The position numbers and the translations under genes were made by a program. The notes below the pieces were generated by a model. The model was not told the origin of the DNA and ran no database searches. It saw only the letters and a list, made by a program, of their open reading frames with translations. Below, in pieces: positions 1 through 64,000 of a stretch of 64,000 bases of DNA (position 1 is its first letter; every line of letters starts with the position of its first letter). Location of the stretch: contig NZ_JANPVN010000001.1 of assembly GCF_026157085.1 (NCBI RefSeq), forward strand, positions 62,001 through 126,000, given 5' to 3'. The DNA is from Sphingomicrobium arenosum. Lineage in GTDB: Bacteria > Pseudomonadota > Alphaproteobacteria > Sphingomonadales > Sphingomonadaceae.

Positions 1-363
1 CGTCTCGGTGACGATGGCGTGGATGGGAATCGAGCCGGTCGAATGGGCGAGATGCGTAAGGTCATCCTCGCTCTCGGCCTTGGGCAGGACGATGCCTTCG
101 AACGCGGCCTTGGAGAAGAGCTTGAGGTCTTCGCGATGTTCGGGCGCGAACATCGGGTTGATGCGGACCCACCAGCGCGGGCCGCCATCGCGGGGGCCGA
201 GTTCCTTCAACAGGTCGCGGGCGTAGCTCTTGGCGGCAGGGGCGACGCTGTCCTCAAGATCGAAGATGATCGCGTCGGCTTCGCTGTCGAGCGCCTTGGC
301 GACCTTCTTTTCGCTGTCGGCAGGAACGAACAGCCAGCTGCGCGGCGGGGGGAGATCGGTCAT
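1..363 (-). CDS. CitE/HpcH-HpaI family CoA-ester lyase (partial, 3' end outside window)
   Basis: The first 121 codons of a lyase of the HpcH/HpaI aldolase (CitE, malyl-CoA lyase) superfamily are present; the rest lies beyond position 1. The N-terminus reads MTDLPPPRSWLFVPADSEKK, followed by the family signature AIIFDLEDSVAP, where the acidic residues help bind Mg2+, and by RWWVRINP, whose Arg contacts the CoA-ester carboxylate. The family cleaves or forms beta-hydroxyacyl-CoA esters such as citramalyl-CoA or malyl-CoA. The ATG directly abuts the TAA of the upstream MaoC gene with no spacer, so the two are probably translated together. Pairing with a MaoC hydratase suggests a shared acyl-CoA pathway. 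The substrate cannot be decided from this fragment. Confidence 0.9.
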   Translation of the reverse strand, partial: MTDLPPPRSWLFVPADSEKKVAKALDSEADAIIFDLEDSVAPAAKSYARDLLKELGPRDGGPRWWVRINPMFAPEHREDLKLFSKAAFEGIVLPKAESEDDLTHLAHSTGSIPIHAIVTET

Positions 364-813
364 TTACGCGAACTTCTTGAGGAGCGCGGAACGCTTGAAG
401 GACAAGACGAGCTCATCGCGCTGGTTGAAGGCGCGATGTTCCCAGGTGACGATGCCCGCACCGGGGCGCGACTTTGATTCGCGCAGGGCAAGGCATTCGC
501 TTTCGATGCGCAGCGTGTCGCCGACGAAGACGGGTTTGGGGAATTTCAGTTCGTCATAGCCGAGATTGGCGACGAGCGTGCTTAAGGTGGTCTCTCCCAC
601 CGAAATGCCGACCGCGAGGCTGAAGGTGAAGCAGCTGTTGACGAGCGGTTTGCCGAATTCGGTGTCGGCGGCGGCCTCGTGATCGAGGTGCAGCGGCTGC
701 GGATTGTGGGTGAGGGTGGTGATGAGGAGATTGTCGGTCTCGGTCACCGTGCGCGTGATGGGATGCGCGACGACGTCGCCCACCGACCATTGATCGAAAA
801 ATCGTCCTGCCAT
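364..813 (-). CDS. MaoC-like hot-dog dehydratase/hydratase
   Basis: A 149-residue single-domain MaoC family protein, the usual length for a one-domain R-hydratase. MaoC enzymes add or remove water on 2-enoyl-CoA substrates. The hot-dog signature is visible around residues 35-60: [18 protein letters not shown] followed by [12 protein letters not shown], with the Asp/His catalytic area in the first part. It lies in a minus-strand run between a small unknown protein (18 bp upstream) and the CitE-like lyase (0 bp downstream). The neighbouring lyase suggests a hydroxyacyl-CoA pair such as mesaconyl/citramalyl chemistry; this is inference. The ATG at 813 is used because it gives the canonical start and keeps the short operon spacing. 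Confidence 0.9.
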
Positions 814-831
814 GGAAGAAGGGCCTAGGGG

Positions 832-1137
832 CTAGGCAGCCTTCTCGCAAGCGGCTGCGGCGCGGCGCTCGGAATCGAGGGCGGCGGGCAGGAGCTTCAT
901 CTTGAGATCGTGCATACCGATGCCATCGACGGTGCCCTTGCGGTCGGTCGAGCGCACGACATTGGCGATATGGCCGAGAATCTGCATCACGATGTCGATC
1001 GTCTGCAGGCTCGTGCAATGCTTTGTAATGACGTCGAGATCGGCGGCGAGGTCATCGCCCATGATCTCGAGAAGCTTGCGCGCTTCCTCGATTTCGTGGG
1101 CAAGGCTCTGGTCGAGCATGTCGGGCGTACGGTTCAT
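832..1137 (-). CDS. Small conserved-looking protein of unknown function
   Basis: A 101-residue protein beginning MNRTPDMLDQSLAHEIEEAR. It looks soluble and mostly helical, with no signal peptide or membrane segment. I do not recognise the family. The reading frame stays open far upstream, but that part is the shadow of the AceE-like gene, so the first ATG after that gene's stop is taken as the start; a second ATG seven codons later is possible. No strong ribosome binding site precedes it. It sits 31 bp after the AceE-like gene and 18 bp before the MaoC gene on the same strand, so it is probably a member of that operon. Confidence 0.7.
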   Translation of the reverse strand: MNRTPDMLDQSLAHEIEEARKLLEIMGDDLAADLDVITKHCTSLQTIDIVMQILGHIANVVRSTDRKGTVDGIGMHDLKMKLLPAALDSERRAAAACEKAA

Positions 1138-1168
1138 GAGAATCGCGATTAAGCCGAGAGGGTTAAGA

Positions 1169-3478
1169 TCAAGTGAGGAGAATCTCGGCCATCGCCTCGG
1201 TGATCGCTTTTCCGTCGAGCCGGTAGGTAGCGTAGAGATCGGCGAGGTTGCCGGTCTGGCCAAAACGCTCGACGCCCAGCGGGGCGACACGCTGGCCGAG
1301 GACGCCGCCGAGCCAGGACAGCGAAGCGGGCGCGGCATCGCACAGGGTGACAAGGCCGGCACGCTGGTCGAGGCGCGACAGAAGCGTCTCGATGTGGCTC
1401 GGGGTGCGGGAGCCCTGCCAGCGGGCGGCCTGCGCCGCTGTCCAGCCGCGGTGGAGGAGGTCGGGCGAGGTGACGGCGAGGAGGCCGAGGCCGGGGATGT
1501 CGGCGGACAGTTCCTCATGAGCGGCGAGCGCTTCGGGCATCAGCGCGCCCATGGCGATGATGGCGGCCTCGGCGCCGTCCGCGGGCTCGCGCAGCCAATA
1601 GGCGCCTTGGAGCGCACCGTCTTTCCAGTCGTCATCGGCGCGCGCGACCTGTTCGACCGGGCGGGTGGAGAGGCGGAGATAGGTGCTTTCGCCATCGGGG
1701 TCGTCGATGAGGCGGAAGGCGTGCTCCATCATCGCGGCAAGTTCGTCGGCGAAGGCGGGTTCGTAATGACGGAGGCCGGGCTGGCCCATGGCGATCAGCG
1801 GCGGGTTGATCGACTGGTGCGCGCCGCCCTCGGGGCCCAGCGTCAGGCCCGACGGCGTGGCGACGAGCAGGAAGCGGGCGTCCTGATAGCAGCCGTAGTT
1901 GAGGCTATCGAGGCCGCGCGCGATGAAAGGGTCGTAGAGCGTGCCGATGGGGAACAGGCGCTCGTGCCAATGATCGCCGGTGAGACCGGCGGCGGCGAGC
2001 ATGAGGAAGAGGTTGGATTCGGCGATGCCGAGCTCGATATGCTGCCCCTGGTCGGTGGCACCCCATTTCTGCGCGCTGGGGATCTTGGCCTTGGCGAAAA
2101 CGTCTTCCATCTCGCGGCGCTTGAACAGGCCGCGGCTGTTCACCCAGGCCCCGAGGTTGGTCGAGACGGTGACGTCGGGCGAGGTGGTGACGATCCGGTC
2201 GGCGAGCTCCCCGCCTGCCTTAGACAGGTCCATGAGGATGCGGCCAAAGGCGGCCTGCGTCGATTGCTCCTCGCCCTCGGGGGCGGGAAGGGTGGGGATG
2301 GGGACCGAGCCGAAACTACGCGGGCGCTTGTCGCGCTTGATGCGGGCGGCCTCGAGCAGTGCTTCGACCTTGGGGGCCATATTGTCGGACAGGCCTGCAA
2401 GCGGGGCCCATTCCTCACCTTCGGCGATGCCGAGATCATCGCGCCACGCCTGGATCTGCGTCGGGTTCATCAGCCCAGCGTGATTGTCCTTGTGCCCTGC
2501 GAAAGGCAGGCCGAAGCCTTTCACGGTCCAGGCGATGAAGAAGGTCGGCACGTCGTCCTTCTTAGCCTCGGCAAAGGCATGAGTGAGCGTTTCCATGCAA
2601 TGGCCGCCGAGGTCGGTCATCAATTCGCCGAGCTGCTCGTCGTCCTCGTGCGCGGCGAGGAAGGCCGTGGCTTTCTTGCCAAGATCATCGGACAGGCGCT
2701 GGCGCCACGCCGCGCCGCCCTGATAATGGAGCGCGGCGAAGTCGGCGTTGGGGAGCGCTTCGAGCCAGTCGCGCACCGCCTTGCCGCCCTTGGCACCGAG
2801 CGCCTCGGTCAGCTTCTTGCCGAAACGCAATTCGACGGTGCGCCAGCCGCAGGCGGAAAAAATGTCGTCGAACCGCTCGAACATCCTGTCTGCGCTGGTC
2901 GCATCGAGGCTCTGGCGGTTGTAATCGACGATCCACCACAGGTTGCGGACGTCATGCTTGGCGCCCTCGATGATGGCCTCGTAGATATTGCCCTCGTCGA
3001 GTTCGGCATCGCCGATCAGCGCGATGAAGCGGCCCTTGTCGGCCTCGGCAAGGCGGCCATGGGCGACGAGATAATCCTGCATCAGGCTGGAGAAGAGGGT
3101 GATCGCGACGCCGAGGCCCACGCTGCCCGTCGAAAAGTCGACGGGGATGACGTCTTTGGTGCGGCTGGGATAGCTTTGCGCGCCGCCGAGGCCACGGAAA
3201 TTCTCGAGTTTCTCGCGGCTCTGCGAGCCCAAGAGATAGTGGATGGCGTGGAGGATGGGGCCGGCGTGCGGCTTGACCGCGATCCGGTCGTTCTCGTCCA
3301 TGGCGTCGAAATAGAGCGCGGCCATGATGGCGCTGATCGAGGCCGAGCTGGCCTGGTGCCCGCCGACCTTCACCCCGTCCGCCTTGGGGCGGATGTGATT
3401 GGCGTGGTGAATGGTCCAGCTGGCAAGCCAGCGCAGGCGCTCGTCGAGCGCGGCCAAGGCGGCGGTGTCGATGCTCAT
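1169..3478 (-). CDS. AceE/transketolase-like thiamine diphosphate enzyme
   Basis: A 769-residue protein resembling the homodimeric pyruvate dehydrogenase E1 (AceE) but shorter than the usual roughly 890 residues. The N-terminal half has the transketolase-type entry HHANHIRPKADGVKVGGHQA and the thiamine diphosphate/Mg motif GDAELDEGNIYEAI followed by DYNRQSLD. The middle has GLPFAGHKDNHAGLMNP, and the C-terminal half carries the pyrimidine-binding domain (QHIELGIAESNLFLM). No E2 or E3 gene adjoins it, and the branched-chain complex at 8.3-11.9 kb has its own alpha/beta E1. It may therefore act as a separate 2-oxoacid decarboxylase/transketolase. The start is the ATG at 3478, ten bases after the antiporter stop; a longer frame would invade that gene. 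Confidence 0.88.
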   Translation of the reverse strand: MSIDTAALAALDERLRWLASWTIHHANHIRPKADGVKVGGHQASSASISAIMAALYFDAMDENDRIAVKPHAGPILHAIHYLLGSQSREKLENFRGLGGAQSYPSRTKDVIPVDFSTGSVGLGVAITLFSSLMQDYLVAHGRLAEADKGRFIALIGDAELDEGNIYEAIIEGAKHDVRNLWWIVDYNRQSLDATSADRMFERFDDIFSACGWRTVELRFGKKLTEALGAKGGKAVRDWLEALPNADFAALHYQGGAAWRQRLSDDLGKKATAFLAAHEDDEQLGELMTDLGGHCMETLTHAFAEAKKDDVPTFFIAWTVKGFGLPFAGHKDNHAGLMNPTQIQAWRDDLGIAEGEEWAPLAGLSDNMAPKVEALLEAARIKRDKRPRSFGSVPIPTLPAPEGEEQSTQAAFGRILMDLSKAGGELADRIVTTSPDVTVSTNLGAWVNSRGLFKRREMEDVFAKAKIPSAQKWGATDQGQHIELGIAESNLFLMLAAAGLTGDHWHERLFPIGTLYDPFIARGLDSLNYGCYQDARFLLVATPSGLTLGPEGGAHQSINPPLIAMGQPGLRHYEPAFADELAAMMEHAFRLIDDPDGESTYLRLSTRPVEQVARADDDWKDGALQGAYWLREPADGAEAAIIAMGALMPEALAAHEELSADIPGLGLLAVTSPDLLHRGWTAAQAARWQGSRTPSHIETLLSRLDQRAGLVTLCDAAPASLSWLGGVLGQRVAPLGVERFGQTGNLADLYATYRLDGKAITEAMAEILLT

Positions 3479-3488
3479 GGTAAGCGGC

Positions 3489-4454
3489 TTAGCCGCCAGC
3501 AGCGCCCATGGCCAGCCAGCCGACATAGGCGGCATAAGCGGCGAGGAAGGCGGCGCCTTCCCAGCGTTTGATGGTCCAGCCGGTGCGCAGGAAGAGCATG
3601 AGCAAGCCGGTGGTGCCGAGCAACATCCAGATGTCGAAGGCGGCGATCTGCGGCGGCACGGCGAGGGGCTGGATGACGGCGGTGATGCCGAGAATGCCGA
3701 AGACGTTGTAAATGCAGCTGCCGACGATATTGCCGAGCGCGACGTCGGGCTCCTTCTTCATGGCGGCGGCAGCGCAGGCGACCAGTTCGGGCAGGCTCGT
3801 GCCGGCGGCGACGATGGTGAGGCCGATGACGGCCTCCGATACGCCCCAGCCGCGGGCGATGGCGGTAGCTCCGTCGATCAGGAATTGGGCGCCGAACACG
3901 ACGCCGGCGATGCCGCCTGCCGCCATGACAAGAAGGAGGAACGTGCCCGAGCGGGCCTGGGGTTTCTGGCCCTCGGCCTTTTCATGGCGCGCGCTTTCCT
4001 CATCCGCGACGCGGCGGTCGGTGAGATAGGCGGTGAGGATATAGGCGATCAGCAGCGCGACGAGGAGCAGGCCGAAACCACGCCCGAAGCCGCCGATGAA
4101 GGCGCCGACGACGATCATGATCGCGGCAAGGCTCATCGCCGCCCCGTCGCGATAGAAGGCGCGCGGCAGGATCGGGATGTGGGTGATGATCGCGGACAGG
4201 CCGAGGATCAGGAGGATGTTGGCGATGTTCGAGCCGATGACATTGCCGACCGCCATGTCTGGGACGCCCGACAAGGCGGCCTGGATGCTGGTCATCAATT
4301 CGGGCGCCGACGTGCCGAAGCCGACGATGGTGAGACCCGCGAGCAGCGGCGAGATACCGAGCTTGCGCGCAAGGCCGACAGTACCGCGAACGAGGAATTC
4401 GCCGCCGGCGGCGAGGAGGAGAAGACCAAGGAGGATGGCGAGCCAGCTGGGCAT
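3489..4454 (-). CDS. CaCA-family calcium/sodium antiporter (YrbG-like)
   Basis: A 321-residue inner-membrane protein with about ten hydrophobic helices. It shows both inverted alpha-repeats of the CaCA superfamily. The first has GFGTSAPELMTS and GNVIGSNIANILLILG; the second has AAGTSLPELVACAAAAMK and GNIVGSCIYNVFGILG. The conserved acidic residues in the two SAPE/SLPE motifs form the cation site. Members exchange Ca2+ (or another cation) for Na+ or H+; the ion cannot be told from sequence. Its length fits the YrbG group. It lies 10 bp upstream of the AceE-like gene on the same strand, which suggests co-transcription although no functional link is obvious. Confidence 0.95.
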   Translation of the reverse strand: MPSWLAILLGLLLLAAGGEFLVRGTVGLARKLGISPLLAGLTIVGFGTSAPELMTSIQAALSGVPDMAVGNVIGSNIANILLILGLSAIITHIPILPRAFYRDGAAMSLAAIMIVVGAFIGGFGRGFGLLLVALLIAYILTAYLTDRRVADEESARHEKAEGQKPQARSGTFLLLVMAAGGIAGVVFGAQFLIDGATAIARGWGVSEAVIGLTIVAAGTSLPELVACAAAAMKKEPDVALGNIVGSCIYNVFGILGITAVIQPLAVPPQIAAFDIWMLLGTTGLLMLFLRTGWTIKRWEGAAFLAAYAAYVGWLAMGAAGG

Positions 4455-4528
4455 GATGCGGGGCTAGCGGGGTGGCCGTGCTTTACAAGTCTTTTCGAAC
4501 GGCGCGCGCAAGAAGGCAGGCAGCCGGC

Positions 4529-5677
4529 TCAGGCGGTCTTCTGGGCGGCGCCGCGCTCGAATTCGTTGGTGCCGAAGATGCACACCGCGTTGCGGCCCAT
4601 GTTCTTGGCGCGGTAGAGCGCGCGGTCGGCCTCGGCATAGCTGGTGTCGAGCGGGCGCCGGCGGAAATAGGGGGCCACGCCGAAACTGGCGCTGAGCCGC
4701 TGGTCGGGCGCGAAGCTGCTATGGCGGACCGCGGCGAAGGCGGCGCGCAGGGATTCGGCGACCTCGGCCGCGCGAGCCAGCGAATAGCCGGGCAGGGCGA
4801 TGGCGAACTCCTCGCCGCCGAACCGTCCGGCGACGGGGGCCGCGGCGTTCAGGAGCTCGGCAAAAAGGCGGATGACATCGTCGCCGACACCATGGCCGTG
4901 GCGATCGTTGACAGCCTTGAAGAAGTCGATGTCGGTGAGGACGATGGCGCCGAAGCCGGGTTGGTGGTCGCGCACATTGTCGGAAAAAGCGCGGCGGGTG
5001 AGGAGGCCAGTCAGTTCGTCATGTTGCGACTGGTGGCGGTAGATGCCGAGTTGGCGCTGGATGACCGCGGCGATGATGAAGCCGGTGACGGCCGGCACCG
5101 CGAAGCTGGTGGTGACGAGGAGGAAGCCTTGCAACCAGTCGGCGTCGAACAGCGGATAGGCGCGGCCGGCGTCGAGCAGGGTCGGGAAAAAGGGCAGGCG
5201 GACGAGCGCGGTCAGCGTCATCACGCCCATGGAGACGAGCAGCCCGGTGCGGATGCGCCCCGGCTTGGCGCGGCAAAGAAAACGGATGCCGTCGAGATAG
5301 ACGATAACCTGCGCGGTGATGGCGGGGAGATATTCGACGCGGATCGACGCGCCGAGGAGGAGGAGGCCGAGCGAGGCGGCGATGGCGGCGAAGAGCAGGC
5401 GCAGCATCCACGGCGGCGAGTGCTCACCGCCGAGCGCGAGGCGGATCGCCTGCACCACCCCCCAGATGACCAGCGGGTCGATGATGTAGAGGGCCGCGCG
5501 CGTCCACGGCCCGTCGCCGCCGGCATCGAACAACCAAGTCGCGACACCGCCGAACAAGAGGGCGCTCGCCAGATAGCTGGTCGCGGCATGGCGCTCGGCG
5601 CCGATGCGCACGAACATCACGATCGCGGCGAGACCCGCGACGAGAAACAGCATGAGGGTGTAAAGACTGACTTGCAC
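4529..5677 (-). CDS. Membrane-anchored GGDEF diguanylate cyclase
   Basis: A 382-residue protein with about seven N-terminal membrane helices (residues 5-225) and a C-terminal GGDEF domain (about 225-375). It would make cyclic di-GMP from two GTP. The domain starts at HDELTGLLTRRAF, has the metal-binding TDIDFFKAVNDRHGHGVGD, and an active-site loop GRFGGEEF, which is a catalytically competent variant. The product-inhibition I-site (RxxD just before the loop) is absent: AAAP stands there. The membrane part lacks a recognisable ligand domain. It is flanked by the HxlR gene upstream (76 bp) and the antiporter downstream (74 bp), both on the same strand. Confidence 0.93.
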   Translation of the reverse strand: MQVSLYTLMLFLVAGLAAIVMFVRIGAERHAATSYLASALLFGGVATWLFDAGGDGPWTRAALYIIDPLVIWGVVQAIRLALGGEHSPPWMLRLLFAAIAASLGLLLLGASIRVEYLPAITAQVIVYLDGIRFLCRAKPGRIRTGLLVSMGVMTLTALVRLPFFPTLLDAGRAYPLFDADWLQGFLLVTTSFAVPAVTGFIIAAVIQRQLGIYRHQSQHDELTGLLTRRAFSDNVRDHQPGFGAIVLTDIDFFKAVNDRHGHGVGDDVIRLFAELLNAAAPVAGRFGGEEFAIALPGYSLARAAEVAESLRAAFAAVRHSSFAPDQRLSASFGVAPYFRRRPLDTSYAEADRALYRAKNMGRNAVCIFGTNEFERGAAQKTA

Positions 5678-5753
5678 CGGAACGGCTTAACGACGGCTTT
5701 AACGTTCGAAAAGTCGAAAAAATCACCATTCTTGGTTAATATCGCGGTGGCGA

Positions 5754-6158
5754 TCAGCGGTCCTCGGCGGCGTCGTAGCGCTCCTGTGCGGCGCGAATGC
5801 ATCCGATATGGTCGATCGCCCAATCGCCGAGTGCCTTCACGGGGCCGGTGAGCGAGCGGCCGAGTTCGGTGAGATCGTAATCGACCCGGGGCGGAATGGA
5901 GGGGGTGACGGCGCGATTGACGAGGCCGTCGCGCTCGAGGCCACGCAGGGACCGGGTCAGCATGCGCTGCGAGATGCCGTCCACCTCGCGCTTCAATTCG
6001 TTGAAGCGGCGGCTGCCGGTGGCCAACACCATGACGATCAGCATCGACCATTTGTCGCCGACACGGTTGAGGACGGGGGCGACATTCTTGCAGCCCGCGA
6101 GATGGAGATGTTCGAGCTCGGGCTCGTCGGCTTCGACTTGTCGCGTGGTCACATCCAT
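5754..6158 (-). CDS. HxlR-family transcriptional regulator
   Basis: A 134-residue winged-helix regulator of the HxlR (YodB/HypR-like) family. Family hallmarks are visible: CKNVAPVLNRVGDKW with an N-terminal Cys near residue 23, RRFNELKREVDGISQRMLTR for the recognition region, and a wing RAVTPSIPPRVDYDLTELG. In this family the conserved N-terminal cysteine often senses quinones, diamide or other electrophiles. The gene is transcribed divergently from the azoreductase gene 97 bp away, a common arrangement in which the regulator represses the reductase until its cysteine is modified. An inverted repeat in the shared intergenic region is a candidate operator. Confidence 0.93.
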   Translation of the reverse strand: MDVTTRQVEADEPELEHLHLAGCKNVAPVLNRVGDKWSMLIVMVLATGSRRFNELKREVDGISQRMLTRSLRGLERDGLVNRAVTPSIPPRVDYDLTELGRSLTGPVKALGDWAIDHIGCIRAAQERYDAAEDR

Positions 6159-6217
6159 GTGCCTTATCCCCAGAAATGTGCCGTCTTGCGGGCGGAACCC
6201 ACAGGCACGATATGCGT

Positions 6218-6240
6218 CTTGGTATCAAACAGGAACCAAG
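6218..6240. promoter_or_regulatory. Candidate HxlR operator between regulator and azoreductase
   Basis: A perfect 6-bp inverted repeat, CTTGGT (6218-6223) and ACCAAG (6235-6240), separated by 11 bp. It lies 14 bp before the azoreductase start and inside the divergent HxlR/azoreductase region. HxlR proteins bind as dimers to short dyads near the promoter of the gene they repress, so position and symmetry fit, but no binding site of this exact protein is known to me. Confidence 0.5.
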
Positions 6241-6254
6241 AAAGCGAGTCCCCG

Positions 6255-6797
6255 ATGACCATTCTTCATATCGACAGTTCGACGCAAGGGCAGGCCAGCG
6301 TGACGCGTGAGCTCACGGCTTATGCGGTGGGCAAGATGGCGGGCGAGAAGGTGGATCGTCTCGATCTCGTCGCTGATCCCATCCCGCACCTCGTCGGGCG
6401 GCCTGAGGCGAATGCGTTCGTCGCGCAGCTCAAGGCCGCAGACACGATCGTCATCGGTGCCCCGACATATAATTTTTCGGTGCCGAGCCAGCTCAAGGCC
6501 TGGTTCGACCGGGTCGCGGTGGCGGGCGAGACGTTCCGCTACACCGAGAAGGGGCCCGAAGGGTTGCTGCGCGACAAGCGCGTGATCGTGATGATCGCCT
6601 CGGGCGGGGTCTATGAGGAAGGCTCGAGCTTCGAGCATAATCAGAGTTATGTCCGCGCCATCTTCCAGTTCATGGGGCTGGAGCCCGAATTCGTCATCGC
6701 CAATGGCGTTGCGATGAGCGAGGAACGCCGCGCCGAAGCGATTGCCGAGGCCAAGGCGAAGATCGACCGGATCGCCGCGAGCCGCGAATTCGCTTGA
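6255..6797 (+). CDS. azoR: FMN-dependent NADH:quinone oxidoreductase/azoreductase
   Basis: A 180-residue flavodoxin-fold reductase of the AzoR family, which reduces quinones and azo bonds with NAD(P)H and FMN. The N-terminal MTILHIDSSTQGQASVTREL contains the phosphate-binding Ser loop, APTYNFSVPSQLKAWFDRV matches the AzoR flavin-contact region, and IASGGVYEEGS is the second flavin loop. The frame is open for a further 450 bases upstream, but that stretch is antisense to the HxlR gene; the ATG at 6255 starts the recognisable fold. It is probably induced through the divergent HxlR regulator as a detoxification enzyme for electrophilic quinones. Confidence 0.93.
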   Translation: MTILHIDSSTQGQASVTRELTAYAVGKMAGEKVDRLDLVADPIPHLVGRPEANAFVAQLKAADTIVIGAPTYNFSVPSQLKAWFDRVAVAGETFRYTEKGPEGLLRDKRVIVMIASGGVYEEGSSFEHNQSYVRAIFQFMGLEPEFVIANGVAMSEERRAEAIAEAKAKIDRIAASREFA

Positions 6798-6853
6798 TCG
6801 GTCATCCGTCGAAAGCTGTTTGATTGCAGCAACACAGCAGCTAGGGCAGGGCG

Positions 6854-7537
6854 ATGTTCATTCGCCCTGCCCTGTTCGCATCGGCATTGCTGCTTGGCGG
6901 CTGCGCCTCGACCCACTCCTCGGTTCCGCATATCGGCGAGCGTCCCGCCACGGCGCGGTTCGTGTCCGAAACCGTCATCTCGCCGCGATACGCCGAAATG
7001 GTGATCCGGCTGCCTGCCGGTACTGTGCCAGTCGGGTCGGTGCGTTACGATCTGAAGGCCGTGGCCGATGCGGAAATTCACGTCTTCGTGGAAGCGGGGG
7101 CGGACCGTGTCGTAGACCGCGCCTATTGGGTACAATATGAAAGCTATCTGCCGAGCGTGCCGGGGGCGAGGTACGACTTTTCCGACAAGGGATGGCCGTT
7201 GGCCACTCTGGGAGATGCCCAACTCTACTATCGGGCGCGTTTCGGGGCGTCGGGCGACGTGCCGCCGCCGGGGTCGGAAGCCGAGAAGGTGCTCGGGCTG
7301 ATCGAGGCGGCAGGCTTTTCGATGCCTGCCGAAACGATGAGTGCCCAGTTTCACCAGGTGACGAGCGACGATGCGCGCGAGGAAGTCCTGCTGATCGTTA
7401 TCGCCGACCTCGCCGAGGCGGGACTGACCACCGAGGAGATCTTCGCTGGCGGTCGCGACGGCGAACCGATGCAGCGGTTGCATGACGCAGCGCTAGAAAT
7501 GGCGCGCGAACGCGTGGAGGTCGTTCGAAGCCGCTAG
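6854..7537 (+). CDS. Putative lipoprotein of unknown function
   Basis: A 227-residue protein with a lipoprotein signal: MFIRPALFASALLLGGCAST, a lipobox LGGC with Cys17 as the likely lipidated residue. The rest is a soluble domain rich in beta-type sequence with a helical C-terminus; I recognise no family. It follows azoR on the same strand after 56 bp. Its stop codon interlocks with that of the convergent SEDS-like gene in a shared CTAG at 7534-7537. Confidence 0.8.
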   Translation: MFIRPALFASALLLGGCASTHSSVPHIGERPATARFVSETVISPRYAEMVIRLPAGTVPVGSVRYDLKAVADAEIHVFVEAGADRVVDRAYWVQYESYLPSVPGARYDFSDKGWPLATLGDAQLYYRARFGASGDVPPPGSEAEKVLGLIEAAGFSMPAETMSAQFHQVTSDDAREEVLLIVIADLAEAGLTTEEIFAGGRDGEPMQRLHDAALEMARERVEVVRSR

Positions 7538-8307
7538 GCTTTGAATGTTGCCCTGTCTTTGGCCGGAAGCGACAGGAAAAGTCCCAGCAAGGCGCTGGCT
7601 GACAGCCCCAGCAAAGGCGTGGGGTAGGGGCCGATGAGAGAAGCAAGCAGCGCGCCGCCCCAGAAAAGCTGAAGGGAGGTCGATGTCGCATGATCCTCGG
7701 CCAGAGCCCAAGCCCCAAGAACGAGCGCTGCGCCATAAGCAAGGATCGAACCGAGCGGGAATGTCTGTAAATCGGTCAGCACATTCTCGATGAAACGCAC
7801 GGTGGTGGCGGTCTCGGTCGAGAGGTGGACGGCAAGCAGCGCCAAGGCCGCCGCGACCATCAGACGGTCCCGAAGGCGTTCGGAAGGCACGAGAATGATC
7901 AGTGCGCTGGCCAGGGCGAAGAAGGTGCCCCAGTCGGGCTGGAAGATGAGCGCGATCATCGAGACGAGGACAGCAATGGCCTGAAGCCTCGAGCGCGGCG
8001 CGTCGAGGAGCAGCGGAAGCAGGATGAGCGCGGGCTGAAGGCGGACGGGACCGATCGGCAGCCATCGGCTCGCGCCCTCGAACTCGGGCCCGGTCAACAT
8101 CGGTAAGGCGATGAGCATCGGGACGAGCAGCAGCCACGCGGCGTGGAGCGGCGGCAAGAGCCTGCGGAGCCCGAGCAGCAACCATCCGGCGGCCAGCGCA
8201 CCGCCATAGACCGCGATGCGGCCCGGCGGCGCACCGGCCAGATAGGCGCCCAGCATGGTGGCGAGGGCTGCGAGCGACAGCAGCGCGGCCGGACGCCAGT
8301 TTGTCAT
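7534..8307 (-). CDS. Short SEDS-like (FtsW/RodA-type) integral membrane protein
   Basis: A 257-residue protein that is almost entirely hydrophobic (about eight to nine helices). Two stretches resemble SEDS cell-wall polymerases: EGASRWLPIGPVRLQPA, comparable with the GA-RW...QPSE motif of FtsW/RodA, and IFQPDWGTFFALASA, comparable with their QPD-GT motif. SEDS proteins normally have ten helices and about 370 residues. The later part here is short and I do not see the large loop with the essential Asp (TDFIF-like). It may be a degenerate or repurposed member. Its ATG overlaps the stop of the E2 gene as TGATG, so it is translationally coupled to the branched-chain dehydrogenase operon. The SEDS relation is my inference from motif similarity. 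Confidence 0.8.
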   Translation of the reverse strand: MTNWRPAALLSLAALATMLGAYLAGAPPGRIAVYGGALAAGWLLLGLRRLLPPLHAAWLLLVPMLIALPMLTGPEFEGASRWLPIGPVRLQPALILLPLLLDAPRSRLQAIAVLVSMIALIFQPDWGTFFALASALIILVPSERLRDRLMVAAALALLAVHLSTETATTVRFIENVLTDLQTFPLGSILAYGAALVLGAWALAEDHATSTSLQLFWGGALLASLIGPYPTPLLGLSASALLGLFLSLPAKDRATFKA

Positions 8308-9578
8308 CAGGCGCTGAGCAGCCGGATCGGGTTTTCGATGAAGCTGCGAAGATGCTGGAGGAAGCTAGCTGCGTCCCAGCCATCGACGACGCGGTGGTCG
8401 CATGACAGCGAGAGGTTCATCTTCTTCTTGGCGACGATCTCGCCATCCTCGATGACGGGCAGTTCCTGCATCTTGTTAACCGCGATGATCGCCACCTGCG
8501 GCGGGCTGATCACGGGGGTCGAGACGAGGCCGCCCATCGGGCCGAGCGACGACAGCGAAATGGTCGCGCCCTGGAGGTCGGCGCGGTCGATCTTGCCCGA
8601 GCGCGCTTCTTCAGCGAGGCGGTTGATCTCGGATGCGAGCTGCCACACCGACTTGGCTTCGGCGTTCTTGATGACGGGGACCATGAGGCCCGCATCGGTC
8701 TGCGCCGCCATGCCGAGATGCATCGCGCCCGATCGGGTGATGATATTCGCCTCGTCGTCATAGGTGGCGTTGAGCATCGGGAAATCGGGCAGTGCCTTGG
8801 CCATCGCGGTGATGAGGAAGGGCAGGACGGTCAGCTTGGGCTTCGACCCGCGATCCCTGTTCATCATGGCGCGCGTTTCCTCGAGCGCGGTCATGTCGAA
8901 TTCGTCGACCAACGTGAAATGCGGGATCTTGCGCTTGGCCGCCTGCATATTCTCGGCGATCTTGCGGCGCATGCCGACGACCTTGATGGTCTCGTCGGCG
9001 CGCGGGGCCGAGCCGCCGTGACTGACGCTGCCGCCATTGTAGAGGAGGTAGGCGTCGAGATCGGCGTGACGGACGCGATCTGAGGTGGTCTTGACCTGCG
9101 CAAGGTCGATGCCGAGGTCGCGCGCGCGCTGGCGAACGGTCGGCGAGGCGAGGACCTTGTCGCCCTTCGCTTCGACGTGGACTTCGGGTTCGGGCGTGGG
9201 GGCAGGGGCTGCCTCAGCCTTGTCGACGACTGGAATTTGCTCTTCCTGCGCCTCGGTCGGCTCTTCGGCGCCGTCACCGAGCGGCATTTCCTCCTCGGCG
9301 GCGGGGGCGGGTGCCTCGTCGGCCTTGGGCGCGTCACCCTCGGTTTCGATCTCGACGAGGACCGAGCCGATGGCGATCATGTCGCCGACCTCGCCCGCCA
9401 GCTTCACGACCTTGCCGGCGACGGGGCTTTCCATTTCCACCGTGGCCTTGTCGGTCATCATGTCGGCGAGATGGGCGTCTTCCTCGATCATGTCGCCGAG
9501 CTTCACGTGCCATTCGACGATCTCGGCCTCGGCGATGCCTTCGCCGATGTCGGGGAGCTTGAAGTTGTAGGTACCCAT
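8307..9578 (-). CDS. bkdB: Branched-chain 2-oxoacid dehydrogenase E2 (dihydrolipoyl acyltransferase)
   Basis: A 423-residue acyltransferase that moves the acyl group from E1 to CoA through lipoyl-lysine. Residues 1-80 form one lipoyl domain, with Lys44 in MTDKATVEME as the lipoylation site. An acidic Ala/Pro-rich linker follows (90-150), then the peripheral subunit-binding domain (ASPTVRQRARDLGIDLAQVK), then the catalytic domain ending with HRVVDGWDAASFLQ, whose His and Asp are catalytic. The ATG at 9578 overlaps the E1 beta stop (TGATG); a longer in-frame start would run into E1 beta. The order E1 alpha, E1 beta, E2 is typical. A pyruvate or 2-oxo substrate cannot be excluded, but the alpha/beta sequences favour branched chains. 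Confidence 0.95.
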   Translation of the reverse strand: MGTYNFKLPDIGEGIAEAEIVEWHVKLGDMIEEDAHLADMMTDKATVEMESPVAGKVVKLAGEVGDMIAIGSVLVEIETEGDAPKADEAPAPAAEEEMPLGDGAEEPTEAQEEQIPVVDKAEAAPAPTPEPEVHVEAKGDKVLASPTVRQRARDLGIDLAQVKTTSDRVRHADLDAYLLYNGGSVSHGGSAPRADETIKVVGMRRKIAENMQAAKRKIPHFTLVDEFDMTALEETRAMMNRDRGSKPKLTVLPFLITAMAKALPDFPMLNATYDDEANIITRSGAMHLGMAAQTDAGLMVPVIKNAEAKSVWQLASEINRLAEEARSGKIDRADLQGATISLSSLGPMGGLVSTPVISPPQVAIIAVNKMQELPVIEDGEIVAKKKMNLSLSCDHRVVDGWDAASFLQHLRSFIENPIRLLSA

Positions 9579-10591
9579 CAGTCGGCCATCACTTTCTTCA
9601 ATGCAGTCTTGATGCGGGCGGGGCCCGGGAAATAGGTCCATTCGTAGCTATGCGGGTAGGGGGTGTCCCAACCCGTCACGCGCTCGACCGGCGCTTCGAG
9701 ATGATAGAAGCAGCGTTCGGTCACCAGCGCTGACAATTCGGCGCCGAAGCCCGAGGTGCGCGGGGCTTCATGGACGATGAGGCAGCGGCCGGTCTTTTTC
9801 ACCGACGCCTCGATCGTCTCGATGTCGAGCGGCACCAGCGTGCGCAGGTCGACGATCTCGGCATCGACATCGGCTTCTTCCATCGCCGCCGCGGTCACAT
9901 GGACCATGGTGCCATAGGTGAGGACGGTGAGCGCCTCGCCTTCGCGGACCACGTTCGCCTTGCCGAGCGGCACGGTATAATGGCCCTCGGGCACCTCGCT
10001 GTTCTCGGCCTTCGACCAGGGCACGACCGGCTGGTCGTGATGGCCCGAGAAGGGACCGTTGTAGATGCGCTTGGGCTCGAAGAAGATCACGGGGTCGGGA
10101 TCCTCGACGGCGGCGAGCAGCAGGCCCTTGGCGTCATAGGGGTTGGACGGCACCACGACCTTCAGCCCCGCGATGTGGGTGAACAGACTCTCGGGGCTCT
10201 GGCTGTGCGTCTGACCGCCATAGATCCCGCCGCCATAAGGCGAGCGGATCACCATCGGCATCGTCCATTCGCCAGCCGTGCGATAGCGCATCTTGGCGAC
10301 CTCGCTGACGATCTGGTCGTAGGCGGGGTAGATGTAATCGGCGAACTGGATCTCGATCAGGGGCTTGAGGCCATAAGCGGCCATCCCGACTGCGACGGCG
10401 GCGATGCCGTTTTCGCTGATCGGTGCGTCGAAGGCGCGGGTCTTGCCGAATTCCTTCTGGAGGCCCTCGGTGACGCGGAAGACGCCGCCGAAATAGCCCG
10501 CATCCTCGCCGAAGACGACGACGTCGTTATCGGCGCGCATGGCGACCTTGTGCGCATCGTTGAGCGCCTGGATCATGTTCATGACGGCCAT
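9578..10591 (-). CDS. bkdA2: Branched-chain 2-oxoacid dehydrogenase E1 beta subunit
   Basis: A 337-residue E1 beta subunit that shapes the thiamine diphosphate site with the alpha subunit. It contains FGEDAGYFGGVFRVTEGLQ, the conserved FDAPISENGIAAVAVGMAAY, EIQFADYIYPAYDQIVSE and the C-terminal half with DLRTLVPLDIETIEASVKK. Its ATG overlaps the E1 alpha stop as TAATG and is preceded by a strong AAGGAGGG ribosome binding site inside E1 alpha. A longer frame (16 codons) is open but would lie within E1 alpha. The neighbour downstream is E2. Confidence 0.96.
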   Translation of the reverse strand: MAVMNMIQALNDAHKVAMRADNDVVVFGEDAGYFGGVFRVTEGLQKEFGKTRAFDAPISENGIAAVAVGMAAYGLKPLIEIQFADYIYPAYDQIVSEVAKMRYRTAGEWTMPMVIRSPYGGGIYGGQTHSQSPESLFTHIAGLKVVVPSNPYDAKGLLLAAVEDPDPVIFFEPKRIYNGPFSGHHDQPVVPWSKAENSEVPEGHYTVPLGKANVVREGEALTVLTYGTMVHVTAAAMEEADVDAEIVDLRTLVPLDIETIEASVKKTGRCLIVHEAPRTSGFGAELSALVTERCFYHLEAPVERVTGWDTPYPHSYEWTYFPGPARIKTALKKVMAD

Positions 10592-11850
10592 TATTCGCCC
10601 TCCTTCAGCGCGGCATCGCGCTGTTCGGCGATATGCCAAGGCATGTCGGCATAGACGTCCTCGAACATCGTCTCCTTGCCCTCGTCACCCTGTTCGGAAA
10701 GGACGCCCAATTTCTCAGCTTCCTTCTGCGCGGCGCGGACGGTGGCGGAGGTTTCCTCCTCGAGCGCCTTGTCCTGAGCGTCATCCCATGCGCCGAGGCC
10801 GACGAGGTGCTGCTTGAGGCGCAGGATCGGATCACCGAGCGGCCAGGCCTCGCTCTCTTCCTTGGGGCGGTAGCCGGTGGGATCATCCGAGGTCGAATGG
10901 CCCTCGGCGCGGTAGGTGAAGAATTCGATGAAGGTCGGGCCGTTGTTCGAGCGCGCGCGCTCGGCGGCCCAGCGGACGGCGGCATAGACGGCGAGCACGT
11001 CATTGCCGTCGACGCGCAGCCCCGCCATGCCATAGCCCACGGCGCGGCTGGCGAATGTGGCCTGTTCGGCGCCCGCGATGCCGCTGAACGAGCTGATCGC
11101 CCACTGATTGTTGACGCAGGCGAGGATGACGGGGGCCTGGTAGACCGAGGCGAAGGTCATGGCGGCGTGGAAGTCGCCCTCCGCCGTCGCACCGTCGCCG
11201 ATCCAGCCCATCGCGATCCGGCTGTCGCCCTTGATCGCGCTGGCCATGGCCCAGCCGACCGCCTGCGGAAATTGCGTGGCGAGATTGCCCGAGATGGAGA
11301 AAAAGCCCTTCTCCTTGTCCGAATACATGATCGGCAGCTGGCGGCCCTTCATATGATCGCCCGCGTTCGAATAGATTTGGCACATCATCTTCACGAGCGG
11401 ATAGCCGCGGCTTACGAGCAGTCCCTGCTGGCGATAGGTCGGGAAGTGGATGTCCTCGGCGTCCATCGCGGCAGCGGCGCTGGTGGCGATCGCCTCCTCG
11501 CCGGTACACTTCATGTAGAAGCTGGTCTTGCCCTGTCGCTGGGCGCGATACATACGGTCATCGAAGATGCGGACCGTAACCATGTCGCGGTAGATCTTCT
11601 TCAGCACTTCGACATCGAGCTTGGGATCCCACGGGCCGACCGCCTTGCCGTCATCGTCGAGGACGCGGACGAGATGGGTCGTGAGCGGGATCGTGTCCTT
11701 GTCGTCGCACGCGCTGTCGGGGCGCGGCGCTTCGCCTGCGGCGGGGACGGTGACGTTCGAATAGTCGGGCGTATCGCCGGGACGATAGGCCGGTTCGGGA
11801 ACGTGCAATTTCAGCGCAGGCCGATTGGTCCGCGTTTCGCTTGATGACAT
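10591..11850 (-). CDS. bkdA1: Branched-chain 2-oxoacid dehydrogenase E1 alpha subunit
   Basis: A 419-residue E1 alpha subunit, the first gene of the operon. The thiamine diphosphate motif is clear: GWIGDGATAEGDFHAAMTFA then ACVNNQWAIS. GKTSFYMKCTGEEAIATSAA and FPTYRQQGLLVSRGYPL match branched-chain E1 alpha, and RAEGHSTSDDPTGYR is the loop that orders around the cofactor. The extended N-terminus (about 60 residues before the core) is typical of this branch. An AGGAGAGG site precedes the ATG. No dihydrolipoyl dehydrogenase (E3) gene is nearby, so the complex must use an E3 encoded elsewhere. Confidence 0.96.
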   Translation of the reverse strand: MSSSETRTNRPALKLHVPEPAYRPGDTPDYSNVTVPAAGEAPRPDSACDDKDTIPLTTHLVRVLDDDGKAVGPWDPKLDVEVLKKIYRDMVTVRIFDDRMYRAQRQGKTSFYMKCTGEEAIATSAAAAMDAEDIHFPTYRQQGLLVSRGYPLVKMMCQIYSNAGDHMKGRQLPIMYSDKEKGFFSISGNLATQFPQAVGWAMASAIKGDSRIAMGWIGDGATAEGDFHAAMTFASVYQAPVILACVNNQWAISSFSGIAGAEQATFASRAVGYGMAGLRVDGNDVLAVYAAVRWAAERARSNNGPTFIEFFTYRAEGHSTSDDPTGYRPKEESEAWPLGDPILRLKQHLVGLGAWDDAQDKALEEETSATVRAAQKEAEKLGVLSEQGDEGKETMFEDVYADMPWHIAEQRDAALKEGE

Positions 11851-11903
11851 CTTGGTCCTCTCCTGTCGCCAACGCGTGTGGACGCGCCGACGATCCTCTC
11901 GGG

Positions 11904-11929
11904 CGCGCCCTTAAACGGTAACGGGCGCG
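11904..11929 (-). terminator. Possible hairpin between amidohydrolase and bkd genes
   Basis: CGCGCCC (11904-11910) and GGGCGCG (11923-11929) can pair around a 12-nt loop. The hairpin sits upstream of the amidohydrolase stop as read on the plus strand, that is between the bkd promoter region and the end of nothing else, so its role is unclear: no T-run follows on either strand. It may be a leader structure of the bkd transcript rather than a terminator. Confidence 0.25.
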
Positions 11930-11956
11930 GCCTCAAGGGAGGGTGGTTAATCGGGC

Positions 11957-14900
11957 CTAATGCTGGTGGACGCCTTCGGCCTCGCTGGCGCTCATCGTGT
12001 AGGCACTGCCCGCGTCCGATTGGAACCAGAAGGGGTCTAGGCCGCCGGTGCCGCCGGCGATGATCTGGAGATCGGTGTCGTAGAGCTTGCCGTCCTGCAT
12101 CACCATCGCGACGCTCGTCGAGTTGCGGATATTTTCCAGCGGGTCGGCATCGAGGATGACCATGTCGGCGAGCTTGCCCGGTTCGATCGAGCCGAGGTCC
12201 TGCGCGAGGCCGAGGCTCAGCGCCGGATTGATCGTTGCGGTTTTGAGCGCGTCATGATTGCTCATGCCGCCCAGCGCATAGCTCCAGATTTCCCAATGCG
12301 CGCCGAGACCCTCGCGCTGGCCGTGGGCGCCGATGTTGGTGAGGACGCCGAGATCGCTCAATTGCGCGGCGGCCTGCGCGACCTTTTCGAGATTATTCTC
12401 TTCCTCGGGAAAGAAGGTGCCGCGGCGGGCGGCGGCGTCGAGGGTGGCGCGAGGAACCCATTTGTTGAGGACGGGATCGGCCCAGACAGGGGTGGTCTGG
12501 TACCACCACATCTCGCCCCACGGCCCGCCATAAGCGACGTTCAGGGTCGGCGTGTAGGCGGTGGCGGGGCCTTCCTTGCCGCCCCAGAACTGTTTGACGT
12601 CGTCATAGATGACCTGCACCGGCAGCGCATGTTCGATGGTCGTGTGCCCATCCGCGACCATGGTCATATTGTGCTGGAATAGGCTGCCGCCCTCAGGGAC
12701 GACGTCCATGCCGACCTCGCGCGCGGCCTCGAGCACCATCTGGCGCTGGTCGCGGCGGGGCTGGTTGTAGCTCTTTACCGACCAGGCTCCGAGCGACTTG
12801 AGGCGGCGCAGGTGGCGAAGGGCATCCTCCTTGCTGTCGATCGAGGCGGTGAAGCCGGTGGTCGCGCCATAAAGGATGGTGCCGGTCGAGGTAATGCGCG
12901 GGGCGATGATGCGGCCCGCACGCTGATATTCGCCCGCCGCGAAGACGGTGTAGCTGTTGTTGGAAGGGTCGTGGACGGTGGTCACGCCGTGCGCGAGGCT
13001 GGCGGCGTGGCTCCAATTCTGCTGCGGGATGGTGAGGCCCGCGCCCATCGGTCCGTGCCAATGCGCATCGATCATGCCGGGGATGATGGTCTTGCCCGAC
13101 ACATCGATGACGCGGGTGTCGGCGGGCCAGCTCATGGCGGCGAGCGGGCCGACCATGGCGATGCGTCCGTCGGCGACCATGACGGCGCCATCCTCGATAA
13201 CCTCGTCGCCGCGCATGGTGATGATCCGGGCGCCCGAGAGAACATAGGTGTCGGAAGAGAGGTCGGCATCGACCGTCATGGCGAGATCGGCGATGCGGGT
13301 GGGCTCGATCCTATCGGCCTCATCCTCGGGCTCGTCGAGATCGGCGATCTCGGCGAGCGTGCGGCTGAAGAGGGTCGGGCCTTCGGACCAGTAGAGCGTG
13401 TCGCCGTCCGAGGACCAATGCACCCAGTCGCCGACATCCTTGGAGATTTTCGCTTGCGGCAGCGCGGTGCCGCCGGGCGAGACGTCGAGGGTGCGCCCCG
13501 TGAGCGCGAAGGGCATGACATAGGTCTGGAAGCGCTCGGTCCAGGCAATGAAGGTGCCGTCGGGCGAGAGCTTGAAGTCGCCTGCGAATTCGCTCGAGAG
13601 ATGATCCTGCGTCTCGCGCGTGTCGAGGCGGACCGAGCGCAGAAGGGTCTTTTCCTCTTCGCTGGCTTGGAAGAAGAGACGATTAGGGTCGCGGCCGAAT
13701 TGCGGCTTGGTGCCGCTTTTCGAGATGCGTTCGGGGGCGCCGCCCGACAGGCTGGCGAGATAGAGCCCAGTGTCGCGGCTGTAGAGCGGGCTGGTGACAT
13801 AGCCGCCCGAGGTGCGGCGATAGGCGAGGTGGCGACCATCGGGGCTGAAGGCGGGCTCGACATAATGGCCGGGCGGGAGGTCGAGGGCGCGGGCGCGGCT
13901 GCCGTCGGCGCGGGCGACCATGAGCCGCGAGAGTTGCTCGTCGTCCCATTCGACCCAGGCGAGCTGGCGTCCGTCGCGGCTGAATGTCGGGTAGGATTGG
14001 AAGGCGTCGGTGGCGGCGGTCAGCGGACGGGTCTGGCCGCTCGAGAGGTCGCGGCGATAAAGGCGGCCGAGCGCCTCGAAGATCACGGCATCGCCGGCGG
14101 GGCTCATGGTGGTGAAGCGCAGCGCCCTGGTCTCGAAGCTGGGCTGGCCGATGCGCTTGTCGTGACGCACCGCATCGGCGACCCAGCGCTGGCCGGTGAC
14201 GCGGAAGGGGATCTCGCTGACGGCGCGGGTGGCGGTGTCGACGCGGTGGATGCCGCCCTTGGCCCAGAAGACGATCGAGCGACTGTCGGGGGTCCAGGCG
14301 AGATGCGGATAGACGCCGTGCACCGCCCAGGTTTCCTGCATATCGCGGTCGAGCATGTCGGTCAGCGGGGTGATGCGGCCGCTGGCGAGGTCCATCTGCA
14401 TGAGCACGGTCTTGGCGCGGATGCGGCGGATGAAGGCGAGGCTCTTGCCGTCGGGCGAGGGAGCGGGGCGGATGGCGCCGCCGGCGCCCGAGACGATGGT
14501 CTCGATCTCGCCCGTCTCGCGGTCGAGGCGCTTGATCACGTAGATCTGGCCATTGACGTCCTTGGAATATTGGAACGTGTCGCCCGCCGTCGCGTCGTCC
14601 GAAAAATACATATAGCGACCGTCGGGGCTGAAGGCGGGTTCGCCGGTGTCCTTTTCGTCGGTGCGCTTCTTGGTCATCTGCACGCCGCCGCCCACGCCCG
14701 AGGCATGGTAGAGCCACATCTCGCCCGCGCCGAGCGAGCGGTCCGAAGTGAAATGCTTGCGCCCGACGATATATTCGCCGTCCGGCGTCCAGGCAGGCTG
14801 GTTGAGGAGGCGGAAGCTCTCGTCCGACACCTGACGCGGTTCGGTGCCGTCGCGGTTCATGACCCACAGATTGTCGCCGCCGCCACGATCGGAGGTGAAG

Positions 14901-15265
14901 GCGATTTCGCTCCCGTCAGGCGAGAAGACGGGCTGCATGTCCCATTGATGGCCGGTGGCGATGGGCACCGCTTCGCCGCCCGTGATGGGGAGCAGGTAGA
15001 GGTCGCCGAGCAAGTCGAAGACGATCTCGCGCCCGTCGGGCGAGACGTCGAGGCTGATCCAGGTGCCCTGGGTGGTATCGAGCGCGACCATCTCGCCGGG
15101 GCCGCGCATCTGGGTGACGTCCCAGTCGCTGGTCTCGCTCTCCGGCGCTTCGGCCAAGTCCTCGGAGAGCGTGGGGGCGTCATGGCTGTGACCATGCTCG
15201 TCCTGCGCACGAGCGGGTGTGACGATGACGGCGGCGCTGGCGAGCAGCAGGAGGAGCGATTTCAT
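11957..15265 (-). CDS. Exported WD40/TolB-propeller amidohydrolase fusion
   Basis: A 1102-residue secreted enzyme. A signal peptide MKSLLLLLASAAVIVTPARA is followed by a His/Asp-rich stretch (HGHSHD). Residues about 40-640 contain repeated PD40/TolB-type blades with the pattern FSPDG (for example PVFSPDGSEIAFTSDRGG, PAFSPDGRYMYFSDD). Residues about 660-1080 are an amidohydrolase: GKTIIPGMIDAHWHGP (metal-binding HxH near residue 734), TTIEHALP near 877, and SIEPGKLADMVILDADPL at the end. Such fusions are known in Sphingomonadales and other bacteria, sometimes annotated as peptidases; the substrate is unknown. The ATG at 15265 follows an AGGGGAT site and begins the signal peptide; the 22 in-frame codons before it are not needed. 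Confidence 0.92.
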   Translation of the reverse strand: MKSLLLLLASAAVIVTPARAQDEHGHSHDAPTLSEDLAEAPESETSDWDVTQMRGPGEMVALDTTQGTWISLDVSPDGREIVFDLLGDLYLLPITGGEAVPIATGHQWDMQPVFSPDGSEIAFTSDRGGGDNLWVMNRDGTEPRQVSDESFRLLNQPAWTPDGEYIVGRKHFTSDRSLGAGEMWLYHASGVGGGVQMTKKRTDEKDTGEPAFSPDGRYMYFSDDATAGDTFQYSKDVNGQIYVIKRLDRETGEIETIVSGAGGAIRPAPSPDGKSLAFIRRIRAKTVLMQMDLASGRITPLTDMLDRDMQETWAVHGVYPHLAWTPDSRSIVFWAKGGIHRVDTATRAVSEIPFRVTGQRWVADAVRHDKRIGQPSFETRALRFTTMSPAGDAVIFEALGRLYRRDLSSGQTRPLTAATDAFQSYPTFSRDGRQLAWVEWDDEQLSRLMVARADGSRARALDLPPGHYVEPAFSPDGRHLAYRRTSGGYVTSPLYSRDTGLYLASLSGGAPERISKSGTKPQFGRDPNRLFFQASEEEKTLLRSVRLDTRETQDHLSSEFAGDFKLSPDGTFIAWTERFQTYVMPFALTGRTLDVSPGGTALPQAKISKDVGDWVHWSSDGDTLYWSEGPTLFSRTLAEIADLDEPEDEADRIEPTRIADLAMTVDADLSSDTYVLSGARIITMRGDEVIEDGAVMVADGRIAMVGPLAAMSWPADTRVIDVSGKTIIPGMIDAHWHGPMGAGLTIPQQNWSHAASLAHGVTTVHDPSNNSYTVFAAGEYQRAGRIIAPRITSTGTILYGATTGFTASIDSKEDALRHLRRLKSLGAWSVKSYNQPRRDQRQMVLEAAREVGMDVVPEGGSLFQHNMTMVADGHTTIEHALPVQVIYDDVKQFWGGKEGPATAYTPTLNVAYGGPWGEMWWYQTTPVWADPVLNKWVPRATLDAAARRGTFFPEEENNLEKVAQAAAQLSDLGVLTNIGAHGQREGLGAHWEIWSYALGGMSNHDALKTATINPALSLGLAQDLGSIEPGKLADMVILDADPLENIRNSTSVAMVMQDGKLYDTDLQIIAGGTGGLDPFWFQSDAGSAYTMSASEAEGVHQH

Positions 15266-15402
15266 AATAGGATCCCCTGATGGTTTTGGCGCCGTTATGA
15301 GGGGGGTGGACCGGCTTGGCAATCGGGGCACGGCTTGTGTCGGCGTGGCGAGCAGGCGCGTAGCGATTGACGCCGCGCGCGCGGGGGCGCTAAGCGCGGC
15401 GC

Positions 15403-15675
15403 ATGAGCGAGAATGAAAAGACCCAGCTGCCCGATCGGCTGTGCATGGACCCCAAGAGCCCCTATTTCGACGGCGAACTGCTGGCGAAGGGCATCGGCAT
15501 CCGCTTCAATGGCCAGGAAAAGGTCAACGTCGAGGAATATTGCCTGTCCGAGGGCTGGATCCGCATCGCTGCGGGCAAGAGCCGCGACCGCTTCGGCAAT
15601 CCGATGACGGTCAAGCTCAAGGGCAAGGTCGAGCCCTATGTCGAGGGCGAAGAGGACGACCAGCCCGAAGGCTGA
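15403..15675 (+). CDS. DUF3297 family protein
   Basis: A 90-residue protein recognised as DUF3297 by LPDRLCMDPKSPYFDGELL, GIGIRFNGQEKVNVEEYCLS and EGWIRIAAGKSRDRFGNPMT. The family is widespread in Proteobacteria with no established role. It is soluble, acidic at the C-terminus, and has no signal peptide. It is transcribed divergently from the amidohydrolase (137 bp between starts) and ends 36 bp before the convergent methyl-accepting protein gene. Confidence 0.93.
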   Translation: MSENEKTQLPDRLCMDPKSPYFDGELLAKGIGIRFNGQEKVNVEEYCLSEGWIRIAAGKSRDRFGNPMTVKLKGKVEPYVEGEEDDQPEG

Positions 15676-15697
15676 GCCGTCCCTGGCTCTTCTTTCA
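15674..15697 (+). terminator. Weak terminator after the DUF3297 gene
   Basis: GAGCC (15674-15678) and GGCTC (15685-15689) form a 5-bp stem with a 6-nt loop, starting at the stop codon and followed by TTCTTTC. The stem is short, so efficiency is doubtful. Confidence 0.4.
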
Positions 15698-15711
15698 AGA
15701 CAGGTGCCAGC

Positions 15712-17310
15712 TTAGGCAGCGCGTAGCTGGCCGATGAAGTCGCGCGTGGCGGCCTGTAGCGTCTCGGCGCTGTCGGCAAGCCGCGCGGAGGCCGTGCGCA
15801 CCTCTTCGGACAGGCGCGAACTCGACTGGGCTTCGTCGGCGAGCGCGGTGCAGAAGCGCGCCATCGAATCGACGGAGAGCGCATTTTCCTCGGCGGTCTG
15901 CTGGATGATGTCCGATACAGCGCGTTGCTGTTCGAGCTCGGCCTGCACCTCGGCGACATGCGCGAGCAGGCGATCGACAGTCGAGGCGACCTCGCCAAAG
16001 GCATCGTCGGCACCGCGCGCGCCCTCGCCGATGGTCGAGATGAGGGTGGTGACCTCGTCGGTGGCCTTGCCCGCCTGTCCTGCGAGGCTCTTCACCTCTC
16101 CGGCGACGACCGCGAAGCCGCGACCGGCCTCGCCCGCTCGCGCCGCCTCGATGGTGGCATTGAGGGCGAGCAGGTTGGTCTTGTGCGCAACGCCGCGGAT
16201 AAGGTCGATGAAATGCTCGACATTGGCGGTGCGCGCGGTGAGCGTGCGCACGGTGCGCTCGCCCATGTCGGTCGATTGGCGCGCATCTTCGGACAAGGCG
16301 GCCTGCTGGCGGCTGGTGTCGGCAATGGTGGCGACCGAGCGCGACAGGTCGACGACGCGCTGGGTGACCTGTTCGGCGCTCTCGGCGGCGAGGCGGGCCT
16401 GCGTCATGGCCTCGTTGGCCTGATCGCCGGTCGAGCGCGCAATGCCGTTCATTGCTTCGGCGGAGGCTTCGAGCTGGTTGGCGGCGGCGCCGACGGCGGC
16501 GGCGATGCCCGCGATGGATTCCTCGAAACGGTCGGCAAGGTCGTGCACCGCCTCGCGCCGCGCTTCTTCGGCCTCGCGCTCTGCCTCGAGGCGCATGAGG
16601 CGTTCCTCGTCGAGGCCGGTTTCGGCACGGGCCTGCGCGGCGAGCGCCTGCTCTGCGGCCTGGCGCGCCTGTTCGGCCTCTTCGAAAGCGAGCCGCTGCG
16701 CTTCGGCATCCTCGCCCTGGCGGTTGAGGAGGCGGCTGGCGGTGATCGAGACGTTGGCGGTGAGACCGGCGAGGATGACGACCGCGACGGCATGGACGAT
16801 GACGCGTAGCAGGCTCCAGCCGCCCATGAACACCCAATCGGGCAGGAAATAGCCGAGCAGCAGGTGGTGGACGGCGACGATGCCCGCGCCGAGCAGGATC
16901 GGACGCCAGTCGATCAGCAGCACGAGCGCGGCGAGGGCGGGGAAGAAGTAGAGATGGCCCTCCATCTGCCACATCGACCCTTGGAAGGTATAGACGAGCA
17001 ACGAGGGCTGGATCGCGGTCATGAGCGCGGCGGGCAGGAAGGTGGCGAAGCGATAGGTCTTGGCATGGGCCGCGAGCGAGCAGGCGAGGCTCAGGAGCGC
17101 GCTGATGCCGATGACGGGCAGCGGGTCGACCGTGTCGGTAAGCAGCGCGAGGACGAGCAGGCCGATGGTGCATCCCCAGCCGAACCGCGCGACGCCGCGA
17201 AGACCCGAAACGCGAAAGGCGTTCAGCTCGGGCGTGGCCGCGGCGCTGTCGCGCAGGAAGCGGGTGAAGACGGACGCGCGGGATTCGCGGAAATACTGAT
17301 TCTCAACCAT
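15712..17310 (-). CDS. Methyl-accepting chemotaxis-type signalling protein
   Basis: A 532-residue protein. About six membrane helices occupy residues 40-195 with only short loops and no periplasmic ligand domain, followed by a long Glu/Ala/Arg-rich coiled coil (200-260) and a signalling domain. The conserved hairpin tip is [20 protein letters not shown] followed by [14 protein letters not shown], the site that binds CheA/CheW. No HAMP domain is obvious. No che or flagellar genes lie nearby, so it is an orphan transducer, perhaps sensing energy state through the membrane part. The ATG at 17310 gives a full-length protein. Confidence 0.93.
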
Positions 17311-17393
17311 GATCGAGGCATTGCCCCGATCAGGGTTAAGACATCGTAAGCCGACTTAGCCTTTGTTTCCTAACGCTTTAATCTGGATCAATT

Positions 17394-17642
17394 TCAGGCG
17401 GGCGGGGCCGTCACCGGGACGGCACCGTCGGGATATCCCTGCGCGCGGAGGCGACGGTTGCGGCGCCATTCGAGCCCCTTCTTCACGGCCCAGCCGGCAG
17501 TGAGCGCGGCGCCGAGCGGGCCGAGGCCGCGCTTGGCAATGAAGGGAAGCGCGGCCGCCGCGGCAGTGCCGAGCGCGCCGCCGCCCAGCGTCTTGGCGAC
17601 CTGACGACCGGCAAGGCCGGTGGCGATATTACGAAACAGCAT
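17394..17642 (-). CDS. Small hydrophobic protein, divergent from the psp operon
   Basis: An 82-residue protein starting MLFRNIATGLAGRQVAKTLG, with a Gly/Ala-rich hydrophobic centre (residues 20-55) and a basic segment KKGLEWRRNRRLRAQ near the end. It looks like a small inner-membrane or membrane-associated protein; the family is not recognised. The ATG at 17642 has a good GGAGAA site. The frame is open 65 codons further, but that part covers the psp control region and is not protein-like. Because it shares the 261-bp upstream region with the sigma-54 psp promoter, it could belong to the same envelope-stress response. Confidence 0.72.
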   Translation of the reverse strand: MLFRNIATGLAGRQVAKTLGGGALGTAAAAALPFIAKRGLGPLGAALTAGWAVKKGLEWRRNRRLRAQGYPDGAVPVTAPPA

Positions 17643-17740
17643 GAAGAATTCTCCGACAGGATGAAAATGGTTCGAGCAATGAACGCACCAACCGCGTGCG
17701 GGGGTCCGAGCGAGGCGAGGCTTCGACACGCGCGGCGGGC

Positions 17741-17781
17741 GGTTGGGACCGCATCCCAACCCATGGTGGCGAATCCCACCA
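17741..17781. promoter_or_regulatory. Two tandem inverted repeats: candidate upstream activator sites of the psp promoter
   Basis: IR1 is perfect: GGTTGGGA (17741-17748) and TCCCAACC (17754-17761), spacer 5. IR2 is perfect: TGGTGG (17764-17769) and CCACCA (17776-17781), spacer 6. Their centres lie about 107 and 85 bp before the predicted start of transcription from the sigma-54 promoter, the distance at which PspF-type enhancer-binding proteins bind two sites in E. coli. The repeat sequences themselves do not match the E. coli sites as far as I can tell. Confidence 0.55.
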
Positions 17782-17799
17782 AACCGACAAAGGCGGGCG

Positions 17800-17826
17800 A
17801 AAAAACCTGGGTTTTTCGACAAAAAA
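17800..17826. promoter_or_regulatory. Phased A/T tracts (predicted bend) before the psp promoter
   Basis: A6 (17800-17805), T5 (17812-17816) and A6 (17821-17826) have centres 11.5 and 9.5 bp apart, about one helical turn each, which should give intrinsic curvature. AAAAACC and GGTTTTT (17801-17807, 17810-17816) also form an inverted repeat. The location between the activator repeats and the -24 element is where IHF-bent DNA lies in many sigma-54 promoters. Confidence 0.5.
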
Positions 17827-17831
17827 CAAAT

Positions 17832-17847
17832 TGGCACGCCCCGTGCA
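17832..17847 (+). promoter_or_regulatory. Sigma-54 (-24/-12) promoter of the psp operon
   Basis: TGGCACGCCCCGTGCA matches the RpoN consensus TGGCAC-N5-TTGC: GG at the -24 position and GC at the -12 position with the exact required spacing, and 15 of the key positions fit apart from one T to G. It lies 57 bp upstream of the first psp-operon start codon and would start transcription near 17858. Phage-shock operons are classically sigma-54 dependent and activated by PspF. Confidence 0.8.
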
Positions 17848-17903
17848 TATCATGGTCCATGCGGCCCGACGCGATGGGTCGCCCGATAATAAAGGGGAGT
17901 TTG

Positions 17904-18044
17904 ATGATCATGTTCGGCAACAATTTCCAACGCCACCTGGTGGCTGCCTTCGCCTCCATCCTGATGAGCTCGATCGCCATCGGCGCCGCCGTGGCCCCGA
18001 GCGACCTGTCCGCCAGCGCGATCGTGATGCCCGCCCATGCCTGA
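17904..18044 (+). CDS. 46-residue membrane leader protein at the head of the psp operon
   Basis: Too short for usual gene calls. The frame MIMFGNNFQRHLVAAFASIL... has a strong AAAGGGGAG ribosome binding site six bases before the ATG. A short polar N-terminus is followed by a hydrophobic helix (about residues 11-30: HLVAAFASILMSSIAIGAAV), then a Ser/Ala-rich tail. It could be a one-helix inner-membrane protein or an exported peptide with signal cleavage after the AVA region. Its stop overlaps the pspA start by 8 nt (ATGCCTGA), so its translation probably drives pspA translation. I do not recognise a family. Confidence 0.7.
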   Translation: MIMFGNNFQRHLVAAFASILMSSIAIGAAVAPSDLSASAIVMPAHA

Positions 18045-18855
18045 CCTGACCCCGATCCATGCACAGCCAAAGAAGCGCGTGCGCAACCTCGAGCCGCTGG
18101 GGCGGACCGAGAGCGCGGGGGCCGGTAACGGCGGGCGTCTCGCCCCGCTGGGCGCGATGCTGTCGGGACCGATCTTTACCCGGGCCCGCGACATCATCGC
18201 GGCCAATGTCAACGAGTTGATCGAGAAGAGCCAGGACCCGGCCAAGATGATCCGCATGATCATCATGGAAATGGAAGACGTGCTCGCCGAGACCCGCGCC
18301 ACAGCGGCCCGGGCGATCGCCGACCTGACGGAAATGCGCGCCGCGCATGGCCGTCTCGAGCAGCTCAGCCTCGACTGGCAGGGCCGCGCCGAATTGGCGC
18401 TCGAGAAAGGCCGCGAAGACCTCGCCAAGCAGGCGCTGATCGAGCGCAGCAAGGTGAGCGACATGCTCGGCAGCCTGGCGAGCGAGATGAGCGGCATCGA
18501 GGAGGTGCTGAAGGGTTATGAGGCCGACATCCAGCGGCTCCAGTCCAAGCTGCACGAGGCGCGCAGCCGGCAGGCCTCGATCGCCAGCCGCATCGAGAGC
18601 GCGATGAGCCGTGCCCGCGCCCGCGAATTGCTTTATGGTGAGCGCACCGAGGACGCATTCGCGCGGTTCGAACAGCTCGAACGCCGCGCCGACATGGCCG
18701 AGGGTCATGCCGATGCGATGGGGCTGGGCGCGAAGAGCCTCGAAGAGGAATTCGCCGAATTGAAGGCCGAGGAACGGGCGCTGGAAGCGCTCGAGGAAAT
18801 GAAGAAAGCCCGCGCGACGATGCAAGAGGCGGGCGACAAAGGGGACCGTCAATGA
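18037..18855 (+). CDS. pspA: Phage shock protein A (PspA/Vipp1-type ESCRT-III-like)
   Basis: A 272-residue PspA homologue, a coiled-coil protein that binds and stabilises stressed inner membrane and in gammaproteobacteria restrains PspF. The family core starts at LSGPIFTRARDIIAANVNEL and continues EKSQDPAKMIRMIIMEMED, then long helices (ELALEKGREDLAKQALIERS). About 40 extra residues precede the core compared with E. coli PspA (222 residues), basic and Pro/Gly-rich; a shorter start at 18157 is possible but has no good ribosome binding site, while the ATG at 18037 is coupled to the leader gene. It ends with an ATGA overlap into pspC. Confidence 0.93.
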   Translation: MPDLTPIHAQPKKRVRNLEPLGRTESAGAGNGGRLAPLGAMLSGPIFTRARDIIAANVNELIEKSQDPAKMIRMIIMEMEDVLAETRATAARAIADLTEMRAAHGRLEQLSLDWQGRAELALEKGREDLAKQALIERSKVSDMLGSLASEMSGIEEVLKGYEADIQRLQSKLHEARSRQASIASRIESAMSRARARELLYGERTEDAFARFEQLERRADMAEGHADAMGLGAKSLEEEFAELKAEERALEALEEMKKARATMQEAGDKGDRQ

Positions 18856-19295
18856 GCAAGCAGTATCGCTACAGCCTCGCCAGGGAAGACAAGAAGGTCG
18901 CGGGAGTGTGCGCCGCGGCGGGCAAGCGCTTCGGGGTCGATCCGACCTTCCTGCGCATCGCCTTCATCTTCACCTTCCTCGTCATCGAATGGGAGCTGGC
19001 GGTCGGCGCTTATATCGCCGCCGGGCTCGCGCTCACCTTCATGCGCGCCAAGGAATTGGGTGCCGGGAACACGACGGCGCGCAGCATCGAGCATAAGGCG
19101 CCGCGCGGGTCGGTCCACGACCTTCGCACCAAGCTCGACGATCGCGACCGTCGCATGATGGCGATCGACCATCACCTGTCGAGCCATGACAGCGACAAGC
19201 TGGCCCGCGAGATCGAGGAGCTGCGCGCCAAGGTCGATGCCAAGAAGGCCGAGGCGGGCAAGGATGCTGCCGCCGCCAGCGAAGGAGATGCCTGA
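18852..19295 (+). CDS. pspC: PspC-domain membrane protein
   Basis: A 147-residue protein. Residues 1-62 are a PspC domain: YRYSLAREDKKVAGVCAAAG, KRFGVDPTFLRIAFIFTFL, then a second hydrophobic stretch to about residue 58. The remaining half is a charged helical segment (HDSDKLAREIEELRAKVDAK) that could form a coiled coil with PspA or PspB. In E. coli, PspB and PspC in the membrane relay stress by pulling PspA away from PspF. Its ATG overlaps the pspA stop (ATGA) and its TGA abuts the start of the next gene (TGATG). Confidence 0.92.
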   Translation: MSKQYRYSLAREDKKVAGVCAAAGKRFGVDPTFLRIAFIFTFLVIEWELAVGAYIAAGLALTFMRAKELGAGNTTARSIEHKAPRGSVHDLRTKLDDRDRRMMAIDHHLSSHDSDKLAREIEELRAKVDAKKAEAGKDAAAASEGDA

Positions 19296-19525
19296 TGACC
19301 GATCCGCTGAGCATTGCCCTTGTGGGCCTGTCGGTGCTCGCCGTTGCAGCGCTGGCTGCCTTTTCCGGCCTTCGCGCCTTTACCGGATGGCTCGATCTCA
19401 AGCGCGCCGAACTCGATGGGCGGATGGATGCCGAGATCGCGCCGGCGGGCGGGATGATCGAGATCGCCGACCTGCGCGAACGGGTTCGCAAGCTCGAGGC
19501 CATCGCGGCGGGGATCGACCCCTAG
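19295..19525 (+). CDS. PspB-like small membrane protein
   Basis: A 76-residue protein with one N-terminal membrane helix (about residues 5-28) and a cytoplasmic helix ending IADLRERVRKLEAIAAGIDP, which resembles the C-terminus of E. coli PspB (RMRERIQALESILD). Length (74 in E. coli) and operon position fit PspB, although here it follows pspC instead of preceding it. The start overlaps the pspC stop by one base. The homology is inferred from this short motif and topology. Confidence 0.75.
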   Translation: MTDPLSIALVGLSVLAVAALAAFSGLRAFTGWLDLKRAELDGRMDAEIAPAGGMIEIADLRERVRKLEAIAAGIDP

Positions 19526-19554
19526 GAGCCGTCACGATGATCGGACACCCTTTG

Positions 19555-19586
19555 AAGGGCCCTTGCAGCGATGCAGGGGCCCTTTT
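19555..19586 (+). terminator. Rho-independent terminator of the psp operon
   Basis: AAGGGCCCTTGCA pairs with TGCAGGGGCCCTT around a short GCGA loop, with a single G-U pair, followed by TTTT. It begins 30 bp after the last psp gene. Confidence 0.85.
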
Positions 19587-19656
19587 CGGTTGGTCGCATG
19601 TGCCGGGCGCCTCATCGCTAACAAATTGGCCCACAGCCGGCCATTCATTGTCTTGA

Positions 19657-19662
19657 TATAAT
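19657..19662 (+). promoter_or_regulatory. Possible -10 element of the TonB-receptor gene
   Basis: A perfect TATAAT lies 22 bp before the start codon of the receptor gene. No convincing -35 hexamer lies 16-18 bp upstream. A TAACATT half-site similar to Zur boxes overlaps it on the minus strand (19661-19667) but no second half is present. Confidence 0.3.
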
Positions 19663-19683
19663 GTTACGTCTATCTGGCTCGGC

Positions 19684-21768
19684 ATGATCAGCTTGCTTCT
19701 CGCATCGACCGCCCTAGCGTCCGTCCAATCCGCTTCCGCCCCGACCGACTCGCCCGCCGAAGAAGACCGTATCGTTATCACCGGCCATGTGATCGAGGGG
19801 CTCGACCTTCTTGCCGGCGCCTCGGTTGTCGAGGGCGAGGATCTGGTCCGCAGCATCGAGACGCAGGTCGGCGACGCGCTGACCGGGGTGGCGGGCGTGA
19901 GCGCCAGCAGCTTCACTCCCGGTGCCTCGCGCCCGATCCTGCGCGGCTTTTCGGGTGAGCGCGTGCGCGTCCTCAACGACGGCATCGGCTCGATCGACGT
20001 GTCCAACACCTCGGCCGACCATGCCGTGACGATCGACCCGCTGACCGCCGAGCGGATCGAGGTGCTGCGCGGGCCCGCCGTGCTGATTTTCGGCGGGCAG
20101 GCGATCGGCGGGGCGGTCAACGTGATCGACCGGCGCATCCCGCGCACCGACACCAACGAGGGATATCATGTCGATTTCCTCGGCCAGCTGCGCAGCGCCG
20201 ACGATGGATCGGCGCTGGGCGCCGCGCTCGACGTGGAACTGGTCGAAGACCTGTATTTCCATGTCGATGGCAGTTGGAACCGCGGCGAGGATCTCGAGGT
20301 CGGCGGCTTCGTCCTGTCCGATGCGCTGCGAGCCGAAGCGCTGGAGGAAGCGGCCGAGGAGCGCGAGGAAGGGCATTTCGAGGAAGCCGAGGAACTGGAG
20401 GAACTCGCCGATCTGCGCGGCGTGCTTCCCAATAGCGGGTTCGAGCAATGGTCGGCAGCGGCAGGCCTCGGATATGTCGGCGAGCGTTTCGAAGTCGGCG
20501 CATCCTACAGCATTTTCGACACCGACTATGGCGTTCCGACCCGTCCCGGCGCGCATCATCATCACGAGGAAGGCGAGGAAGGCGAGGAAGAAGAGGGCGA
20601 GGAAATGGTGTCGATCGGCATGCGGCAGGAGCGGCTCGACGCGCGCGCGCGTGTCAATCTCGACGGTTTCTTCGAGCATGCCACGCTGCGTCTTGCCACC
20701 GCCGACTATACCCACACCGAATTCGAGGGCGAGGAAGTCGGCACGGTGTTCGATTCCTCGGGCTTCGAAGCGCGGTTTGAGCTCAAGCAGGCCGATCGCG
20801 ACGGGCTCCATGGCGCTTTCGGCGTGCAATATTATGCGCGCGAGTTTGACGCCGTGGGCGCAGAAGCGTTTCTGCGCGACAATGAGACGACGAGCTTCGG
20901 CATCTTCGCGCTCGAGGAATTCCAGCCCGGCGCGCTGGGTATCGAGGCCGCCGCGCGGATCGATTTCACCGAGCACGACAGTGGCTTTTTCGACATCAGC
21001 CGCAATTTCACGACGGTCTCGGGGGCGCTCGGCACCAATTACGAGGTCGGGCCCGACGCCACCATTGGCGCCAACCTGTCCTATACCGAGCGTGCGCCGA
21101 GCCCTGAGGAGCTGTTCTCCGACGGGCCGCATATCGCCACCTCGGCCTTCGAGGTGGGCGATCCGGACCTTGGCGTCGAAAGCAGCGTGGGCGGCGAATT
21201 GTTCGCTCGTTACGAGAGCCGTGCGGTCGCCGCGCGGGCGACGCTATGGGCCAATTGGTTCGACGATTTCGTCTACGAGGCAGATACGGGACTGGAAGAG
21301 GACGAATTGCCGCTGTTCGAATATCGCCAGCAGGGCGCCGATTTCTGGGGTGTCGAGCTCGAGGCGTCCGCGCCGCTGTGGCAGGACGGGCGCTGGAGCG
21401 TGGAGGGCGACGTCGTCGCCGATTATATCCGCGCCACGCTGGAAGACGGCTCGCCCGTGCCGCGGATCCCGCCGCTGCGGGTCGGTGCCGGGCTGAGCGT
21501 GTCACGCGATACGCTGTCGGTGCGCGGCGAGGTGGAGCGGGTTGCGGCGCAGGAGCGCACGGCGGCGTTCGAGACCGACACCGACGGCTTCACCATGGTC
21601 AACGGCTCGGTGAGCTGGAAGCCCTTGGGCGAGGATAGCGAGACGGTGCTGATGCTTCAGGCCAACAACATCTTCGACGTTACCGCGCGGCGCCATGCGA
21701 GCTTCACCAAGGACTTCGCGCCGCTGGCCGGGCGCGATATCCGGGCGACGGTGCGACTGAGCTTCTAG
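19684..21768 (+). CDS. ZnuD-like TonB-dependent outer-membrane receptor
   Basis: A 694-residue receptor. A short signal peptide (MISLLLASTALASVQSASA) precedes a TonB-box-like segment (EDRIVITGH), a plug domain (PILRGFSGERVRVLNDGIGS, ADHAVTIDPLTAERIEVLRG, IFGGQAIGGAVNVIDRRIPR) and a beta-barrel ending in ATVRLSF. The plug motifs match the ZnuD zinc-receptor group. Two extracellular-type insertions are remarkable: an acidic one (residues about 215-245) and HHHHEEGEEGEEEEGEE (about 298-314), suited to binding Zn2+ or another cation. It would import a metal or metallophore with TonB energy. It follows the psp terminator, so it is a separate unit. Confidence 0.93.
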   Translation: MISLLLASTALASVQSASAPTDSPAEEDRIVITGHVIEGLDLLAGASVVEGEDLVRSIETQVGDALTGVAGVSASSFTPGASRPILRGFSGERVRVLNDGIGSIDVSNTSADHAVTIDPLTAERIEVLRGPAVLIFGGQAIGGAVNVIDRRIPRTDTNEGYHVDFLGQLRSADDGSALGAALDVELVEDLYFHVDGSWNRGEDLEVGGFVLSDALRAEALEEAAEEREEGHFEEAEELEELADLRGVLPNSGFEQWSAAAGLGYVGERFEVGASYSIFDTDYGVPTRPGAHHHHEEGEEGEEEEGEEMVSIGMRQERLDARARVNLDGFFEHATLRLATADYTHTEFEGEEVGTVFDSSGFEARFELKQADRDGLHGAFGVQYYAREFDAVGAEAFLRDNETTSFGIFALEEFQPGALGIEAAARIDFTEHDSGFFDISRNFTTVSGALGTNYEVGPDATIGANLSYTERAPSPEELFSDGPHIATSAFEVGDPDLGVESSVGGELFARYESRAVAARATLWANWFDDFVYEADTGLEEDELPLFEYRQQGADFWGVELEASAPLWQDGRWSVEGDVVADYIRATLEDGSPVPRIPPLRVGAGLSVSRDTLSVRGEVERVAAQERTAAFETDTDGFTMVNGSVSWKPLGEDSETVLMLQANNIFDVTARRHASFTKDFAPLAGRDIRATVRLSF

Positions 21769-21798
21769 CACCCGAATTTTCCCGGGTCTGAAACGAAG

Positions 21799-21828
21799 AA
21801 GGGTCGGTCCGAGAGGACCGGCCCTTTT
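21799..21828 (+). terminator. Terminator of the TonB-receptor gene
   Basis: AAGGGTCGGTCC and GGACCGGCCCTT form a 12-bp stem (one G-U) with loop GAGA, followed by TTTT, 31 bp after the receptor stop. Confidence 0.85.
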
Positions 21829-21885
21829 CACTTGCCGTCGTTAGGAAAGCTTGCATCCAGCCTCTTGGGGTCTGCATCCCGTCCA

Positions 21886-21918
21886 AAAGAAAAGGGCCGG
21901 TCCGAAGACCGACCCTTT
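21886..21918 (-). terminator. Terminator of the autotransporter gene
   Basis: Read on the minus strand, AAAGGGTCGGTC and GACCGGCCCTTT form a 12-bp stem with a TTCG tetraloop, followed by TCTTTT. It lies about 30 bp after the autotransporter stop. Its stem sequence is almost the same as that of the converging terminator 60 bp away. Confidence 0.88.
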
Positions 21919-21949
21919 CCTCTTCTGGCCGTTTTACCGGCCCCGGGCC

Positions 21950-26200
<4,251 letters not shown>

Positions 26201-26678
26201 GATATTCCCCTCTTACTCCCTTGAACACAGGCACAGGCCGGGAGGGCCGACGTGTGCCAACACGATGAGGCTCAAGCGCCGCATGCAGATCGAAGTTCCA
26301 TCGCGTCGGGCGCCGAATGTCTCGGGCGCAGGCCGATATGCGATGAAGCGATGCAATGGATCGACGAAGGGCGGTCGAATTTTACCGGCCCCAAAGGCCA
26401 CCCCCTCTGGCGTTGATCAAAGTTGTTGCAAAATTACAACGGTTTGGCCGCAATTAGCGTGCTCAGGGTAATATTGCGACGCTTTGGCTTCGTCGGGGAC
26501 TTCCAGAGGGCGTCCTGGCGACGTCCGGTTCGAGATTCCGATGCCTGCGTATCGTTGTCGGGCTTGCGCGCTTCGAGGCCACTTCATCGCGCGTCCTCGA
26601 ACTCACTCGACGGCCGCACGCCCTCTTTGGGGCGGCGATGCCGTCGGCCATCCCCCGGATAGCCATTAGCCATCGCGG
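26201..26678. other. 478-bp gene-free stretch upstream of the autotransporter
   Basis: No convincing gene is seen on either strand. The part next to the autotransporter must hold its promoter and leader. It is locally less GC-rich around 26400-26480, with GTTGT and ACAAC arms (26422-26440) forming a small inverted repeat around an A/T-rich centre, a candidate operator or promoter. The rest (26480-26675) shows nothing I can name. Confidence 0.5.
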
Positions 26679-26751
26679 TGCCGGTTGCAGGAGTCGAACC
26701 CGCGACCTTCGGTTTACAAAACCGCTGCTCTACCAGCTGAGCTAAACCGGC
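26679..26751 (-). tRNA. tRNA-Thr (anticodon TGT)
   Basis: A full 73-nt cloverleaf on the minus strand. Acceptor stem GCCGGTT pairs with AACCGGC; D arm GCTC...GAGC; anticodon loop TTTGTAA gives TGT, reading ACA; T arm CGCGGGTTCGACTCCTGC. Discriminator base is A. The genomic sequence continues CCG, so the terminal CCA is not encoded and must be added. The pair at the top of the anticodon stem (G27-A43) is a mismatch. Confidence 0.97.
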
Positions 26752-26775
26752 TTCCCGCGAAATGCGCCCTTAAAC

Positions 26776-27633
26776 TCAAACCACGCCGAAGGTCCAGCCT
26801 TCGGTGCGCGCGATCTTGGGCGTCATTGCGGCGGGCGTGAAGGGAGCGGGTTCGGTCGCGAGGACGTGCATCATCCCCGCGGCGGTCACTAGCGCATCAC
26901 TCTCATGATCGCTCGGGTCATGGTCGAGGCGCGCGGCCGGGCTGCCGAGCGCGACGAGGGCGGTGTCGAGGCCATCGGCGGTGCGCAGCTTGGTGCCGCG
27001 CCCGCCCGCGCGGCGGAGGTAGAGGCGGCCGTAGATTTCAACTACTGCGCTGCCGTCTTGTGGAAGCGGATCGAAGGGCCAGACCGGAAGCTGACCGTCG
27101 AGGCGGTGGAGGAGGCGCATGCCCGCGAAACTGGCCTTGGCGACCTGCGCCGCGCCGATCGCGTCATAGACCGTCGCTGCCTTGCCGCCACCCATGGCAT
27201 TGAGCTGCTTCTCCACCGTACGAAACCACATGAAGCGCGCTTTCTCGCCATCGGCCTTGCCGAAATAGAAGTGGCGGCGGTGCTTGTGCTCGAGGAAGCT
27301 CGCCGCGCCGAGGTCCTCGTCGTCGCTCAAGCGGTCGACATAGGACCAGAAGGCCTTGGCGGTCTGCGGCACGTTTTCGCCCGGCAGGTAACTACCGCGT
27401 TCGATAAGCGGCGGGGCGAAGGAGAAGTCGAAGCCGAAGAGGGTGGGGGCGCGGCTCGCTTCGCCGCGCATCCAATCGAGGACCTCGGCGCGTGACCATA
27501 TGTGTCCGGGACGCACGAGCGCAGGCGCACGGCCGCGCTCCATCCGTGCGACCGCAATGCCCTTGTGCCGCGCCCCCTTCGCGCCGGACCAGTCGATGGC
27601 GACGGTCCGGGCGAAGCGCCTGATGAGGCTCAC
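26776..27633 (-). CDS. DUF429-like protein (possible RNase H-fold)
   Basis: A 285-residue soluble protein. The start of the fold, VAIDWSGAKGARHKGIAVAR, together with LFGFDFSFAPP and DHESDALVTAAGM, places conserved aspartates in the order expected for an RNase H-like (DUF429-type) domain; this assignment is by pattern only. There is no signal peptide. The start overlaps the stop of the upstream channel-like gene by 4 nt, so the two form an operon. The tRNA-Thr gene follows 24 bp beyond its stop. Confidence 0.75.
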   Translation of the reverse strand: MSLIRRFARTVAIDWSGAKGARHKGIAVARMERGRAPALVRPGHIWSRAEVLDWMRGEASRAPTLFGFDFSFAPPLIERGSYLPGENVPQTAKAFWSYVDRLSDDEDLGAASFLEHKHRRHFYFGKADGEKARFMWFRTVEKQLNAMGGGKAATVYDAIGAAQVAKASFAGMRLLHRLDGQLPVWPFDPLPQDGSAVVEIYGRLYLRRAGGRGTKLRTADGLDTALVALGSPAARLDHDPSDHESDALVTAAGMMHVLATEPAPFTPAAMTPKIARTEGWTFGVV

Positions 27634-28940
27634 ACCAGCGGCGGCTGGCTGTCGTCCTCAGGCGGCGGCGACTTGGGCAATTTCTTGGGACGCGGGGCGC
27701 GAGGCGCACTGGTCGCGTCAGCCTGCGCATCCCAACGTTCCAGCGTGCGCGCGGCGAAGTCGCGTCCGCCGAGCCCGAAGGCCAGTGCGGTGGCGATGGC
27801 GGCAGAGCCAAGGATGAGGCCGAATGCGAGGATCACGATCTCGTTGGCCAGCCCCATGAAGGTGAGGCCGATGGCGGTGAACAGCGCGATGATGGCATAT
27901 TTGACGATTGTCTCGGCGTAATTGCCCTCGCCCGTGCCGGCGCCGACGAGGCGTGAAAGGAGGCGCGAGAGGAACAGGCCGGCGACGATGATGATCGTGC
28001 CGAAGATGACCTTGCCGCCGAGCGCGGTGACTTGGAACAGCAGCGCGGCGACGCTGTCCCCGCCAATCGAATGCATCGCCTCGATGGCGGCGGTCAGCAT
28101 GACGGCGACGAAGGCGATGGCGCCGACGATCTTGGACGGCTGGGCCCCCTCGCTCATGACGCCGACCGAGCGGATCGCATTGTCGAAGCCGAGGCTCGGC
28201 AGGATGGTCTCGATCAGCGATTTGACCCAGCGGCCGATAACAAAGGCGATGGCGAGCCAGAGGAGCGCGGCGATGACCTTGGGGATGGCGAGCGCGATGA
28301 CCTCGAGCATATCGGTCGCGGGGCCCGAAATGGCTTCGATCTGGAGCGCCTGGAGCGCGGCGATGGAGGCCGAGACGATGATGATCGCGCTGACCGTCAT
28401 GCCGGCGGCCTTGGCGATCGAGTGGCGCACCGGGGCGGCGCCCTCGCTGGCCTCGCCCTCGGCCGAGACGGCAACGGGCTTGTCGCCCATCGGCAGGCCC
28501 GCGCGCGCGGCCCAATCCTCGATGTTGAGCGCGCGCAGCGCGGCCTCGACGATATGGCGCGCGACCTTGGCGACGATGAGTCCGACGACGAAGATGACGA
28601 CCGCGCCGATAAGATTGGGCAGATAGCTGAACACCTCGTTGGTCATGCGGGTGACCGGGGTGAGGACGTTCGACAGGCCGAGCGGCTCCAAGGCGGCGAC
28701 GAGGCCGACGAGCCAGACCAGCCAGTAGCCGAGGCGACCGAGTTCCGCACCGATGGACGAGCCGTCCATGTCGGGGTCCTTCTGGAGCGCGGGCACCTTC
28801 TCGACGAGGCGCTTGATCGCCCATTGCACGGCCTTGGCGATGAAATGGGTGGCGATGAGGATGAGGAGCGCGAAGAGGACGCGCGGGCCCCATTCGGCGA
28901 GCTGACCCTGCCAGTAGGCAGGCATGTCGGATTGGTACAT
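27630..28940 (-). CDS. Mechanosensitive-channel-like membrane protein with conserved TM-helix repeats
   Basis: A 436-residue inner-membrane protein. It contains repeats of the small conserved TM helix found in MscS-related proteins: SYLPNLIGAVVIFVVGLIVA, then AIPKVIAALLWLAIAFVIGR, then GKVIFGTIIIVAGLFLSRLL, plus an amphipathic GLGGRDFAARTLERW near the end as in MscS cytoplasmic entry regions. It has about eight to nine helices and lacks the full MscS beta domain. Likely role: an ion channel or related membrane-tension protein; conductance not provable from sequence. The stop overlaps the DUF429-like start by 4 nt. The 138-bp divergent region to the glycoside hydrolase carries several palindromes. 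Confidence 0.87.
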   Translation of the reverse strand: MYQSDMPAYWQGQLAEWGPRVLFALLILIATHFIAKAVQWAIKRLVEKVPALQKDPDMDGSSIGAELGRLGYWLVWLVGLVAALEPLGLSNVLTPVTRMTNEVFSYLPNLIGAVVIFVVGLIVAKVARHIVEAALRALNIEDWAARAGLPMGDKPVAVSAEGEASEGAAPVRHSIAKAAGMTVSAIIIVSASIAALQALQIEAISGPATDMLEVIALAIPKVIAALLWLAIAFVIGRWVKSLIETILPSLGFDNAIRSVGVMSEGAQPSKIVGAIAFVAVMLTAAIEAMHSIGGDSVAALLFQVTALGGKVIFGTIIIVAGLFLSRLLSRLVGAGTGEGNYAETIVKYAIIALFTAIGLTFMGLANEIVILAFGLILGSAAIATALAFGLGGRDFAARTLERWDAQADATSAPRAPRPKKLPKSPPPEDDSQPPLV

Positions 28941-28985
28941 GGGTGGTCCCCCTGTTGGACGTTACGGGCTCGATGCTACGCCGAA

Positions 28986-29037
28986 ACGATCGTCGTGGCA
29001 AAGCGATACGACGTATCGGCTCGCGGAACCCGCGAGC
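28986..29037. promoter_or_regulatory. Cluster of three palindromes in a divergent promoter region
   Basis: ACGATCGT (28986-28993) is an 8-bp palindrome. GATACG (29005-29010) and CGTATC (29012-29017) form a 13-bp dyad with one central base. GCTCGCGG (29019-29026) and CCGCGAGC (29030-29037) form a perfect 8-bp hairpin with loop AAC. All lie between the divergent starts of the channel-like gene and the glycoside hydrolase and may be operators. Confidence 0.5.
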
Positions 29038-29078
29038 GTCACGATGCGTGAAAGTGGCGAAGCGAAGGAGCAATGCCG

Positions 29079-31355
29079 ATGACGCCCCACTTGATCCTTG
29101 CCGCAATGCTTGCGCCTGCCGAGCCGGCGCACGGCGTCGTCGATGGCGTGGCAGTCATCGAGGCCGAGGACGTGGTGCTGCGCGGCGATTGGCGGCGGGT
29201 CGCGGACGAAGACGCATCGCGAGGTGCGGCGATCCACTATGGCGGGCCCAATCGCTATGCGCTCGATGGCAGCGAGGTGGGGGCGAGCCTGCGCTATTGC
29301 GTGATGGTGGAGGAGCCGGGCGACTATGCGCTTCGCCTCAGGATGAAGCGCTCGCGCGCGGGCGAGCCCGACATCCGCGAGGACGAGCGCAACGATTATT
29401 GGCTCAGGCTGTCGGGCGGGCAGTGGATGAAGCTGTTCGCCAATACGCCATGGGAGGAATATGGTTGGGACGGCGGTTTGGATTTCCATCACCTGACCGG
29501 AAGGCGGCCCGAGGCGGCGCTGACCTTCGAGGCGGCGGGGCTCAATTGTTTCGAGATTGCCGGGCGGTCGGAGGCGGTGCGGCTCGACGCGATCATGCTC
29601 TCGCTGGGCGATCCGGATGTGAAAACGGCGCGGGCGAGCACGCTCCTTGCCGCTGGACCCCATGTCGGATCGGTGCATCATCCGGTGACGATCGACGTGG
29701 AAGGCCCCGAGGCCAATGAGGGCGGACGGCTCAATCCCTTCACCGAGCGGCGGCTGGCGCTGACGGTGACCGCGCCCGATGGCGAGCAGATCGTCCTGCG
29801 CGGCTTCTTCGCGGGCGATGGCGATGCGGGGACGAGCGGCGCAGCGGGCGGTACGGTATGGCGCGCGCTGTTCACCCCCGACGCGCCGGGCCTGTGGCGC
29901 TGGGAGGCGCGGCTGGCGGGGGGCGAGGATATTGCCGTGTCGCGCGATTGGGCGGCGGGCGAAACGCTGGCGGAAAGCGAGGGCGAGGTGACGGTATTGC
30001 CGTCGCTGGCGCAGGGGACCGACTGGCGCGCCCAGGAGATGGGGCGACTGACCGTCGAGGACGGCGAGTATCGGCTTGGCGGATCGGGCCGCATCTGGCT
30101 CAAGTCCGGCACCAACAGCCCCGAAAACCTGCTCGGTTTTCACGAGTTTGACGACACCTATCGCATGGCGAGCAATGCGCGCGAGGGGGAGGCTGCGGCC
30201 TCGCTCGACCTGCATCGCTTCGCCGCGCATGAGAAGGATTGGCGCGAGGGCGATCCGACATGGGGCGATGACGGGCGCGGCAAGGCGCTCATCGGGGCGG
30301 TCAATTATCTTGCCGACCAGGGAGTGAATTCGGCCTATTTCCTGCTGTGGAACGTGGGCGGGGACGGCAAGGACGTGTGGCCCTTCGTCGATCCCGACGA
30401 CATGACGCGGTTCGACATCTCCAAGCTCGATCAATGGCAGACGCTGTTCGCGCATCTGCAGGCGCGGGGCATCGCGCTGCATCTAGTGCTGCAGGAAACC
30501 GAGAATGAGCTGGTCATGGATGGCGGCGACACGGGCACCATCCGCAAGCTCTATTTCGCCGAGATGGCGGCGCGGTTCGGGCACCATAATGCGCTGATCT
30601 GGAACCTCGGCGAGGAGAATGGACCGGTGCATTGGCGCCCCGAGGGGCAATCGACCGCGCAGCGCGAGGCGATGATCGACTGGCTGTCGGCGGTCGATCC
30701 CTACGATCATCCGATCCTGCTCCACACCCTCCCCAATCCCGAGGACAAGGACGACATCCTGCCGCCATTGCTCGGCTACGAGGGCCTCGACGGGCTCAGC
30801 TTCCAGGTGTCCGACCCGGCGGCAGTCAAGGCCGAGACGCTGCGCTGGGCGCGGGCGAGCCGAGCGGCGGGGCAGCCATGGGCGCTGAGCATGGACGAAA
30901 TCGGGCCGTGGATGCATGGCGCGGTGCCCGATGCGGATAGCGAGGATGGGCATCGCGCGCTCGCCCGCGAGGCGCTGTGGGGGCATCTGCTGGCCGGTGG
31001 CAGCGGGGTCGAATGGTATTTCGGCGCGCAGCACGATCATAACGATCTTACCGCCGAGGACTTTCGCTCGCGCGACAAATTGTGGCGCATTTCGAGCGCG
31101 GCGCGGCGGTTGGTCGAGGATACCTTCGATCTCGCAACGCGCCGACCCTGCGACGGGCGGTTCGAGGACTATAAGTGCTTGCAGGGCATCACGCCCGATG
31201 GCCTCAAGGCGATAATGCTTTACCTCGAGGCGGGGGAGGCAGTGCCGGCCGAACTCCTGACTGGCATCTCGATCGAATTTCGCGATCCGCTGGCAGCTGG
31301 CTCGCCGATCGAGGGCGGTCCGGCACACGACCGGATCGTGATCGCGAAGGACTAG
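29079..31355 (+). CDS. DUF5060-type glycoside hydrolase
   Basis: A 758-residue probably exported protein. Residues 25-180 look like a carbohydrate-binding beta-sandwich (VVDGVAVIEAEDVVLRGDW; aromatic WMKLFANTPWEEYGWDGG). Residues about 205-300 match the DUF5060 Ig-like domain (ALTVTAPDGEQIVLRGFFAG, TPDAPGLWRWEARL). Residues about 340-700 form a TIM barrel with two well-placed glutamates, ALIWNLGEENG (acid/base, near 510) and WALSMDEIGP (nucleophile, near 605), as in clan A hydrolases. The ATG at 29079 is preferred because AAGGAG lies 8 bases before it; an ATG two codons earlier is too close. The signal peptide is weak. The polysaccharide target is unknown. Confidence 0.88.
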   Translation: MTPHLILAAMLAPAEPAHGVVDGVAVIEAEDVVLRGDWRRVADEDASRGAAIHYGGPNRYALDGSEVGASLRYCVMVEEPGDYALRLRMKRSRAGEPDIREDERNDYWLRLSGGQWMKLFANTPWEEYGWDGGLDFHHLTGRRPEAALTFEAAGLNCFEIAGRSEAVRLDAIMLSLGDPDVKTARASTLLAAGPHVGSVHHPVTIDVEGPEANEGGRLNPFTERRLALTVTAPDGEQIVLRGFFAGDGDAGTSGAAGGTVWRALFTPDAPGLWRWEARLAGGEDIAVSRDWAAGETLAESEGEVTVLPSLAQGTDWRAQEMGRLTVEDGEYRLGGSGRIWLKSGTNSPENLLGFHEFDDTYRMASNAREGEAAASLDLHRFAAHEKDWREGDPTWGDDGRGKALIGAVNYLADQGVNSAYFLLWNVGGDGKDVWPFVDPDDMTRFDISKLDQWQTLFAHLQARGIALHLVLQETENELVMDGGDTGTIRKLYFAEMAARFGHHNALIWNLGEENGPVHWRPEGQSTAQREAMIDWLSAVDPYDHPILLHTLPNPEDKDDILPPLLGYEGLDGLSFQVSDPAAVKAETLRWARASRAAGQPWALSMDEIGPWMHGAVPDADSEDGHRALAREALWGHLLAGGSGVEWYFGAQHDHNDLTAEDFRSRDKLWRISSAARRLVEDTFDLATRRPCDGRFEDYKCLQGITPDGLKAIMLYLEAGEAVPAELLTGISIEFRDPLAAGSPIEGGPAHDRIVIAKD

Positions 31356-32674
31356 TCGCCGCGGATCTCGGCGCGGCGCGCGTCCCACCAGTCGAGGCGT
31401 TCCTTGAGACGCTTCTCGAAGCCGCGTTCGACGGGGTCGTAGAAGCGCTGCGGGGGCAAGTCGTCGGGCCAGTAATTGTCGCCCGAAAAACCGTCCTCGG
31501 CGTCATGGTCGTAGGTATAACCCTTGCCGTAGCCAACCTCCTTCATGAGCTTGGTCGGCGCGTTGAGGATGTTCTGGGGCGGCATCAGGCTGCCGGTTTC
31601 CTTGGCGGTGCGGAAAGCGGCTTTCTGCGCCTTATAGGCGGCGTTCGATTTGGGGGCGCTGGCAAGGTAGAGGACGGCCTGGACGAGCGCGAGTTCGCCC
31701 TCGGGGCTGCCTAGGAAATCATAGGCGTCCTTGGCAGCGAGGCATTGGACGAGCGCATTGGGATCGGCGAGGCCGATGTCTTCCGACGCCATGCGCACGA
31801 GGCGGCGGCAAAGGTAGAGCGGATCCTCGCCCGCCGTCAGCATGCGTGCGAGATAATAGAGCGCGGCCTGCGGGTCGCTGCCGCGGACCGATTTGTGGAG
31901 CGCGCTGATGAGGTTGTAATGCCCCTCGCGATCCTTGTCATAGACCGCGACGCGGCGCTGGAGCAGGTCGGCGAGCCCCTTGGGGTCCAGCGGTTCGGTG
32001 AGGCCCAGGTCGAACAGCGTTTCGGCCTGGTTGAGGAGAAAGCGCCCATCGCCGTCGGCGGAGGCGACCAGCGCGGCGCGGGCATTGTCGTCGAGCGGGA
32101 GGGGGGCGCCGACGAGCGCCTCGGCCTTGTCGAGCAGCTTCGATAGCGCGGTCTCGTCGAGGCGGTGGAGGATGAGGACCTGCGCACGCGACAGGAGCGC
32201 GGCGTTCAATTCGAAGCTGGGGTTTTCGGTGGTGGCGCCGACGAGCGTGACGGTGCCGTCCTCGACGAAGGGAAGGAAGCCGTCCTGCTGGGCGCGATTG
32301 AAGCGGTGGATTTCATCGACGAAGAGCAGGGTGCGCTGGCCCGCGCTCGCCATCTTCTTCGCCTCGGCAAAGGCCCTCTTGAGATCGGCGACGCCCGAGA
32401 AAACCGCGCTCAGCATGACGAAGCGCAGGCCCACGGCGTCGGCGAGGAGCCTGGCGATGCTCGTCTTGCCCGTGCCGGGAGGACCCCACAGGATCATCGA
32501 GGAGAGTTTGCCCGCCGCGACCATGCGTCCGATGGCACCCTCGGGGCCGGTGAGATACTCTTGGCCCACGACCTCGTCCAGCGCGCGCGGGCGCAGGCGG
32601 TCGGCGAGCGGAGCGCCCTCGGCGGGGCCGCTGTCGGCGGACGGCTCGGGATCGCTCCCGAACAGGTCAGCCAT
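31352..32674 (-). CDS. rarA: Replication-associated recombination protein A (AAA+ ATPase)
   Basis: A 440-residue RarA/MgsA (Mgs1/WRNIP1-type) ATPase that acts at stalled replication forks. Walker A GPPGTGKTS (about residues 64-72), Walker B LLFVDEIHRFN, sensor 1 GATTENPSFEL, sensor 2 region, and the C-terminal tetramerisation domain with LARMLTAGEDPLYLCRRLVR and LMPPQNILNAPTKLMKEVGY. The ATG at 32674 overlaps the last 8 bases of the glycosyltransferase gene. Thirty-two further in-frame codons exist upstream but fall inside that gene and are not conserved-looking. Its stop interlocks with the convergent hydrolase stop. Confidence 0.96.
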   Translation of the reverse strand: MADLFGSDPEPSADSGPAEGAPLADRLRPRALDEVVGQEYLTGPEGAIGRMVAAGKLSSMILWGPPGTGKTSIARLLADAVGLRFVMLSAVFSGVADLKRAFAEAKKMASAGQRTLLFVDEIHRFNRAQQDGFLPFVEDGTVTLVGATTENPSFELNAALLSRAQVLILHRLDETALSKLLDKAEALVGAPLPLDDNARAALVASADGDGRFLLNQAETLFDLGLTEPLDPKGLADLLQRRVAVYDKDREGHYNLISALHKSVRGSDPQAALYYLARMLTAGEDPLYLCRRLVRMASEDIGLADPNALVQCLAAKDAYDFLGSPEGELALVQAVLYLASAPKSNAAYKAQKAAFRTAKETGSLMPPQNILNAPTKLMKEVGYGKGYTYDHDAEDGFSGDNYWPDDLPPQRFYDPVERGFEKRLKERLDWWDARRAEIRGD

Positions 32675-33818
32675 GATGCTCGGCGATGACGCGCTTGTAG
32701 GTGTCGACGACGATGCTGTTGATCGAATCCCAGTCCATCGTCTTGGCCTTGGCGAGACCGGCCTCGCCATGGGCGGCGCGCAGTGCCGGATCGGCCTGGT
32801 AGCTGGCGAGATGCGCGGCCAACCCGTCGATGTCGCCGGGCGGGGCGACGAGGCCGGTCACGCCGGGGGTGACGAGGCTGTTGGTGCCGGTCGCGGCGAT
32901 GGCGACGACAGGAAGCTGACAGGCCATGGCCTCGAGCGTGACGTTGCCGAAGGTCTCGGTGATCGACGGATTGAGGAAGACGTCGGCAGAAGCGAGGGCG
33001 CGGGCGAGGTCGGGGCCTTCCTGATGGCCGACGAAGACGGCGTCGTCGGGAAGATGTTCCTCGAACCAGCTGCGCGCGGGACCATCGCCGATGACGAGCA
33101 CGCGGTGCGGCAGCCCCTTCTTCTCGAGCTTCTCGATCGTCTCCGCAAAGACGTCGAGGCCCTTTTCCATGACGATGCGGCCGAGGAAGGCGATGGCCAT
33201 TTCCTCATCGCCGATGCCGAGGCCGCGGCGCCAGTCCATGTCGCGGCGCTGAGGGTTGAACTGGTCGCGGTCGACCCCGCGCGCCCAGATGGTGATTGCC
33301 TCGTTCATGCGCTGCTCGCGCAGCACGTCGGCGGTCGAGGGGGCGGGGACGAGCAGCGCGTCGCATTTGCCATAGAGCTTGCGAAGCCAGCCCTGAAGCA
33401 CGGGTTCGAGCCAGTCGAGGTGGTAATATTGGAGATAGGTCTCGAAGCGGGTGTGAACCGAGGCGACGGCGGGAATGCCGCGTTCATTGGCCCAATTGAC
33501 CGCCTTTACCGCGACGAAATCGGGCGAGGAGATGTGGACGACATTCGGCTTGAAGGCGGCCAGATCCTCGCGCACGCCCTTCGACAGGTTGAAGGCGAAG
33601 CGATATTCGGCGCGGCCCGGAATGGGGAAGCTCGGCACCGAGACGAGGTCGCCGGTGGGCTCGAAGGCGGGTTCCTCGACGGTGGGCGAATAGACGCGCA
33701 GCTTCACGCCCTGCCGCAGGAGATATTCGGCAAGGCGGTTGAGCGCCTGGTTGGCGCCGTCGCGAACGTAATTATAGTTGCCCGAGAAGAGGGCAACGCG
33801 AAGTTCCTGCGCTTCCAT
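32667..33818 (-). CDS. Glycosyltransferase family 4 (GT-B) enzyme
   Basis: A 383-residue retaining GT-B enzyme. The N-terminal domain includes LFSGNYNYVRDGANQALNRL and VVHISSPDFVAVKAVNWANE; the C-terminal domain has AFLGRIVMEKGLDVFAETIE, VLVIGDGPARSWFEEHLP and the EX7E motif ETFGNVTLE. The overall look fits GT4 enzymes that mannosylate or glucosylate lipids or polysaccharide (PimB/DgdA-like). It is cytoplasmic, with no membrane helix. It overlaps rarA by 8 nt. The acceptor is unknown. Confidence 0.93.
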   Translation of the reverse strand: MEAQELRVALFSGNYNYVRDGANQALNRLAEYLLRQGVKLRVYSPTVEEPAFEPTGDLVSVPSFPIPGRAEYRFAFNLSKGVREDLAAFKPNVVHISSPDFVAVKAVNWANERGIPAVASVHTRFETYLQYYHLDWLEPVLQGWLRKLYGKCDALLVPAPSTADVLREQRMNEAITIWARGVDRDQFNPQRRDMDWRRGLGIGDEEMAIAFLGRIVMEKGLDVFAETIEKLEKKGLPHRVLVIGDGPARSWFEEHLPDDAVFVGHQEGPDLARALASADVFLNPSITETFGNVTLEAMACQLPVVAIAATGTNSLVTPGVTGLVAPPGDIDGLAAHLASYQADPALRAAHGEAGLAKAKTMDWDSINSIVVDTYKRVIAEHHG

Positions 33819-33898
33819 GGGGGATGGGCATAGCGGGGCTTTGCCAGCGCGCCAAGTTGGGGTTTGCTTTTGCCGTGGCGGAGCGCATGGTGGGGGGC

Positions 33899-34243
33899 AT
33901 GAGCGAGAATGAACTGGGCGGGCCCGCGCCGGAGCGCGACGACGATGGCGACGGCGACGGTGAGAGCGAAAGCAAGGACCAGCGGCTGAGCATGGTCGAC
34001 GAGGCGCTGGTTGCTTCCTCGATCGCGGCGACCAACGGCTTGCTCGTGATCCTCGCGCGGCTGGTGGCCCGCGGAGTGTTCGACCAGGAGGATTTGCAGG
34101 CGTTCAGCGAAAGCTATTCCAAGCCGCTCGATCACGAGGGCATGCGAGAGAATGAGCTGATCAGCCAGATGCAGGACCAGATGGAAAATACGCTGGCGCA
34201 ATTGAACGCCTATCTCGGCAACCAGCAGGGCGGCGAGGACTAG
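33899..34243 (+). CDS. Acidic small protein of unknown function
   Basis: A 114-residue protein starting MSENELGGPAPERDDDGDGD. An acidic disordered N-terminus (residues 5-30) is followed by a helical domain (DEALVASSIAATNGLLVILA, then HEGMRENELISQMQDQMENT). No family recognised; no signal peptide. The start is chosen at 33899 after a G-rich site; ATGs 4 and 25 codons earlier are in frame, but the earliest part is antisense to the glycosyltransferase. Its stop interlocks with crtB in a shared CTAG (34240-34243). Confidence 0.7.
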   Translation: MSENELGGPAPERDDDGDGDGESESKDQRLSMVDEALVASSIAATNGLLVILARLVARGVFDQEDLQAFSESYSKPLDHEGMRENELISQMQDQMENTLAQLNAYLGNQQGGED

Positions 34244-35169
34244 GACAGCCGCGGGCGGGTCCACAGGTTGCGACGGTCCATTTCGGGTGCCCGGCCGACA
34301 CTGTCGAGCAGTGCCTGTCCGACCAACAGCAATTTTTCGCCTTTGGGCACGGTGATGCGCTGATCCCAGGCGGCGGCACCGAAATCGCGGGCTTTTTCGG
34401 CGATGCGACCATAGATGCGCGCGGCCGAAAGCACCGCCCAGCGGCTGCGCGGCGGCAGCTGCGCGGCGCCGACGCGGGCACTCAGCCGATAGAGATCGGC
34501 ATGGGTGGCGAGGCGGCGGGCGAGGCGGCCGAGCTTTTCGCGCTGCGTTGGATCGTCGGGGTCGATCGCCGAGATACTTTCCTCGGCAAGCCAGTCGGTG
34601 GGCAGGTAGCAGCGCCCGACGCGGGCATCCTCGACCACGTCGCGCGCGATGTTGGCGAGCTGGAAGGCGAGGCCGAGATCGCTGGCGCGGTCGAGCGTGT
34701 CGGTATCGGATGCGGGCACGCCCATGACCTGCGCCATCATCACGCCGACCGCGCCCGCGACCTGATAGCAATAGCTCAGCAGGTCTTCCTCGGTCATCGG
34801 CTGCCATCCGGCCGCATCGCGCGCGAAGCCGGCGAGATGGTGCGCGGGAAGGTCGGGATGGATGGCGCATTCGGCGGCAACAAGCCCCAAGGCATCGAAA
34901 GGGACGAGGCCGGTCTTTTTCCCGGCGAGCGCGGTCGCGGTCTTCTCGCGCACGAAGTCGAGACGCTCTTCGGGATTGGTCGGCGTGGTAGCGTCATGGC
35001 CGAGCGTCTGGCCGTCGGTGATATCATCGCAGGCGCGGCACCAGCTGTAGAGCAGCCACGAGCGCTCGCGCGTCTCCTCGTCGAACAGCTGGCTGGCAAA
35101 GCGGAAGCTCTTCGAACCCTTGGCGATGCTGTCGCCAGCCGCCGCCACGAGATCGGCGCGGCTGGTCAT
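34240..35169 (-). CDS. crtB: Phytoene synthase
   Basis: A 309-residue squalene/phytoene synthase that condenses two geranylgeranyl diphosphates to phytoene. Motifs: GSKSFRFASQLFD at the N-terminus, the first Asp-rich motif YSWCRACDDITDG, the second LANIARDVVEDARVGRCYLP, and helix J-type ending. The ATG overlaps the crtI stop (ATGA); a much longer open frame is the shadow of crtI. It is the last gene of crtY-crtI-crtB. Confidence 0.96.
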   Translation of the reverse strand: MTSRADLVAAAGDSIAKGSKSFRFASQLFDEETRERSWLLYSWCRACDDITDGQTLGHDATTPTNPEERLDFVREKTATALAGKKTGLVPFDALGLVAAECAIHPDLPAHHLAGFARDAAGWQPMTEEDLLSYCYQVAGAVGVMMAQVMGVPASDTDTLDRASDLGLAFQLANIARDVVEDARVGRCYLPTDWLAEESISAIDPDDPTQREKLGRLARRLATHADLYRLSARVGAAQLPPRSRWAVLSAARIYGRIAEKARDFGAAAWDQRITVPKGEKLLLVGQALLDSVGRAPEMDRRNLWTRPRLS

Positions 35170-36629
35170 CCGATCATCAGCTCCGCGGTCGCCTGCGCCG
35201 AGCCGACGACGCCCGGAATACCCGCGCCCGGATGGGTGCCCGCGCCGACGAAATAGAGGTTCGACAATTTGTCGTCGCGATTGTGGACGCGCATCCATGC
35301 CGACTGGGTGAGGATGGGTTCGAGGCTGAAGGCCGAGCCGAGATGGGCGAACAGGTCGGTCTCGAAATCGGCAGGCGAATAGCAAAAGCGGGTGCGGATG
35401 CGCTTGCGGATGTCGGGGATCAGCCGTTCTTCCAAGGTATCGAGGATGACCTCGGCATAATGGTTGGCGTTTTCCTGCCAGTCGATCGGTGCCTTGCCCA
35501 TGTGCGGCACGGGCGCGAGGGCGTAGAAGGTCGAGCAGCCCTCGGGCGCCATCGTGGGATCGGTCTTGGTCGGGTGGTGCAGGTAGAGCGACGGATCGCT
35601 CGCCAGCGTGCCGCGCTTGTAGATGTCGCCGAGGAGCCCTTCGTAGCGCGGCCCGAACAGGATCATGTGGTGCGGGATGTCGGGGAAGGTGCCTTCGAGG
35701 CCGAAGTGGAGGACGAACAGCGACGGGCTGTAGCGTTTGCGCTTCAAGGCCTTGTGCTGCTTCTTCCCGCGCTTGTGATCGAGCAGGCCGTAGGTGGCGA
35801 CGACATCGCCATTGGAGGCGACGGCGTCGGCATTGGCATGCCAGCCGCTCTTGGTGGTGACGCCGGTGACCTTGTCGCCGGACGCATGAATCTGCGTCAC
35901 GGGATCGCCGAGACGGATCGTGCCGCCGATGCGCTCGAACAGCGCGACCATGCCCGCGATGAGCCTGTTGGTCCCGCCCATCGCGAACCAGACGCCGCCG
36001 TCGCGCTCCAATTTGTGGATGAGCGCGTAGATGGACGAGCAGGTCATCGGATTGCCGCCGACGAGCAGGGTGTGGAAGCTCAAGGCCTGCCGGAGATGCT
36101 CTTCCTCGACATATTCGGAGACGATCGAATAGACGCTGCGCCACGCTTGGTACTTCGCCAGCGCGGGCGCGGCCTTCAGCATGTCGGAGAATTTGAGGAA
36201 GGCCTTGGTCCCGAGTTTCTCATAGCCTTCGTGGAACACGCCTTCGGAATATTGGAGGAAGCGCTTGTAGCCCTCGACGTCGGCGGGGTTCAGCTTCTCG
36301 ATCTCGGCGAAGAGCTTTTCGTCGTCATTGGTATAGTCGAAGCGCGTCCCGTCGGGCCAGTCGAGCGCGTAGAAGGGCGTGACGGGGACGAGGTCGACAT
36401 CCTGCGCGATGTCCTGTCCCGACAGTTCCCATAGCGACTTGAGGCAATCGGGATCGGTGATGACGGTCGGGCCGCCGTCGAAGACATGGCCGTCGCGTTC
36501 CCAATAATAGGCTCGACCACCAGGCTTGTCGCGCGCCTCGACAATGGTGGTCTGGATGCCGGCGGACTGGAGCCGGATGGCGAGCGCGAGCCCGCCGAAG
36601 CCCGAACCGATGACGATGGCTGACTTCAC
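35166..36629 (-). CDS. crtI: Phytoene desaturase (lycopene-forming)
   Basis: A 487-residue CrtI-type FAD enzyme taking phytoene to lycopene. The dinucleotide fold VKSAIVIGSGFGGLALAIRL, then VEARDKPGGRAYYWERDGHVFDGG, and the C-terminal signature FVGAGTHPGAGIPGVVGSAQ are clear. The start is a GTG at 36629 overlapping the crtY stop as GTGA; no ATG lies nearby and the dinucleotide fold would be lost with a later start. It overlaps crtB by 4 nt. The three genes are thus translationally coupled. Confidence 0.96.
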   Translation of the reverse strand: MKSAIVIGSGFGGLALAIRLQSAGIQTTIVEARDKPGGRAYYWERDGHVFDGGPTVITDPDCLKSLWELSGQDIAQDVDLVPVTPFYALDWPDGTRFDYTNDDEKLFAEIEKLNPADVEGYKRFLQYSEGVFHEGYEKLGTKAFLKFSDMLKAAPALAKYQAWRSVYSIVSEYVEEEHLRQALSFHTLLVGGNPMTCSSIYALIHKLERDGGVWFAMGGTNRLIAGMVALFERIGGTIRLGDPVTQIHASGDKVTGVTTKSGWHANADAVASNGDVVATYGLLDHKRGKKQHKALKRKRYSPSLFVLHFGLEGTFPDIPHHMILFGPRYEGLLGDIYKRGTLASDPSLYLHHPTKTDPTMAPEGCSTFYALAPVPHMGKAPIDWQENANHYAEVILDTLEERLIPDIRKRIRTRFCYSPADFETDLFAHLGSAFSLEPILTQSAWMRVHNRDDKLSNLYFVGAGTHPGAGIPGVVGSAQATAELMIG

Positions 36630-37777
36630 TCGTGCACTCCGATCAGGGCTTTCAATGCGCGGGAAATGCGCACGGGGGGTTTGCCGGCGAGGATACGCGC
36701 CTTGTCGGCAGTCGTGGTGTTGCCCGCGTAGAAGCGCTCGATCAACCCGGCGGGAAGGCGGTAGAAGCGCTCGAGGATGCGGTAGCGTTCCGCCGGGTCC
36801 GCCGCATGAAAGAGCATGCGTGCGAGGAGCCGGTCGAAGGACTGGCGCTGCCAATGGGCGGTGGCGCGCTTTCTGGTGGCGCGGGCTAGCGCGTCGCCGT
36901 TCATCGGCAAGGCATGGGAGAGCCAGCTGGCGAAGCGGACCGCGTCGGGCAGCGAATAGCTGGTGAGGTGGTGGAACAGGCCGGCGCGCACGCCTGCGCG
37001 AGGGATGGGGTCGTTCTTGGGCCAGAGCGCGTCCCAGTCGCCGCCGGTGACGACGGGGAGGACGCCCTGTTCTTCGTGGAGGACCGTCGCATCCTGCCAG
37101 CCCTGCGCCTCGGCATAGGCCAAGATGCGGTTGGCGAGGAGATCGCGGTCAAGCTTGGATTCGAGCTGGTAATAGGTGTCCTCGACGAAGACTTGGGTAG
37201 CGCTAAAGGGGAGGCAGTAGACGAAGCGATAGCCGTCGGACTGGTCGACCGTCGCATCCATGATGATCGGACGCGTCAGGCCGTGGCCGCCGGGCACGTC
37301 GAGCATCTGGCCGACGAATTTCTGATAGCCGCAGTCGAGCGCCTGCGGGCGGCAGCCGAAACCGCGGGCATCGAGCGTGGCGCGCGCCTCGATCCGCTGG
37401 CCATTGTCGATGCGAACATGGGTCGGCCCGATCTCGGTGATCTCGCCGTGGAGGACGGCATGGTCGAGGCGTTGGCGAAGAACGCTGTCGAGCCGGTCCG
37501 ACGTGATGCTGTTGTAGCGCTGGTCGAGCTCGCGCCGATGGGCCGGGAAGCGCACCTCATTGTCGTCCCAACTCTTGGCGAGCAGCGGATCGACGAGGTC
37601 GCGGTCGGCCGGGGCCACGTCGCTGTCGAAAAAGGACCAGACGTGGTTGCCGCCTAGCGCGTCGTCGCGTTCGACGAGCAATAGCTTGAGCTCGGGACGG
37701 CGGATCGAGAGCGCGAGTGCGCACAGCCCGCCTGCCAGCCCGCCGCCGGCGATGATGAGATCTGGCCGCTCTTCCAT
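36626..37777 (-). CDS. crtY: Lycopene beta-cyclase
   Basis: A 383-residue CrtY-type cyclase, producing beta-carotene from lycopene. It has a dinucleotide-binding start (PDLIIAGGGLAGGLCALALS), the cyclase motif VERDDALGGNHVWSFFDSD, and family blocks GYRFVYCLPFSATQVFVEDT, EEQGVLPVV and HHLTSYSLPDAVRFA. It is first in the crtYIB unit; the start lies 64 bp after the stop of the upstream HtrA-type protease on the same strand, so that gene might share the transcript. Confidence 0.96.
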   Translation of the reverse strand: MEERPDLIIAGGGLAGGLCALALSIRRPELKLLLVERDDALGGNHVWSFFDSDVAPADRDLVDPLLAKSWDDNEVRFPAHRRELDQRYNSITSDRLDSVLRQRLDHAVLHGEITEIGPTHVRIDNGQRIEARATLDARGFGCRPQALDCGYQKFVGQMLDVPGGHGLTRPIIMDATVDQSDGYRFVYCLPFSATQVFVEDTYYQLESKLDRDLLANRILAYAEAQGWQDATVLHEEQGVLPVVTGGDWDALWPKNDPIPRAGVRAGLFHHLTSYSLPDAVRFASWLSHALPMNGDALARATRKRATAHWQRQSFDRLLARMLFHAADPAERYRILERFYRLPAGLIERFYAGNTTTADKARILAGKPPVRISRALKALIGVHE

Positions 37778-37841
37778 ACAGGCCGACTATCGGGGCTGGC
37801 GCGGGCCAGCACAAGCCGATTTCGGGCGTCAAGGCGTGGCG

Positions 37842-38969
37842 CTAGTCGTCCGCGCCCAATCGCAGGCGCACATTGCGGCGCTGGCCGTCGCGCACGATCG
37901 TCAGCGCGACCTCCTCGCCGACCTCATAATCGTCGAGGCGGGCGAGCAGTTCGCCGAGGCGGGTGACGGGCTGGCCATCGATGGCGGTGACGACATCGCC
38001 GGGATCGACGCCGCGGCGGGTGCGGCGCGCGGGCTCGAGGCCGGCGCGGGCGGCGGGGGAGCCGGGCTCGACCTCGAGGACGAAGACACCCTCGATGCCG
38101 CTCGCGCGCTTCAGGCGATTGTTGAAATTCTCGTCGCTGCCGATGCCGAGGCTGGGGCGGGTGTATCGCCCCTCGGCGATGAGCTGGGGGACGACACGCA
38201 TGACGGTATCGGCGGGGACTGCGAAACCGATGCCGGCGGACGCGCCCGAGGGCGAATAGATGGCGGTGTTGATGCCGATGAGGCGCCCCGCGCTGTCGAG
38301 CAGGGGCCCGCCCGAATTGCCTGGGTTGATCGCGGCGTCGGTCTGGATGAGGTCCTGGATGTCGGCACCATCCTCGCGCGGGAGCGAGCGATCGAGCGCC
38401 GAGACGATGCCGGTGGTCAGCGTCCAGTCGAGACCGAAGGGGTTGCCGATGGCGAACACTTTTTGCCCCACGCGCAGGTCGCCCGACGTACCGATGGGGA
38501 TGCGCGCGGGAGGGGCGAAGCCGGCGCCGCCGATGCGCAGGACGGCAAGGTCGTGCGCGGGGCTGGCACCGACGAGGGTGGCGGACAGTTCGCGACCGTC
38601 GGCGAGCTGGACCTGCGCACCCGAGGCACCCTGGACGACATGCCAGTTGGTGACGACATGGCCCGCCTCGTCCCAGATCATCCCCGAGCCCGAACCGCGC
38701 GGCACGCTGTAGACGTTGCGGCTGTAGAAATCGCGCACCCGCTGGCTGGTCGAGATGGCGACGACCGAATCGCGCGCGCCTTCGAACAGGTCGATGGTGG
38801 CCTGTTCGTCGGCAGCGAGGTCGGCGCGCGGCGTGACGGTGCGGGGTTCGGCCACGGGCTGACCGAGATAGAGGGCTGCGACAGCGACAAGAAGCATGAC
38901 ATTCACCACAACAAGAAGAACCAGAAAGGCAGGCGGATGCTTTACGGGCGATGAAGGACTTTTGTTCAT
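37842..38969 (-). CDS. HtrA/DegP-type S1C serine protease with PDZ domain
   Basis: A 375-residue membrane-anchored periplasmic protease. One N-terminal helix (about residues 15-36) anchors it. The trypsin-like domain shows the catalytic triad: His in VVTNWHVVQG, Asp in SPAHDLAVLRIGG, Ser in DAAINPGNSGGPLLDSAG. A single C-terminal PDZ domain (about 275-370) carries GVFVLEVEPGSPAARAGLEP. One PDZ domain and an anchor resemble DegS/HhoB-like sensors or quality-control proteases. It precedes crtY by 64 bp. Confidence 0.94.
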   Translation of the reverse strand: MNKSPSSPVKHPPAFLVLLVVVNVMLLVAVAALYLGQPVAEPRTVTPRADLAADEQATIDLFEGARDSVVAISTSQRVRDFYSRNVYSVPRGSGSGMIWDEAGHVVTNWHVVQGASGAQVQLADGRELSATLVGASPAHDLAVLRIGGAGFAPPARIPIGTSGDLRVGQKVFAIGNPFGLDWTLTTGIVSALDRSLPREDGADIQDLIQTDAAINPGNSGGPLLDSAGRLIGINTAIYSPSGASAGIGFAVPADTVMRVVPQLIAEGRYTRPSLGIGSDENFNNRLKRASGIEGVFVLEVEPGSPAARAGLEPARRTRRGVDPGDVVTAIDGQPVTRLGELLARLDDYEVGEEVALTIVRDGQRRNVRLRLGADD

Positions 38970-39066
38970 GGCATCGACCTAGGCACACGTGCCGCGCTTT
39001 CAATGGCGGCAAAAAGTCGGGCGCTCGCTCATCATCTCTTCATTGTCAGCCTGTAGGGAGGCTGGC

Positions 39067-39885
39067 ATGACCCAGGGCATGGACGCCGCCACCGCCATCA
39101 TCATCAGCGCCATCGCGATGACCGCGATCGTGGCGGTGCGCTATGTCGCGACCAGCGGTTTCTTTGCGGCGTGGACGGCGCGGCGCTTTCCCGGACGGCT
39201 GGCGGGACAGGGCAAGCAGGTGCGGATGGAGATTTTCTATTCGCTCGCCTCGGCCGCCATCTATGGCGTGCCCGCGGGCGTGATCGCCTGGGGCTGGGAC
39301 CAGCATGGCTGGACGCGTATCTATATGGAGGCGGACGCCTATCCCTTGTGGTGGATGCCGGTCAGCCTGTTCCTCTACCTCTTCCTGCACGACACCTGGT
39401 TCTATTGGACCCACCGCGCAATGCATTGGCCGCCCTTGTTTCGGAAGGTGCATGCCGTGCACCATGCGAGCCGCCCGCCGACCGCTTGGGCGGCGATGAG
39501 TTTCCATCCCTGGGAGGCGCTGTCGGGCGCGGTGGTGATCCCGGCGCTGGTGTTTCTCGTGCCCATCCATGTCGGCGTGTTGGGGCTGGTACTCTTCATC
39601 ATGACGCTGATGGGGGTGACCAATCACATGGGCTGGGAGCTGTTTCCCCGGTGGCTGGTTCAGGGGCGGTTAGGCCGCCACCTGATAACTGCCAGCCATC
39701 ACGAACTTCATCATCAAAAGTATCGGTGCAATTATGGTCTCTATTTTCGCTTCTGGGATCGCCTCTGCGCGACCGACAAGGGGCTGGGCGAATTCGGCGT
39801 GCCGCGCCAGCCTCGGGCTGCTCGCGCTGGCAAGCCTGAGCGGGGCAGCCAGCCCGACCACGAGCCCGTCGCCGCGCCCCGCTGA
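39067..39885 (+). CDS. Membrane fatty-acid hydroxylase/sterol desaturase superfamily enzyme
   Basis: A 272-residue di-iron membrane hydroxylase with about five helices. All His clusters are present: HDTWFYWTHRAMH, HAVHHASRPPT and SHHELHHQKYRCNYG. This superfamily includes lipid hydroxylases and some carotenoid ring hydroxylases; being near crtYIB, a role in xanthophyll formation is possible but unproven. The ATG follows an AGGGAGG site. The domain seems finished by about residue 240 (FRFWDRLCATDKGLGEF), while the last 30 residues are low-quality and overlap the next gene by 152 nt in another frame. Confidence 0.9.
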   Translation: MTQGMDAATAIIISAIAMTAIVAVRYVATSGFFAAWTARRFPGRLAGQGKQVRMEIFYSLASAAIYGVPAGVIAWGWDQHGWTRIYMEADAYPLWWMPVSLFLYLFLHDTWFYWTHRAMHWPPLFRKVHAVHHASRPPTAWAAMSFHPWEALSGAVVIPALVFLVPIHVGVLGLVLFIMTLMGVTNHMGWELFPRWLVQGRLGRHLITASHHELHHQKYRCNYGLYFRFWDRLCATDKGLGEFGVPRQPRAARAGKPERGSQPDHEPVAAPR

Positions 39886-40252
39886 GCTGACGGTCGATCT
39901 CGAGAATGTCCGCAATGCCAAGGGTGAAATTCGCATCTGCATGACGCAGGATGTCGCGGGTTTCCTCAAATGCCGCGAGGATCCCAAGGCGGTGAAGGTC
40001 AAGGTGCCCGCCGTCGAGGGAATGAGCGAAGTGGCCGTTCGGGGGCTGCGCGAGGGACGCTGGATGCTGCTCGTGCTGCATGACGAAAATGGCAATGGGA
40101 AGATGTCGAAATCTCTCGGCATTCCCAAGGAGGGATTCGGCTTTTCGGGTAATCCGGCGATCCGCATGGGGCCGCCGCGCGCCGAGGACGTGGTATTCGA
40201 CCTGCCGGCCGGGCAAAGCCGCCAGCGCGTCAAGGTGAAGTATATCCTCTAA
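39734..40252 (+). CDS. DUF2141 family exported protein
   Basis: A 172-residue protein. From residue 50 onward it matches DUF2141: LTVDLENVRNAKGEIRICMT, EGMSEVAVRGLREGRWMLLV, LHDENGNGKMSKSLGIPKEG. A hydrophobic stretch SLGLLALASLSGAAS (about residues 26-40) is the signal-peptide core. The only usual start codon in frame before that core is the ATG at 39734, which lies inside the hydroxylase gene and makes the signal N-region unusually long with a 152-nt overlap. Function of the family is unknown. The stop interlocks with mgtC (40249-40252). Confidence 0.85.
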   Translation: MVSIFASGIASARPTRGWANSACRASLGLLALASLSGAASPTTSPSPRPAELTVDLENVRNAKGEIRICMTQDVAGFLKCREDPKAVKVKVPAVEGMSEVAVRGLREGRWMLLVLHDENGNGKMSKSLGIPKEGFGFSGNPAIRMGPPRAEDVVFDLPAGQSRQRVKVKYIL

Positions 40253-40746
40253 TCGTCGTCGCTCTTGTCGGTGACGTCGGGCTCATGCTCGGCGTCCCAC
40301 TTGGCCGTGAAGGGCGCGGAAAGAACGAGCAGGAGCAGGACGATCGCGGTGACGATGGCCGCGAGCCAGACCTCTCCCATACCGCAAATCAGTCCGATGG
40401 CGCCCGCGCACCAGATGGCGGAGGCCGAGCCGGCGCCCTGAATGAAATTGCCCTGTCGGAACATCGCGCCCGCGCCGAGGAAACCGATCCCGGTAATGAC
40501 CCCCTCGATGACGCGTGTCGGATCGATCCGCGATTGGCTGTCGGTCGTGCTGTGCAACAGCTCGGTCGTGCCGATGACAAGGCCCGCCGCACCGACAGAG
40601 ATGATGACGAAGGGACGAAAGTCGATCGGCTTGCTTCGCATGTAGCGCTCGATACCGATCAGCAGGGGAAGGATGACGGCGGCGCTCATGCGGATCGCGA
40701 CATCGGCGAGCGACATGGTGTCGGGAAGGAAAGCGTGGTTCATCAA
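40249..40746 (-). CDS. MgtC/SapB family membrane protein
   Basis: A 165-residue membrane protein with four to five helices. The family signature is clear: MSAAVILPLLIGIERYMRSK, RPFVIISVGAAGLVIG, VIEGVITGIGFLGAGAMFRQ, GSASAIWCAGAIGLICGMG. Members regulate Mg2+ homeostasis or ATP synthase, or act without known substrate. A charged tail (DAEHEPDVTDKSDDD) follows. It is divergent from the MscS gene (64 bp between starts). Confidence 0.93.
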   Translation of the reverse strand: MMNHAFLPDTMSLADVAIRMSAAVILPLLIGIERYMRSKPIDFRPFVIISVGAAGLVIGTTELLHSTTDSQSRIDPTRVIEGVITGIGFLGAGAMFRQGNFIQGAGSASAIWCAGAIGLICGMGEVWLAAIVTAIVLLLLVLSAPFTAKWDAEHEPDVTDKSDDD

Positions 40747-40810
40747 GGGGGAATGAAGCAGCCTGTCTAAAGGTTCGACTTTCGACGAAAATGTCGCTTA
40801 ACTGCCCGAT

Positions 40811-41734
40811 ATGGCACAGGCACAAGCAGAAGAAATTGCAGAGGGCGCGGTCGACACGACGGTCCGTCTGTTCGAGGATCTGGACAAGATCGCGCTGGCG
40901 GTCGGCGACTATCGCGTCAGCCTGTTGCAGGTGCTGACCGTGTTGGTGACGGTTGTCCTCCTGTTCATCGTGACGAAGTTCGTGATGTGGGGCGTCAAGC
41001 GCATCATCAAGCGAACCAGCCGGTTCGATCCGGCACAAGGCCTGCTCGCCGAGAAGCTGGCGACGATCGTCATCTTCGCGCTCGCCTTCCTCATCGGGAT
41101 CGACGTGCTCGGGTTCGATCTCAGCGCGCTGGCGGTCTTCTCGGGCGCGGTCGGCCTCGCGGTCGGTTTCGGGCTGCAGAAGACCTTCGGCAATCTCATC
41201 GCCGGCATCATCCTCCTGATGGACCGTTCGGTGAAGCCGGGCGACGTCATCGTCGTCGGCGACACGTTCGGCGCGATCAGCAAGATCGGGACGCGCGCGG
41301 TCAGCGTGATCACGCGTGATGGCAAGGAGCATCTGATCCCGAACGAGCTGCTCATGACCGAGCCGGTGGAGAATTGGTCCTATTCCTCGCGCAACGTGCG
41401 GGTGCAGATTCCGGTGGGGGTGAGCTATGCCTCCGATCTCAAGCTCGTCGAGGATATCTTGATCGAATGCACGACGGCCTGCGAACGGGTCTTGAAGGCG
41501 CCCAAGCCCAATGTCTGGCTCAAGGAATTTGGCGACAATAGCGTCAATTTCGAAATCCAGGCGTGGATCATGGATCCCGAGGCCGGGGTCGGCAATGTGC
41601 GCTCGGCGGTGCTGAAGGCGATCTGGTGGCGCTTCAAGGAAGAAGGGATCGAGATCCCCTTCCCGCAGCGCGATATCTATATCAAAGCGATGCCGCAGGG
41701 CGCTCCTGACGCGGGCGAGCCGGCAGCGAACTGA
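40811..41734 (+). CDS. Small-conductance mechanosensitive channel (MscS)
   Basis: A 307-residue MscS channel. Three N-terminal helices, then the pore helix LSALAVFSGAVGLAVGFGLQ followed by TFGNLIAGIILLMDRSVKPG, the beta domain IVVGDTFGAISKIGTRAVSV and DGKEHLIPNELLMTEPVENW, and the C-terminal vestibule ending PFPQRDIYIKAM. It opens under hypo-osmotic tension. Its last 53 bases overlap the end of the convergent wecB. Confidence 0.95.
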   Translation: MAQAQAEEIAEGAVDTTVRLFEDLDKIALAVGDYRVSLLQVLTVLVTVVLLFIVTKFVMWGVKRIIKRTSRFDPAQGLLAEKLATIVIFALAFLIGIDVLGFDLSALAVFSGAVGLAVGFGLQKTFGNLIAGIILLMDRSVKPGDVIVVGDTFGAISKIGTRAVSVITRDGKEHLIPNELLMTEPVENWSYSSRNVRVQIPVGVSYASDLKLVEDILIECTTACERVLKAPKPNVWLKEFGDNSVNFEIQAWIMDPEAGVGNVRSAVLKAIWWRFKEEGIEIPFPQRDIYIKAMPQGAPDAGEPAAN

Positions 41735-42818
41735 GCGCCAGTCGCTCGGCAATGATCGCGGCGATGCGCGGCCCGGTGCGGCCGTCGCCATAGGGTTCGG
41801 CACCATTGATCATGGCGCGCCGGACGCGCGGGCTGGCGAAGAAATGTTCGACCTCCTCGACGATGCGCTGTCGTTCGATGCCGATGAGCTTCAACTGGCC
41901 GCTGGCAATGCCCTCGGGGCGTTCGGTGCGGCGGCGCAGGATGAAGAGCGGGGTGCCGACGTAGGGCGCCTCCTCCTGCATCCCGCCCGAATCGGACAGG
42001 ATAAGATCGGCGCTGCGCATGGCGAGCAGCATCTGGCGGTGGGTCAGTGGCGCGAGCAGGCGGACGGGGCTGGTGCGTTCCAATGCGCGGCGCCAGGCCT
42101 GACCGATGGCCGGATTGGGGTGCAGCGCGACGTCGATGTGGAGCCGGGGGTGGCGCTCGGCCAAATCGATCGTGGCGGCGATGAGATCGGCGAGCGGCTC
42201 GCCCCAATGCTCGCGGCGGTGGCAAGTAATGAGCAGGCGCCGCTCGTCACCGCGCGGACCGGTGCGGGGCGGCAGGGTGGCGAGCAAGGCCTTGAGCGCA
42301 TCGACGCCGCTATTGCCGACGACGTGGACGCTGTCGTCGCAACCTTCTTCGCGCAGGTGCCGCGCGGCCAGTTCGGTGGGGGCGAAGTGCAGCGCGGCGA
42401 GGCGATCGATGGCGATGCGGAAATCCTCCTCGGGCCAGGGGTTGGCGCGGTCGTGGCTGCGCAGGCCCGCCTCGACATGGGCAAGCGGCAGGTCGAGGTC
42501 GGCGGCCGCCAACGCACCGCCATAGGCGCTCGCCGTATCGCCTTGCACGATGATCATGGCGGGGCGGGGGAGGTTCCCGGCGGCATAGGCGCTGGCACAG
42601 CTGTGCGCGTAGGTGAAGGGATCGGCCATGGGTGAAACGTCGAGATGGCGGGTTTCGTAGGGGCCGAGATCGACGGCGGCGCGGGCGAGGTCGCGATGCT
42701 GACCGGTTGCGACGAGGCGAACGGCCATGCCCTGCGCGTGAAGCGCGGCGGCGACGGGGGCGAGCTTGATCGCTTCCGGGCGAGTGCCGAAGACGATATC
42801 GATCCGACGATGAAGCAG
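41682..42818 (-). CDS. wecB: UDP-N-acetylglucosamine 2-epimerase (non-hydrolysing), non-standard start
   Basis: A GT-B-fold epimerase converting UDP-GlcNAc to UDP-ManNAc for surface polysaccharide. From the first ATG (42728) the protein would begin MAVRLVATGQH and lose the essential first strand. In frame upstream the sequence RRIDIVFGTRPEAIKLAPVA is perfectly conserved-looking, so translation must begin earlier, yet no ATG, GTG or TTG occurs before the upstream stop. The best candidate is CTG at 42818, three bases after a GGGGGA site, giving 378 residues. Other features: HVEAGLRSHDRANPWPEEDF, TCHRREHWGEPL and SDSGGMQEEAPYVGTPLFIL. The C-terminal 53 bases overlap the MscS gene. Confidence 0.9.
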   Translation of the reverse strand: MLHRRIDIVFGTRPEAIKLAPVAAALHAQGMAVRLVATGQHRDLARAAVDLGPYETRHLDVSPMADPFTYAHSCASAYAAGNLPRPAMIIVQGDTASAYGGALAAADLDLPLAHVEAGLRSHDRANPWPEEDFRIAIDRLAALHFAPTELAARHLREEGCDDSVHVVGNSGVDALKALLATLPPRTGPRGDERRLLITCHRREHWGEPLADLIAATIDLAERHPRLHIDVALHPNPAIGQAWRRALERTSPVRLLAPLTHRQMLLAMRSADLILSDSGGMQEEAPYVGTPLFILRRRTERPEGIASGQLKLIGIERQRIVEEVEHFFASPRVRRAMINGAEPYGDGRTGPRIAAIIAERLALSSLPARPRQERPAASL

Positions 42819-42821
42819 CTG

Positions 42822-42827
42822 TCCCCC
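42822..42827 (-). promoter_or_regulatory. Ribosome binding site that supports the wecB CTG start
   Basis: GGGGGA on the minus strand ends three bases before CTG (42818-42816). The spacing is short for a Shine-Dalgarno site, so the start is not certain, but no other usable codon lies within reach. Confidence 0.45.
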
Positions 42828-42862
42828 TAGCTCGGCAAGGACAGGGCTAACTTATGTTAGAT

Positions 42863-42874
42863 GGTTGCGCAACC
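42863..42874. promoter_or_regulatory. 12-bp palindrome upstream of wecB
   Basis: GGTTGCGCAACC is a perfect palindrome in the 81-bp gap between the NDUFS4-like gene and wecB. It may be an operator; no regulator is suggested. Confidence 0.3.
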
Positions 42875-42899
42875 GATACGAGCGCCGGTGCGCCGCGCC

Positions 42900-43181
42900 T
42901 TATTTGAAATTGTCGGCGTAGGCCTGGATCTTGAGCTTGTGCGGGGGTGCCTTGACGACATGGGTGGCGATGCCGCGTTCCTCGCAATAGCGCTGCGCTT
43001 CCTCGAGGGTGGGAAAGGTGAGGCGAATCTGCGTCTCGGTGTCGCCCGAGCCGGCCCAACCGGTGAGCGGGTCGGGAGTCATCTTTTCCTCGCGCTCGAA
43101 CATCAGGGTCCAGCGGCCGGCCTGTGCCTTGCCCGACTGGGTGGTCTTGCGAACGTTCTCGATGATGCGCGCGGTGCTCAT
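42900..43181 (-). CDS. NDUFS4-like complex I accessory protein
   Basis: A 93-residue protein matching the ETC complex I 18-kDa (NDUFS4) family, an accessory subunit of NADH:ubiquinone oxidoreductase found in alphaproteobacteria and mitochondria. Visible: STARIIENVRKTTQSGKAQA, WTLMFEREEK, DPLTGWAGSGDTETQIRLTF, TLEEAQRYCEERGI, ending KAPPHKLKIQAYADNFK. The ATG at 43181 starts the conserved part; 38 extra open codons overlap hrpB. It starts 32 bp after the hrpB stop. Confidence 0.93.
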   Translation of the reverse strand: MSTARIIENVRKTTQSGKAQAGRWTLMFEREEKMTPDPLTGWAGSGDTETQIRLTFPTLEEAQRYCEERGIATHVVKAPPHKLKIQAYADNFK

Positions 43182-43213
43182 GCACCGCGATGTGGCGTTT
43201 GACGCGCGCGGGG

Positions 43214-45661
43214 TCAAGATTTTTGCGGGCCGCCACGCGCCTGCGCGCGCTTGGTCTTGAGGCTGGCGACCGCGGCGGTGGGGTCGTCGGGCCAATGATG
43301 CTTGGGATAGCGCCCGCGCATTTCCTTGGCGACATCGGCCCAGCTGCCGGACCAGAAGGCGGGGAGGTCGGTGGTGGTCTGGATGGGGCGCCCGGCGGGG
43401 CTGGTGAGGCTGAGGACGAGCGGGGTGGTGCCGACCATCGGATGGTTGGACAGGCCATAGAGCGCCTGCGCGCGCACGGTGACCGTCGGCCCGGCGGGGG
43501 CGTCATAATCGATGTCGTGGCTGGTACCGGCGGGGCTGGTGAAACGCGGCGGCGCGATGCGGTCGATCGCCTGCATCGCGGCATAATCGATTCGCACGGC
43601 AAGCGCGTTGTGCAGGTCGCCGGGGTCGAGCCGGTCGAGGCGGCGCTGGCCATGGAGGATCGGCAAAAGCCAGTCGTCGAGGCTGGCGAGCAGGGCGTCG
43701 TCCGACAGATCGGGAAGCGAGGCATCGCGCTGGCGCGCATAAGCGGCGCGGCGGCGCAGGAGGCTGGCGGCCTTGCCCCAGGCGAGAAGGTCGAGGCCCT
43801 CGCGGGCGACGGCGTCGCGCAGGGCAAGTGCGACCGCCTCGGGATCGGGATTGGCCGCCTGTCCGCGCTTGAGGACGAGCTGGCCGAGCCGCTCTCCTTC
43901 GCTTGCCTCGACGGCCTTTCGTGCCGGGTCGTAGCGCACCTCCTGGAAGGGGGTGATGGCATCGGCGAAGAGGGCCCGGACGGTGCCTTCCTCGATCCGC
44001 GCGGCGGCGAGGATGCGCGCGCCCGCTGCCGCGCCCGCGACCTCGGCGACGGCGAGCCATTCGGCGCTGGCGAGCGGACTGGCCTCGTCGAGCGAGAAGC
44101 CGCGTCCACCAACCGAGGCCCAGCGCGTGCCCGCGCCATCGCGGCGGCGTGACAGGCGGTCGGGAAAGGCCAGCGCGAGGGCATCGGCGGCGCGATCAGG
44201 CGTGATGGGTTCGGACGCGCCGACGCGGCGAGCCCAGTTGGCGGCGAGCTTGGCAGCGGTCCGGGCGCGCGGGCTGCGGTCGGTGACAAAGCGCCTGAGC
44301 CGCGCCTCCATGTCTTCGCCGCGCCCGCCGAGCCCGCGTTCGGACAGGAGCAGCGCGACCGCCGCGCCGGTGCTGCCGAAACCGCGCTTGGCGGCGAGGA
44401 TCAGCATATGCGCGAGGCGGGGCTCGAGCGGCAAGGCGGCGACCTTGCGACCATGGTCGGTGAGGCCGCCGGTCGCGTCGATCGCGCCGATGCGTTCGAG
44501 CAGGCGGCGCGCCTCGGCGAGACCCGGTGCGGGCGGCGGGGTCGCGAGTGGCAGCGACGTGGGATCGCGGCTGCCCCACAGGAGACTGGCGAGGAGTAGG
44601 GGGGCAAGATCGGCCTCGGCGATCTCTGGTGCATCATGCGCGGGAAGTGCGGCGTTGGCGGCCTCTTCCCACAGGCGGATGGCAATACCCGGTCCCTGCC
44701 GCGCGGCGCGGCCCGCGCGCTGGGTCACGGCGGCGCGGCTGGCGCGCTCGGTCACGAGGCGGGTGAGCCCCGCACCGACATCGAAGCGCGGGCGGCGCGC
44801 GAGGCCGCTGTCGACCACGATGCGGACATCGTCGACGGTGACGCTGGTCTCGGCGATGGCGGAGGCGAGGACGAGCTTGCGCGTGCCGGGCGCTGGGCGG
44901 CGCAGCGCGGCGCGCTGGGCGGCGGGGTCGACTTGGCCATGGAGGCGGTGAAGGACGACGTCGCCGGGCAGGGTGCCGAGCGCCTCTGCGGTGCGCTCGA
45001 TCTCGCGCACGCCGGGGAGGAAGGCGAGAAGCGAGGCACTCGTATCGGCGAGCGCGGTGCGAATGGCGCTGGCCATCTCGGCTTCGATCCGCGCGGCGGG
45101 GTTGCGGCCGACATGGCGCAGTTCGAGCGGGTGGCTGCGGCCCTCGCTCTCGATCAGCGGCGCGTCGCCGAGGAGGGGACGGAAAGCCGCGACATCGAGC
45201 GTGGCGGACATGAGGAGGAGGCGCAAATCCTCGCGCAGGCCAGCCTGTGCCTCGAGTGCGAAGGCGAGGGCGAGGTCGTTGTCGAGGCTGCGTTCGTGAA
45301 CCTCGTCGAACAGCACGGCGCTGACGCCCGCCAGTTCGGGATCGGCCTGGATTCGGGCGAGGAAGACACCGTGGGTCATCAGCGTGACGCGGCTGCCGGG
45401 CTTGCTATCGAGCCGGGTCGCATAGCCGAAGCGCTGACCGACCTTCTCGCCCGCTTCCTCGGCGATCCGCTCGGCGGCGGCGCGCGCGGCGAGGCGGCGG
45501 GGGACGAGCAGGAGGATCTCGCCTTCGCACCAGTCGGTATCGAGCAAAGCGGGGGCGACCTGCGTGGTCTTGCCCGCCCCGGGCGGCGCGATCAGCAGCG
45601 CTCGCGAGCTGGCGGCGAGTGCGGCGAGGAGGTCGGGAAGGGCAGTGTGGATGGGCAGCAT
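43214..45661 (-). CDS. hrpB: ATP-dependent helicase HrpB
   Basis: An 815-residue DEAH-family helicase. Walker A LLIAPPGAGKTTQVAPALL, the DEVHERSLDNDLALAF motif II, LLLMSATLD motif III, and VTQRAGRAARQGPGIAIRLW motif VI are all present, as is the HrpB C-terminal region. Length (about 810) is normal. HrpB is widespread, of uncertain RNA-related role. The ATG at 45661 gives the standard N-terminus MLPIHTALPDLLAALAASS. Confidence 0.96.
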   Translation of the reverse strand: MLPIHTALPDLLAALAASSRALLIAPPGAGKTTQVAPALLDTDWCEGEILLLVPRRLAARAAAERIAEEAGEKVGQRFGYATRLDSKPGSRVTLMTHGVFLARIQADPELAGVSAVLFDEVHERSLDNDLALAFALEAQAGLREDLRLLLMSATLDVAAFRPLLGDAPLIESEGRSHPLELRHVGRNPAARIEAEMASAIRTALADTSASLLAFLPGVREIERTAEALGTLPGDVVLHRLHGQVDPAAQRAALRRPAPGTRKLVLASAIAETSVTVDDVRIVVDSGLARRPRFDVGAGLTRLVTERASRAAVTQRAGRAARQGPGIAIRLWEEAANAALPAHDAPEIAEADLAPLLLASLLWGSRDPTSLPLATPPPAPGLAEARRLLERIGAIDATGGLTDHGRKVAALPLEPRLAHMLILAAKRGFGSTGAAVALLLSERGLGGRGEDMEARLRRFVTDRSPRARTAAKLAANWARRVGASEPITPDRAADALALAFPDRLSRRRDGAGTRWASVGGRGFSLDEASPLASAEWLAVAEVAGAAAGARILAAARIEEGTVRALFADAITPFQEVRYDPARKAVEASEGERLGQLVLKRGQAANPDPEAVALALRDAVAREGLDLLAWGKAASLLRRRAAYARQRDASLPDLSDDALLASLDDWLLPILHGQRRLDRLDPGDLHNALAVRIDYAAMQAIDRIAPPRFTSPAGTSHDIDYDAPAGPTVTVRAQALYGLSNHPMVGTTPLVLSLTSPAGRPIQTTTDLPAFWSGSWADVAKEMRGRYPKHHWPDDPTAAVASLKTKRAQARGGPQKS

Positions 45662-45846
45662 CGCTCCTGCTCATCGGCGATTGAACCAGCTCGCGCAACC
45701 GCCGTTGATTTGTTGATCCATGTTGTGTTTTTCGACCATTCATGCTCTTTTGCGATGATCGAACCGCCCAGATGACCACGGGCGAGTCGAGGCGAAGGCG
45801 CGCCGCCTGTGGCCCGACCCTTCGCATTGGGACGAAGGGGATCATC

Positions 45847-46668
45847 ATGAAAAGACTGACCGGCATGACTGCCGTCATTGCGTTGTCGATCGGGGCTGCC
45901 GCCTGCGATGCGGGCGGCGAAGTCGAGACCGACACCACCGCGACGACAGCGAGCGCGGAGGGCTTCAGCGGCGACTGGATGATCGACATCGAGAGCGCAC
46001 AGTTCGAGGCGAGCGACGATGAATGGGTCCTCGCCGACGGCACCTATGAATGCATGACCTGCGATCCGCCCTATTCGGTGCCCGCCGATGGTGAATGGCA
46101 TGCCGTCGACATGCCCGCGACCGACGAGGTGAAGGTCGTCGAGGTCGATGACCGCACGATACAATTCAGCGGGCGTCACGAAGGCAAGGTCGTCTACGAA
46201 AGTTCGCTCACGCTGTCCGAGGATGGTCAGGGGGCGAATGGGTCCTTCAAGAACATGCGCGGTGCCGAGGTGGTCGAGGGCGCAAATAGCTGGACCCGCG
46301 TGGCGGCGGGGCCCGATGGCGCCCACGGCTTGTCGGGCAAGTGGAAATATGAAGATGTCCAGAGCGTCAGCGAGGCCGGGCTGCGCACGACCTTCGCGGT
46401 CGAAGGCGACCAGTTCAGCATGTCGGGCAATGGCCAAAGCTATCGCGCGACGATCGGCGGCGATCCCGTCGCGATCGAGGGCGACGATGCCGGCACCATG
46501 ATCAAGGTCGAGCGGCTGGGCGAGAACAGCTATCGCGAGACCTTCATGCTCGACGGCGAGGAGCAGGGCTCGACCGAATGGACGCTCGGCGAGGATGGGC
46601 GCCTCAACGGCGTCTATCGCGACGCCAAGAATGGCGACGTCACGCGGTTCAGCGCGAACCGCGTCTGA
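45847..46668 (+). CDS. Putative lipoprotein of unknown function
   Basis: A 273-residue protein with a lipoprotein signal MKRLTGMTAVIALSIGAAAC (lipobox GAAC, Cys20). The mature part is a threonine-rich linker followed by two similar lipocalin-like beta domains: GFSGDWMIDIESAQFEASDD and later GLSGKWKYEDVQSVSEAG, each with an IQFSGRHEGK / FSMSGNGQSY strand. I do not recognise a family. AAGGGGAT precedes the ATG at 45847. A 35-codon upstream extension is open but lacks a signal. Confidence 0.8.
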   Translation: MKRLTGMTAVIALSIGAAACDAGGEVETDTTATTASAEGFSGDWMIDIESAQFEASDDEWVLADGTYECMTCDPPYSVPADGEWHAVDMPATDEVKVVEVDDRTIQFSGRHEGKVVYESSLTLSEDGQGANGSFKNMRGAEVVEGANSWTRVAAGPDGAHGLSGKWKYEDVQSVSEAGLRTTFAVEGDQFSMSGNGQSYRATIGGDPVAIEGDDAGTMIKVERLGENSYRETFMLDGEEQGSTEWTLGEDGRLNGVYRDAKNGDVTRFSANRV

Positions 46669-46677
46669 AACACCGGT

Positions 46678-46705
46678 CCCGGCAAAGCGGGGGCGCTTTG
46701 CCGGG
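46678..46705. terminator. Strong hairpin between convergent genes
   Basis: CCCGGCAAAGCG and CGCTTTGCCGGG pair perfectly over 12 bp with a GGGG loop, ten bases after the lipoprotein stop. No T-run follows on the plus strand, so termination may be weak or the hairpin may act as a transcript 3' end protector. The convergent polyprenyl synthase gene ends 54 bp away. Confidence 0.6.
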
Positions 46706-46759
46706 CCATCCTTGCGGCTCGGTCCCACCCGCTCGCGGGGCCGGGCCGCATTTTTATGA

Positions 46760-47773
46760 TCAATAGGCGCGGGCGACCGCGAAGTCGGCGGCCTCGACCA
46801 TCGCGCGGCGAGCGTGATTGTCGGGGAAGATGCTCAAGGCGTCGACGGCGCGCCGGGCGTAGCGACGCGCGGCCTCGAGCGTGTCGTCGAGCGCCCCGGT
46901 GGCCCGCATGAGGGCGACGGCGTGGGCGAGGTCCGCATCGCTGGTGCGGCTGCCCTGCATGGCGTCCTTCCAAAAGGCGCGGTCGTCGGTCGAACCGCGG
47001 GCGTGCGCGAGGATAACGGGCAGCGTCATCTTGCCGTCGCGGAAATCATCGCCGAGGCCCTTGCCCATGGTGGCTTCATCCGAAGTGTAGTCGATCGCAT
47101 CGTCGATCAGCTGGAAGGCGATCCCGAGGTTGCGGCCATAGGCTTCCAATGCGGCTTCTGCGTCATCGCCCGCCTCGGCGACCACTGGCGCGACCTGGCA
47201 GGCGGCGGCGAACAGCGCGGCAGTCTTGGCGCCGATGATGTGGAGATATTCCTCCTCGCTGGTCTCGATGCGGCGCTGCGCGGTGAGCTGGTCCACCTCG
47301 CCCTCGGCGATGACCGCGCTGGCGTGGCTCAGGATCTTCAGCACCTTGAGGCTGCCGTCCTCCACCATCAGTTCGAAGGCGCGGCTGAACAGGAAGTCGC
47401 CGACCAGCACGGTGGCGGGATTGCCCCAGATGAGGTTGGCGGCGCGCTTGCCCCGGCGCATCTCCGAGCCGTCGACGACATCGTCGTGGAGGAGCGTCGC
47501 CGTATGGATGAACTCGACCGCGGCGGCGAGCTTGTGATGACGCGTGCCGGGGTAGTCGAGCAGCCGCGCGGCGGCGAGCGTCAGCATGGGCCGGAGGCGC
47601 TTGCCGCCGCCCGCGATGAGATGGCCCGCCAGTTCGGGAATCAGCGCGACCTTGGACTGCATGCGATCGAGGATGGTCGCGTTGACCGCGTTCATGTCCT
47701 CGGCGACCAGCGCGATCATCGGGTCGAGCGATGGCGTTGCGTGGGAGCGGATGGGGGTGACGTTGCCGGTCAT
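46760..47773 (-). CDS. ispB: Polyprenyl diphosphate synthase (quinone side chain)
   Basis: A 337-residue trans-prenyltransferase of the octaprenyl/decaprenyl type that makes the ubiquinone side chain. GGGKRLRPMLTLAAARLL, the first Asp-rich motif LLHDDVVDGSEMRRGKRAAN, and the second LIDDAIDYTSDEATMGKGLG with DFRDGKMTLPVI are clear. The ATG at 47773 gives the normal N-terminus; the longer open frame overlaps the histidine kinase. Chain length cannot be determined with confidence. Confidence 0.94.
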   Translation of the reverse strand: MTGNVTPIRSHATPSLDPMIALVAEDMNAVNATILDRMQSKVALIPELAGHLIAGGGKRLRPMLTLAAARLLDYPGTRHHKLAAAVEFIHTATLLHDDVVDGSEMRRGKRAANLIWGNPATVLVGDFLFSRAFELMVEDGSLKVLKILSHASAVIAEGEVDQLTAQRRIETSEEEYLHIIGAKTAALFAAACQVAPVVAEAGDDAEAALEAYGRNLGIAFQLIDDAIDYTSDEATMGKGLGDDFRDGKMTLPVILAHARGSTDDRAFWKDAMQGSRTSDADLAHAVALMRATGALDDTLEAARRYARRAVDALSIFPDNHARRAMVEAADFAVARAY

Positions 47774-47783
47774 GAGCAGCCCC

Positions 47784-49181
47784 CTAGCCGACCTCGAGGG
47801 CGGCGGGAAGGGACAGGCGCGCGAGGAGGCCGCCCAAGTCCTCGCTTTCATCGAGCGCGACGCTGCCGCCATAGATTTGCGCGACGTCGCGGACGATGGC
47901 GAGGCCGAGGCCCGAGCCTTGCTTGCCGGTGGTGTCGAGCCGGGCACCGCGCGCGAAGATGGCGTCGCGCTGTTCCTTGGGGATGCCGGGTCCGTCATCC
48001 TCGACGAGGATGTCGACCACCGGCGCGGAGGCCTCGATGGTCACGAAGACGCGGCCCCCGCCATATTTGGCAGCGTTCTCGACGAGGTTGCCGAGCATCT
48101 CGTCGAGATCCTGCTTCTCCACCCGGACACAGGCGTCGCGGTCGCCCGCGACATCGACGGTGACGCCTTCGTAGAGGCGGGTCACGGCGCGTTCGATGGG
48201 ATCGAGGCTTTCGGCGACATTGGCGCGGGCTTGAGCCGAGGCGCGGCGACCGATGGCGCGGGCGCGAGCGAGGTGGTGGTCGACCTGGCGGCGCATCACG
48301 GTCGCCTCGCGGCAGACGATATCGTCGAGATCGCTCTCGCGCGCAGTGGCGGCATTGGTGATGACGGTGAGCGGGGTCTTCAGCGCGTGGGCAAGGTTGC
48401 CGGCATGGCGGCGCGCTTCCTCGGCCTGTGCCTCGTTATGCGCGAGCAGTTCGTTGATCTCGTCCACGAGCGGAGTGATCTCACGCGGGAAATGCTCGTC
48501 GATGCGCTTCTTTTCGGCGGTGCGGATCGAGACGACGGCGCGGCGCACGCGGCGCAGCGGCCACAGGCCGTAGACGGTCTGGATCGCGGCCATGAGGAGG
48601 AGGCCGAGGCCGAGGACGGCGAAAGAGCGGATGAGGGTGGTGCGCAATTCCTCGATCTGGGTGTCGAGATCCTCGCGGCTCTCGGCCACCTGGAAACGCC
48701 AGCGCGTGTCGCTGTCGGGCAGGATGATGTCTCGCTCGACGATGCGCAGCGGCTCGCCCTCGAATTCGCTGCTGTCGCGGAAATGCACGTCGAGATCGTC
48801 ATGCTGGACATCGGGCCGGAGGCGGCGATCCCACAGCGAGCGCGAAGCGAAGGTGTCGGCGCCGTCGCCCGATATCTGGAAATAGCGGCCCGAATAGATT
48901 TCGAGAAAGCGCTGGTCTGCGAGCGGGCGGTTGAAGCGGACTTCGCCATCGGGGCCGATTTCGGAGGCGGCCACCATGGCGTTGAGGATATATTCGAGCT
49001 GGCTGTCGAAATTGTCGACGATCGAGCGCGACAAGAGGCGATCGAGCGCGAACCCGCCCGCGAGCAGCAGCAGCGCGATCCACAGCGCCGCGATGCCGAT
49101 CATGCGCCGGGTCAGCGATTCGCGGCGCTCGCGGGGGCGGGGAGGGCCGAGGGCTTCAGCCGCGGGGTCAGCCGTCGACAC
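47784..49181 (-). CDS. Sensor histidine kinase (PhoQ-like)
   Basis: A 465-residue membrane kinase. Two helices (about residues 25-48 and 180-200) bracket a periplasmic sensor of about 130 residues with many Asp/Glu (LRPDVQHDDLDVHFRDSSEF). HAMP-like segment, then the H-box GNLAHALKTPLTVITNAATA, then ATPase motifs LGNLVENAAKYGG, VEDDGPGIPKEQRD and QGSGLGLAIV. The start is uncertain: GTG at 49181 (14-nt overlap with the regulator stop, GAGGA upstream) is preferred to GTG at 49217. It phosphorylates the adjoining OmpR-type regulator. Acidic sensors of this type often detect divalent cations or peptides. Confidence 0.92.
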   Translation of the reverse strand: MSTADPAAEALGPPRPRERRESLTRRMIGIAALWIALLLLAGGFALDRLLSRSIVDNFDSQLEYILNAMVAASEIGPDGEVRFNRPLADQRFLEIYSGRYFQISGDGADTFASRSLWDRRLRPDVQHDDLDVHFRDSSEFEGEPLRIVERDIILPDSDTRWRFQVAESREDLDTQIEELRTTLIRSFAVLGLGLLLMAAIQTVYGLWPLRRVRRAVVSIRTAEKKRIDEHFPREITPLVDEINELLAHNEAQAEEARRHAGNLAHALKTPLTVITNAATARESDLDDIVCREATVMRRQVDHHLARARAIGRRASAQARANVAESLDPIERAVTRLYEGVTVDVAGDRDACVRVEKQDLDEMLGNLVENAAKYGGGRVFVTIEASAPVVDILVEDDGPGIPKEQRDAIFARGARLDTTGKQGSGLGLAIVRDVAQIYGGSVALDESEDLGGLLARLSLPAALEVG

Positions 49182-49845
49182 GATCCTCGGGATCCTCGAG
49201 GCTGTATCCGAGACCACGAATGGTGGTGATCGTCTCCGACCCCAGCTTCTTACGGATGCGCGTGACGAACACCTCTATGGTGTTGGAATCGCGATCGAAG
49301 TCCTGGTCGTAGATATGCTCGATCAGCTCGGTCCGGCTGACCACCTTGCCCTTGTGGTGCATGAGGTAGCTGAGGAGCTTATATTCCTGCGCGGTGAGCT
49401 TGACCGGTTCGGCATCCTTGGTGACCTTGCCCGAACGGGTGTCGAGGCGGATGTCGCCCGCCTCGAGAACCGAGGAGGCGTGCCCCGCCGAGCGGCGGAT
49501 AAGCGCGCGCAGACGGGCGATCAGTTCCTCGGTCTGGAAGGGCTTGGCGAGATAGTCGTCGGCGCCGGCATCGAGCCCGGCGACCTTGTCCGACCAGCTG
49601 TCACGCGCGGTGAGGACGAGGACCGGCATCGACCGGTCGGCCTTGCGCCACTTACTGAGGACCGTGAGGCCGTCCATTTCGGGCAGGCCGAGGTCGAGGA
49701 CGACCGCGTCATAGCTTTCGGTGTCGCCGAGGAAATGCCCGTCCACCCCGTCGGTGGCGAGATCGACCGCGTAGCCGGCCCCTTCGAGGGTGGAGCGCAG
49801 CTGGCGCCCGAGATTGGGTTCATCTTCGACGATCAAAATGCGCAT
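49168..49845 (-). CDS. OmpR/PhoP-family response regulator
   Basis: A 225-residue regulator. Receiver domain MRILIVEDEPNLGRQLRSTL, phospho-acceptor Asp in DAVVLDLGLPEMDG, Thr in PVLVLTARDSW, Lys in DDYLAKPFQTEEL; C-terminal winged helix with LTAQEYKLLSYLMHHKGKVV and DSNTIEVFVTRIRKKLG. It controls target promoters after phosphorylation by the kinase encoded downstream. A PepSY-type protein gene lies 118 bp upstream on the same strand. Confidence 0.95.
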   Translation of the reverse strand: MRILIVEDEPNLGRQLRSTLEGAGYAVDLATDGVDGHFLGDTESYDAVVLDLGLPEMDGLTVLSKWRKADRSMPVLVLTARDSWSDKVAGLDAGADDYLAKPFQTEELIARLRALIRRSAGHASSVLEAGDIRLDTRSGKVTKDAEPVKLTAQEYKLLSYLMHHKGKVVSRTELIEHIYDQDFDRDSNTIEVFVTRIRKKLGSETITTIRGLGYSLEDPEDRVDG

Positions 49846-49963
49846 GACTGTCCCGTTTTTGCCTGTTCCACCTTGCTCAACCCCTCATGGCATGAACGGT
49901 TGCTTGGCGCCACCGTAACGATTGCGGGGCGAGCGGGCACTGCGGTTACAGTAAATTGGGAGG

Positions 49964-50287
49964 CTAGCGGCCCGAGGTGCCGACGACGCGGCCGGTGCGC
50001 GGGTCGACGTCGACCCAGACGAGACGGCCGTCGCGCACGAACTTGAAGCGATAGGTGTTGCCGCGCAGTTCGGGCCCCAGATACTGATAGCCGCTCATGC
50101 GCGGCACGATGCGGCGTTCGAGCCGGGGAAGCGACATGGCATCGCCCGAGCGCGCCTTGTCATAGGCGCGGTCCTGGTCGCGCTGGCTGAACGGCTGCTC
50201 GGGCTGGAACGCGCCAAAGGCTGCCGCGGGGCTCGCGAGCAAGGTGGCCGCGCCGATGGCGGCAAGAAGGGAAGTCGATACACGCAT
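49964..50287 (-). CDS. Exported PepSY-like small protein
   Basis: A 107-residue protein with a signal peptide (MRVSTSLLAAIGAATLLASP...AAA) and a single PepSY-like domain: RLERRIVPRMSGYQYLGPEL, YRFKFVRDGRLVWVDVDPRT, GRVVGTSGR. Proteins of this kind are often encoded beside PhoP/PhoQ-like systems. The ATG at 50287 is used; the codon before is GTG. The 118-bp gap to the regulator could still allow a common transcript. Confidence 0.85.
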   Translation of the reverse strand: MRVSTSLLAAIGAATLLASPAAAFGAFQPEQPFSQRDQDRAYDKARSGDAMSLPRLERRIVPRMSGYQYLGPELRGNTYRFKFVRDGRLVWVDVDPRTGRVVGTSGR

Positions 50288-50411
50288 CACTGTTTGTCCT
50301 CGGCTTCCCGTCTAGCGCTGGAGCATTGAATGATCGGTGAATGGCATGCTTTCGCGCCATTCAGGAACAAAGATGACGCGCGCGCCAGATAAGGCTAGGC
50401 GCTGTGGCATT

Positions 50412-52196
50412 ATGGCACCACCGATTCTCAGTCTCGAAGACGTCAAGCTGCACCATGGCGACGGGATCCTGTTCGAGGATCTTACCCTGCATGTCGGGCC
50501 CAAGGATCGGCTCGCGCTGATCGGGCGCAACGGCGCGGGCAAGACGACGCTTTTCCGCACGATCATGGGCGATGTCGAACTGGATGCCGGCAGCCGCACG
50601 GTGATGCCCGGCGTGAACATCGTCTGGCTCCAGCAGGACCCCGACATGAGCGGTCACGAGCGGCTGATCGACTGGGCGACGAGCGGCGAGCGGGCGCCGC
50701 CCGCCCATGCCATCGAGGCGATCGCGCAGCAGATGGGCGCCGATCTCGACCGCGAGGCGAAGACTGCGAGCGGGGGCGAACGTCGCCGTGCCGCGCTGGC
50801 ACGTGCGCTGGCGAGCGAGCCCGACCTTTTGCTGCTCGACGAGCCGACCAACCATCTCGACCTTGGTGCCATCGAATGGCTCGAGGAATGGCTCGGGCGC
50901 TTCAATGGTGCCTTCATCGTCATCAGCCACGACCGCTCCTTTTTGAAGCGGCTGACGACGAGCTGCATCTGGCTCGATCGACGCACGCTGCGGCGCGCCG
51001 AGATCGGCTATGGCGGGTTCGACAAATGGACGGAGGAAGTACTCGAGGAGGATCGCCGCCGCCTCGAAAAGCTCGACGAGAAATTGCGGCAGGAGACCGA
51101 GTGGCTGCACAAGGGCGTGACAGCACGCCGCAAGCGCAACCAGGGACGGCTGCGGCAGTTGTTCGAATTGCGTGCTCAGCGCGCCGCGATGATCGGCATG
51201 CAGGGCACCTCGGCTCTCGGGCTCGTCAAGGACGAGGTGAAAACGAAGACGGTCATCGATGCTGAAAACGTCACCAAGCGGTTCGGCGAGCGCGTGATCA
51301 TCGACGATTTCAGCCTGCGCGTTCAGCGCGGCGACCGTATCGGCATCGTCGGCGCCAATGGCGCGGGCAAGACGACGCTGCTGCGGATGCTGACGGGCGA
51401 GCTTGAACCCGACGAGGGCAAGGTCAACCTTGCCAAGACGCTGTCTGGCATCGTCGTCGACCAGCAACGCAAGCTGCTCGATCCCAAGAAAAAGGTGCGC
51501 GATATCCTGGCAGAGGGCGGCGACTGGATCGAAGTGCGCGGGACGAAGAAGCACATCAAGGGCTATCTGAAGGAATTTCTGTTCGATCCCGGTCTGTCGG
51601 AAGCACTGGTCGGCACGCTTTCGGGGGGCGAGCGGCACCGGCTCTTGCTAGCGCGCGAATTCGCCCGCGAGAGCAATCTCCTCGTGCTCGACGAGCCGAC
51701 CAACGATCTCGACATGGAGACGCTCGACCTGTTGCAGGAAGTGATCGCCGATTATCAGGGCACCGTGCTGCTGGTCAGCCACGATCGCGACTTCCTCGAC
51801 CGGACCGTGACCATCACCTTGGGGCTTGATGGGTCGGGCAAGGTCGATGTCGTGGCGGGAGGCTACGAGGACTGGGCCAAGCGGCGCAAGGAACGACGGA
51901 GCGGGGCGAAGAAAGCGAAGAAATCGGATGCTGCATCGGCTCCGGCACCGAGCACGCGGCCCGTCAAGTTGAGCTACAAGGATCAGCGCGATTTCGACCG
52001 CTTGCCGGGCGAGATCGAGCGGATCGAGCAAGAGATGGTCGAGATCGAAAGCGCATTGGCCGATCCCGAACTGTTCACTGCTGACCCAGACCGTTTCGCC
52101 GCGCTCACGCAGGCGCTGGAAGACCGGCGTGGCGAGAAGGATGCGGCGGAGGAGCGCTGGCTCGAGGTGGCGGAAAAGGCCGAGGCGCTGGGCTAG
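50412..52196 (+). CDS. ABC-F family ATPase (Uup-like)
   Basis: A 594-residue soluble protein with two ABC domains and no membrane part. Walker A motifs are GRNGAGKTTLF (about residue 43) and GANGAGKTTLL (about 320); signature motifs are SGGERRRAALARAL and SGGERHRLLLAREFA; Walker B motifs are LLLLDEPTNHLDL and LLVLDEPTNDLDM. The linker with RRLEKLDEKLRQETEWLHKG and the C-terminal coiled coil (IERIEQEMVEIESALADPEL) fit Uup. ABC-F proteins act on ribosomes or DNA. The ATG at 50412 is the start of the conserved part. Confidence 0.95.
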   Translation: MAPPILSLEDVKLHHGDGILFEDLTLHVGPKDRLALIGRNGAGKTTLFRTIMGDVELDAGSRTVMPGVNIVWLQQDPDMSGHERLIDWATSGERAPPAHAIEAIAQQMGADLDREAKTASGGERRRAALARALASEPDLLLLDEPTNHLDLGAIEWLEEWLGRFNGAFIVISHDRSFLKRLTTSCIWLDRRTLRRAEIGYGGFDKWTEEVLEEDRRRLEKLDEKLRQETEWLHKGVTARRKRNQGRLRQLFELRAQRAAMIGMQGTSALGLVKDEVKTKTVIDAENVTKRFGERVIIDDFSLRVQRGDRIGIVGANGAGKTTLLRMLTGELEPDEGKVNLAKTLSGIVVDQQRKLLDPKKKVRDILAEGGDWIEVRGTKKHIKGYLKEFLFDPGLSEALVGTLSGGERHRLLLAREFARESNLLVLDEPTNDLDMETLDLLQEVIADYQGTVLLVSHDRDFLDRTVTITLGLDGSGKVDVVAGGYEDWAKRRKERRSGAKKAKKSDAASAPAPSTRPVKLSYKDQRDFDRLPGEIERIEQEMVEIESALADPELFTADPDRFAALTQALEDRRGEKDAAEERWLEVAEKAEALG

Positions 52197-54847
52197 GCGA
52201 GCGGCCCCAGGTCAACAGGCAGGACGTCGAGGTCGAGAGGCTGGACGGGGGCGAGCATGACGAGCGGCGCGTCATATTCGCCGCCGGATTGGGCGTCGCC
52301 AAAGACGACCTCATGCGAGGCCTCTTCCTGATCGCCCGACGCCTGCCGTTCGTCCGCGGCCTCGCGTCCCTCAAGTGTTTCATTATTGGAATTGTCGCGC
52401 TCGGCCTGTGCATCCGGTTCGGCGAGGCCCGAACGGCCAGCGGCATCGTCGACTAGGCCCGCGACGGCATCGCCCGCCGCGGCGAGCAGATTGTCGAGGC
52501 CGGCTTCGGCAAGAAGCGGAAGTGATTCTTCGGCGATGACGGCCATTTCCGCGCCGTCCAGCGCGATCGGTGCAGGCATGGACAGCGTGTCCGCGAACAT
52601 GGGGTCGGCGCGATCCTGTCCCGAGGGAAGCGGCAGGTCCCCATCGTCGGGAAGCGGGGCGATATCCTGTCCACCGTGACGCGAGGGTTCGAGCGAGGGC
52701 GCCTCGATATGCGGCTCGCCGAAATAGGCGGGGCGGGCGGGGTAGAGGTGGAACACGGGATCGGCGTCGCCATCCGAGCCGTGACTGGTCCCGTCATCGC
52801 CGCGCTCGGGCACGAAGCGGGCGCTGCGCACGCCGTCGCTGCGATCGGTGGTGATGTGCTGCTCCCCCTCGCGCAGCCGGTCGAACGCCTCGATCGCGAT
52901 CAGCGCCATGGTCGTATAGCCCAGCGCCGAGACGAGGAGCGCGGCATTGCGATTGCCACCGCCGGGCTTGCCGCCGCCATTGCCTGGCCCGCCCTTGCCG
53001 CCCTTGGCTTCGCCGATGGTGACTTGCGTGGTCGCGCCGCCGGAGAGATAGAGGAAGGTGGCGCTGTCGCCACCGATCAGGGCGACATCGTCCCAATCCT
53101 CGCCGCCGCCGTCATAGTCGAGCTGCACGCGTCCGCCGTCGATCCGAAGATAGCCCGCGGCGACTGGATCCACCCCCGCGTCGAGCGAGAGCAGGTTCGT
53201 CAGGTCGATCCGGTCATTGGCCTCGTAATCGATGATGCTGTCCAGCCCCTGTCCGTCGAGAACGAAGATGTCATCGCCCCTGCCGCCGAAGAATGTGTCG
53301 CTGCCCCCGCCGCCGTCAAGTCGATTGTCGCCCGCATTACCGCGAATTTCCTGATCGAAGCCATTGCCGGTAAGGTCGATGGCGCTCTTCGACTTGGCGT
53401 TGGTAGTCTCTAGCAGCTCGATCTCGCTGCCTTCGGCGAGCATATAACTCGTGCTCGTGCGGATGACGTCGGTGCCGATGCCTCCCGCCGCTTCTAGCAC
53501 GAGGGTCGATGCGCCGGAGACCACATAGAGGTCGCCTTGGCCGAGCGCGGCACCCCCCACCATCGCCGCGAGGAGGGTATAGTCGCCCGTGACCATGCCG
53601 ACCGCGTCGATCGTCAGGCTGTAGGTGCCGCTCTGGGTGACCGTGACGGCGAGATGCGCGTCGAAGCCGGCGCCGCTGTCGTCATCGCCCGCCGAAAAGC
53701 CATTGCCGGTCAGCAGCAGCAGCGGGTCGGCAAGGCTGCCCGCGAAGCCGAGCGAGCTCATGCCGAGCAGGTCGAACGCATAGCTGGTACCCGCGACGAG
53801 CATGACGTCGATCGTGGCGCTGGCACCGGGGGCGTCGAGCGAACCGGCGAGGATCGCCTGCGCATCGTCCATCGGCAGGATCTCGACCCATGGCTGGCCG
53901 GTCATCTGCGCCATCATGAGCGAGCCCACGATGGCATGGACCTGCGCTGTGGGGTGGATGTCGTCGAAGAAGAGGAGGTCGCGGTAAGAGAGGAGGTCGG
54001 ACGCCATCTCGGCGGGGTCGATGCCGTAAAGGCCCGCGATGGTCGGAAGGATGAGCGACAATGCGCCCAATTCGCTCTCGTTGTCGGTCAGCGGGGCGTA
54101 AGTAACATTGGCGCCGCGCGCCTCGAGGTCGGGGATGACCACCGTGCGGATGAGGAAGTCGAGATATTGGCTGTAGTCGCTCGCCGCATCGGCGCGCGCC
54201 TGTTCGACGGGGTCGAGGACGCCGTTGCGGTCGGCATCATATTCAGGAACCACACCGATATCGGCGACGCCCGAGAGGAGGATGTCGACCGCGCCGTCGC
54301 GGACCAGCTGCCCCAAATGCTTGAGCATGTCGTCGATGATGTCGTGGATGCGGGCATAGGCCTCGTCGGGCGGGGTCGGCGGGCCGTTGTCGGGCACGAG
54401 GCTTCGGATGTCGTTGCCGCCAAGGACGACGATGATCAGCGCGTCGGCGGGGATGTCATTGTCGAGCGCATCCTGCAGCGCGTCGACCTGGTCGGACAGG
54501 TCGAGCACTGCCTCGTCGCCCTTGAGGACCTGCGCCCCGCCGTACGCGAAATTGAGCGCGATGCCGGTGGGATCGGGCTCGAAGGGCGCGATCGGGATGC
54601 CGAGCCAAGGATCCTCGTAGCGGAAAGGGAAGGTGGGCTCGCTGACGAGCCCGACATATTTGTTCGAGATGAGGTCGGCGAAGGTATAGCCGTCAGTAAA
54701 GCGGCCTTCGAAATAACCCAGCTCGGGCAGCGGCGTGCCGGCGGGCAACGAGGCAAAAGGCAGGCCGTCGTACCAGCGGGCGAGTGCGAGTGCATTCCCG
54801 CTGTCGGCGAGACTGTCGCCGATCACATAAACGCGCGAATAGGTCAT
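52193..54847 (-). CDS. GDSL esterase fused to RTX repeats and a membrane-spanning acidic tail
   Basis: An 884-residue multidomain protein. Residues 5-310: SGNH/GDSL hydrolase with the nucleophile Ser12 in VIGDSLADSGN, block III GGNDIRSL (near 143) and the Asp/His pair in FFDDIHPTAQVH (near 296). Residues about 330-480: beta-sandwich. Residues about 505-560: Ca-binding RTX motifs GGGGSDTFFGGRGDDIFVLD. Then a Gly/Lys-rich stretch, one hydrophobic helix (ALLVSALGYTTMALIAIEAF, about 637-656) and a long acidic C-terminus. No N-terminal signal peptide, so type I secretion would be expected, but the helix and long tail after the RTX part are odd. It lies just downstream of prsK-prsR on the same strand. 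Substrate unknown. Confidence 0.9.
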   Translation of the reverse strand: MTYSRVYVIGDSLADSGNALALARWYDGLPFASLPAGTPLPELGYFEGRFTDGYTFADLISNKYVGLVSEPTFPFRYEDPWLGIPIAPFEPDPTGIALNFAYGGAQVLKGDEAVLDLSDQVDALQDALDNDIPADALIIVVLGGNDIRSLVPDNGPPTPPDEAYARIHDIIDDMLKHLGQLVRDGAVDILLSGVADIGVVPEYDADRNGVLDPVEQARADAASDYSQYLDFLIRTVVIPDLEARGANVTYAPLTDNESELGALSLILPTIAGLYGIDPAEMASDLLSYRDLLFFDDIHPTAQVHAIVGSLMMAQMTGQPWVEILPMDDAQAILAGSLDAPGASATIDVMLVAGTSYAFDLLGMSSLGFAGSLADPLLLLTGNGFSAGDDDSGAGFDAHLAVTVTQSGTYSLTIDAVGMVTGDYTLLAAMVGGAALGQGDLYVVSGASTLVLEAAGGIGTDVIRTSTSYMLAEGSEIELLETTNAKSKSAIDLTGNGFDQEIRGNAGDNRLDGGGGSDTFFGGRGDDIFVLDGQGLDSIIDYEANDRIDLTNLLSLDAGVDPVAAGYLRIDGGRVQLDYDGGGEDWDDVALIGGDSATFLYLSGGATTQVTIGEAKGGKGGPGNGGGKPGGGNRNAALLVSALGYTTMALIAIEAFDRLREGEQHITTDRSDGVRSARFVPERGDDGTSHGSDGDADPVFHLYPARPAYFGEPHIEAPSLEPSRHGGQDIAPLPDDGDLPLPSGQDRADPMFADTLSMPAPIALDGAEMAVIAEESLPLLAEAGLDNLLAAAGDAVAGLVDDAAGRSGLAEPDAQAERDNSNNETLEGREAADERQASGDQEEASHEVVFGDAQSGGEYDAPLVMLAPVQPLDLDVLPVDLGPLA

Positions 54848-54867
54848 GGGCCGTCCCCCGAGGCGTC

Positions 54868-54889
54868 GCGACTCCCTACATCGAGTCGC
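54868..54889. promoter_or_regulatory. Inverted repeat in the leader of the GDSL gene
   Basis: GCGACTC (54868-54874) and GAGTCGC (54883-54889) form a 7-bp dyad with an 8-bp spacer, 21 to 42 bp before the start codon. It could be a regulator site or an mRNA hairpin. Confidence 0.35.
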
Positions 54890-54937
54890 TCGGAGAAGTT
54901 TCACCCAAGATCGTTGTTAATACAATACGTTAAGATT

Positions 54938-56308
54938 CTACGCGCTGAGCTTATATTGCTTCATGAGGTCGTAGAGGGTGGGGCGGCTGATGCCGAGGAG
55001 CTTGGCGGCCCCCGAGATATTGTGGTCGGTGCGGGTCAGCGCCTGGGCGATCGCCTTGCGGTCGGCGATCTCGCGCGCGGCGCGAAGGTTGATCGGGCTC
55101 GCGCCGTCGCCGTCGATGTTGGACTGAAGGTCGAGATCGCCTGCGGTGACGAGCTTGCCATCGGCCATGATGACGGCGCGCTTGATGCGGTTTTCCAATT
55201 CGCGGACATTGCCCGGCCAGGGGTGCTCGTCCACCGCCTCGACCGCATCGGGCGCGAGACCGTTGAGGCTGCGGCCCAGTTCCTTGGCATATTTGTCGGT
55301 GAAATAGCGCGCGAGCAGCACCGCATCGCCGGTCCGCTGCGCGAGCGGCGGGATGGGCACGACGATCTCGGCAAGACGGTAATAGAGATCCTCGCGGAAG
55401 CTTCCTTCGGCGGTCATGCCGTCGAGGTCGCGGTGGGTGGCGCAGACGATGCGGGTGTCGACCGCGATAGGCTTGCGACCGCCGATGCGTTCGATGACGC
55501 GTTCCTGGAGGAAGCGCAGCAGCTTGACCTGCAGCGGGAGGGGGATGTCGCCGACTTCGTCGAGGAAGAGCGTGCCGCCGATCGCCATCTCGATCTTGCC
55601 GGGCGTGGTCTTTACCGCGCCGGTAAAGGCCCCGCGTTCATAGCCGAACAACTCGGCCTCGAGCAGGTTCTCGGGGATGGCGGCGCAGTTGATGGCGACG
55701 AAGGCGCCGCCCTTTCGCGGGCTCTGGTCATGAACCGCGCGGGCCAGCAATTCCTTGCCGGTGCCCGACGCGCCGAGCAGCATGACCGAGACATCGGCGG
55801 AGGCGACGCGTTCGATGGTGTGCGCGACCTTGAGCATTTCCGGGCTGGCCGAGACGATCGAGCCGAGTACGGTCTGGCTCTCGCTCGCGGTCGCTTCGAG
55901 ACGGCGGTTCTCGGTCTCGATCTCGTGAAGCTGGAAGGCGCGTTTAACGATATGGCCAAGCTCGTCGATATCGACGGGCTTGCGATAGAAATCATAGGCC
56001 CCGTTGGCGATGGCCTTCAACGCGCTCTCGCGCGCGCCATGGCCCGAGGCGACGATGACCTTGGTGTCGGGCTTCAAGCTCTGGATTTCGGCAAGCGTGG
56101 CGAAGCCTTCGGTGACGCCGTCTGGATCGGGCGGCAGGCCGAGATCGAGGGTGACGACGGCGGGTTCGTGCAGCCGCAGCATGTCGATCGCCTGCGCCCG
56201 GTTGGTCGCCGCGACGACCTCATAATCCTCATACGCCCATTTCAACTGGCGTTGCAGGCCCTCGTCATCCTCGACGACGAGCAGGATGGGGCGAGTGGAC
56301 TTGGTCAT
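54938..56308 (-). CDS. prsR: PrsR-type sigma-54 response regulator
   Basis: A 456-residue enhancer-binding regulator, of the PrsR type that works with PEP-CTERM/EPS systems. Receiver domain (residues 1-125) with [23 protein letters not shown]+ domain with Walker [18 protein letters not shown], the sigma-54-contacting [13 protein letters not shown] loop, Walker [19 protein letters not shown]-terminal Fis-type helix with [20 protein letters not shown]. It overlaps prsK by 4 nt. As a sigma-54 activator it needs -24/-12 promoters; in this window one such promoter lies at 17832, though a PspF is the more likely activator there. Confidence 0.95.
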
Positions 56309-58389
56309 GCGGATTTCCTCATGCCCTCGGGCGCGGCGGCGGCGAGGCGGATGGTAAAGGTGGTGCCCTCGTCGGGGCGCGATTCGACGTCGAGCCGCCC
56401 GCCCATTGCGAGGATCAGCGCACGGGCCTCATAGGCGCCGATGCCGAAACCATCGTCCTTGGTTGAGGCGAAAGGTTCGAACAGCCGGGTGCGGACGAAT
56501 TCGGGGTCCATGCCATGGCCCCGGTCGGTGATCGAGATGACCACGTCGCGCTCGTCGCCATCGATGCGGACGCGCACGGGGCGATCCTTGGCGCTGGCGT
56601 CGATGGCGTTCTGGACGAGGTGGCCGATGGCCTGTTCGAGGCTGGCTGCGTCTGCCACGGCCCAGCGGTCGCAAGCGCCGTCGAGCCGGACGTCGTGATC
56701 GGCCCGCTTGGCGGCGATGGCGAAGGAGAGAATGTCGTCGAGCCGGGTTGCACGCGCCTGCTTGTCGCGCCGCGCGCCCTGCGGCGCGAGACGGGCGAGC
56801 AGGTCGTTCATCTTGCTCACCGAGCTTTTGAGGGTGGCGACCATGTCGGCGCGAAATTCGGGATTGTCGGCATGGCGTTCGGCATTGCGCGACAGGAGCG
56901 AGAGCTGGCTGACGAGATTCTTGATGTCATGCATGATGAAGGCGAAGCGTCGATTGAACTCCTCGAACCGCTGCGCCTTGGCGAGCGCATCCTGGCTGAC
57001 CTTTTCGGCGAGCGCGCTGGCGGCCTGGCGCCCCGCGGTGCGCAGCAGGTCGAAATCCTCCCAGTCGAGCGGGCGCTGGAAATCGGGCTGGGCAAGGAGG
57101 ACGAGGCCGACGAGTTGGCGATCGGCGATAAGCGGGATGGCGACCGAGGCCTCGCGCCGTTCGAGCAGCCAGTCGGGCGGCCCCGCGACGCGGTCGCGCG
57201 GATCGCTCCATCCCTCGCGTAGTCCGTTGAGTTCGAGAATACGTGCGTCGGCGACGACATGATCCCAAAAGCGGCCCTCCGCTTCGTCCGAAAAGATCGA
57301 GGCGGGGGGATCGACGAGGCGCGCGTTCCAGTTCCAGACCCCGCCCGCGCGCAGCCCCGAATGATCGTCGCGGACGAGCAGCACGCCGCCTGGCGCATCG
57401 AGGATTTCGGCAAAGGCGCGCACGGTACGCGCGCCCAAGGGGCCGCGCTCGCCCTCGTCGCCGCCGATGGTCTCGGTGAAGCGCAGCCATTCGGTGCGGT
57501 AGTCGTAGCGATGCTCGAAGAAATGCTTGGCGATCTTGACCTTGGCCCAGGCCCGCGCGCGACTGGAGGGAAGGATCGCCATGGCACCGACGATGAGGAC
57601 GGTGAGGAGAGTGACCGCGACCCCGCCGGCAAGCTCGCCGCCATCGCTGCGCATCACCGAAGCGAGCACCGCCATGACCGCGAAATAGGCGCAGATGCCA
57701 AGCAGCGACAGCGATTGGAAGGTCGCCGCGCGGCTCATGCGGAACCGCCATGCGCCTTCCGCCTTGGCGCCGAGCGCAAACAACGGCGCGGCGGCGGCAA
57801 CCGCGAGCCCGCGCCAGTCGCCGATGGGGGCGCCGAGCCGGTCGGACAGATAGCCGATGGTGTAGAAATTGAGGTCGTAGAGCCAGATCCAGGCGAGCGC
57901 GATCATGGCATAGCGCATGGTCGAGCGACTGCCCGGTTCGGCCTGGCCGTAGAAATTATGCACGAGGACGAGCCCGCCGGCTGCGGCGAGGATCGACAGG
58001 AGGTTCTGGGTGGTCGCAACGGCGGCGACATCGACATCCTCGGGCGCGAGCGGGCCGACCATGAGGACGACAAGCTGCATGCCGAGCACGGCGGCGACCG
58101 AGGCGTAGACGAGTTTCAGGCCCTTCTGGCGCTGGTCCGGCGCGCCGCTGGTGGCGAGGCTGTGGAGCAGGCCGATCCAGACGAGGTTGCGCAGGACTTC
58201 GGCAAGATCCGTGAGCATGGTGCCAGGGCGCACGGCTTCGAGCCAGGCCCACAGGCTGGTCAGCGCGAAGGCACCGACGAGCGAGCGCTGCCCCGTCGAG
58301 CGCGGGCCGCGATGGAGCTGCCAGGCGACCAGCAGCCCGAACAGGACCGCCGCCAGATAATGGCTCAGATGCGCTTGCGGGAACGCCAT
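56305..58389 (-). CDS. prsK: PrsK-type sensor histidine kinase
   Basis: A 694-residue kinase of the XrtA/PEP-CTERM-associated PrsK family. About eight N-terminal membrane helices (residues 5-295), a GAF-like domain (about 320-470, with VLLVRDDHSGLRAGG), then the H-box FAFIMHDIKNLVSQLSLLSR and the ATPase motifs HLVQNAIDASAKD, DRGHGMDPEFV and STKDDGFGIGAYEAR. It partners PrsR (4-nt overlap, ATGA). The ATG at 58389 starts the first membrane helix (MAFPQAHLSHYLAAVLFGLL). An open frame further upstream is antisense to the aldo/keto reductase. No exosortase or PEP-CTERM gene is in the window. Confidence 0.94.
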   Translation of the reverse strand: MAFPQAHLSHYLAAVLFGLLVAWQLHRGPRSTGQRSLVGAFALTSLWAWLEAVRPGTMLTDLAEVLRNLVWIGLLHSLATSGAPDQRQKGLKLVYASVAAVLGMQLVVLMVGPLAPEDVDVAAVATTQNLLSILAAAGGLVLVHNFYGQAEPGSRSTMRYAMIALAWIWLYDLNFYTIGYLSDRLGAPIGDWRGLAVAAAAPLFALGAKAEGAWRFRMSRAATFQSLSLLGICAYFAVMAVLASVMRSDGGELAGGVAVTLLTVLIVGAMAILPSSRARAWAKVKIAKHFFEHRYDYRTEWLRFTETIGGDEGERGPLGARTVRAFAEILDAPGGVLLVRDDHSGLRAGGVWNWNARLVDPPASIFSDEAEGRFWDHVVADARILELNGLREGWSDPRDRVAGPPDWLLERREASVAIPLIADRQLVGLVLLAQPDFQRPLDWEDFDLLRTAGRQAASALAEKVSQDALAKAQRFEEFNRRFAFIMHDIKNLVSQLSLLSRNAERHADNPEFRADMVATLKSSVSKMNDLLARLAPQGARRDKQARATRLDDILSFAIAAKRADHDVRLDGACDRWAVADAASLEQAIGHLVQNAIDASAKDRPVRVRIDGDERDVVISITDRGHGMDPEFVRTRLFEPFASTKDDGFGIGAYEARALILAMGGRLDVESRPDEGTTFTIRLAAAAPEGMRKSA

Positions 58390-58417
58390 GGAGCGGTCAA
58401 ACCTTCTGTCAATGAAC

Positions 58418-58438
58418 CCGACACGTGCCCACTGTCGG
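58418..58438. promoter_or_regulatory. Inverted repeat in the prsK / aldo-keto reductase divergent region
   Basis: CCGACA (58418-58423) and TGTCGG (58433-58438), spacer 9, with an internal CACGTG palindrome (58422-58427). It is 30-50 bp before both start codons and may control either gene. Confidence 0.45.
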
Positions 58439-58466
58439 AAAAATTTACAAAGATATGGTGAACGGC

Positions 58467-59384
58467 ATGACGATCGAGATCGACAAAGTCGCGCCGCTGG
58501 CGCTGGGGGGCAATGTCTTCGGCTGGACCGCCGATGCGGCGACGAGCTTTGCGCTGATGGACGGCTTCGTCGCGGCGGGCGGACAGATGATCGATACTGC
58601 CGACAGCTATTCTGCGTGGGTGCCGGGGCATGTGGGCGGCGAGAGCGAGACGGTCCTTGGCGAATGGTTGAAGGCTTCGGGCAAGCGCAACGAGGTGGTG
58701 ATCGCGAGCAAGGTCGGCTTCTTGGAAGGTCTCGCGCCCGAGGTGGTGCGCCGCGCGTGCGAGGGGTCGCTGAAACGGCTCGGGACCGAGATCGATCTTT
58801 ATTATCTCCATACCGATGATCAGAAGGTCCCGCTCGCCGACACGCTGGGTGCCTTCGATGCACTGGTGCGCGAGGGCAAGGTGCGCAGAATCGGCCTGTC
58901 CAACTTCACGAGCGAGCGCATCGATGAAGTGATGGCTACCTGCGAGACCGAGGGGTTTGCGAAACCGGTTGCGCTCCAGCCGTGGTACAATCTCGTCGAG
59001 CGGACGCGCTACGAAGAGGGACTGGCCGATGCGGCCGCGCGGCACGGGCTCGCGGTGTTCACCTATTACAGCATCGCCAATGGCTTCCTCGCGGGAAAAT
59101 ATCGGTCGAAGGTCGACCTGTCGAAGAGTCCGCGCGGGCTGCGCAATATCGCTTATCTGGAGGGCAGGGGGCCGGCGGTGCTGGCCGCAATGGATGCGAT
59201 CAGTGCTGAGACGGGTGCGCCGCTCGCCACCATCGCCTTGGCTTGGCTCGCTGCCCAGCCCACCGTGACCGCGCCGATCGCCAGCGCGACGAGCGAGGCG
59301 CAGTTGGCAGAGCTGACTGCGAGCTTGTCGCTGACGCTGACCTCCGAGCAGCTGGAGACGCTCGACGCTGCCAGCGCCGGCTAG
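58467..59384 (+). CDS. Aldo/keto reductase
   Basis: A 305-residue NADPH-dependent reductase. Motifs: VAPLALGGNVFGWT, the catalytic region MIDTADSYSAW with the Asp/Tyr pair, Lys in VVIASKVGF, His in IDLYYLHTDDQK, LSNFTSERIDEVMA, and the cofactor region APIASATSEAQL. Substrate is not evident. The ATG at 58467 is preferred (TIEIDKV start); one at 58455 is also possible. Its stop interlocks with the M20 gene in CTAG (59381-59384). Confidence 0.93.
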   Translation: MTIEIDKVAPLALGGNVFGWTADAATSFALMDGFVAAGGQMIDTADSYSAWVPGHVGGESETVLGEWLKASGKRNEVVIASKVGFLEGLAPEVVRRACEGSLKRLGTEIDLYYLHTDDQKVPLADTLGAFDALVREGKVRRIGLSNFTSERIDEVMATCETEGFAKPVALQPWYNLVERTRYEEGLADAAARHGLAVFTYYSIANGFLAGKYRSKVDLSKSPRGLRNIAYLEGRGPAVLAAMDAISAETGAPLATIALAWLAAQPTVTAPIASATSEAQLAELTASLSLTLTSEQLETLDAASAG

Positions 59385-60703
59385 TCCTTGGCGAGAATGT
59401 CGAGCGCCAACGTGGTGAGCGCCTCGGTGGCGGTGGCGACGACGGCTTCGGCATCGGGGGCCCAGAAGGGGCTGTGGAGGCTGGGGAGCTTGGCGGGGTC
59501 GCCGCCCGCTGCCTGCCACTTGTCCATCGGTTGGCCCCCGACCCAGAAAATGAGGCTCTGGATGTCGTTGTTGGCGCGATAGAATCTCCCGAAATCCTCG
59601 CCGCCCATGACCGGCGGGACCATCGCCACGCGATTGGGGCCGAAGGTCGAGGCGAACAGGTCGTGGGCGTGGGCGGTGAGCTCGGGGCTGTTGTAGGTCG
59701 AGGGGGTATATTCGCCGTCGCGGATGGTGACGATCGGCATGCGGTCCTCGGGGATGTCGGCGGACATCGCTTGCGCGCGGGCGATGCGCTCGATCGCCGA
59801 GAGCAGATGCGCGCGGGTTTCGTCCGAATAGCTGCGCACGGTCAGCAGCAGTTCGGCCTCGTCGGGGATGATGTTGTGCTTGGCACCGGCGTGGAAGCTG
59901 CCGACCGTGATGACGGCGGGTTCCTGCGGATTGATTTCGCGCGCGACCACGGTCTGGAGCGCAGTGACGATGCGGCTGGCCACGACGATGGGATCGCGTG
60001 TCGTGTCGGGATAGGCGCCATGGCCGCCGACGCCGCGCACGGTGATGTCGACGCTGTCGACATTGGCGAGCGCATAGCCGGTCGACAGGCCGATGAAGCC
60101 CGCCGGGCCTGCCGCGGCGTCATGGAAGGCGATGGCATGGGTGGGCATGGCGAAGCGGGTGAAGAGCCCGTCCTCCAGCATGGCCTTGGCGCCTTCGCCG
60201 GTTTCCTCCGCAGGCTGGAGGATCATCATCAGCGTGCCCGACCAGTCGGCTTTGCGCTCGACCATCTGCTGCGCGACGCCGACCCAAGCGGTCATGTGCG
60301 TGTCGTGACCGCAGGCGTGCATGACGCCGCTTTCCACCCCCGATTGGGGCGCCGTGGCGGTGACGGTGGAGGCAAAGGGTAGGCCGGTCTGTTCGACCAC
60401 GGGCAGCCCGTCCATGTCGGCGCGCAGGAGAAGCACTGGGCCGGGGCCGTTTTCCATCATCGCGACGACGCCGGTCCCGCCGACGCCTTCGGTGACGGTA
60501 AAGCCGAGGTCGCGGGCGATGCCCGCGAGCTTGGCGGCGGTCTGATGCTCCTCGTTCGACAATTCGGGATTGGCGTGGAGGAAGCGATAGAGCTCGATCA
60601 GCTCGGGCATCTCCTCGGCAATATCGGCGCGCAGATCCTGTGCGGCGGCTGGAGTGGCGGCGAGCGCGAGGCTGGCAGCGGCGGCAAACAGGAGATGGCG
60701 CAT
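59381..60703 (-). CDS. Exported M20D amidohydrolase/carboxypeptidase
   Basis: A 440-residue exported metalloenzyme; signal peptide MRHLLFAAAASLALAATPAA. M20D motifs: HACGHDTHMTAWVG, PAEETGEGAKAMLEDG with the catalytic Glu pair, HDAAAGPAGFIG, and the C-terminal GGEDFGRFYRANND. Family members cleave N-acyl amino acids, hippurate or peptides. The neighbouring DUF4893 lipoprotein gene ends 4 bp upstream. Confidence 0.94.
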   Translation of the reverse strand: MRHLLFAAAASLALAATPAAAQDLRADIAEEMPELIELYRFLHANPELSNEEHQTAAKLAGIARDLGFTVTEGVGGTGVVAMMENGPGPVLLLRADMDGLPVVEQTGLPFASTVTATAPQSGVESGVMHACGHDTHMTAWVGVAQQMVERKADWSGTLMMILQPAEETGEGAKAMLEDGLFTRFAMPTHAIAFHDAAAGPAGFIGLSTGYALANVDSVDITVRGVGGHGAYPDTTRDPIVVASRIVTALQTVVAREINPQEPAVITVGSFHAGAKHNIIPDEAELLLTVRSYSDETRAHLLSAIERIARAQAMSADIPEDRMPIVTIRDGEYTPSTYNSPELTAHAHDLFASTFGPNRVAMVPPVMGGEDFGRFYRANNDIQSLIFWVGGQPMDKWQAAGGDPAKLPSLHSPFWAPDAEAVVATATEALTTLALDILAKD

Positions 60704-60707
60704 GAGA

Positions 60708-61334
60708 TCAGTCCTCCGGGACGAGTTCGATGAGGTCGAGGCGGCTTTCGAAACGGGGCGAGGGGATGACGAGGCGATAGCGATTCTCGCCGACGCGTTG
60801 GAGCGCGCCGATCATATCGCGCTGCGGATCGGCGCCATAGCGCATGGCGCGATCCTCATCGCCGAGTACGAGAGTGCCGAGAAAGACCATGCGGTAGGCA
60901 TCGTCGGGGAACAGCAACCCGACGGGGCGCTGCGAGCCGGTCAGCTTGGCGAAGCCGAGGAGATCGTCCTCGACGCGGATGCGGCATTGGAAGAAGGGAT
61001 AATCGACATAAGCGAGCGTGCCCGCGCCGCTCATCGTGCCGAGCTTGATGGTGCGGCAGCGATAGTTTCTCGTCGGTACGGCGCCGAGGGGGAGGGTGAC
61101 GTCGGGATCGCCCGTGGGGCCGAGGGCGTCGACCTGCGCGGCAAAACCCTTGTCGCGAGCTTCGGCAAGCGCGGCGTGGAAGGTCGCGCGCCAGTCGCGC
61201 AGGCGGTCCGCATCCTCGTCACTGACGACTTCGCGCCAGTTGCGCGTCTCGAGCGTGTCGATGGCAGGGGCGCCCGGCAGCGGGGCGCAGGCGGCGAGCG
61301 GGGCGAGGGCGAGGAGCGCGGCGAGCTTTTTCAT
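60708..61334 (-). CDS. DUF4893 lipoprotein
   Basis: A 208-residue protein recognised as DUF4893: NWREVVSDEDADRLRDWRAT, NYRCRTIKLGTMSGAGTLAY, LLGFAKLTGSQRPVGLLFPD, MVFLGTLVLGDEDRAMRYG. The N-terminus MKKLAALLALAPLAACAP has a lipobox LAAC with Cys16. The ATG at 61334 begins this signal; longer open frames overlap the dehydrogenase gene. Function unknown. It may be co-transcribed with the 3-hydroxybutyrate dehydrogenase (11 bp) and M20 (4 bp) genes. Confidence 0.9.
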   Translation of the reverse strand: MKKLAALLALAPLAACAPLPGAPAIDTLETRNWREVVSDEDADRLRDWRATFHAALAEARDKGFAAQVDALGPTGDPDVTLPLGAVPTRNYRCRTIKLGTMSGAGTLAYVDYPFFQCRIRVEDDLLGFAKLTGSQRPVGLLFPDDAYRMVFLGTLVLGDEDRAMRYGADPQRDMIGALQRVGENRYRLVIPSPRFESRLDLIELVPED

Positions 61335-61345
61335 CACGATCGAGC

Positions 61346-62134
61346 CTATTGCGCCGTCCAGCCGCCGTCCATGCTGATATTCGCGCCCGTGATCGAGGCG
61401 GCGCCATCGGAGCAAAGGTAGAGCGCGCAGCTCGCCACTTCCTCGACCGTGACGAAGCGCTTGGTCGGCTGCGCCTTCAGCAGCACGTCGTTCATCACCT
61501 GCTCGCGGGTCAGTCCGCGCGCGGCCATGGTGTCGGGGATCTGCTGCTCGACCAGCGGGGTCCAAACATAGCCGGGCGAGATGCAATTGACGGTGATGCC
61601 GTCCTCGGCGGTCTCGAGCGCGATTGTCTTGGTGAAGCCCGCGACCCCATGTTTGGCCGCGACATAAGCCGACTTGTTGGGGCTGGCGACAAGGCTGTGC
61701 GCGCTGGCGGTGTTGATGATGCGGCCAAAGCCTTTCTGGCGCATCATGGGGATGACATGGCGGCTGGTGTGAAAGACCGCCGACAGGTTGAGCGCCATGA
61801 TCGCGTCCCATTTGTCGACCGGGAATTCGGCGATGGGCGAGACATGCTGCATGCCGGCATTGTTGACGAGGATGTGCGGGCTGCCGATCTCGCTGGTGCA
61901 GGCGGCGACCATCGCATCGATGGCTTCGGGGTTCATGAGGTTGGCGTCGCTATAGATCGCCTTGGCGCCCGAGCGTTGTTCGAGATCGGCGCGGTGCGCC
62001 TCGATCTCGTCGGCATCGCCGAAGCCGTTGATCATCACGGCGGCGCCGGCGTCGGCCAGCGCCTGCGCGATGGCGAGCCCGATGCCCGAGGTGGAGCCCG
62101 TGACGAGGGCGCGCTTTCCGCTGAGGTCGGTCAT
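61346..62134 (-). CDS. bdhA: 3-hydroxybutyrate dehydrogenase
   Basis: A 262-residue short-chain dehydrogenase that oxidises D-3-hydroxybutyrate to acetoacetate with NAD+. VTGSTSGIGLAIAQALADAG is the cofactor loop; NNAGMQHVSPIAEFPVDKW, NTASAHSLVASPNKSAYVAA with the Ser and YxxxK catalytic residues (Y followed by VAAK), and SPGYVWTPLVEQQIPD match 3-hydroxybutyrate dehydrogenases closely. The ATG at 62134 is the standard start. It is divergent from the metallopeptidase gene. Confidence 0.94.
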   Translation of the reverse strand: MTDLSGKRALVTGSTSGIGLAIAQALADAGAAVMINGFGDADEIEAHRADLEQRSGAKAIYSDANLMNPEAIDAMVAACTSEIGSPHILVNNAGMQHVSPIAEFPVDKWDAIMALNLSAVFHTSRHVIPMMRQKGFGRIINTASAHSLVASPNKSAYVAAKHGVAGFTKTIALETAEDGITVNCISPGYVWTPLVEQQIPDTMAARGLTREQVMNDVLLKAQPTKRFVTVEEVASCALYLCSDGAASITGANISMDGGWTAQ

Positions 62135-62227
62135 TGAATTTGTCTCCCTTTGCCACAGCCATGACGCGCGCGGAACGAGGATGCAACAAGGACCGTTGGG
62201 CGTGCAAAAGAGAGGGAGACCCTTGCC

Positions 62228-63094
62228 ATGCGCCTCGGCGATCGTGACAGCGACAATTTCATCGACCGGACCGGGCAACGGGGCGGCGGCTTTGGTGGCG
62301 GCGGCATGTCGACCGGTATCTTCGCGCTGCTCGCCCGCTTCGTCTTCAACAAGTTCGGAATCGTCGGGGTGCTGATCCTCACGCTTGGCTATTGCGCGCT
62401 GTCGGGCGGGCTCGGCGGGATCGTCGGTGGCGGATCGCCGCAGGGCGCCTCGTCGAGCGGCGAGAGCACACTTACCGCAGACGAACTGGCACTGCTGCGC
62501 GGGACGCTGGAAAGTACCGACGAGGTGTGGACCGATCTTTTCTCGCAGGCCGGGGCCAATTATCGTGAGCCCGAACTGGTGGCCTATGAAGGCGGCACGC
62601 AGACCGCTTGTGGCTATGGACAAGAAGTGATGGGGCCCTTCTACTGCCCCGGCGACCAGCGCATCTACATCGATCCCGATTTCTTCACCCAACTTTCCCA
62701 GCGCTTCGGTGCACCGGGCGATTTCGCCGCGCGCTATGTCATCGCGCATGAGGTCGGGCACCACATCCAGAACCTCGAAGGCACGCTCCAGAACGTGCAG
62801 CGCCAGCAGCAGCGCGCCAGCCAGACAGCGGGCAACCGGCTGCAGGTGGGGGTCGAATTGCAGGCCGATTGCTATGCCGGCGTGTGGGCCGCGCGCACGG
62901 GTGCGATGGAGCCGGGCGACCTCGAGGAAGGGCTGCGCGCCGCCGAAGCCATTGGCGATGATGCGCTGATGCGTGAGGCGGGTCGGGCAGTACGCCCCGA
63001 AAGCTTCACTCACGGCACCTCGGCACAGCGAATGGAAGCGTTGCGGCGGGGCCTGTCGGACGGCAATCCGGCGGACTGCAATTACGCGGGCTAG
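62228..63094 (+). CDS. YpfJ-type neutral zinc metallopeptidase
   Basis: A 288-residue protein of the YpfJ/KPN_02809 family. A Gly-rich N-terminus (GQRGGGFGGGG) is followed by a single membrane helix (about 40-62). The metal-binding motif HEVGHHIQN is near residue 176, with ADCYAGVWAARTG farther on containing a third ligand region. The rest lies in the periplasm. Role unknown. AGGGAGA precedes the ATG. Confidence 0.94.
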   Translation: MRLGDRDSDNFIDRTGQRGGGFGGGGMSTGIFALLARFVFNKFGIVGVLILTLGYCALSGGLGGIVGGGSPQGASSSGESTLTADELALLRGTLESTDEVWTDLFSQAGANYREPELVAYEGGTQTACGYGQEVMGPFYCPGDQRIYIDPDFFTQLSQRFGAPGDFAARYVIAHEVGHHIQNLEGTLQNVQRQQQRASQTAGNRLQVGVELQADCYAGVWAARTGAMEPGDLEEGLRAAEAIGDDALMREAGRAVRPESFTHGTSAQRMEALRRGLSDGNPADCNYAG

Positions 63095-63166
63095 GCTGGT
63101 GGTTTCGGTGCCGACTGTGGCCCTCGCGCACTGGCGAAGGGGCGCCTGAGCGCCTATCTGGGAGGC

Positions 63167-64000
63167 ATGGAAACGCAGCGTCTTGCCCGGGCCCATCCCG
63201 CGCTTTTCATCCTCCTGCCCATCCTCGTCGTCGGCGGCGCCAGGGCACTGACCTTCACCGACTGGGCAGCCGCCAATGCGACGATTGCGGCGCTTCTGTT
63301 CGCTTGGGTGGTCGCCGATACGCTCGGTCTCGTCATGCTGGCCAAGGCACCGCGCAGCCGCGAGGGTTTGCGCTGGCTGCTCGGCGGATTGACACTCGCC
63401 AGCCTCGTCATCCTCGCGGGCGCCGCCGCACCGGTGCGCGCGGCGGTACTATCGATGCCGCCGCTGCTTGCAGCCATGGGGCTGGTCGCCAGCCTGTGGC
63501 TCGGCTGGAGCGCGGGGCTGTTCGGCATGGCCCTGAAACAGGGCGCGAGCTTCGAAGGCGCCTTCGCCACCATCCTGCCACCGCGCCTCGTCCACATGAT
63601 GGCCAAGGAAAGCGCCGCCATGCGGCTGGCGCTGTTCGGTTGGCGGCTCAAGCCCGATGTGCCCGCACGCGCAAGCGCGCATCGATACGACCGCTATCTG
63701 GCGCCGATGCTGTGGGTATTCCTGGGCTTGCAGGTGATCGAATTGGGCGTGATGCACCTGTTGCTCGTGCACTGGAACCCGACGGTGGCATGGATCATGT
63801 TTGGCCTGTCGATGGCCGGGATCCTGTGGTTCGTGGCGCTGATAAAGAGCATCCGGTTGAAGCCCGTGCTGCTCGGCGATGCAGGCATTGCGGTGCGTAG
63901 CGGCATGGTGATCGACCTCCTTGTCCCATATGACGCCATCGCCGCCGTCGGCGAGCGCTTCGATGCGGACCTGCTCAAGGACAAGACCACCGTCAATTGC
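63167..64000 (+). CDS. Multi-spanning membrane protein (3' end outside window)
   Basis: 278 codons are open up to the window end with no stop. METQRLARAHPALFILLPIL begins a series of about six to seven hydrophobic helices; a polar patch (RLVHMMAKESAAMRLALF) lies between helices and a hydrophilic domain with SGMVIDLLVPYDAIAAVGER begins near residue 240. I do not recognise a family. GGGAGGC precedes the ATG. It starts 72 bp after the metallopeptidase stop on the same strand. Confidence 0.8.
   Translation, partial: METQRLARAHPALFILLPILVVGGARALTFTDWAAANATIAALLFAWVVADTLGLVMLAKAPRSREGLRWLLGGLTLASLVILAGAAAPVRAAVLSMPPLLAAMGLVASLWLGWSAGLFGMALKQGASFEGAFATILPPRLVHMMAKESAAMRLALFGWRLKPDVPARASAHRYDRYLAPMLWVFLGLQVIELGVMHLLLVHWNPTVAWIMFGLSMAGILWFVALIKSIRLKPVLLGDAGIAVRSGMVIDLLVPYDAIAAVGERFDADLLKDKTTVNC

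Follow-up and report, generated by a model that had tools for sequence, protein, structure and literature searches.

The sequence upstream of a psp-type operon of Sphingomicrobium arenosum raises two questions: which activator opens its promoter, and how that activator is brought into contact with the polymerase. The window (the whole 64-kb stretch of DNA analysed) corresponds to bases 62001-126000 of contig C1 in a genome of 2.56 Mb. The original prediction placed in it the sigma-54 control region of a psp operon. The control region was confirmed and is conserved in the genus; the operon is psp-type but not the canonical one, being a second, divergent psp operon. We regard it as quite probable that the region is the PspF-dependent sigma-54 promoter of this second operon, and that its A/T tracts bend the DNA in the stead of IHF.

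Layout of the control region and operon

Coordinates of all features are given in Table 1. Dyad 2, whose arms are shorter than the 7-nt floor of the inverted-repeat scan, was read directly from the sequence. The transcript would be expected to start near 17858, and the strong ribosome binding site that had been predicted is present. For the 3′ end of the operon, the terminator scan gave a single plus-strand candidate at 19627-19643; a long stem rich in G+C with a few T behind it, seen by eye at about 19555-19584 and absent from the scan list, is a possible terminator. The closest named relative found was Sphingomicrobium astaxanthinifaciens, with 89% identity in PspA2.

Table 1. Positions of the control elements and genes in the window
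Feature	Position	Strand	Remark
Divergent 82-aa gene	17394-17642	minus	Upstream border of control region
Dyad 1, distal enhancer-like site, GGTTGGGA-N5-TCCCAACC	17741-17761	plus	8-bp perfect arms
Dyad 2, proximal enhancer-like site, TGGTGG-N6-CCACCA (TGGTGG-N5-CCCACCA)	17764-17781	plus	6-bp perfect arms
A6 tract	17800-17805	plus	Position not conserved in genus
T5 tract, first conserved A/T-run position	17812-17816	plus	Run of A or T kept in 55/56 orthologues
A6 tract, second conserved A/T-run position	17821-17826	plus	Run of A or T kept in 53/56 orthologues
-24/-12 element, TTGGCACGCCCCGTGCA	17831-17847	plus	One mismatch to TGGCAC-N5-TTGCW
Ribosome binding site (SD), GGGGAG	17894-17899	plus	Read from sequence
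ORF for a small hydrophobic peptide of 44 aa, heading the operon	17910-18044	plus	ATG at 17910; 17904 possible start
PspA2, 272 aa, PspA paralogue with N-terminal extension of about 45 residues	18037-18855	plus	
PspC2, 147 aa, divergent PspC-domain protein	18852-19295	plus	
Small protein, 76 aa	19295-19525	plus	One apparent membrane segment (by eye)

Three observations concern the flanks. The divergent 82-aa gene gave tblastn matches (E ≤ 0.01) in 28 of 56 PspA2 loci, the window's own counted. A divergent minus-strand sigma-54 promoter (17690-17675) was considered and rejected, as it has no conserved place in the 18 loci inspected (the window plus 17). The gene for a TonB-dependent receptor (19684-21768) encodes a His/Glu-rich stretch, HHHHEEGEEGEEEEGEE, perhaps for metal.

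Conservation of the -24/-12 element

The GG and GC of the element lie 12 bp apart, as in sigma-54 promoters, and the near-consensus -24/-12 promoter of the original prediction was borne out, the element being kept in 56/56 orthologues taken. A scan of the genome allowing one mismatch returned 153 places, against 146 for the reversed control, so that a single match means nothing by itself; conservation rather than the window's single matches is what counts.

To assemble orthologous promoters, PspA2 was used as query and gave a match in 70 of the 71 genomes of the genus; 58 had at least two, some of the additional ones weak. Fifty-six matches were assigned to the PspA2 type according to the point at which their match to the N-terminal extension starts, with partial matches left out; the corresponding loci comprised 30 given and 26 fetched, two of them from one assembly (G329). 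Further sets consisted of 34 canonical promoters (window's own genome excluded) and 30 promoters of pspC3 matches (C3 set). A -24/-12 score of at least 36 of 43, a cut-off set after seeing the scores, was reached by 56/56 PspA2, 33/34 canonical and 27/30 pspC3-type promoters; L137, L118, L119 and L121 fell short of it. Within these sequences the runner-up sites score up to 37 (PspA2) and 38 (canonical), and the weight is therefore carried not by the score but by the constant place of the element, which in the 30 loci holding the gene lies 178-218 bp upstream of the PspA2 start. At locus L063 a looser first scan had ranked another site higher. Outside the genus, matching architecture precedes pspA divergent to pspF (25 loci examined), and in each of the 25, which were the best-scoring loci, a PspF-like gene is marked by its Walker A motif just upstream on the opposite strand.

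A/T tracts upstream of the promoter

Three A/T tracts in helical phase had been predicted in the spacer. In the window they are near phase, with centre spacings of 11.5 and 9.5 bp rather than exactly 10.5, but the position of the first is not conserved, and the phasing seen in the window by itself is matched by 12% of shuffles. Across the 56 PspA2 promoters, the fraction with an A/T run of three or more is 0.61-0.96 at -20 to -16 and 0.79-0.95 at -10 to -7, falls to 0.00-0.04 between the two runs and is at most 0.20 from -45 to -21. The two kept runs are one helical turn apart. The first is T in 46 promoters, A in 9 and neither in 1, and the second is A in 27, T in 26 and neither in 3, with at least four switches of identity in the first run and three in the second on a 30-row tree. 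A run of either A or T at a fixed helical phase is expected of shape and not of a base-reading protein, and this pattern suggests that the DNA's own bend, rather than a bending protein, helps the promoter work.

In canonical promoters runs recur near -83, -60, -39 and -28 and more weakly at -18, in steps of about 10.5 bp. Power at 10.5 bp was 8.38 against 4.82 in shuffles for the PspA2 set and 9.82 against 5.01 for the canonical set, with 0/200 shuffled sets reaching each value. Phasing z-scores were 11.1 for PspA2 (flanks -0.5 and 1.0) and 9.9 for canonical promoters (flanks 3.4 and 5.9), values to be read with the reservation that, the sequences being related, shuffles understate the noise, and that the canonical flanks also exceed the null. 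For the C3 set z was 2.8 (flanks 1.6 and 0.1) and outside the genus 2.9 (flanks 4.7 and -1.4); with signals this weak or matched by a flank, the phasing claim rests on the PspA2 and canonical sets. Phasing outside the genus had been considered as support and was withdrawn because one flanking control (z 4.7) beats the promoter (z 2.9).

The same PspF/sigma-54 promoter could instead use the conserved runs as an UP-like element for alpha-CTD, with no loop-assisting bend. The conserved runs lie about 34-37 and 43-47 bp upstream of the expected start, a region in which alpha-CTD subsites are commonly found, and the interchangeability of A and T also fits minor-groove reading; the canonical runs, however, extend far upstream in steps of about 10.5 bp, for which an alpha-CTD site has no need, and we consider this alternative rather unlikely.

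Intrinsic curvature was predicted with a wedge model. The largest mean predicted bend lies at -17 to -9 in PspA2 promoters and at -41 to -33 in canonical ones, with modest mean z-scores (1.1 PspA2, 1.3 canonical, 0.45 C3). Of all 56, the window promoter is predicted to bend most (66.8 degrees, z 3.1), and the bend of its close relatives L036-L038 is not above shuffles (z 0.05, 0.41 and -0.71). An imperfect inverted repeat at 17798-17818, with the first two A/T tracts as arms, was rejected as a binding site since it was not seen in the orthologues inspected by eye.

IHF sites were sought by consensus only. At up to two mismatches, observed and expected values were 0.41 and 0.42 for PspA2 promoters, so that the stretch between enhancer and promoter has no enrichment over shuffles there, 0.42 and 0.58 for canonical, 0.48 and 0.40 for C3 and 0.32 and 0.56 outside the genus; at up to one mismatch they were 0.05 and 0.06, 0.06 and 0.11, 0.11 and 0.05, and 0.20 and 0.10, respectively. 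The E. coli psp promoter, included as a single control, has an IHF match at up to one mismatch, as do 0.33 of its own shuffles, and its A/T phasing is not above shuffles.

IHF or another nucleoid protein might nevertheless bind between the dyads and the promoter at a site missed by such a scan. IHF assists PspF at E. coli psp promoters, according to passages of PMC3709507, its sites are degenerate, and the consensus exceeds expectation at up to one mismatch in the C3 and outside sets, and in C3 also at up to two. Neither the PspA2 nor the canonical set is enriched at either threshold, however, and the conserved blocks consist of A/T runs that change between the two bases, so that we hold a missed IHF site to be improbable. 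Curvature in the place of IHF, as originally proposed, is thus favoured by the phased, A/T-interchangeable tracts together with the lack of IHF enrichment; as read from sequence it is an attractive, still unproven explanation.

Enhancer-like dyads and the activator

A search of the genome for the sigma-54 DNA-binding domain gave rpoN as the sole match (PF04552, E 8.3e-61). The sigma-54 activator domain gave six matches over the Pfam cut-off; among the four strongest, three have a receiver domain and one (C1:851946-852950) does not. This last is one clear PspF, the AAA+ protein without receiver domain for which a search had been proposed: it scores 487.3 bits against TIGR02974 (cut-off 443.55), contains Sigma54_activat and the Fis-type HTH_8 without Response_reg, and is identical to E. 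coli PspF in 170 of 341 aligned columns (50%), with Trp56 kept. The gene lies about 772 kb from the window promoter, in keeping with the original statement that no pspF adjoins the operon and that the activator is encoded elsewhere; it is divergent to the canonical pspA, behind which lie pspB and pspC, and each of these three exceeds its TIGR cut-off. In the genus, PspF is over the cut-off in 66 of 71 genomes and matches at E ≤ 0.001 in 71. The window itself encodes one of the three activators with a receiver domain, an NtrC-type protein (54938-56308, minus strand) whose gene overlaps an upstream same-strand ORF.

Both inverted repeats are perfect in the window, as had been noted, but in orthologues dyad 1, although kept as a site, is mostly an imperfect palindrome (by eye). 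Exact TGGTGG-N5-CCCACCA occurs at three places in the 2.56-Mb genome (four listed matches, one palindromic): in the window promoter, in the stretch separating pspF from pspA, and at C1:780444, where a lone pspC-like gene follows. A -24/-12 element lies downstream of these at 68, 92 and 71 bp, respectively. With up to two mismatches, the dyad has 105 matches in the genome, against 48 for the reversed control. The gene at C1:780444 encodes a 97-aa PspC-like protein (TIGR02978, 19.4 bits, below the cut-off of 104), and the 721-aa ORF ahead of it looks like rpoD. An 18-bp dyad at three places, each before a -24/-12 element, makes the window promoter most likely one of three PspF targets. That these places have the dyad in common is the strongest evidence that PspF would control the window promoter, and its presence in the pspF-pspA region indicates that the dyads, taken at first as possible enhancer sites, are very likely those of PspF. 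That the dyads bind another NtrC-type activator or a repressor, with PspF inactive here, is highly improbable: three further sigma-54 activators with receiver domains are encoded in the genome and dyads suit many regulators, but the exact dyad is common only to the pspF-adjacent promoter and the pspC-like gene, and the 4-9-4 layout is that of the E. coli psp region.

A near-exact dyad was found in 16 of 296 genomes of the order sample, namely 12 of the genus's 22 (G000 included) and four others. Since the site is looser outside the genus, exact patterns were dropped and TTGG-N9-CCAA was used, a motif framed after inspecting orthologue sequences; dyad 1 contains it at 8/8 at -88 (locus L035). 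At 7/8 or better, 112 sites are present in the 56 PspA2 promoters, with at least one in every promoter taken; among canonical and pspC3-type promoters, only 22 of 33 and 18 of 27, respectively, have such a site. Sites per promoter number 1.98 (PspA2), 0.82 (canonical) and 0.85 (pspC3-type), against 0.13, 0.12 and 0.10 in dinucleotide shuffles. In PspA2 promoters they lie mainly at about -90 and -67, counted from the first T of TTGGCAC, and a second register is found near -80 and -56. A gapped pattern search in the genus had matches in 62 of 71 genomes, psp-like targets among them; as matches also fall inside genes (for example at window position 23592), no regulon count was drawn from the pattern. 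Further PspF-type promoters were seen in other species before ORFs of 61-69 aa that look PspC-like by eye (L182, L183, L188 and L189), with a small peptide ORF visible in L183 and L189.

Products of the operon

The first gene is a 44-codon ORF and not pspA, and its stop overlaps the PspA2 start by 8 nt (ATGCCTGA, 18037-18044). The overlap, ATGCC followed by TGA, TAA or TAG, was found in 45 of 56 PspA2 loci, the pattern leaving the other 11 unassigned. Differences among peptide genes fall mostly on the third codon position: in one group of five the count is 136 against 80 and 22, and in the group of three to which the window belongs it is 25 against 6 and 6. A profile built from eight peptides matched 881 proteins; among the 120 matches listed, none has a Pfam domain, and the names given there are 'hypothetical' or 'uncharacterized'. 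Outside the genus, a small hydrophobic ORF lies between promoter and pspA in 21 of 25 pspF/pspA loci, as judged with a loose pattern. The peptide would seem to have belonged to the operon from the outset in this family and to have been retained in the second operon of Sphingomicrobium. A 'VG-P' membrane peptide family was observed to head psp operons in Sphingomonadaceae (window 17910-18044, L067-L091). At L184, L185 and L193 (G208, G302 and G301), a PspF-type promoter is followed by a peptide, an ORF of 53-59 aa in place of PspA2 and a PspC-like ORF, as named by eye; the 53-59 aa ORF is perhaps a remnant of the N-terminal arm.

PspA2 contains the PspA_IM30 domain (91.1 bits, Pfam cut-off 33.9) and lies below the NCBIfam equivalog cut-off (225.8 of 242.95 bits). 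PspC2 likewise has its Pfam domain and is below the equivalog cut-off (51.2 of 104 bits). The 76-aa protein belongs to no family in Pfam or NCBIfam and shows no meaningful similarity to PspB of this genome (E 1.8); PspB was not found in the window operon. The window operon is not a canonical pspABC operon in its setting either, since pspF adjoins the other pspA. In a tree of 74 PspA domains, all 30 PspA2 rows fall on one side of a branch with support 99/95. In the family sample, for which up to 10 candidates were scored per genome, about 207 of 244 genomes outside the genus hold one PspA match and 14 none (by count). A third, weak PspA/IM30-family protein was matched at C1:2391442 (2802-3578 of locus L014, E 1.8e-9).

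Proposed mechanism and comparison with known systems

Under the preferred reading, membrane stress would draw PspA off PspF. Contact between the two proteins and its release are described for E. coli in parts of PMC6003685 and PMC9239133, and are inferred for Sphingomicrobium because the proteins are conserved. Freed PspF would assemble on the two dyads, whose centres lie about 107 and 85 bp upstream of the expected start, contact sigma-54 polymerase at -24/-12 through a DNA loop and open the promoter, with the A/T tracts just upstream of -24 probably bending the spacer intrinsically and standing in for IHF. The operon of peptide, pspA2, pspC2 and small membrane protein would then be transcribed, and one PspF would serve three promoters.

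The arrangement resembles E. coli pspF/pspABCDE in its -24/-12 promoter and its two upstream activating sequences, and PspA2 is 43% identical to E. coli PspA over the shared part. Upstream of E. coli pspA, 80 bp before -24, lies TTAG-N9-CTAA, a PspF site with the 4-9-4 layout of TTGG-N9-CCAA. The window differs from that system in that its activator gene is not adjacent, the half-sites are TTGG/CCAA and not TTAG/CTAA, the first gene is a small peptide, and its promoter set has phased A/T runs without IHF consensus enrichment, whereas the E. coli promoter works with IHF. The two activating sequences of E. coli are described in sections of PMC3709507, and pspG, a second PspF target unlinked from pspF, in sections of PMC3709507 and PMC9239133. 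Like pspG, the window has a PspF-type promoter away from pspF; unlike pspG, it holds a whole operon with a PspA paralogue, and there is a third promoter before a lone pspC-like gene.

A/T-rich stretches made IHF dispensable at other sigma-54 promoters, as stated in portions of PMC3897727, which cites Cheema 1999 for A/T tracts having this effect at nifLA of Klebsiella. The likeness to nifLA, as far as that source goes, lies in A/T tracts between activator site and promoter; the window case differs in that its evidence is evolutionary, the tracts having been kept while A and T were exchanged. Multiple PspA copies per genome in differing contexts are reported in parts of PMC9239133 and PMC11237479; compared with other PspA paralogues, PspA2 has the N-terminal extension, the overlap with the peptide ORF and a PspF-type promoter. 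The main text of the two papers has 0 occurrences of 'sphingo'. Searches among open-licence PMC papers found none that deals with psp in sphingomonads, and a literature search on A-tracts likewise found none.

A broader reading, which we advance tentatively and at somewhat less than even confidence, is that in Sphingomicrobium one PspF governs three or more scattered sigma-54 promoters, selected for a curvature that replaces IHF and in which A and T runs are freely exchanged while their helical phase stays fixed, and that this regulon includes a new psp component, a small 'VG-P' membrane peptide. Encoded by the first gene, the peptide would be coupled through the 8-nt overlap to the PspA paralogue that has the N-terminal arm; as a peptide of this kind lies between promoter and pspA in the pspF-adjacent operon outside the genus, it would be a general and so far unnoticed Psp protein of Sphingomonadaceae. 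The PspA paralogue may then be a second brake on PspF or serve another membrane target.

The locus makes it possible to read, from the DNA of an alphaproteobacterial genus, a PspF regulon together with its site and its unlinked targets. Runs of fixed position in which A and T replace each other provide a natural test of whether an enhancer-dependent promoter can rely on DNA shape alone in place of IHF, and the peptide and the N-extended PspA are concrete new candidates for Psp function.
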